A DNA stretch of 22,553 nucleotides from a virus, in the IMG/VR virus record IMGVR_UViG_3300046010_004870, positions 1 to 22,553 of that record. One strand, 5' to 3'. The position numbers and the translations under genes are program-made. Positions 1 through 22,553 of the stretch are shown here, piece after piece (positions within the stretch are counted from its first letter, which is position 1; every line of letters begins with the position of its first letter). Below the pieces are notes generated by a model that was not told where the DNA came from, searched no databases, and saw only the letters and a list, made by a program, of their open reading frames with translations.

Positions 1-179
1 GCCGTCTGCGCGATGCCGCCGGCGACCTGCACAGCGCCGCCAGTCGTCTGGAACGCCTTGCTGATGGCCGCCTGCGACTTGAGGGCCGAGTCACTGACTG
101 AGTCGATCGCCCGCTTCGCCTGCGCCGCGCCCTGCTCCATCGGGCGCGCGTCCAGACCCAGTTCGAGAACCTCGGCCAC
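1..179 (-). CDS. Tail tape measure protein, N-terminal fragment
   Basis: The reading frame begins with GTG at 179 and runs off the left edge, giving about 59 residues. The start VAEVLELGLDARPMEQGAAQ followed by an amphipathic Ala/Ser/Gln-rich stretch is typical of tape-measure N-termini, which set tail length and span the tail tube. It lies immediately downstream of the frameshifted tail chaperone, which is the invariant position of this gene in siphophages. The GTG overlaps the end of the long chaperone product by 89 bases. An internal ATG at 140 is an alternative start, but the residues between 179 and 140 already look like the family. The rest of the gene is outside the window. Confidence 0.8.
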   Translation of the reverse strand, partial: MAEVLELGLDARPMEQGAAQAKRAIDSVSDSALKSQAAISKAFQTTGGAVQVAGGIAQT

Positions 180-971
180 TATGCACCTCGCTGATGTGCG
201 CCACGTAGGCGCGGTCCATGGCCTTCAGCAGCCGGCACCACCGCCGGCGACTGGCGCCCTCGATGCCATGATCCTCGCACCACCGCGACAGCTCCAGCCA
301 TGACAGGCCCTCGCCGTCGCTGACGCTGCGGCCGTCCATCAGCACCGCCCAGGCTTCCCAGACGGGCACCAGGTCGGCGTCGAGCGTCGGCGGCTGTGTC
401 GGTTCCTCGCGCAGCTCCTCGGGGATCTTCCGGCCCTTGCGCCGCAGCCATTCCCGCAGGCCCGCCTCGGCGGCCTTCTTGGTCGGGTCGTGGGTGCGTG
501 TGAGCTGCCATCGCAGGGCCTGAATCAGTTTCCCGCGGCGCGGGCTTCCTCGTCGGCCAGGAGGGCCGCGCGGTCTTGGGCAATCCGAAGGATGCACTCC
601 AGCAGGTTCGTCCACTCGGGCCGCGACAGCATCTGCGCCGCCTCGGCGACGCGGTACACCAGCGGCTGCCCGCCCACGGTGAGGTTGCGCGCGCCTTTCC
701 AGAGCGTCTGGGCGACCGCCTGGGCGAGGATCGTTCGCTCATCGGCTGGCGACAGCCGGCGGTCCCGGATCTCAAGCAGGTAGGGCCTGCGGGCTTCCTC
801 GAGGGCGCGCTCGTACTCGACGCCGATGGGGCAGACGAGCACCGCCGGCCGGTCCTCGTGCTCGCCGCGCGAGGCGACGGCAGACAGCGTCCCGTCCGGC
901 TGCCGCGATAGCAGCCACCAGACACCGCCGGACAGCTTGCCGGCGTCGAGTTTGCAGGAGTTGAGGTCCAT
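91..971 (-). CDS. Long tail assembly chaperone (GT-type), made by -1 frameshift
   Basis: The upstream 148-codon gene ends GGA-AAC-TGA. A -1 slip on GGGAAAC (528-534) bypasses the TGA and continues in the next frame to a stop at 91, adding about 145 residues for a total near 293. The added part opens LIQALRWQLTRTHDPTKKAA and contains VPVWEAWAVLMDGRS and LSWLELSRWCEDHGI. Trp-rich helical stretches of this kind resemble the T portion of other tail chaperone pairs. No good start codon precedes this second frame on its own. In lambda the analogous G and GT proteins chaperone the tape measure during tail assembly. The C-terminal 30 residues overlap the tape-measure start and look low-complexity, so the exact end is uncertain. 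Confidence 0.8.
525..971 (-). CDS. Short tail assembly chaperone (G-type)
   Basis: This 148-aa protein is the unshifted product, starting MDLNSCKLDAGKLSGGVWW and ending EEARAAGN at a TGA. It follows the tail tube gene by 17 bases and precedes the tape measure, the standard place of the lambda G-like chaperone. It has a beta-rich N-terminal half (VWWLLSRQPDGTLSAVASR) and a helical C-terminal half. The TGA stop directly abuts a slippery heptamer, so this form and the longer fusion should be made in a fixed ratio. Function is assigned by position and by the frameshift signal, since G-type proteins diverge strongly in sequence. Confidence 0.82.
   Translation of the reverse strand: MDLNSCKLDAGKLSGGVWWLLSRQPDGTLSAVASRGEHEDRPAVLVCPIGVEYERALEEARRPYLLEIRDRRLSPADERTILAQAVAQTLWKGARNLTVGGQPLVYRVAEAAQMLSRPEWTNLLECILRIAQDRAALLADEEARAAGN
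528..534 (-). promoter_or_regulatory. Slippery heptamer GGGAAAC for -1 programmed frameshifting
   Basis: Read on the minus strand, the zero frame is G GGA AAC followed at once by TGA. This is a perfect X XXY YYZ slippery site, close to the GGGAAAG of lambda G/GT. After slipping, the ribosome reads GGG AAA CTG ATT CAG. I did not identify a stimulatory downstream structure. Confidence 0.85.
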
Positions 972-988
972 GCTCTGTAGCTACTGGC

Positions 989-2173
989 TCAGTCCCACCG
1001 CTGCAACCGGAGCGTGCAGTCCTGGGCCTGCGACCGATAGCCGCTGACCGTCATGGTGCGGAAGATGTCGCTGCCCGGACCCTGCACCGGCACCGACAGA
1101 TCGGTGATCTTGGCCTGCGGAATGGCGAACGACCATCCGCGGCTGTTCGCGTCCGTCGCGACCAACCACAGGTCGGTCGCCGTGTTGCCAAGGAACGTCG
1201 TCTGGTCGTCCTGGGTGTCGAAGTAGGCCGACAGGTTGGCCGAGGCCGTGAACAAGCCGCGCGGCATGCCGACCGGGCCGAGCGCGGCAAGCTGCTCGCG
1301 CGGGCGGATGTTGTTGCTGATTGCCAGCGCCACCGACTGCGCAGGCACGTCCTGGCCGACGCCGCTGGCGTTCGACAACTGCACCTCCTGCACGCCGATC
1401 GGGTCGAGCGTCGGCGCGAAGGTCGGGGCAGCGTAGGTCGCGCCGGCGATGAAAACGTCCGTCGTGCCCGTGTTGCCAGTGACGATGCTGTCCTTGGCCT
1501 CGCACTGGAACGAGATGGTGGCGAGCTGGTTGACGGCGAGGTTGATCGACGCCGAGTTGAACACGACGCCCCGGTAGATGTGCGCCCGCTGGAGGTCCAG
1601 GTGCGCGACCTCGACGGTGAAGCTCTGCTCGCTCAGGGCGTTGGTCGCCCGCACGCCGCGCGTCACGGTCACGTTGCTGGGCGAGCCGGTGAAGTTGGCG
1701 ACGCGGTCGACGGTCAGCGAGGTCGTGCCGACGGTGGTCACGCGCAGGTAGCCCATGTCGGCGGCGAGTCCGCCTGACAGCCGGATGATGTCGCCGACGG
1801 CGATGCCGTCGCCGGAGAAGCTGCCCGAGCCACGGGTTACGGTCTTTGCACCCGTGGTCGTCGTGCAGCTCGGAACCGACACCGTCGCCGTCACGAGCGA
1901 GTTGCTCATCAGCGCGAACATGGCCGCGCTCAGGCCCTCGCCGCTGGGCGAGTGCCGCAGCTCGCACGTCAGCGACCCCGTCGCACCGCGGCCGACACGG
2001 ACCATGTCCTCGATGTTGCGGGTCTGGTTGATGACGTTGGACGGCGACTGCGGCACGCGGTCGGCCATTGCGTGAGCCGTCACCGGCAGCCGAAGCATCG
2101 CAGGAGTGGCGGGAGTCGTGCCGAAGGTGCCCTCGGCAACGATGGAGACGCGAGTACGGAAGCCGTCGGCCAT
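989..2173 (-). CDS. Major tail tube protein
   Basis: A 394-aa protein that polymerises into the tail tube. The N-terminus (ADGFRTRVSIVAEGTFGTTP, then RLPVTAHAM) and SLTCELRHSPSGEGL look like the phage tail tube family often annotated Phage_tail_tube. It is rich in short beta strands (Thr/Val/Ser). Residues around 115-185 (SFSGDGIAVGDIIRLSGG and following) look like an inserted beta domain, which would explain the large size. I chose ATG at 2173; an in-frame TTG at 2179 would overlap the preceding TGA. It lies between the tail terminator and the chaperone pair, the expected order. Confidence 0.85.
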   Translation of the reverse strand: MADGFRTRVSIVAEGTFGTTPATPAMLRLPVTAHAMADRVPQSPSNVINQTRNIEDMVRVGRGATGSLTCELRHSPSGEGLSAAMFALMSNSLVTATVSVPSCTTTTGAKTVTRGSGSFSGDGIAVGDIIRLSGGLAADMGYLRVTTVGTTSLTVDRVANFTGSPSNVTVTRGVRATNALSEQSFTVEVAHLDLQRAHIYRGVVFNSASINLAVNQLATISFQCEAKDSIVTGNTGTTDVFIAGATYAAPTFAPTLDPIGVQEVQLSNASGVGQDVPAQSVALAISNNIRPREQLAALGPVGMPRGLFTASANLSAYFDTQDDQTTFLGNTATDLWLVATDANSRGWSFAIPQAKITDLSVPVQGPGSDIFRTMTVSGYRSQAQDCTLRLQRWD

Positions 2174-2175
2174 GG

Positions 2176-2589
2176 TCAAATCGTGTAGTCAGCCTGGAAA
2201 GGAACGCGCACCACGCGCGTCACAGTGGCCGCCTCAATGTCCAGCGCACCGGACACCGTAGGCGGTGGGAAGAAGCGGATGAGGAACGGCGAGGACAGCT
2301 CGACGCCTCGGAAGGCACCGACCACCGTCTCGGCCAGCGTCAGCACGGCGGCGTCGCCACGCTCGCGCGGCTGCTGCAGGCGTACCTCCATCTCGCCGAC
2401 CGTGCGCCAGCGGCGCGGGCGCCCGAGCGTGAGCTGCCGCTCCTCGCGCACCGTGACCGTCACGCGCGCCACAGGCTGGTCGCCGGCAAGGGCCGGGCCG
2501 TTGTCGTAGACGGTGTCGATGCCGCCCGGCGTGGCCACCTGGGCCATGTAGCGGCCTCGCACGGCCTCGATGGTCTGGGCCTGACTCAT
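2176..2589 (-). CDS. Tail terminator-like protein (DUF4128-type)
   Basis: A 137-aa protein beginning MSQAQTIEAVRGRYMAQVAT. The pattern VARVTVTVREERQLTLG, then RRWRTVGEMEVRLQQP, then helix and FRGVELSSPFLIRFFPPP, ending VPFQADYTI, fits the alpha/beta fold of tail terminators, which cap the tail and join it to the head. It lies between the HK97-gp10-like protein and the tail tube gene, as in many siphophages. I chose ATG at 2589 because it overlaps the end of the upstream gene by four bases. A longer reading frame further upstream is arginine-rich out-of-frame sequence. Confidence 0.75.
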   Translation of the reverse strand: MSQAQTIEAVRGRYMAQVATPGGIDTVYDNGPALAGDQPVARVTVTVREERQLTLGRPRRWRTVGEMEVRLQQPRERGDAAVLTLAETVVGAFRGVELSSPFLIRFFPPPTVSGALDIEAATVTRVVRVPFQADYTI

Positions 2590-3077
2590 CGCAGGCCCCC
2601 GAAGACCTGGCGCAGGACGGCCAGCGTCGGGCCGACGACGCCGTTGGGTGCCTGACGGCTCCACGGCTTCTTGCCAGGGCCGCCGAACTCGATGACCTGG
2701 CCGTACGGCACAGGGCACGAGAACCACACCAGCGACGGCTGCATGAGCTGGCCGACGGTGGCCATCAGCTCCTGCACGACCTTGGTCCCGTTCGGGTCGA
2801 CGCCTGGCAGCTCGCCGCGCGCCGGCACGTTGAAGGACGCCTGCCAGTTGCGGCGCATGTGGCCGCCGAGGTAGCCGCGCCGGCGCAGGATCGGTAGGCC
2901 GCGAGCGCGCCGCCCTGCGTTCATTGCCCAGCCTTCTTCGTTGCCGACCGGCGTGTTGAGCACGAGCTGCCGGATGGCCTCGGCGCAGACGCGCTTCTGG
3001 AACTCGACCGGCTTGCGGCGCAGGTTCTCGTCGGCCCAGTCGTTGAGCCGCGCCACGAACTGCTGCGGGCTGCTCAC
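2586..3077 (-). CDS. HK97-gp10-like neck/tail completion protein
   Basis: A 163-aa protein starting with GTG in a GTGA overlap with the head closure gene. SSPQQFVARLNDWADENLRR and LNTPVGNEEGWAMNAGRRARG, then HMRRNWQASFN, match the layout of HK97-gp10-like proteins: an N-terminal helix, an LV..TPV(D)TG-type motif, and R.NW..S. A later stretch reads VPYGQVIEFGGPGKKPWSRQ, the family's usual Y...IE.G motif. Such proteins act at the head-tail interface or in tail completion. Sequence upstream of the GTG in the same frame is not protein-like. Confidence 0.8.
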   Translation of the reverse strand: MSSPQQFVARLNDWADENLRRKPVEFQKRVCAEAIRQLVLNTPVGNEEGWAMNAGRRARGLPILRRRGYLGGHMRRNWQASFNVPARGELPGVDPNGTKVVQELMATVGQLMQPSLVWFSCPVPYGQVIEFGGPGKKPWSRQAPNGVVGPTLAVLRQVFGGLR

Positions 3078-3451
3078 GCGATCACCTTCCCGCAGTCGCA
3101 GCGGTAGGCGGTCGTGACGCCCTCCACCTGGTACTCCTCGACCTCGATGATCTGGTACGGGTTCGAGGTGTCGAGGCCAACAACGATGCGGTCGCCCTTG
3201 TCCGGCACGACGGCGAGGCCCTGCGCCGGAAGGTAGAACGTGCCCGTGATGCTCTGGTCGATGCCCTGCGCGGCGTAGCGGTTGATGTCGCGCACCGGCC
3301 CCTCGGCAGTCCACGCCGTGGACGTGACCGTCTGCGTCACCGTGCCGTTGGCCGCGTAGCCCGTCGCCGTTCGCGTCTCCAAGGTGATGGCCTGGCCGAA
3401 CGTCGCCGCCAGCTCCGTCTCCAGCGCGAGGAACTCGTCGGCGAGCGTCAC
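3074..3451 (-). CDS. Head closure / head-tail joining protein
   Basis: A 125-aa, beta-rich protein (VTLADEFLALETELAATFGQ, then GPVRDINRYAAQGIDQSITG, VPDKGDRIVVGLDTSNPYQI, and a C-terminal YRCDCGKVIA). Position between the adaptor domain and the gp10-like gene, the size, and the late motif D.I.. followed by Y.I.EVE.. fit head closure proteins of the SPP1 gp16 / HK97 gp7 type, which stopper the filled capsid. I chose GTG at 3451 because it makes the GTGA overlap used throughout this phage. An in-frame ATG at 3463 would add four residues. Confidence 0.68.
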   Translation of the reverse strand: MTLADEFLALETELAATFGQAITLETRTATGYAANGTVTQTVTSTAWTAEGPVRDINRYAAQGIDQSITGTFYLPAQGLAVVPDKGDRIVVGLDTSNPYQIIEVEEYQVEGVTTAYRCDCGKVIA

Positions 3452-5712
3452 AGGTCCATCCATCCCCAGCTCGACGACCCGCTGATCAGGCCGGACGTGG
3501 CGAGCATTCGCTCTGCCTCAACGAGCTGCGTCTCGGCGGGCTTCGTGCCGGCGTAGGTCACGGACTTGGACGAGCCGGACGCCGAGGACAGCGACTCGGA
3601 CTTGATGTCGCCCGTCGTGCGCGTGGTCGGGTTGATCGTGACGCCCTGGACGTGCAGGGCCGCAAGCACCGCCGTCGCCTGCTGCACCCGCAGCGGCACC
3701 ACGTCGCTGGCGATCAGCTCGCCGGCGGCGTCGTAGGCGTAGTCGCGTGGCCAGTCCAGGGCCTGCGTCGTCGAGTAGCGGTAGCCCACCCAGCGACCGC
3801 CGTAGCGCAGGTCGAGCGCGCGGGTGGCCGCCATGAGTGCCGTCTCCTTCGTCGCGTTGGTCGCCGCAGTCCAGGCCGCCGGCGTGCCGTAGTTCGTCAG
3901 GTAGGCGTTGGCGAACGCGATCGTGCAGTAGCTCGTCGCCGTGCTCAGGCCACTGCCAGTCTCCGCAACCAGCCCCGGTGCGTCCCAGGTGAGGTTGTAG
4001 GGAAACTGGTTGACCGTGACGAACTCGTCGAAGTTGTCGGCGTCGACCTGCGTGCCGCCGATCACCAGATCGCGGAACGTCAAGTCGTGCGGCGTGCTGA
4101 TCGAGTCACGGCCCAGGATCAGCGACACCTGTTCCGGCACCGCCTCGGTCTGCACGTCATCGAACACAACGTCGAAGATCTGGCCTGCGGCGTCCTGCGG
4201 CGTTACTCCGAGGAACGGGTACTGCACGTTCTGGAGGCAGAACAGGCGCGAGTACATGCGGCCCCAGACACGCAGGCCCGTGACGCTGATGTTGTAGTAG
4301 CCGTCGTTCGCTTGCGCGTTCGGCTTGTCGACGAACCCAGAGACGATGCACTGGATGCCTCGGTTCGGATAGACGAGCGGGCCGTTGGTGTCAGCATCTG
4401 CGTCGCCGAGGTTCATCGCATCGCAGTCGACGATGCTCGCACCGCTGGAGTCGTTGACCGTGTTGCCGAAGTAGCCGATCTTGAAGCAGTTCGCGCGAGC
4501 CGCGACGATGAACGTGTTCTGGATCGTGATTCGGTGCGTCGGCCAGAACAGCTTGACTCCGTCATCCGCGCAGTAGCTGAAGCTGTCGCAGACCAAGCCA
4601 GCGTTGTCAGACAGGCTCTTGCGCCCAGGCTGGAACCCGTCCGAGTTGTACGTCCACGGGTTCAACCACTGCACGTTGCGCAGGTAGTGCGCGCCGCCGT
4701 ACTGCAAGTAGAACGGCCACCGCACAAACGTCGGGCCGATGACGCGGCAGTTGACGGGCGAGGTGTTGACCGTGTCCGTGGCGATCGGGCAGTAACGGAC
4801 CTGATTGGCGAACGCCAGCACCTGCTCTGCGTTCGCGCGCTGGGCGAGGCTGGTGAACACGCCGTGCCCTTGGATCGTGACGCCGGCCGTGTTTGCGCTG
4901 GTCAGCGTGCTGAGGTCGAAGCCCGCGCGCCTTGCCGACAGGATCGTGAACGTCGAGCCTGCCGTCGGGTTGGTCGTCCAGTTCGGCGTGACGTTGAGCG
5001 TGTTGGCCGTGCTGGTCGTGATCGTGCGGACCTGACCAACGCCCGTGCCACCCGAGATGCGCACCTCAAGGGTGTTGTACGCGCCTACCACCCACGGGGT
5101 GCCGCTGACGGTGATGGAGCTGGCCGTCGCGCTGGCAGCGGTGCCCGTCACGTCAGGGTCGGTAAAGATGACGACTGCCCCGCCCTGCGCCGTCACCGTG
5201 CAGTTGTCGCCCAGCACTAGGCCAGGAGTGACCGCGTGGACGCCCGGAGGGAAGTGCAGCGCCGCACCAGCGGCAACGCTGGTCTGCCCGGCGTAGGCCA
5301 CGCTGCCCTGGGGAAGCTCTGGCTGCGGCAAGCTGACGAAGAGATTCAGCGGGCTGCGCCGGTCGCCGTTGACCTCGATGCGCAGCCGCCGGTTGCTCGG
5401 CACCACCACGCGTAGCTGCCCGTCCACGATGGTCTGCGTGACCCCGACATCGGCCGGGTAGACCTTGGCGCTGAAGATCGGGCCGTCGATCAGGTTGATG
5501 CGCACGTCGGCCGGCTCGTCGGCCCCGATCGTGATCCAGTCGCACTGGACTTCCTGACCGATGTCCCAGACCTCGTTCTCGCCCTGCGCCGTGAACGATT
5601 GCCCGTAGACGAAGCCGCTCGTCTGCGCTCCTGACACAGCCGCAGCCGTGACCAGGTACTTCTGGCTGCGCAAGCTGTCGAGGCCGGGGCTGGCGTAGAT
5701 GGTGACGGTCAT
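3448..5712 (-). CDS. Dextranase-like beta-helix hydrolase fused to head-tail adaptor
   Basis: One uninterrupted 754-aa frame holds two proteins. Residues about 1-140 form a beta-sandwich-like segment, and about 140-575 a right-handed beta-helix of the pectin-lyase fold. YNSDGF (D358) and CADDGVKLF (D383, D384) resemble the catalytic Asp plus Asp pair of clan GH-N (GH28 polygalacturonase, GH49 dextranase). The sandwich-plus-helix order is closest to GH49. From about residue 581, LVAETGSGLSTATSYCTIAF to the C-terminus is a complete head-tail adaptor of the kind annotated DnaT-like (A..YL...G..AAW, RALDLRYGGRW, ALDWPR). No in-frame ATG, GTG or TTG lies near the adaptor start; the closest is a GTG at 4065, about 30 residues upstream. 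The adaptor therefore appears to be made as a fusion. The gene occupies the normal adaptor slot. Confidence 0.8.
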   Translation of the reverse strand: MTVTIYASPGLDSLRSQKYLVTAAAVSGAQTSGFVYGQSFTAQGENEVWDIGQEVQCDWITIGADEPADVRINLIDGPIFSAKVYPADVGVTQTIVDGQLRVVVPSNRRLRIEVNGDRRSPLNLFVSLPQPELPQGSVAYAGQTSVAAGAALHFPPGVHAVTPGLVLGDNCTVTAQGGAVVIFTDPDVTGTAASATASSITVSGTPWVVGAYNTLEVRISGGTGVGQVRTITTSTANTLNVTPNWTTNPTAGSTFTILSARRAGFDLSTLTSANTAGVTIQGHGVFTSLAQRANAEQVLAFANQVRYCPIATDTVNTSPVNCRVIGPTFVRWPFYLQYGGAHYLRNVQWLNPWTYNSDGFQPGRKSLSDNAGLVCDSFSYCADDGVKLFWPTHRITIQNTFIVAARANCFKIGYFGNTVNDSSGASIVDCDAMNLGDADADTNGPLVYPNRGIQCIVSGFVDKPNAQANDGYYNISVTGLRVWGRMYSRLFCLQNVQYPFLGVTPQDAAGQIFDVVFDDVQTEAVPEQVSLILGRDSISTPHDLTFRDLVIGGTQVDADNFDEFVTVNQFPYNLTWDAPGLVAETGSGLSTATSYCTIAFANAYLTNYGTPAAWTAATNATKETALMAATRALDLRYGGRWVGYRYSTTQALDWPRDYAYDAAGELIASDVVPLRVQQATAVLAALHVQGVTINPTTRTTGDIKSESLSSASGSSKSVTYAGTKPAETQLVEAERMLATSGLISGSSSWGWMDL

Positions 5713-5743
5713 GGCGACGGCAGAGCTGCTGGGGTGAGTGTGT

Positions 5744-5780
5744 GACCCTGCCGCACGCCCCTAGGACGCGCAGCAGGGTC
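5744..5780 (-). promoter_or_regulatory. 14-bp hairpin between cement and hydrolase-adaptor genes
   Basis: Arms 5744-5757 and 5767-5780 pair over 14 positions (two of them G-U) around a nine-base loop. On the minus strand the sequence is GACCCTGCTGCGCG, loop, CGTGCGGCAGGGTC. No T-tract follows on either strand, so it is not a canonical intrinsic terminator. It could attenuate read-through from the abundant capsid/cement transcript or protect its 3' end. It fills most of the 77-base gap. Confidence 0.7.
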
Positions 5781-5789
5781 GGGCGCCGA

Positions 5790-6287
5790 TCAGATCGGGG
5801 CGATCCACGCGCCGACGAGCTGCAGGTTCGCCGTGCCGCCGGAGTAGGTCGCAATGACCTGCAGACGGATGAACCGCTTGGTGCTCTGCGTCGGGCCTGC
5901 GCTGCCGACGCTCACGTTGTCCACAAAGAACACCTCACGCCCGTTCGCCGGCGTGGCGAACTCGTTGCCGGTCTGCGCGGCCGACCCCAGGATCAGCACG
6001 CCGAGGCGCGTTGCGCCAGTCGTGAACGCCGCGTCGTCTGCGCCCTGGATGATGACCTGGTAGCTGCCGGTGATAGTCGTGTCGATCCCGTTCCAGTCGA
6101 CCACGACGGCGAACCGCGCGTAGGGCGCGGTCGACGACGTGTTGACGTTGAACGCCGGGGCCACTTGGCCCAAGTCGATGCTGCTGACGGTGCCGTTCGT
6201 GGCGGTGCCGGTCGCAGCTGTGTGCGACAGCGCTGCCGTGAGTCGGCTACCCTCTTCGAGGGCGAAGTTGTGGCATTGGTGTGCCAT
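5790..6287 (-). CDS. Capsid cement/decoration protein, copy 2 (Bbp16-like)
   Basis: A 165-aa protein starting MAHQCHNFALEEGSRLTAAL. It shares the opening MAHQ.N/H, a Leu-Thr/Lys-Ala-Ala motif, a DLG..APAFNV-type segment, and a Y.VIIQGAD..AF motif with the neighbouring 150-aa protein, so the two are paralogues. The length, jelly-roll-like strand pattern and position just after the capsid gene fit the Bbp16-type cement family of Bordetella phage BPP-1, which stabilises the capsid surface. It ends RLQVIATYSGGTANLQLVGA, a typical strand pair. Only three bases separate it from copy 1, and it lacks a clear Shine-Dalgarno, so coupling is likely. Confidence 0.72.
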   Translation of the reverse strand: MAHQCHNFALEEGSRLTAALSHTAATGTATNGTVSSIDLGQVAPAFNVNTSSTAPYARFAVVVDWNGIDTTITGSYQVIIQGADDAAFTTGATRLGVLILGSAAQTGNEFATPANGREVFFVDNVSVGSAGPTQSTKRFIRLQVIATYSGGTANLQLVGAWIAPI

Positions 6288-6290
6288 GCG

Positions 6291-6743
6291 TCACATCTGC
6301 GGCTTGGTCAGCCACGCCTCGTAGTTCATGCCCGAAGCGACCGTGCCCGCCACGACCGTGCGAATGCGAGCGTAGCGCAGCGGGCCGACGGTGTTGCCGT
6401 CCGTCGCGCTGGTGATCGCCACGTTGCTGCCGCTCAGGACGAGCAGGCCCGACGGCGGGGTGTCCGTCGCGTCGCCGTTGACCGTGCTGTCGCCGAAGCT
6501 GGTCTTCACCAGCTCGTAGACGCCCGACCCGAACGACGAGCTGTTGCTTCCCTGGACGATGATGTCGTAGCGCTCGTCGCCCGTAGCGACTTCGCAGGCC
6601 GTCCACGCGATGACCACGTCGAAGGCCGCGAAGCCCGGACCGAGGTCCACGATGTCGCTGCCGTCCGCAGTGGAGCCGACCAAGCCAGCGGCCTTGAGCC
6701 GGCCGTTGGCGTCGATGAGGTGGTTGAAGTTCTGGTGTGCCAT
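6291..6743 (-). CDS. Capsid cement/decoration protein, copy 1 (Bbp16-like)
   Basis: A 150-aa protein (MAHQNFNHLIDANGRLKAAG; then DLGPGFAAFDVVIAWTACE; YDIIVQGSNSSSFGSG; PLRYARIRTVVAG). It follows the major capsid gene by 18 bases. A near-perfect Shine-Dalgarno, AAGGAGG at 6752-6758, sits eight bases upstream of the ATG and overlaps the region just after the capsid stop. The strong site suggests high expression, as expected for a stoichiometric capsid cement. The beta-sandwich pattern and place match Bbp16-type proteins; the family call is by resemblance. Confidence 0.75.
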   Translation of the reverse strand: MAHQNFNHLIDANGRLKAAGLVGSTADGSDIVDLGPGFAAFDVVIAWTACEVATGDERYDIIVQGSNSSSFGSGVYELVKTSFGDSTVNGDATDTPPSGLLVLSGSNVAITSATDGNTVGPLRYARIRTVVAGTVASGMNYEAWLTKPQM

Positions 6744-6761
6744 GTGGTGATCCTCCTTGGA

Positions 6762-7733
6762 TCAGGCGACGGCCGTGAGATCGGCGATGGTGTGGAGACG
6801 CGCCACGCAGCGCGGGTGAATGTCGATGACGTTGCAGTACCACTCGACGCGGGTGCGGAAGACCGGCTTGCTGTTCTGCTCGCCGAGGTCGCGCACGTCG
6901 ATGCCGCCGTTCTGGATCATCTGCAGACCCATGTCCGAGCAGGACATCACGTAGATCGACGTGCGGTTGCTGCTCGCGCCCTCGTTGTAGCCGAGCTGCT
7001 GCAGGCTGGCCGCGGTGCCCAGAACGTCGGCCTCGATGATCGGCAGACCCGCGTAGGTCGTCACCAAGCGGCCGAACTCGTCGCGCGAAGTGGCCAACGA
7101 CGCCGAGTTGCGCATGAAGGCCACGATGTTCACCTTCTGCTTCTTGGGCATCAGGATGTGCGTCGGGTTGTCGACCGCCTGAATGGCGGAGTCCAGGTCC
7201 TTCATCGACAGCGCATCACTGGCGCCCGTGTTGGCGATGATCTGGTCGGCGTTCTCGCCGGCGTCCTGAATGGCGTTGCCGCCGAAGCCGCCGCCGTAGC
7301 GGACCTGCAGGCCGTCGAAGCCGTTGATGTTGGCCGTCGCGCCGCCGGAAGCGGTCGTGCTGCCCTTGATGATCTGCTGCGCGATGGTCTGGCCGAGGAG
7401 CTTGGCCTTCAGGGTCTCGTGAGCCGACCGCACTTCCGGGCCGTGCGTCTGGACGAGGTAGCGGTCGACATCGAGGTCGCCGCCGATGATCTTCAGCGGG
7501 ACCGAGCGCGTTTCGACCGTGCCAGCGGCCTCGGTGTACTGGCCGTTGACGGCCCGGAACTCGACGCTGCCCATGTTGGCCTCGCGCGTCCACGCGAAGC
7601 TGTTGCCCTGCACGTTGGTCATGACCATCGCGCCGAGGAGCGGAACCTCCGCGAACGTCTGGAGGATGCCCGCCTTCTTGAACTCGCCGTTGTTCTGCGC
7701 GATCAGCGCAGACTGATAGAGACTGACTGCCAT
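6762..7733 (-). CDS. Major capsid protein (HK97 fold)
   Basis: A 323-aa protein with no visible N-terminal prohead delta domain, consistent with the separate scaffold gene just upstream. Features include MAVSLYQSALIAQNNGEFKK, FRAVNGQYTEAAGTVETRSV, GGDLDVDRYLVQTHGPEVRS (the capsid family's typical D.D.Y mid-region), THILMPKKQKVNIVAFMRNS, and a C-terminal VRDLGEQNSKPVFRTRVEWY. These match HK97-fold capsid proteins found beside DUF4055 portals. The start codon lies one base from a large hairpin and has no Shine-Dalgarno, which is odd for the most abundant virion protein. Confidence 0.9.
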   Translation of the reverse strand: MAVSLYQSALIAQNNGEFKKAGILQTFAEVPLLGAMVMTNVQGNSFAWTREANMGSVEFRAVNGQYTEAAGTVETRSVPLKIIGGDLDVDRYLVQTHGPEVRSAHETLKAKLLGQTIAQQIIKGSTTASGGATANINGFDGLQVRYGGGFGGNAIQDAGENADQIIANTGASDALSMKDLDSAIQAVDNPTHILMPKKQKVNIVAFMRNSASLATSRDEFGRLVTTYAGLPIIEADVLGTAASLQQLGYNEGASSNRTSIYVMSCSDMGLQMIQNGGIDVRDLGEQNSKPVFRTRVEWYCNVIDIHPRCVARLHTIADLTAVA

Positions 7734-7734
7734 T

Positions 7735-7774
7735 GGTGTTTCGTGTTGCGGTTGTTAGCCCGCAACGGAACACC
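7735..7774 (-). promoter_or_regulatory. Hairpin immediately 5' of the capsid start codon
   Basis: Arms 7735-7751 and 7760-7774 pair over 15 bases with a two-base bulge and an eight-base loop. On the minus strand the arms are GGTGTTCCGTTGCGG and CCGCAACACGAAACACC. A single A separates the stem from the ATG at 7733, so the ribosome-binding region is inside the stem and no purine-rich Shine-Dalgarno is present. Possible roles are translational control of capsid synthesis, transcript processing, or an element enabling re-initiation. Confidence 0.72.
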
Positions 7775-7793
7775 AAATGCCGACAGCCCAGAG

Positions 7794-8549
7794 CTAGCGC
7801 GGGTCCGTGTTTGCACGGTTCAGCAGTTCCCTTGCGGGCAGAAGTGTCTGCCCTGGGTTCGCTGCGCGACCGGCACCGCCAGTCTGCGAGCCGCCACCGG
7901 ATCCCCCGGTGCCTTGTGCCACGAACAAGCCGCGCGTCGAAGGTGCTTCCCGCATCTCCGTGATCAGCTCGTCGAATCCCATCGGGTCGCTTGATCCCGA
8001 CTTCTTCGTGACGCGAGGCTTCCCGCCCGCGTCAACGATGGAATGCTTGAGGTTGCCATCCGCGTCCTCGTCGACGCGGATGTACTGCTTGGCCAGCGTC
8101 AGGATCGCGTCCATCGACTGCGACCCGCCGAGCTTGGCCACGACCGGGGCGAGTTCGCCCGCCACCATGCGCTCGCGCAGCGCGGCCGTCCGGGCCGTCA
8201 GCTTGCCTTCGAGCTTGGCGCGCTCCTCGGCCATCTTCGCGTTCACGGCGGCCTTGTAGTCGTCGATCTCCTTGCTGCCCTTGAGCTGGCCGGCCTGGAG
8301 CTTCTCCAGTGCCTCGCGCGCCTCGGAGGCCTTGGCCGGGTCGATGCCGTCGTAGGCCTTGACTGCGGCCTTGGCCGCGTCGCGCTCGCTGCGCGCCTCG
8401 GTCAGCGCCCGCTTCAGCCCGCCCACGTCCTCGACGCCCCAGCCTTCCTTGAGCGCCTCGACAACGAACTTGTCGCCGTTCTGCTTGGCGGCGTCGCGGA
8501 GACCCTCGGGCAGGTCAGTCAGGCTGTCGGCGATGATGCGGAACGGCAT
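7794..8549 (-). CDS. Head scaffolding protein
   Basis: A 251-aa protein located just before the capsid gene. It has the layout of phage scaffolds: a short N-terminal ordered part (MPFRIIADSLTDLPEGLRDA), a long charged coiled-coil around residues 45-130 (ALTEARSERDAAKAAVKAYD; AREALEKLQAGQLKGSKEID; AKMAEERAKLEGKLTARTAA), then MDAILTLAKQYIRVDEDADG and a Gly/Ser-rich flexible C-terminus. Scaffolds guide capsid assembly and leave before maturation. The start is ATG at 8549 with a weak AAGG upstream. Confidence 0.85.
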   Translation of the reverse strand: MPFRIIADSLTDLPEGLRDAAKQNGDKFVVEALKEGWGVEDVGGLKRALTEARSERDAAKAAVKAYDGIDPAKASEAREALEKLQAGQLKGSKEIDDYKAAVNAKMAEERAKLEGKLTARTAALRERMVAGELAPVVAKLGGSQSMDAILTLAKQYIRVDEDADGNLKHSIVDAGGKPRVTKKSGSSDPMGFDELITEMREAPSTRGLFVAQGTGGSGGGSQTGGAGRAANPGQTLLPARELLNRANTDPR

Positions 8550-8596
8550 AGTGCCTTGGGGTGTATATCGGCAGGCGCACCGGCGCTAGGGGGTCG

Positions 8597-8833
8597 TCAG
8601 TTCGCGGATGCCTCGTCCGCCATCTGCGCGATGCGCTTGGCCACCGCCGCGCCGAGGTCGCGCACCGTGTCCGAGGCGTAGCCCGTGGCGTAGATGACTG
8701 TCGCCTCGACGCCGTTGGGCGCCGTCCCTCCGGCGACGGCGATCGACAGCCCCTTGCGGGTCATGTACGCGACCAGGTCGCCGGCGCGCGCCATCATGGC
8801 CTGAGTCAGGTCGGGGTCACTGTGCGGCTTCAT
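8597..8833 (-). CDS. Small protein of unknown function, 78 aa
   Basis: This gene overlaps the MuF-like gene end by four bases (ATGA) and precedes the scaffold gene. The sequence (MKPHSDPDLTQAMMARAGDL; then GLSIAVAGGTAPNGVEATVI; DLGAAVAKRIAQMADEASAN) is compact alpha/beta with no recognised motif. Its continuous coupling within the head operon and protein-like composition support a real gene. It could be a minor head or assembly factor, but nothing in it shows this. Confidence 0.65.
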   Translation of the reverse strand: MKPHSDPDLTQAMMARAGDLVAYMTRKGLSIAVAGGTAPNGVEATVIYATGYASDTVRDLGAAVAKRIAQMADEASAN

Positions 8834-9936
8834 GCGTCCTCGGGGTCAGGGATGCGGTCGAGCTGGCGCAGGCGGTCGATCGACAGCGGCTGCAGGTCCT
8901 TGCCGACCATCTGGGCGAAGGTCAGGTCGCCGGCACGCCACGCCGCGGCGCGCGTCGGGCCGAGCATCTCGTCCTGAACGCTGCGCGGCTGACCTTCCAG
9001 CCAATCGGGGAAGGTCGTCGAGGCCGGCACCGGCCCGTCCACGCTGGCGCGGTTGCCGACCTCGCGGCCGGTCCAAGGGACAATGCTGCTGCGGCAGTTC
9101 GGGTGCAAGGGAGGCATCGGACCCTTGCCCATCTCGAACACCTTGCCATCGTTGGCCGCGCAAATGATGGAGGTCTTGGAGTCGAGCGTGGCGACGAACT
9201 GGTACTGCTCCACGCCGAGGTCGGCGAACGTCTCGGCGCGGGTCGTGGCGCTGGCATGAGCCGCCGCCGTGCGCACCATGGCCCGCAGCTGGTCGACGTT
9301 GGAGCCGGAGAGCAGGCCGTCCTCGAAGTCGCCGGCGCGGGTGCCGCGCAGGGTGCGCACGATCTCGTCCGTGGTCAGCCCGCGCTGCACGCCGGTCTGG
9401 ACGGCGAAGCGCACGTTGTCCACGGCCCCGTTGTCGCCGCCCACCAGCGAGCCGAACCACTCCTCAGTGGTCGCGCCGAGGTAGGGCCGCTGCTCGACGG
9501 CGGCCTCGATGCGCGGCAGGCTGACCGGCCGCGCCGTCTCGATGCGCAGCACCTTGCGGGCGCTCTCCTGCACCCAGTCGGCTTCCTGCTTCACGAGCTG
9601 GCCGAGGTTGGCGCGCGCCTGGTCCTGCACCCGCCGCATGCCCTGCCGCACCAGCGCCTCGGCCTCGGCGATCAGCCGGCGCAGCTCGGGCGTCGTGGCG
9701 ATCGTCACGTCCTGGCCTCGGCGCTCGAACGTCGCCATGCCGGCGGCGACGCGCTCCACGACGGGGCGCACGACAGTGCGACGGAACTCCTCGGCGGCGT
9801 CGTCCTGGATGCCCCTGACGGCCCGCGCGACGAGGATCTCGTGCCGGTAGAACCGTTGGAGCCACGTGTCCGCATGCTGCCGCAGCGCGGCTCGTAGGCG
9901 TTCCTTGACCCCAGGCGGCAGGCGGGAGCTGGTCAC
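8830..9936 (-). CDS. MuF-like minor head / head morphogenesis protein
   Basis: A 368-aa protein with GTG start in a GTGA overlap. The N-terminal two-thirds is long helices (RAALRQHADTWLQRFYRHEI; IEAAVEQRPYLGATTEEWFG). The C-terminal third has the MuF/SPP1-gp7 signature: RTAAAHASATTRAETFADLG, then YQFVATLDSKTSIICAANDG and PPLHPNCRSSIVPW, with the conserved D.R/K....C....G and HP.CR elements. These proteins sit inside the head near the portal and assist morphogenesis or DNA ejection. The position after the portal fits. No extra C-terminal toxin domain is present. Confidence 0.88.
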   Translation of the reverse strand: MTSSRLPPGVKERLRAALRQHADTWLQRFYRHEILVARAVRGIQDDAAEEFRRTVVRPVVERVAAGMATFERRGQDVTIATTPELRRLIAEAEALVRQGMRRVQDQARANLGQLVKQEADWVQESARKVLRIETARPVSLPRIEAAVEQRPYLGATTEEWFGSLVGGDNGAVDNVRFAVQTGVQRGLTTDEIVRTLRGTRAGDFEDGLLSGSNVDQLRAMVRTAAAHASATTRAETFADLGVEQYQFVATLDSKTSIICAANDGKVFEMGKGPMPPLHPNCRSSIVPWTGREVGNRASVDGPVPASTTFPDWLEGQPRSVQDEMLGPTRAAAWRAGDLTFAQMVGKDLQPLSIDRLRQLDRIPDPEDA

Positions 9937-10157
9937 GGCTCGATCACGTCGTGGGTGAGCGGGCAGCGGCGCAGAAGCCACGCCGCCCGCGCCCGTTCGA
10001 AGGTGCGCAGGACGCCGGTGGACGCGCCGCAGATGTCGCACTTGGCCAGGTAGCCCGTGTGGATCATGCCGCCTTCCTTGAGCGGGTCGTAGGTCTTGAA
10101 CATGTAGCCCGTGCCGCCGCAGCGGCAGGCCTGGTTGAGCTTGCCGTCGCCGATCAC
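9933..10157 (-). CDS. Small zinc-ribbon-like protein, 74 aa
   Basis: A 74-aa protein coupled at both ends by GTGA overlaps, between portal and MuF genes. Four cysteines in two pairs (ACRCGG near residues 11-14 and AKCDICGAS near 40-44) suggest a zinc ribbon. The C-terminal FERARAAWLLRRCPL resembles the ending of Lar-type (restriction alleviation) small zinc proteins, where a repeated CxxCG motif precedes A...AI..WN.R. Such proteins are common in phages, but here the setting is the head operon, so function is open. Confidence 0.65.
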   Translation of the reverse strand: MIGDGKLNQACRCGGTGYMFKTYDPLKEGGMIHTGYLAKCDICGASTGVLRTFERARAAWLLRRCPLTHDVIEP

Positions 10158-11695
10158 GTCTCGGCCTCGGCTTCGTCCTCAGCCTCCTCGGCTTCGTCCT
10201 CCTCGTCCTCCGCCTCGGCGGCTGGCGCCTGCCGGTCGCGCTCGACGCTGGCGAGCATCGCCTGCATCTGCGCCTCGACGGTGCGCTCGCGGCCCAGCTC
10301 CACCTGCGCAGCCAACGCCTCGGGGTCGTCGACCGTGGACAGCACGCCGCGCACCGCGAGTTCGCGCAGGCCGACGGCGAGCGGGATCTGGCCGGCGGTC
10401 ATCAGGCCTTGGATCACCGGCACGTCCTGCGCCTTGCCCGACAGCAGCGACGAGTCCCGGTAGAGCGTCCAGTCGAAGTCCTCCGGCAGCTCGACGCCGG
10501 CGGCCTCGGCGGCCAGCTCGATGCCGGCGTAGATGGCCCACTCCAAGCCCTCAATCCACCGCTGCGCCTCCGACTTCTCGTTGCTGTCCGCGCGCACCTC
10601 GCCCGTGGCTGTCGCCGGGCCGCCGACGGCCATCATGGGCTGCATGCCCAGCGCCATGCAGCGTTCCTCGATGCGCTTGATCTCGACCTCGCCGGCGGCC
10701 AACGACGTGCCCGCGATCTCGACGAAGCTGATGTCGAGGTCGCTGCTCGTGTCCGTGAACGTCGAGCCGGGGCCTACCTCGGGCCGCGCCTCGGCGACCG
10801 TCGACGACGCGCCGGCGACCTTGAGGATGGGCGAGCGGCAGTAGTGCAGCGCCTCGCCCTGCATGCTGAGGCTGTTCCAGTGGGCGACGTTCTGCCAGCC
10901 GAGGTCCTCCATCGGCGGTTCGCCGTGCAGCGTGCCGATGCGCTTGGTGTAGCACGCCACGACCGGCACGCGGCCAAACCCGTGCTCGATCGTCTCGCCG
11001 AGGCGGTAGCCGCTCAGGTACTCGCGCGCGGCGTTCTGTTCGCGGTCGGGGTCGTGCTCGCTGCCGCTGCGATACCAGCGCTCGACGCGCTCAGGCGTCC
11101 ACCGCTCCACCATGTCGGCCAGCACGTCGCCGCCGCCGACGGGCGAGGACTCGTAGTACCAGTTGCGGATGCGAAGCTCGACGACCTCCTCGACGCCGTT
11201 ACGCATGCGGGTACGGCAGCCGACGAGGTTGTCGGGGTGGATGCGGCGGAAGTACGGACGCGCGTCCATGGCGTCGGCCTCGGGCAGCGTGAGGCCAGCC
11301 GTCGGCACGTTGTCGACGAGGAACAGGCCGAGGCCTCGGTCGATGGAGTCCTCGTAGATCATCTGGGCGAACGACGACAGCGACGTGCCCTGCCGGTCGG
11401 CGTTGGACAGCAGGCGGTCCAGAGGCTCCGGCAGCTCGCCGCTGATGGTCGGCGGCTTCATGAACGGCAACGACGCCAGCTTGCGCACCGTGCGGTCGTA
11501 GATGGGGAACAGCACCGTCCGCGCCAGCCGCTGCGCGTAGCGGTCGCGCGTCTTGGCCTCCTTCTTCGTCGCCGGCGTGAACTTGCCGCCGGCGGCTCGC
11601 ATTGCGCGGGTGCCGCTGCGCAGGACGCGCACCAGCTCCCAGCTGTCTTCCATCTCGCGGCGCACGCCGCTCCAAGTTCCTACGTCGTTGGCCAT
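10154..11695 (-). CDS. Portal protein (DUF4055 type)
   Basis: A 513-aa protein after the large terminase. RDRYAQRLARTVLFPIYDRT, VRKLASLPFMKPPTISGELP, GLGLFLVDNVPTAG, YFRRIHPDNLVGCRTRMRNG, and a C-terminal KSEAQRWIEGLEWAIYAGIE helix match the DUF4055 portal family, whose dodecamer forms the DNA channel at the capsid vertex. The last 25 residues are nearly all Asp/Glu/Ala, an acidic tail. The start is ATG at 11695, four bases after the terminase stop. Confidence 0.9.
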   Translation of the reverse strand: MANDVGTWSGVRREMEDSWELVRVLRSGTRAMRAAGGKFTPATKKEAKTRDRYAQRLARTVLFPIYDRTVRKLASLPFMKPPTISGELPEPLDRLLSNADRQGTSLSSFAQMIYEDSIDRGLGLFLVDNVPTAGLTLPEADAMDARPYFRRIHPDNLVGCRTRMRNGVEEVVELRIRNWYYESSPVGGGDVLADMVERWTPERVERWYRSGSEHDPDREQNAAREYLSGYRLGETIEHGFGRVPVVACYTKRIGTLHGEPPMEDLGWQNVAHWNSLSMQGEALHYCRSPILKVAGASSTVAEARPEVGPGSTFTDTSSDLDISFVEIAGTSLAAGEVEIKRIEERCMALGMQPMMAVGGPATATGEVRADSNEKSEAQRWIEGLEWAIYAGIELAAEAAGVELPEDFDWTLYRDSSLLSGKAQDVPVIQGLMTAGQIPLAVGLRELAVRGVLSTVDDPEALAAQVELGRERTVEAQMQAMLASVERDRQAPAAEAEDEEDEAEEAEDEAEAET

Positions 11696-11699
11696 GTCG

Positions 11700-13001
11700 T
11701 CACTCGTCGAAGCTGGAGACGCGCGCCGCGATGCTGTGCGCCTCCGAGATGTAGTAGCCGATCGCGTCGGTGAGGTGCGTGAGGCCCTTGGCCTCGCTGC
11801 CCTTCTTGTCGATCTCGCCGCTGCCGCCCTTGAGCAGCGTGACGCCCTCGAAGTCCTTGACCACGTTGGGCGCGCGCGCAGGGTCCACGAGCAAGCGCAC
11901 GACGCCGCTTGAGGAACGCAGCCGGGAGTTGACTGCGTTGAGCCGGTCGCGCACGTAGGGCGGCTTCTTGGCCACGCGCCAGCGCAGGCGCTCGCCGAAG
12001 GCCGGTACGAGGACCTGCCGCACCAGCTGCCAGTCGGTTCCCTCGGTCTGGCTGGTGTGCCGCGCGCCGCCGGCGGGGTCGCCGTAGAGGTACACGTCGG
12101 CTGGATGCTTGCCGTAGTCGGCGACGAGCTTGCGGCAGACGGCGGGCGTGTTGCTGTTGCGCGGGATGTGCACCTCGCCGACGACGCACGTGCGCGTCTC
12201 GCCGTCGAGGTACTGCTCCTGCATCACGACGGCGGTGCCAGGGTCGACATTGAAGTCGAGACCGATGATCAGCGGCTTGGCCTGGTCAACGGCCAGCTTG
12301 CGCAGGTGGTCCTTCGGCGACCACGGGTAGTAGGCGAGGCCCTCGAAGGACACCCACTGCGCTTCGTACTCCTGCGCGAACGTCAGCGGGTCGAGGTCGG
12401 CGCGCGCCTGCTCGATCTCGGCAGGGTCCACGACCGTCGCGCTGGTCCAGGTGAACGACTCCCAGCCGGCGCGCGTGCCCGACAGCGAGTACAGATCGTA
12501 GAACAGGCCGCGACCCTTGGGCCGGCCGGTGAACCATGCCCAGCCAGGCGGGCGCCCTTTCGTCGACAGCGCCGGCCGGATGCTCTGCTCCCAGCTCTCG
12601 CGCTTCACCTCGGCAATCTCGTCCACCACGATGCCGTCGAGCGGCACGCCTTCGATGCGCTGCGGGCGGTCGAGGCCGACGACCATGAGCTGGCTACCCA
12701 CCTTGTAGCGGATGGTCAACTCGGATTCGCTGACGCCGGCGACCCACTCGCGCGGCGACAGTGCCTTCAGGTCGTTCCAGAAGATGCGTTTGGCCTGGTC
12801 GCGCGTCGGCGCGGCGGCGACGAAGGTCGGGCGCGCTACGCCGGTGATGCCGGCGAGGGCACAGCGGACGAGGTGCCGCTTGCCGCGCTCGGTCTTGCCG
12901 CTGCGGCGGCCGGCGGCGACGACGCGGAAGCGCGCCGGCGAGCGGATGAGGCGCAGCTGCTCGACGTGCGCGTCCAGCGGCGTCCAACGGTCAGTCAGCA
13001 C
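11700..13001 (-). CDS. terL: Terminase large subunit
   Basis: A 433-aa ATPase-nuclease that packages DNA. The Walker A motif AAGRRSGKT lies near residues 29-37 and the Walker B GIVVDEIAE near 123-131. The coupling motif WFTGRPKGRG follows, then an RNase H-like nuclease with IGLDFNVDP (Asp near 249), YGDPAGG (Asp near 308) and a C-terminal HLTDAIGYYI (Asp near 412). All three nuclease acidic positions are present. It overlaps the preceding small gene by 11 bases and precedes the portal. The packaging strategy cannot be told from the sequence. Confidence 0.95.
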   Translation of the reverse strand: MLTDRWTPLDAHVEQLRLIRSPARFRVVAAGRRSGKTERGKRHLVRCALAGITGVARPTFVAAAPTRDQAKRIFWNDLKALSPREWVAGVSESELTIRYKVGSQLMVVGLDRPQRIEGVPLDGIVVDEIAEVKRESWEQSIRPALSTKGRPPGWAWFTGRPKGRGLFYDLYSLSGTRAGWESFTWTSATVVDPAEIEQARADLDPLTFAQEYEAQWVSFEGLAYYPWSPKDHLRKLAVDQAKPLIIGLDFNVDPGTAVVMQEQYLDGETRTCVVGEVHIPRNSNTPAVCRKLVADYGKHPADVYLYGDPAGGARHTSQTEGTDWQLVRQVLVPAFGERLRWRVAKKPPYVRDRLNAVNSRLRSSSGVVRLLVDPARAPNVVKDFEGVTLLKGGSGEIDKKGSEAKGLTHLTDAIGYYISEAHSIAARVSSFDE

Positions 13002-13341
13002 TGCGGCCCTCCAGGCGGTCGATCGCGTCGAGGTCCGCGCGCAGGCGCGTGGCGTCGTCCATGGTGCCGTCCTCGATCGCCTCGGCCTCCATCAGCAGGC
13101 GCGTGCGGTCCAGGTCGTTCTTCTCCAGGCTGGCGATGGCTTTGACCACGGACGCAATCTCGCGCGGCGACTCGCACGCCGGCAGGCTGTCGATGAGCTT
13201 CCGGCTGATCTGCTCGCGCTGCTCGTCGGTCAGGCTGTCCGTCCACGCCTTCTGCTTGGCCAGGCTGGCAATCATGCGCGCCGCGGCCCTGGGCTTGGGC
13301 TGCTTCTCGGAACCCCCTCCCTTTGCCTCGGGGTCGGTCAC
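12991..13341 (-). CDS. Putative terminase small subunit
   Basis: A 116-aa, mainly helical protein that ends 11 bases inside the large terminase gene. An N-terminal basic, Gly-rich part (TDPEAKGGGSEKQPKPRAAA) is followed by helices (RMIASLAKQKAWTDSLTDEQ; SPREIASVVKAIASLEKNDL; ATRLRADLDAIDRLEG). Position is the main reason for calling it a small terminase, which recognises phage DNA; no helix-turn-helix is obvious. I chose GTG at 13341. A GTG at 13395 would add 18 residues over a repeat-containing upstream region. Confidence 0.5.
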   Translation of the reverse strand: MTDPEAKGGGSEKQPKPRAAARMIASLAKQKAWTDSLTDEQREQISRKLIDSLPACESPREIASVVKAIASLEKNDLDRTRLLMEAEAIEDGTMDDATRLRADLDAIDRLEGRSAD

Positions 13342-13441
13342 TCGTCCACCGTGCAGGCACACGTCGTCATCATCACGCACCCGCAATGTCTGCACGTAGT
13401 CTGCACCGTCATGGAACTGTGGTCGGCATGCTAGCGCGAGG
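13342..13441. promoter_or_regulatory. Intergenic region before the packaging genes, with direct repeat
   Basis: This is one of the few gaps of about 100 bases. On the plus strand it contains GTCTGCAC twice (13388-13395 and 13399-13406), offset by 11 bases, about one helical turn. A TTGACC lies at about 13431-13436 on the minus strand but has no -10 at normal spacing. It could hold a late promoter read by the phage sigma-like protein, an operator, or a packaging site. The repeat is what can be seen; the role is inference. Confidence 0.35.
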
Positions 13442-13849
13442 TCAAGCCCTACGCGACCGAAGGACGTGCGCTATCCACGCTGCATGCTCGGCTGGGTCGT
13501 TTCGGACCCACGCTGGCGCAGTCTCCAGGACGATGGCCTCGATGAGCGCGGCGTCGATCTGCGCCGGCGTCCTGGCACGCTCGCCGCGCGTGACGTGACG
13601 GCACGGGCCGCAGTAGGCGCGGGCGTCGCCGTACTTGGTCTTGCCGCACCGCTGGCACTCGTCGAAGTACGGGTCGAGCGACTTGCGGCGGTCGGCGTAG
13701 CGCCGGCGCGCGTCGCGCAGGCACTGCCTGCAGACCATGTTGCCCTTGTGCTCGACGAGGGCCGAAGGCTGCGCCACGTCGTGCCCGTTGCGGCAGTGGT
13801 TGTTCTGCCGGAAGTTGCCGGCTCCGGGCCGGTAGTGACCGTCGGGCAC
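13442..13849 (-). CDS. Zinc-finger protein with CxxGHD pattern, 135 aa
   Basis: A 135-aa protein starting with GTG at 13849. The finger elements are NNHCRNGHDVAQ, NMVCRQCLRDARRRY, FDECQRCGKTKYGDARAYCG and a final CGPC, giving two treble-clef/zinc-ribbon-like units. The C-terminal half is helical (IDAALIEAIVLETAPAW; AAWIAHVLRSRRA). A similar C-R-x-G-H-D, CxxC, CxxC order occurs in the larger protein ending at 17268, so the two probably share a domain. Such fingers are seen in phage HNH-related and DNA-binding proteins; I see no clear HNH catalytic motif. The position just before the packaging genes suggests regulation or DNA processing. Confidence 0.75.
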   Translation of the reverse strand: MPDGHYRPGAGNFRQNNHCRNGHDVAQPSALVEHKGNMVCRQCLRDARRRYADRRKSLDPYFDECQRCGKTKYGDARAYCGPCRHVTRGERARTPAQIDAALIEAIVLETAPAWVRNDPAEHAAWIAHVLRSRRA

Positions 13850-13867
13850 GCAATGCGTATCGGCTGG

Positions 13868-14119
13868 TCAGGCGCCGTCGGTCTCGGTCGGCTCCTTGGC
13901 CGAGATCGCCTCGGGCGGCAGGGCGGCGCGCAGCTCGGCGTCGATGCGCGCGAGGCCGCCGAAGACGATGGCGACGATCTGGCTGAGCTCCGTGTTCACG
14001 CGCGCGAACTCGGCCAGCTCCTTGCCCAGCTTGGCGATCGTCGCCGGCAGGTCGGCCTCGTCGATGGTGTACTCGGGGAAGGCCGCGCGCAGGGCGTCAG
14101 CAATCTGGGTCGTCGTCAT
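13868..14119 (-). CDS. Small helical protein of unknown function, 83 aa
   Basis: MTTTQIADALRAAFPEYTID, then LPATIAKLGKELAEFARVNT and IVAIVFGGLARIDAELRAAL, predict three or four helices with a moderately hydrophobic segment around residues 46-56 that is too short for a confident membrane span. Its start overlaps the end of the sigma-like gene by 23 bases in another frame, so the two are probably translationally coupled. No family is recognised. A partner of the sigma-like protein is possible from linkage alone. Confidence 0.65.
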   Translation of the reverse strand: MTTTQIADALRAAFPEYTIDEADLPATIAKLGKELAEFARVNTELSQIVAIVFGGLARIDAELRAALPPEAISAKEPTETDGA

Positions 14120-14498
14120 CGTCGGGAGTCTCGGGTGCCGGCGGGTCGAACGCTAGGTACTCGTGCGCGGCGTGGTCGTGCAGCGGGCGGCCCTTGCGCG
14201 GCTTGCCGAACTTGGCGCGCTCGATCGCGTCGTGCAGGTGCCAGTAGACGTGCTTGGTGGCGTGCGTGGCCAGGACGCAGCCGAGGGACGGGTCGAAGGT
14301 CAGGCAGGCTCGCCAGAGGCCCAAGCGGGCGGCCTGCATGAGGTCGTCGCGGTCGATGCCGGCGACGCGCGCGCGCCAGACGCCGAACCGGGCGACGTGC
14401 CAGCCGAGGTGCTGCTCGTACGAGGCGTAAGCGGCGAGCTGCGCCTCGGTGGGAGGTGGTAGCTGTTCCCTGCGTCTTACGGTGCGGCGACGGCCCAC
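14097..14498 (-). CDS. Sigma70 region-2 protein (phage sigma-like factor)
   Basis: A 133-aa protein whose residues about 25-95 read as sigma70 region 2: LGWHVARFGVWRARVAGIDR, DDLMQAARLGLWRACLTFDP, then VLATHATKHVYWHLHDAIER. The first parts correspond to the core-binding helices (regions 2.1-2.2) and the last to the -10 recognition helices (2.3-2.4). There is no region 4, and the C-terminus is acidic (PDDDDDPDC). Such a protein could redirect host RNA polymerase or bind core competitively. I chose GTG at 14498; it overlaps the upstream gene by 22 bases, and the only longer option lies out of frame within that gene. It lies between early and late blocks, the natural place for a late regulator. 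Confidence 0.78.
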   Translation of the reverse strand: MGRRRTVRRREQLPPPTEAQLAAYASYEQHLGWHVARFGVWRARVAGIDRDDLMQAARLGLWRACLTFDPSLGCVLATHATKHVYWHLHDAIERAKFGKPRKGRPLHDHAAHEYLAFDPPAPETPDDDDDPDC

Positions 14499-15202
14499 AG
14501 TGCGCGGGAGTGTACCGCCCGCGCGGTGTCCATCTGCGACGGTGTTGCCAGCAGCGGCCAGACCATCGTGGAGCGGCGCGTCTGGACCTGCCCGGACACG
14601 TAGCGCGTGCCGCCGGGGATGAGCGTTCCGCCGCCGGTCCACAGGGAGCCATGGCCCCAGGTCATGGACACGGACTTGCGCAAGATGTCGACCGTCGGCC
14701 ACGCCGAGGTCGAGGTGTGCACCGATCGCGTGGTGATCTCGGCCAGGTACGGCATCTCGGCGCACCAGCGGGCTTCGACGACGGCGACGAGCCACGGCTG
14801 CGGCCGCACCACGGCGCGCAGGACGAGGTACGGGCCGTCGACGGTCTCCGAGGACCACCAGAGGGCCGAGCCGTCGAGCTGCGCGACGCCGCCGTGCGTG
14901 GTCTGCCAGTCGGGCTGCAGGCCGACCGGGCGCCAGGACGGGACGCAGGAGGCGAGGTTGAGCGTCGCCGAGCCGCCCGGTGGCAGGGTCATCCAGACGT
15001 ACACCGGGGCCTCGCCGGGTTCGGGGTCAGCGCCGGCGACGTACGACTCGGGGCCGGACGGCAGGAAGCCGCTATGCGCCGGCGGCAGCACCGTCGAGAC
15101 GGCGCGGTGCCAGCACGACACCGGCCAGCCGGTGGGGTTGTGCGCGGTGACGAGCTGCGCGGGGAGGGAGGAGACGAGGAGGGCTAGGAGGAGGGTTCGC
15201 AT
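14477..15202 (-). CDS. Exported protein of unknown function, 241 aa
   Basis: The N-terminus MRTLLLALLVSSLPAQLVTA is a clear Sec signal peptide with likely cleavage after VTA. The mature part is beta-rich and Trp-rich (GWPVSCWHRAVSTVLPP; VYVWMTLPPGGSATLNLASC; SALWWSSETVDGPYLVLRAV; WLVAVVEARWCAEMPYLAEI), with three cysteines and no lipobox. I do not recognise a family. It sits between a GHKL ATPase gene and a sigma-like gene in what should be early/middle transcription. An envelope-acting role such as superinfection exclusion is possible but unproven. Confidence 0.75.
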   Translation of the reverse strand: MRTLLLALLVSSLPAQLVTAHNPTGWPVSCWHRAVSTVLPPAHSGFLPSGPESYVAGADPEPGEAPVYVWMTLPPGGSATLNLASCVPSWRPVGLQPDWQTTHGGVAQLDGSALWWSSETVDGPYLVLRAVVRPQPWLVAVVEARWCAEMPYLAEITTRSVHTSTSAWPTVDILRKSVSMTWGHGSLWTGGGTLIPGGTRYVSGQVQTRRSTMVWPLLATPSQMDTARAVHSRALWAVAAP

Positions 15203-15208
15203 GGAGAA

Positions 15209-16624
15209 CTACGCCGACTCCTCTGCGGCAAGCACCCTCGACACCTTGCGTTCGTTGGTGAAGTAAGCGGCCATCTGTACCGCAAAGTCCTCGCGCTTTT
15301 GCTCAGGGAACAAAGGCTGCGACGCCCTGCTGTTTGCCAACAAGGTGAACGCGATGAACGTCAACTGCTCGTCATCCTGCTTGTCCTGAAGGGCTTTGAT
15401 GCCAGGGACAGACTCGTTCAGTCCGATTCGCTTACCGCTGCACTCGATCTTGCCAATGCGCTTGTCCGCTGCGTCTTCGTAGAAATCCACCGTCAAGCCA
15501 GAGCCGCTGCCGCTTTTCGGGGCGTTCGGATCGCGCGGGCCGCGTGCCGGACCTCCTTTCTGACGATGCCATCCGCTGGGCTTGTTCCGTTCTCCTAGCG
15601 CTCCCGCAAGGCGTTGCGAAATGGCCAAACGCAATCCGTCGATCCGCAGCATGAGCGTCTGCGAACGGACCTTTTCGAGCAGCGGCTTGATGTGCGGATA
15701 CGCCAGCTCCGCCAAGTCGTCCCAGTGCGCATCCGTCACCGAGCCTTTGTTCGTTCCCAGTGCCCAAGGGCCGAACAGGTCCACCAACATGGCAAACCCA
15801 GAGCTGCTGTATTCGCCGAGGCCGTGGCCTTCGTTGCGGATGATGAAGCGATGGCCGTAGGAGTAGGAAGCCCCGTACCAGCCTGACGAGTCCTGCGGCA
15901 ACAGAATGCCAGCGCGCAGCCTGGCCTTCCTCGGACCGATTGCCAACTCGACCTGCACCGACTCGGCCCAGGCTGGATCTTTCGCCGGAGCAATCGAAAC
16001 CGACTTGCCGTCGATGATGAACTGGATCTGTGAGCCGTTGCGCAGAGCCGGCGCAAACACTCGCCCCAGGTTGTTCTTCAGGATGTCCCAGTCCTTGGCG
16101 TTCAGCCACCGCCGGCGGATGTTCTTGAACGTGATGGTCGTTCCGCGCCCATCGACGAGCTGCTGCTGTGCAACGTCTGGAAGTACTACCTGGGCGCGTT
16201 GGATGAAGTACGACCGCTGCTTCAGTTGATCGCCCCAGCACACGAAGATGGAGCGCGTCGTGCCATCGTGTGCCGTCAGGATGGTCGTTGTGCCTTCGTG
16301 GCCGCAAAGCCACTGGCTGGCGTCCTTCAGGCCGACGCCGTATCGGCCCAGCATGTTGGGCTTGTTCTTCTTGGTGCTGTACCCGCGCTGCAGCATCTTG
16401 TCGGGGACGGGGCAGCCTTCGCCGTTGTCTCGGACGGTGACCCTGCGTTCCTTCGTGGCGATCTCGATGACCACGCGCGAGCCGTTGGCGTCGAAGCTGT
16501 TGTCGATCAGGTCGCCAAGTGCCGACTCCCAGGAGAGATGATCGCGGTTCAGATCGGCTTCCAGCAGGTCGATCGACGGGCTGAGATCAACGAGGGCTTC
16601 TTCGTTCGTGTGCATGTCGGTCAC
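15209..16624 (-). CDS. Stand-alone GHKL (HSP90/MORC-like) ATPase
   Basis: A 471-aa protein with the Bergerat ATP-binding fold at its N-terminus. The N-box LGDLIDNSFDA (residues 37-46) has N42 and D38 where Glu is usual. The G1 box is VRDNGEG (64-70), and the lid G2 box is MLGRYGVGLKDAS (91-103). A later GTTITF fits the closing strand. The middle (about 160-330) resembles a transducer domain; a Lys/Gly/Pro-rich linker follows, then a C-terminal helical part. It is not a two-component kinase (no HisKA) and lacks a MutL endonuclease motif. It starts with GTG in a GTGA overlap with the DUF3102-like gene. G+C is lower than nearby (two 60-base lines counted by hand: 58 and 62 percent, against 77 percent in the exonuclease gene). 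Confidence 0.88.
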   Translation of the reverse strand: MTDMHTNEEALVDLSPSIDLLEADLNRDHLSWESALGDLIDNSFDANGSRVVIEIATKERRVTVRDNGEGCPVPDKMLQRGYSTKKNKPNMLGRYGVGLKDASQWLCGHEGTTTILTAHDGTTRSIFVCWGDQLKQRSYFIQRAQVVLPDVAQQQLVDGRGTTITFKNIRRRWLNAKDWDILKNNLGRVFAPALRNGSQIQFIIDGKSVSIAPAKDPAWAESVQVELAIGPRKARLRAGILLPQDSSGWYGASYSYGHRFIIRNEGHGLGEYSSSGFAMLVDLFGPWALGTNKGSVTDAHWDDLAELAYPHIKPLLEKVRSQTLMLRIDGLRLAISQRLAGALGERNKPSGWHRQKGGPARGPRDPNAPKSGSGSGLTVDFYEDAADKRIGKIECSGKRIGLNESVPGIKALQDKQDDEQLTFIAFTLLANSRASQPLFPEQKREDFAVQMAAYFTNERKVSRVLAAEESA

Positions 16625-17268
16625 GGCTTGAGCTGGTTGGCGATGATTTCGAGGTGGTTGACGAGGGCTGCCCGCAGATCGCTGTGCTGCAAAAGCGCAT
16701 CAGCAACGGCTTGCGTCACTACGGACTGAAACTGTTCCAAGACTTCCCGCTTGGTCTTGCTGGTGGGCTTCTTGGCCTTCGGCGGTTCTTGCGCTTCTGG
16801 CTCCGAGTCCTTGCGCATGGCCTTGGCCTCGGCGCGGGTTGTCGCTGGGGTGACCTTGCCAGCTTCGATGGCGGCCTCAAGGGCCGGGGCGGTCATGGTC
16901 GCCAGCTCGTAGACCGTGTTCAGGTCGGTGGGCAAATCTGTCTCATGAGACACATTTCCAATGACCGGATGCTCGGCCATAACCATCAGCTTCTTGCCCC
17001 AGCGGTACGAGAACTGGAACGCCCCCTCGTTCGGCTGCTCGTGGTCGCTGAACCAGCGGCCGAACTCGCCGTGCTTGCTGGCCGCGCGCAGGTCGTTCAG
17101 CGCCCTACCAACGGCAATGCCTTCCTCCAGGCCCTTGCGAAGGGCGCCCTCGAAGCGTCCCCACGCCTTGCGTACAGCACCAGCTAGGGACACCGCCAGC
17201 TTGCCGTCTTCCTCGGCGGCCTTGACGGTGATGAACTTCGCTCCGGATCTCGTCGATGTCGTGACCAT
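16621..17268 (-). CDS. DUF3102-like protein coupled to the GHKL ATPase
   Basis: A 215-aa protein. Residues 40-100 (LEEGIAVGRALNDLRAASKH, GEFGRWFSDHEQPN, FQFSYRWGKKLMVMAEHP) fit the DUF3102 pattern of a helix, a KHGEF..W motif, then a helix in which the family usually has S.RTAQ.YM. A second segment, LPTDLNTVYELATMTAPALE followed by GKVTPATTRAEAKAM, is common in phage ParB-like and DUF3102 proteins. The C-terminal 45 residues are helical. A strong Shine-Dalgarno, AAGGAGG at 17276-17282, lies seven bases before ATG 17268, which itself overlaps the preceding TAA by one base. Role unknown; DNA binding is plausible. Confidence 0.8.
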   Translation of the reverse strand: MVTTSTRSGAKFITVKAAEEDGKLAVSLAGAVRKAWGRFEGALRKGLEEGIAVGRALNDLRAASKHGEFGRWFSDHEQPNEGAFQFSYRWGKKLMVMAEHPVIGNVSHETDLPTDLNTVYELATMTAPALEAAIEAGKVTPATTRAEAKAMRKDSEPEAQEPPKAKKPTSKTKREVLEQFQSVVTQAVADALLQHSDLRAALVNHLEIIANQLKP

Positions 17269-17867
17269 TACTGTGCCTCCTTGCCCTTCAGGGCCTGGAT
17301 CTTCGCGTCCATCTCGGCCCGCTCCCAGTGCGTTGAGCACCGATCGCGCGCCTCGTACAGCTCCAGCAGCGCCGCCGAGCGCCGCAGCTCGTCCTGCTCC
17401 CACTGCACGCCGTTGCGCACCGGCTTCGGCTTCGGCGTCGCCGTCTGGGTCTTCCGGCGCAGTTGGTAGGTGCACTTGCGGCTGCAGGTCGTCGCGCGGT
17501 CGTGGGCCAGGAACGCCATGCCGCAGTGCACGCACTCGCGCAGCTTGCTGCGGTGTTCGCGCTTGGCCTTCTGGCGCCCGTTGTTCTCGTCCGTGCAGAC
17601 CTTGCAGTGGACCCTGACGCCGAACTTGGTCTCGTACACGCGCCGACGGCCTGGCAGGGTCAGGTCGTGCCCGCGCGGGCAGGTCGTGCGCTCCAGGGCT
17701 TTGACTCGGCTGCGCATGTACAGGTCCAGGCTCTCGTGCTGCAGGGTGCGTCGTTTCGCATCGGGGATGCCCAGCCGCTCTAGCATGAGCAGCCGGGCGA
17801 ACGGGTGCGGCTGCGGCGCGTCCCAGATGAGCCGCCGCAGCGCCGCAGTCTCCTCGCCGGTGGTCAG
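17268..17867 (-). CDS. Zinc-finger protein, larger CxxGHD type, about 199 aa
   Basis: Fingers: TCPRGHDLTLPGRRRVYETK, VHCKVCTDENNGRQ, then ECVHCGMAFLAHDRATTCSR and KC, giving two Cys4-type units. A basic stretch and a C-terminal coiled segment (LRRSAALLELYEARDRCSTH) follow. The first unit has the same C-P/R-x-G-H-D...CxxC order as the protein ending at 13442. The start is unclear. The frame looks coding back to a CTG at 17867 that would overlap the preceding TGA as CTGA. No ATG, GTG or TTG lies there; the first ATG inside is at 17786 (172 aa). DNA binding or an HNH relative are possible; no catalytic motif is evident. Confidence 0.7.
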   Translation of the reverse strand: MTTGEETAALRRLIWDAPQPHPFARLLMLERLGIPDAKRRTLQHESLDLYMRSRVKALERTTCPRGHDLTLPGRRRVYETKFGVRVHCKVCTDENNGRQKAKREHRSKLRECVHCGMAFLAHDRATTCSRKCTYQLRRKTQTATPKPKPVRNGVQWEQDELRRSAALLELYEARDRCSTHWERAEMDAKIQALKGKEAQ

Positions 17868-18889
17868 TCGCCGGCGTACCGCGAACTCGGCGGGTAGACC
17901 GAGTCCATCGGCGGCGTCGCGGGCGTCGCCGGCGGCGTCGTCATGGCGAGGTGCGCCTCGATCGCGCCCTCGATCTGCTGCAGCTCGACCAGGGTGCATT
18001 CGGACAACCTCTGCTTGGTGATCTCCTGCTCGCGCATCAGGGCGAACAGCTCGTCGCGCTTGACGCCGGCGGCCTTGCACCGGTCGGCGATGCGGCGGGC
18101 GAGGTTGGCGACCTCGACGGCTTCGGGGTCCGCCGGCGTCGCCGTGATCAGCGCGGGCTTCGGCTCGACTGGCGCCGGCGCGGCCGCAGGGGCAGGAGCG
18201 CCCTGCAGCCACTGACGCAGCGTCGTAGCGAACTCCGCACCTGGGCGGCTGACCAGCGCGCCGGCCAACGAGCTGCAGCGCGTCTTCGTGACGAGCAGGC
18301 TGTGCTCTTGGTCCAGGTCGCCGACGACGTCGAACTCGTACTCCAGCCCGTCACGCTGCACGGGAGCCAGGCCGACCTTACGGATGCGCGTCTTGCCGCG
18401 CTCGTCCTGCTCTTGAACCCATTCCGTCTTCGCGCGCATGGTAACGATCAGGTGCGCATTGCAGCTGACCATGGAGTCCACCATCTCGTTATGCAGCGGT
18501 GTCACGTCGCGCCACGCGGCGAAGCTGTTCGGCGTGCGCGCTCTCTTCGCGGCCTGATCGACCATCTCCAGGGCACCACCCTTGCCTGACCATGCATGCG
18601 ACAGGCTGTCGATGACGACGATGTCGTATCCGGCCTGCTCGGCATCACGGATCGCCGCGACGTAGTCAGTGGGTGAATGCCGATCGAGATTCAGCACGTC
18701 GAAGTCGAACAGGTCGGCGTACTTCGACGCGCTGCCGCGCTCGGTGTCGATGACCGCAACGCGACCACCGGGCACGAGGTGCTTGGCGATTGCCAGCGCC
18801 GAGAAGGTCTTGCCCGTTCCAGCCGGGCCGATGAGTGCAAGCCGCAGCTTGCTCTCGAACTTGGTTGCTTTCGCGAATCGGGATTGCAT
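17864..18889 (-). CDS. RecA-fold ATPase, Sak4-like recombination protein
   Basis: A 341-aa protein. Walker A GPAGTGKTF is at residues 21-29, with VAVIDTERGSASKYAD after it, and the Walker B strand YDIVVIDSLSHAW is near 88-100. Later, SCNAHLIVTMRAKTEWVQEQ and a GLEYEFDVVGDLDQEHSLLV strand set complete the AAA_24/RecA-like core. The C-terminal 110 residues are a Pro/Ala linker and helices. Phage Sak4-type proteins are Rad51-like annealing/recombination ATPases. Its stop is adjacent to the exonuclease start in the operon, consistent with a two-component exonuclease-annealing pair. Confidence 0.85.
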   Translation of the reverse strand: MQSRFAKATKFESKLRLALIGPAGTGKTFSALAIAKHLVPGGRVAVIDTERGSASKYADLFDFDVLNLDRHSPTDYVAAIRDAEQAGYDIVVIDSLSHAWSGKGGALEMVDQAAKRARTPNSFAAWRDVTPLHNEMVDSMVSCNAHLIVTMRAKTEWVQEQDERGKTRIRKVGLAPVQRDGLEYEFDVVGDLDQEHSLLVTKTRCSSLAGALVSRPGAEFATTLRQWLQGAPAPAAAPAPVEPKPALITATPADPEAVEVANLARRIADRCKAAGVKRDELFALMREQEITKQRLSECTLVELQQIEGAIEAHLAMTTPPATPATPPMDSVYPPSSRYAGD

Positions 18890-19782
18890 CAGAGGTCTCT
18901 CCAGTTCTTGGCCACCGTGAGGGAACGGTAGCTGGTGGGCTTCACCGATGTGGTGTAGCCCGCACGGGTCACGACTTTACTCGACACGATCGGTTTCCCC
19001 GTCAGAAATCCGATCGCGTGCTCGGCGTCGCCGAGCGTGTTGCGGATCTGCAGCTCGACGGCCTCGACCTGCGCGTCGAGCGTGCCGATCTGCTCCTTGA
19101 GCTGCTCGCGCTGGCCGAGCAGCTCGACGATGGCGTCCGTGGCCGGGATCGTCTTGCCCTCGGCGGCGTAGGCGTTGCGGCGCGCGTCGGCGAGGTCGGT
19201 CGCCGGCGGCGGCGTCATGGTCACGACGTACTGCCGCCACCACGCTTCGACCTGCGAGTGCAGCCGGCGGCCGAGCTCCGCGTCGTGGCGAAACGGCACG
19301 GCCTCGACGCCGAGGTGCTCGACGATCTCGCGCGGCGTCAGGCCGACGATGGCGCGCATGTCCTCGGGCCATGTCAGGACCAAGAACTCGCCCTCCTCCA
19401 GGTCGAGCACGTCGAGGTACCACTGCGCCTGGACGCGGTAGTAGTCGGGGATCGTGCCACCCCAGGCCTTGCTGGTGGTCTTGACCTCCAGCAGCGTCTG
19501 CCAGCCGTCGGCGTTGGTCGCCAGAGCATCGGGCGAGGCGTGGCGCCAGCCGGTGATGGACGGCTCGGGTGCCACCTGCAACTCGTGCGTCCGGTGCGTC
19601 TCGGCCCATGCGTCGAGGATGGGCAGCTCCATGCGCAGGCCGGCGCGCATCGCCGGCGTGTCGCGCTCGTCGCGGACGCCGAGGGCCTTCTCGCGCCACA
19701 CGTCGAGCGGCGTGCGCCACGGCGACAGGCCGAGGATGGCGGCGACATCGCTGCCGCCGACGGTCTTGGTGCGGTCGAGCAT
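18889..19782 (-). CDS. YqaJ / lambda-exonuclease-type recombination nuclease
   Basis: A 297-aa protein of the PD-(D/E)xK superfamily. Signature parts are KTVGGSDVAAILGLSPWRTP near the N-terminus, E52 in RMELPILDAW, D85 in ASPDALATN, E99 and K101 in LLEVKTTSK, and VQAQWYLDVLD (Gln 118/120). These are the metal-binding and catalytic residues of YqaJ nucleases that resect double-strand DNA 5' ends. A coiled coil (LLGQREQLKEQIGTLDAQVE) lies in the C-terminal third. ATG 19782 is used here; a GTG at 19788 that makes a GTGA overlap would add two residues. It pairs with the adjacent RecA-fold ATPase. Confidence 0.92.
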   Translation of the reverse strand: MLDRTKTVGGSDVAAILGLSPWRTPLDVWREKALGVRDERDTPAMRAGLRMELPILDAWAETHRTHELQVAPEPSITGWRHASPDALATNADGWQTLLEVKTTSKAWGGTIPDYYRVQAQWYLDVLDLEEGEFLVLTWPEDMRAIVGLTPREIVEHLGVEAVPFRHDAELGRRLHSQVEAWWRQYVVTMTPPPATDLADARRNAYAAEGKTIPATDAIVELLGQREQLKEQIGTLDAQVEAVELQIRNTLGDAEHAIGFLTGKPIVSSKVVTRAGYTTSVKPTSYRSLTVAKNWRDL

Positions 19783-19784
19783 GG

Positions 19785-19883
19785 TCACGCCGTCGGGGTC
19801 AGGAGGTAGAGGAGGAACAGCAGGACGGCTAGGAGGCCAGCGCAGACGGCCTCCAGCGTCGCGGGGTCGCGGCGGCGGCTCAC
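19785..19883 (-). CDS. 32-aa single-span membrane peptide
   Basis: GTG at 19883 overlaps the preceding TGA (GTGA), and its own TGA overlaps a possible GTG start of the exonuclease. The product has a basic N-terminus (SRRRDPATLE) and one hydrophobic helix of about 18 residues (AVCAGLLAVLLFLLYLL). It is too short to assign, but being bracketed by tight overlaps argues that it is translated. A regulatory or small membrane-acting role is possible. Confidence 0.55.
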   Translation of the reverse strand: MSRRRDPATLEAVCAGLLAVLLFLLYLLTPTA

Positions 19884-20128
19884 GGCTTGGCCTCCTGCTC
19901 CAGCCTGGTCGGAAGCGTTTCGCCCAGCACGCGCAGGCAGTACCACGACCAGGCCGAGTACAGATCCTGACGCGCTTGGGCGATCTGCCCCAAGTCGAAC
20001 GCCTCGCACTTCGACATTGCGTCTCGGGCATCGCCGTAGAGCGACGGCAGGTCGCGGATCAGCGGCCACAGCTCGCGCAGGGCCTTGGCCGCGTCGAGGT
20101 GCTTCTGCATGTTGGGCGTGTCGATCAC
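19880..20128 (-). CDS. Small protein of unknown function, 82 aa
   Basis: MIDTPNMQKHLDAAKALREL, then WPLIRDLPSLYGDARDAMSK and LGQIAQARQDLYSAWSWYCL, is amphipathic helices with several Trp. It starts with GTG in a GTGA overlap with the preceding 58-aa gene and ends in another GTGA overlap. No family is recognised. Confidence 0.68.
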   Translation of the reverse strand: MIDTPNMQKHLDAAKALRELWPLIRDLPSLYGDARDAMSKCEAFDLGQIAQARQDLYSAWSWYCLRVLGETLPTRLEQEAKP

Positions 20129-20301
20129 AGCTCGCCCTCCTGCAGGTGCCAGTACAGGCGGCGCACTTCGGACACGCCGGCGCGCGCGTCCTTCTCGGCT
20201 GCGATCTCGCAGGCGATGCGCAGCGTCTCCTCGTCGCCTTCGTCCAGCGCCAGATGGCGCAGCTCGTCGAACATCTCCGCTTCGGTCATTCGCTTCAGCA
20301 T
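20125..20301 (-). CDS. Small protein of unknown function, 58 aa
   Basis: First gene after an internal promoter. It starts at ATG 20301 with AAGGAG seven bases upstream. The sequence (MLKRMTEAEMFDELRHLALD; EGDEETLRIACEIAAEKDAR; VSEVRRLYWHLQEGEL) is acidic and helical. No recognised motif. It leads the transcript that would include the exonuclease and ATPase, so a regulator is possible, but nothing shows this directly. Confidence 0.72.
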   Translation of the reverse strand: MLKRMTEAEMFDELRHLALDEGDEETLRIACEIAAEKDARAGVSEVRRLYWHLQEGEL

Positions 20302-20325
20302 GGTCGGTCTCCTTGAGGGGTGGTC

Positions 20326-20354
20326 GGTATACGGAATCGGAATCGGCATCGCAA
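20326..20354 (-). promoter_or_regulatory. Promoter B, upstream of the recombination genes
   Basis: On the minus strand, TTGCGA (20349-20354), a 17-base spacer and TATACC (20326-20331) form a sigma70-like promoter with four of six matches in each box. It lies in the short gap between the GGDEF gene and the 58-aa gene, followed by a leader with AAGGAG. The spacer contains the iterated element GATGCCGATTCCGATTCCG. Confidence 0.6.
20336..20351 (+). repeat. Iterated operator-like element, copy B
   Basis: Plus strand ATCGGAATCGGCATCG, which is tandem six-base units. It matches copy A at 21218-21233 in 15 of 16 positions. Both copies sit inside the spacer of a promoter, so a shared DNA-binding regulator is a reasonable inference. 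Confidence 0.6.
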
Positions 20355-20356
20355 GC

Positions 20357-20920
20357 TTAATCGGCGAGCGTCGCGCGGGCGTCGGCGTGCAGGCCGTAGC
20401 GGGCCTTCGCGTCGGCCTTGTCGAGCTGCATGCGGCGCTGGGCCTCGGCGATGACGGGCGCCAGGTCCTGGTACTTCATCGCGCCGGTGCGCGTCGGCCA
20501 CGCGACGCCGATGGCGGCGAAGACCGCGATGCCGGGCGAAACGTGCGTCAGGCCGAACACGTCGCGGATGCGGTCAGCGACTGCCATGGCCATGCTGTGC
20601 CCGCTCTGCTTCTGCAGCACGACGACGAACTCGTCGCCGCCGACGCGGAAGGCGTGGTCGTAGTCGCGGATGCTGGCTGCCAGCCGACGCAGCGCGGCGT
20701 CGCCGGCGTCGTGGCCGAGGTGGACGTTGGCGGCGTGCAGGTTGGCGACGTCGATCGCCAGGACGGCGTAGTCGCGCACCGCGCCGGCGACCAGCTCGGC
20801 GGCCAGGCCGTCCAGGCTGCGGCGGTTCCGCAGCCCGGTCAGGTGGTCGGTGCGCGCCGCGCGGCGCTCGGCCTGGAGCAGCTCGCGCAGGCGGATGATC
20901 TCGCGTTGGTAGGGGTTCAT
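20357..20920 (-). CDS. Diguanylate cyclase (GGDEF domain)
   Basis: A 187-aa single-domain GGDEF protein making the second messenger c-di-GMP from two GTP. It has a short N-terminal helix (REIIRLRELLQAERRAA), the entry motif DHLTGLRNRR (25-34), metal Asp 57 in LAIDVANLH, the guanine-contact pair N65 and D74 in NVHLGHDAGD, the product-inhibition site RDYD (85-88) and the active-site loop RVGGDEF (92-98). The spacing of RxxD before GGDEF is exactly that of regulated cyclases such as PleD. There is no transmembrane, PAS or REC sensor; the N-terminal coil may dimerise it. A strong Shine-Dalgarno, GAGGAGGT at 20928-20935, precedes ATG 20920. Confidence 0.93.
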   Translation of the reverse strand: MNPYQREIIRLRELLQAERRAARTDHLTGLRNRRSLDGLAAELVAGAVRDYAVLAIDVANLHAANVHLGHDAGDAALRRLAASIRDYDHAFRVGGDEFVVVLQKQSGHSMAMAVADRIRDVFGLTHVSPGIAVFAAIGVAWPTRTGAMKYQDLAPVIAEAQRRMQLDKADAKARYGLHADARATLAD

Positions 20921-20937
20921 GGGTCAGACCTCCTCGC

Positions 20938-21171
20938 TCAGCGGGCCGCGTAGACGCCGGAGGGCAGGACGAGCAGCGCCGCGTCGACGAGGTCGGCCAG
21001 CGTCCAGTTGCGCAGCGCGCGCGCCGGGCAGAAGTGCAGCGCCGTCTCGCGCGCCTGCGCGTCGAGCGCCGGGTCCGTCGAGCGGACACCGACGAAGGCC
21101 GCAACGGCGCGCTGGCCGTGGCGGGTGCCGAGGAAGCGGATGAGGGACTTGGTCGGGGTCGAGGTCGTCAT
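20938..21171 (-). CDS. Small protein of unknown function, 77 aa
   Basis: First gene after promoter A and 17 bases upstream of the GGDEF gene. MTTSTPTKSLIRFLGTRHGQ, then RAVAAFVGVRSTDPALDAQA, WTLADLVDAALLVLPSGVYA, has alternating helices and a short hydrophobic C-terminal segment. Not recognised. It contains the Shine-Dalgarno of the GGDEF gene near its end, implying co-translation. A partner of the cyclase is possible by linkage. Confidence 0.65.
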   Translation of the reverse strand: MTTSTPTKSLIRFLGTRHGQRAVAAFVGVRSTDPALDAQARETALHFCPARALRNWTLADLVDAALLVLPSGVYAAR

Positions 21172-21214
21172 GGGTCAGGTTTCCGTGTAGGTCCGGCACT
21201 GCGCCGGTGCGCCT

Positions 21215-21243
21215 ACTATCGGCATCGGCATCGTAAATGTCAA
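21215..21243 (-). promoter_or_regulatory. Promoter A, upstream of the GGDEF operon
   Basis: On the minus strand, TTGACA (21238-21243), a 17-base spacer and GATAGT (21215-21220) form a good sigma70-type promoter: a perfect -35 box and a four-of-six -10 box. It lies in the 111-base gap between rusA and the 77-aa gene. The spacer carries GATGCCGATGCCGAT, shared with promoter B. Confidence 0.68.
21218..21233 (+). repeat. Iterated operator-like element, copy A
   Basis: Plus strand ATCGGCATCGGCATCG, tandem CATCGG units overlapping the spacer and the upstream part of the -10 box of promoter A. It differs from copy B at one base in 16. Confidence 0.6.
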
Positions 21244-21282
21244 GCGAGCGTGCGAGAATCCGGGCGGGAATCTTTTCCTGGT

Positions 21283-21687
21283 CTAGATCCGGTCGATGAC
21301 GACGGCGCAGCCTGGGGCCTCGGTGCCCTGGACGTAGATCTTCTGCACCACCATCCGGGCAACCTGCGCATCGTCGCACCAGATGCCGGCGTCGCCCAGC
21401 GCGTCCAGGACGGCCTTGGCCAGGTTGTCGGCGTCGGGCTTGGTCGTGTGCCACACGTCGACCTTGCGCGACTTGGGGCGCGGCATCAGGAACGTCAGAT
21501 GCACCGACAACGGACCACGCAGCGGCTCCGGCGTCGAGCACTTCGCCAACGCTGCGCGCCGCACCTCGGCCTTCCAGCCGTCGGCCGTGTCCGGCGTGTA
21601 GACGCCCGCGTGCCGGCCTCGCGCGAACGCCTTGACGCGCGGCTGCGCCTTCGGCGTGCCCTCGACCCAGAACTCCAGGGCGCTCAC
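21283..21687 (-). CDS. rusA: RusA-family Holliday junction resolvase
   Basis: A 134-aa protein. The N-terminal FWVEGTPKAQPRVKAFARG is the usual opening. The catalytic segment TTKPDADNLAKAVLDALGDA carries D85 and D87, and GIWCDDAQVARM carries D105/D106. The 19-residue gap from D87 to D106 equals that between Asp72 and Asp91 of E. coli RusA, and KPD.DNL..A.LDAL is diagnostic. It cuts four-way junctions during phage recombination or before packaging. The GTG start at 21687 makes a GTGA overlap with the winged-helix gene. Confidence 0.95.
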   Translation of the reverse strand: MSALEFWVEGTPKAQPRVKAFARGRHAGVYTPDTADGWKAEVRRAALAKCSTPEPLRGPLSVHLTFLMPRPKSRKVDVWHTTKPDADNLAKAVLDALGDAGIWCDDAQVARMVVQKIYVQGTEAPGCAVVIDRI

Positions 21688-22094
21688 GTCACCCTCCAGA
21701 CAATCGCGTGGCGCCCGCTGCTGCGCTGCCGCCGCATGCCGCTGTCCTCGACCAGGCCGCACAGCACCAGCTCGGCGCGGCGCGTGCGGATGCCGCTGGC
21801 CGACTGCATCGGCGCGCTGCTGCTGCGGTAGGCGTCGATGATGTCCTCGTCGCTGCCGCCGCCGATCGCGCGGATGATGTCGAGCACGGCCTGCCGCTTC
21901 TCGGTCATCTCGCCGATCGATCGCGCGGCATCGTGCGAGGTGTCGGGGTCGGTGCTGCGCGCGCGGGCTTCGAGCTGCTGGTGAATCCAGCCGGCCATGG
22001 CCTGCACCTCGTCCTGCGTCGCCAGCTCGGGGTAGCGGGCCAGCGTCTGCAGGCGGAACGGCGACGGCAGGCGGATGCGGTCGGCGGTGGTCAC
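21684..22094 (-). CDS. Winged-helix-like phage protein, 136 aa
   Basis: The C-terminal 85 residues follow a pattern common in phage early regions: STDPDTSHDAARSIGEMTEK, RQAVLDIIRAIGGGSDEDII, then SGIRTRRAELVLCGLVEDSG and a final GRHAIVWRVT. This reads as a winged helix-turn-helix with two wing strands. The N-terminal 50 residues are helical. It may bind DNA, and is coupled to rusA by a GTGA overlap. It starts with GTG at 22094 next to a 23-base repeat shared with the upstream gene's start. Confidence 0.72.
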   Translation of the reverse strand: MTTADRIRLPSPFRLQTLARYPELATQDEVQAMAGWIHQQLEARARSTDPDTSHDAARSIGEMTEKRQAVLDIIRAIGGGSDEDIIDAYRSSSAPMQSASGIRTRRAELVLCGLVEDSGMRRQRSSGRHAIVWRVT

Positions 22095-22105
22095 GGCGTC
22101 TCCTT
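22083..22105. repeat. 23-base direct repeat, copy 1, at a gene junction
   Basis: The sequence GGCGGTGGTCACGGCGTCTC CTT occurs identically at 22448-22470. On the minus strand each copy encodes the last residues of one protein (KETP-stop), a Shine-Dalgarno AAGGAG, the GTGA start-stop overlap and the first codons of the next protein (MTTA). Confidence 0.75.
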
Positions 22106-22459
22106 GGCGTAGGGATGTTGCAGCGCCCGCCGCACGATGGCGACAAGGGCTTCGGCTTGCTGTCGCTGTGCTTCAACTACGGCGGGCGTCCAATCGACTT
22201 CGCACCGTGAATCGGCGGCGCGTGCAGCCGCCCAGCACAGCCAGACCTCGGCCCGGTTTCGGTCGACAACGGCACCGCGAAGCAACGGTTGCGCTCGCAT
22301 CCGGGCTGCGTACTGCGCAGTGCCCTGCGACACGATCGCGCGCTCAACGAGCCGCTCGCACTCGGCGATCCACTCGTCGCGGATGGCGTCGAAGTCGATG
22401 GCCGTGGAACCGCGCATCGTGAGGGCGTCGCAGAGCCACTGCGGAAAGGCGGTGGTCAC
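22091..22459 (-). CDS. Protein of unknown function, 122 aa
   Basis: MTTAFPQWLCDALTMRGSTA, then AIRDEWIAECERLVERAIVS, AEVWLCWAAARAADSRCEVD and VVEAQRQQAEALVAIVRRAL, is helical and Trp-rich, starting with GTG in a GTGA overlap. It is coupled downstream to the winged-helix gene. No family is recognised; its place in the early operon is the only clue. Confidence 0.65.
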   Translation of the reverse strand: MTTAFPQWLCDALTMRGSTAIDFDAIRDEWIAECERLVERAIVSQGTAQYAARMRAQPLLRGAVVDRNRAEVWLCWAAARAADSRCEVDWTPAVVEAQRQQAEALVAIVRRALQHPYAKETP

Positions 22460-22470
22460 GGCGTCTCCTT
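22448..22470. repeat. 23-base direct repeat, copy 2, at a gene junction
   Basis: Identical to 22083-22105. It spans the end of the partial rightmost gene and the start of the 122-aa gene, supplying its AAGGAG and GTGA. Confidence 0.75.
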
Positions 22471-22553
22471 CGCCGCGAGCGCGGCCTTCAACGCCTCAAG
22501 CATCGTGTCCATGCTGTTCCGGTTGCCCTCAATGTTGGCCGTGTACCACGGCA
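22456..22553 (-). CDS. Partial gene, C-terminal 32 residues
   Basis: A frame open from the right edge ends at TGA 22456-22458. The visible part, PWYTANIEGNRNSMDTMLEA followed by LKAALAAKETP, is helical and Lys/Ala-rich. The GTGA overlap with the next gene supports it as a real coding end. Too short to assign. Confidence 0.55.
   Translation of the reverse strand, partial: PWYTANIEGNRNSMDTMLEALKAALAAKETP

Follow-up and report, generated by a model that had tools for sequence, protein, structure and literature searches.

A GH49-like beta-helix domain joined to the head-tail adaptor of a phage and to other connector-region proteins

In the window (the whole 22,553-nucleotide stretch of an IMG/VR virus record analysed here) a single gene joins a domain of predicted GH49-like fold to the head-tail adaptor Ad1. 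The same domain recurs in front of several kinds of connector in other phages, and this pattern suggests that the neck bears a movable collar of enzymes. We favour, with fair rather than high confidence, the reading that a mobile GH49-like glycosidase is fused to the N-terminus of the adaptor and thereby displayed around the neck; its place there, its copy number and its activity are what we infer.

The fusion gene and its place among the head and neck genes

The fusion gene occupies positions 3448-5712 on the minus strand, with its ATG at 5712 and its stop codon ending at 3448. The open reading frame of 754 codons is uninterrupted, as claimed in the earlier note, which gave no strand, and the GH49-like domain comes first and the adaptor second. 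In profile searches residues 581-747 match positions 9-171 of the 220 of phrog_477, 'head-tail adaptor Ad1' (E 3.2e-33), and with Pfam PF20557 the match spans residues 581-740 (E 2.3e-29), bearing out the proposal of a complete adaptor domain from about residue 581. We place this domain at residues 579-754 plus the stop codon (3448-3978, minus strand). Its membership in the Ad1 family rests on the full-length profile match and on gene position, between the head protein and head closure/Neck1, an order found likewise in GenBank adaptor records. The four GenBank Ad1 adaptors examined of 71 matched are free-standing proteins of 168-176 aa, whereas that of the window has 578 residues in front.

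The gene order is scaffold, major head protein, two small genes, fusion, head closure Hc1 and Neck1, so that the fusion does lie in the adaptor slot. The major head protein gene (6762-7733, minus strand) matches phrog_212 (E 1.1e-49). The two small genes (150 and 165 aa; 5790-6743, minus strand) are decoration-like by position only and vary among relatives. Downstream, the Hc1 gene (3074-3451, minus strand) matches phrog_161 (E 6e-8, profile run on 3074-3463) and the Neck1/tail completion gene (2586-3077, minus strand) matches phrog_169 (E 5e-23, profile run on 2586-3314). The gap before the fusion gene holds a 17-pair hairpin (5744-5780, minus strand; -35.4 kcal/mol, z -4.28), and this hairpin also precedes the free adaptor gene of the sister contig L015.

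The window record, a 36.9-kb relative and the metagenome-assembled genome (MAG) holding a 33.9-kb relative each have one PF20557 match, and no further adaptor gene turned up on them. The idea that the adaptor exists only as a fusion thus holds for this record but not for the adaptor family, which is free-standing in four sister contigs. In the fusion, the Ad1 junction coincides with the start codon site of the free-standing relatives. Internal starts near the adaptor are a TTG at residue 544 and a GTG at residue 550 (position 4065); the next ATG is residue 627, inside the adaptor domain. Residue 550 is Val in L022 and not Val in L007 or L017, and by eye no ribosome-binding site is seen before this GTG in the window. 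Judged from these sequence features, separate translation of the adaptor from residue 550 is not supported.

The helix part is poorer in G+C than the adaptor, although the difference is smaller than the 60 against 73 percent first put forward: the whole parts have 65.2% and 70.3%, and 300-base windows drop to 61% near 4350-4650. Because the major head protein gene (65.4%) nearly equals the helix part, the composition argument is weak, and a foreign origin of the helix is unsupported on this ground.

Predicted fold and putative active site

Residues 1-578 are predicted to form an Ig-like beta-sandwich (residues ~1-134; 5311-5712, minus strand) followed by a right-handed beta-helix (residues ~135-578; 3979-5310, minus strand), together GH49-like. 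Within the helix, a module of ~70 residues (188-258; 4939-5151, minus strand) recurs in other, longer proteins. The helix half was modelled alone from a 15-sequence alignment, drawn from 25 contigs after near-copies and truncated ones had been removed. This model has a pTM of 0.76, block pLDDT values of 81-93 for residues 61-130, mostly good values for residues 321-578 and poor ones for residues 134-264; prediction of the full-length fusion from 7 sequences gave a pLDDT of 43. The first seven Foldseek rows represent four entries, isopullulanase (1wmr, 3wwg) and dextranases (1ogm, 6nzs), with E values of 8.4e-13 to 3.6e-9 and TM-scores of 0.46-0.58. Against these GH49 enzymes VIA gives Z scores of 25.9-28.5, with 424-433 residues aligned across residues 6-578, followed by polygalacturonases (22.8), phi29 gp12 (3suc; 19.5) and the HK620 tailspike (19.4). 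The N-terminal sandwich and C-terminal right-handed beta-helix of the model reproduce the GH49 layout given in passages of PMC9691899. Structure prediction, Foldseek and VIA therefore support the earlier suggestion of a glycoside-hydrolase-type beta-helix, with GH49 isopullulanase and dextranases as the closest solved folds.

The window domain shares with GH49 the sandwich and helix, matches its fold over the whole length and carries a putative Asp...AspAsp motif of similar kind, but it is fused to a phage connector and falls below the Pfam GH49 cut-offs. Pfam GH49N matches two of the 15 members (best E 0.0058) and GH49 one (E 0.042), and neither matches the window's own domain. Matches of L064 and L066 to GH49N are weak (E 0.0079 and 0.029, below cut-off), and L064 scores 16.3 bits against GH49N (cut-off 21.3) and 13.8 against GH49 (cut-off 27). 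Since the sequence stays under these curated cut-offs, we label the domain 'GH49-like'. By sequence, the domain-family profiles found no GH49 chain in the PDB, and searches for solved relatives of adaptor, fusion or helix gave nothing credible; a BFVD fold search with the helix model gave no match at E up to 0.001. PF03718 detected GH49 sequences in none of 392 planctomycete genomes, a search that is uninformative because the controls also gave 0 of 14. For the sandwich, Pfam LtfC was set aside as weak (best E 0.23; three of 15 members).

Asp358, in the context NSDGF (4639-4641, minus strand), is the putative catalytic base, and Asp383 and Asp384, in CADDGVK (4561-4566, minus strand), are the putative acid and second base; all three stand where first described. 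Compared by motif, they resemble D321/D344/D345 of PdGH110B, a machinery said in PMC7939477 to be common to GH28, GH49 and GH87. Roles cannot simply be carried over from residue to residue, as a paper on a GH49 dextranase names partly other predicted key residues (Asp412, Asp431, Glu415 and Gln410; PMC9691899). We predict that the motif is an active site of clan GH-N type. Helix parts have dN/dS values of 0.07-0.44 in all seven pairs compared.

The beta-helix might instead form an adhesive collar that binds host or environmental polysaccharide and does not cut it, as the carbohydrate-binding modules of lactococcal neck passage proteins do. We regard this as improbable, though it is the strongest of the alternatives. 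One clade, L017 and L031, has Asn in place of Asp358, yet the two helices are conserved (dN/dS 0.07 between them), and the neck module of 936 phages is reported in PMC6669499 to bind the host. Against a purely binding role, the motif is complete in 13 of the 15 aligned sequences, Asp383 and Asp384 are invariant in all 15, and the top fold matches are hydrolases.

Recurrence on several connectors and a natural with/without pair

We find the domain on 25 contigs: the window itself, 22 viral contigs and a pair from a single Phycisphaerales MAG. The C-terminus is readable in 23, and in 22 of these the domain is joined to a connector-region protein of one of five kinds, three recognised by profile and two by gene order only; many contigs are near-copies, so independent fusion events are fewer than the contig count. 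Ad1 follows the domain in 12 contigs, of which one belongs to a MAG. A phrog_394-type C-terminus is present in three: L066 by profile (E 2e-40, followed by phrog_376), and L083 and L084 by eye, L083 ending ~30 residues past the junction. Pfam Tube PF17212 follows in L077 (E 2.3e-36). Two unclassified kinds, placed by gene order, account for two contigs (in L028 directly upstream of Neck1 phrog_26) and four contigs (in L063 between the head protein and a tail-terminator-like gene); L054 is a contig without head genes, and the L064 stretch stops after the next gene. The exception is L078, where the domain lies within an open frame of 1474 residues (1463 aa counted from its ATG) that we could not recognise as a connector. 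Our home-made gene caller started genes at internal starts in L077 and L083, and open frames were used instead, from a TTG and from the first ATG, respectively. We class as head-type, by eye, the gene upstream of the L077 fusion and the small L084 proteins. PF07030 (Mu gp36) as the identity of the L028 C-terminus was found in 0 of 4 records. With shallow alignments, the L054-type C-terminus matched neither the Hc1 nor the Ad1 profile and the L007 C-terminus did not match Ad1; tblastn of both C-termini gave nothing useful.

The full protein, searched by tblastn against 50,697 GenBank phages, matched 71 records, none over more than 80% of its length, and among the matches listed (40 of the 71 records) all fall within residues 577-743. 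The window helix matched Pam2 over 51 residues that lie in the small recurring module (E 7e-3) and had four weaker matches; L054 and L022 had no tblastn matches in these phages. A helix profile matched three of 294 planctomycete genomes, two of them in the small module only, and a scan of genome contigs for the domain, limited by the peptide patterns used, gave one locus. PF20557 matched six of 392 planctomycete genomes, in open frames of 146-367 aa in five and 764 in G001.

The contig L015 provides a natural counterpart. Its portal (over 176 aa), its head morphogenesis, scaffold and Neck1 genes, the gene next to Neck1 and the major tail gene are 97-99% identical to those of the window, and its adaptor is free, 176 aa long and 93% identical to that of the window, with no helix. 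The domain behaves as a mobile module: one phage may have it while a near-identical one lacks it or has something else in its place. In a tree of 18 adaptors (four from GenBank) the fused rows require three label changes; well-supported branches force only one, and we therefore claim no number of gains. The adaptor of L045 carries a different N-domain.

This absence from sister phages with most head and tail genes nearly identical, together with the mostly conserved putative active-site residues, makes it quite unlikely that the domain merely buttresses the neck-capsid joint with no role on sugars. Such a function has a precedent in roseophage R4C, whose 12 adaptor copies carry an N-terminal domain outside the capsid, at the periphery of the 12-fold ring; according to PMC10276861 this domain touches the capsid, and its proposed function is local stability, not adsorption. 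It is, however, a 106-residue Ig-like, non-enzyme fold. Just as doubtful is cleavage of the fusion protein, with release of the enzyme at assembly or lysis and a bare adaptor kept in the virion: a soluble enzyme at lysis would likewise aid spread, but the joining of the domain to several connector kinds suggests selection on the join itself. An artefact at the junction, from a frameshift or a chimeric assembly, is conceivable for the window as one contig by itself but is for practical purposes refuted by the recurrence of the helix-Ad1 junction in 12 contigs, one in a MAG, and of analogous junctions on other connectors.

Known neck proteins and a possible role

Phage phi29 gp12 is a separate appendage protein, not fused to an adaptor. 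It is a beta-helix protein near the neck, the place proposed for the window domain, although a weaker fold match than GH49; PMC10491603 calls it a pre-neck appendage and treats it as the counterpart of a collar. The neck site is therefore less unheard-of than the earlier note suggested. Lactococcal neck passage proteins, as portrayed in PMC10684548 and PMC6669499, carry carbohydrate-binding modules, for which a pectin-lyase-like domain can be exchanged, but they have a constant N-terminus and an exchanged C-terminus and are not adaptors; the window domain lies in the adaptor's own ORF, the only PF20557 match on the record. Tail tubular protein A of KP32 and KP34, of T7 type, is reported to be active on saccharides (PMC5440376 and PMC5741709), an activity of the tubular protein itself, whereas the tubular protein of L077 has a distinct hydrolase-type domain in front of it. 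HK620-type tailspike depolymerases are likewise beta-helix glycan proteins of virions, but GH49 is the better match and the enzyme part here is N-terminal of the virion anchor, in the neck gene cassette. Tailspike depolymerases have an N-terminal virion anchor and then a C-terminal enzyme, an order reversed in the fusion.

An adaptor ring usually has 12 copies, as it does in R4C, where the outside position of the N-terminal domain speaks for display. Under the favoured reading of a neck-displayed glycosidase, the hydrolase would be translated as the N-terminal part of an adaptor that docks below the portal, and the ring would carry the enzymes outward. These may cut host-surface or matrix polysaccharide, perhaps alpha-glucan-like, near the head, which could let the wide capsid follow the tail through capsule or slime, or free progeny from the matrix. 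A broader reading, which we hold about evenly balanced, is that a class of neck-mounted polysaccharide hydrolases spreads between phages as a mobile N-terminal module. Connectors unrelated to each other would have captured it, namely siphoviral Ad1, the tail tubular proteins of T7 type and of phrog_394 type, and two connector-region proteins of no assigned class, and the phages would clear head-side glycan independently of the tail tip; other enzymes may share the mount, perhaps the L045 N-domain.

Polysaccharide depolymerases of virions are mostly regarded as tools of the tail tip or tailspike. Given the natural with/without pair of the window and L015, the question is directly testable. If true, a hydrolase covalently built into the adaptor ring of several neck architectures would imply selection for clearing glycan from around the capsid itself, and the fusion would show how enzymes can naturally be mounted on phage particles, ahead of the adaptor.

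The fusion gene and its adaptor half

The window is a virus record of 22,553 bases. The fusion gene occupies its positions 3448-5712 on the minus strand and starts at an ATG; its frame runs for 754 codons without a break, as the earlier note had claimed. Residues 581-747 match a head-tail adaptor family in two profile libraries (phrog_477, 'head-tail adaptor Ad1', E 3.2e-33; Pfam PF20557, E 2.3e-29). Scaffold, the major head protein and two small genes come before the gene, the head closure gene Hc1 and the tail completion gene Neck1 after it, which confirms its claimed position in the adaptor slot. The adaptor half was matched in 71 GenBank phage records; all four that were opened hold free-standing adaptors of 168-176 aa, and two of these four likewise have the order head protein, adaptor, head closure, neck gene. 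PF20557 is matched once each on the window record, on a 36.9-kb relative and on the metagenome-assembled genome (MAG) holding a 33.9-kb contig, records that may be incomplete. Given one gene and a single match per record, the adaptor produced is therefore the fused form, unless it is cleaved.

A 17-pair hairpin (window 5744-5780, minus strand, -35.4 kcal/mol, z -4.28) separates the fusion gene from the capsid-type genes. It is present too before the free adaptor of the relative L015, and hairpins of different sequence lie upstream of the gene in the relatives L017 and L022. The hairpin may cause a drop in expression on passing from the capsid genes to those of the neck.

Recurrence and exchange of the N-terminal domain

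Searches for the N-terminal domain comprised four scans of viral contigs, one of genome contigs and a look within the MAG that the latter found. We find it on 25 contigs, window included, which are not independent samples, near-copies being numerous among them. Two contigs (L009 and L032) end within the domain; among the other 23 it continues into a connector-region protein in 22, bearing out that the fusion recurs. The sole exception, L078 (IMGVR_UViG_3300035698_004821, 93 kb; locus 45% G+C), carries the domain within a 1463-aa protein (1860-6251) unrecognisable as a connector.

The C-termini are of five kinds. Twelve contigs carry Ad1; they range from near-copies of the window to L022, at 32-34% identity in the helix and 55-57% in the adaptor. 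L007/L028 and L008 have a C-terminus unlike the window's behind a helix 82-83% identical to it, and L054, L063, L064 and L065 carry 127-140 other C-terminal residues; both kinds gave no family match in profile searches and are placed by gene order only. The L028 fusion immediately precedes a Neck1 gene (phrog_26), and in L063 the C-terminal residues follow a head protein (phrog_371), with a tail-terminator-like gene (phrog_4204, E 0.0045) two genes on. The fourth kind matches phrog_394 'tail protein' (E 2.3e-40) and phrog_9239 'tail tubular protein' (E 1.7e-10) in L066, the contig on which the profile test was made and where a phrog_376 gene is next; L083 and L084 were placed with it by likeness of visible residues. 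The fifth, L077, matches the Pfam tail tubular protein 'Tube' (E 2.3e-36). Tail tubular proteins of such kind are portal-bound adaptors of podoviruses. When the profile of the window group was compared with that of the third and fourth kinds, the probability was 100 (E 2.6e-57, 509 columns), so the N-terminal parts of both groups are one domain family.

In another contig, L045 (IMGVR_UViG_3300022562_000032, 38-1585), an unlike N-terminal stretch of some 340 residues is fused in front of an Ad1 adaptor (48% identical), in a frame open at the contig end. This stretch had no Pfam match; by eye, it holds what we take to be candidate SGNH-esterase-like motifs.

Sister phages exist with and without the domain. 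Four contigs, L015, L016, L020 and L021, encode the same adaptor (93% and 84% identical) on its own, as a protein of 176 aa; its ATG coincides with the fusion junction. Between L015 and the window, identity is 97-99% for portal (over the 176 aa seen), the head morphogenesis and scaffold genes, Neck1, the gene after it and the major tail gene; it is 94% for Hc1 and 82% for the head protein. The helix profile found no match on the records of L015 or L020, both partial. The window and L015 are a natural pair with and without the domain. L017 is 97-100% identical to the window from Hc1 onward, yet only 54% in the helix and 85% in the adaptor. The helix of the MAG contig L046 is an internal mosaic: in 40-residue blocks, residues 1-360 are 92-100% identical to the window (one block 82%), residues 361-560 72-80%. 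The dN/dS of the helix part was 0.07-0.44 in all seven pairs tested.

Close relatives differ most in the helix and in the head protein with the two small genes that follow it. Across window 5790-7733, identity to the close relatives L015-L030 and L046 is 78-82% for the head protein and 34-68% and 37-95% for the small genes, a variation far above that of most neck and tail genes, which suggests exchange of exposed virion parts.

A Phycisphaerales MAG, the only genome hint to the host, holds two different phage-type contigs, L054 (C33) and L046 (C50), with the domain on different neck proteins; this may be a binning accident. The helix part contains a roughly 70-residue module (...GQVRTITTSTANTLNVTPNWTTNPTAGSTF..., residues 188-258, window 4939-5151, minus strand) that also occurs in other proteins (G001:C50:29027 and G001:C33:10150 of this MAG; phage Pam2, ON014754, 66525-66677); the helices of the L054/L064/L066 group lack it.

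Predicted fold of the N-terminal domain

None of the library profiles searched named the N-terminal half. An AlphaFold2 model of residues 1-578, built with 15 aligned sequences, has pTM 0.76 and mean pLDDT 67.7; it is good at about 61-130, the sandwich, and over most of the helix beyond about residue 321, and poor at 134-264. The first seven rows of Foldseek against the PDB are isopullulanase (3wwg, 1wmr) and dextranases (1ogm, 6nzs), at E 8.4e-13 to 3.6e-9 and TM-scores 0.46-0.58, followed by GH87 and GH28. A second structure aligner placed the same GH49 entries at Z 25.9-28.5, with 424-433 aligned residues spanning both domains, ahead of polygalacturonase (Z 22.8, 274 residues); the phage proteins phi29 gp12 (Z 19.5) and HK620 tailspike (Z 19.4) rank below.

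D383 and D384 are unchanged in all 15 aligned sequences, and position 358 is Asp in 13 of them and Asn in the other two, L017 and L031, a clade that may bind polysaccharide instead of cutting it. In PdGH110B, an enzyme whose catalytic machinery is said to be common to GH28, GH49 and GH87, an Asp is followed 23 residues on by an Asp pair, versus 25 in the window domain (PMC7939477). The key residues given in a GH49 dextranase paper differ in part from this set (PMC9691899), and Pfam's GH49 N-terminal domain was matched by two relatives and its GH49 domain by one, all under cut-off. We therefore call the modelled domain GH49-like and do not assign it to GH49 itself.

A proposed enzyme ring at the neck

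The neck, which the earlier note held to be unusual for such a domain, is not new for beta-helices, since phi29 gp12, itself a beta-helix protein, is described as a pre-neck appendage that corresponds to a collar (PMC10491603). What stands is the fusion to the adaptor, in which the window's beta-helix differs from gp12. Other papers describe carbohydrate-binding modules at the neck of lactococcal phages as well as, in their neck passage proteins, an exchange with a pectin-lyase-like domain (PMC6669499, PMC10684548). In KP32 and KP34, activity on saccharides has been reported for tail tubular protein A (PMC5440376, PMC5741709). No fusion of a glycosidase domain to a head-tail adaptor turned up among the titles and abstract starts listed by searches of one open-access library.

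Unless the fusion protein is cleaved, the adaptor of the virion would carry the GH49-like domain. In roseophage R4C, an N-terminal domain of the adaptor lies outside the capsid on the ring periphery, in twelve copies (PMC10276861). We infer the neck location, copy number, substrate and activity of the predicted enzyme: GH49-like domains would encircle the neck and cut surface or matrix polysaccharide near the head. Such a ring would be compatible with passage of the capsid through a thick capsule, or with release of progeny from the matrix.
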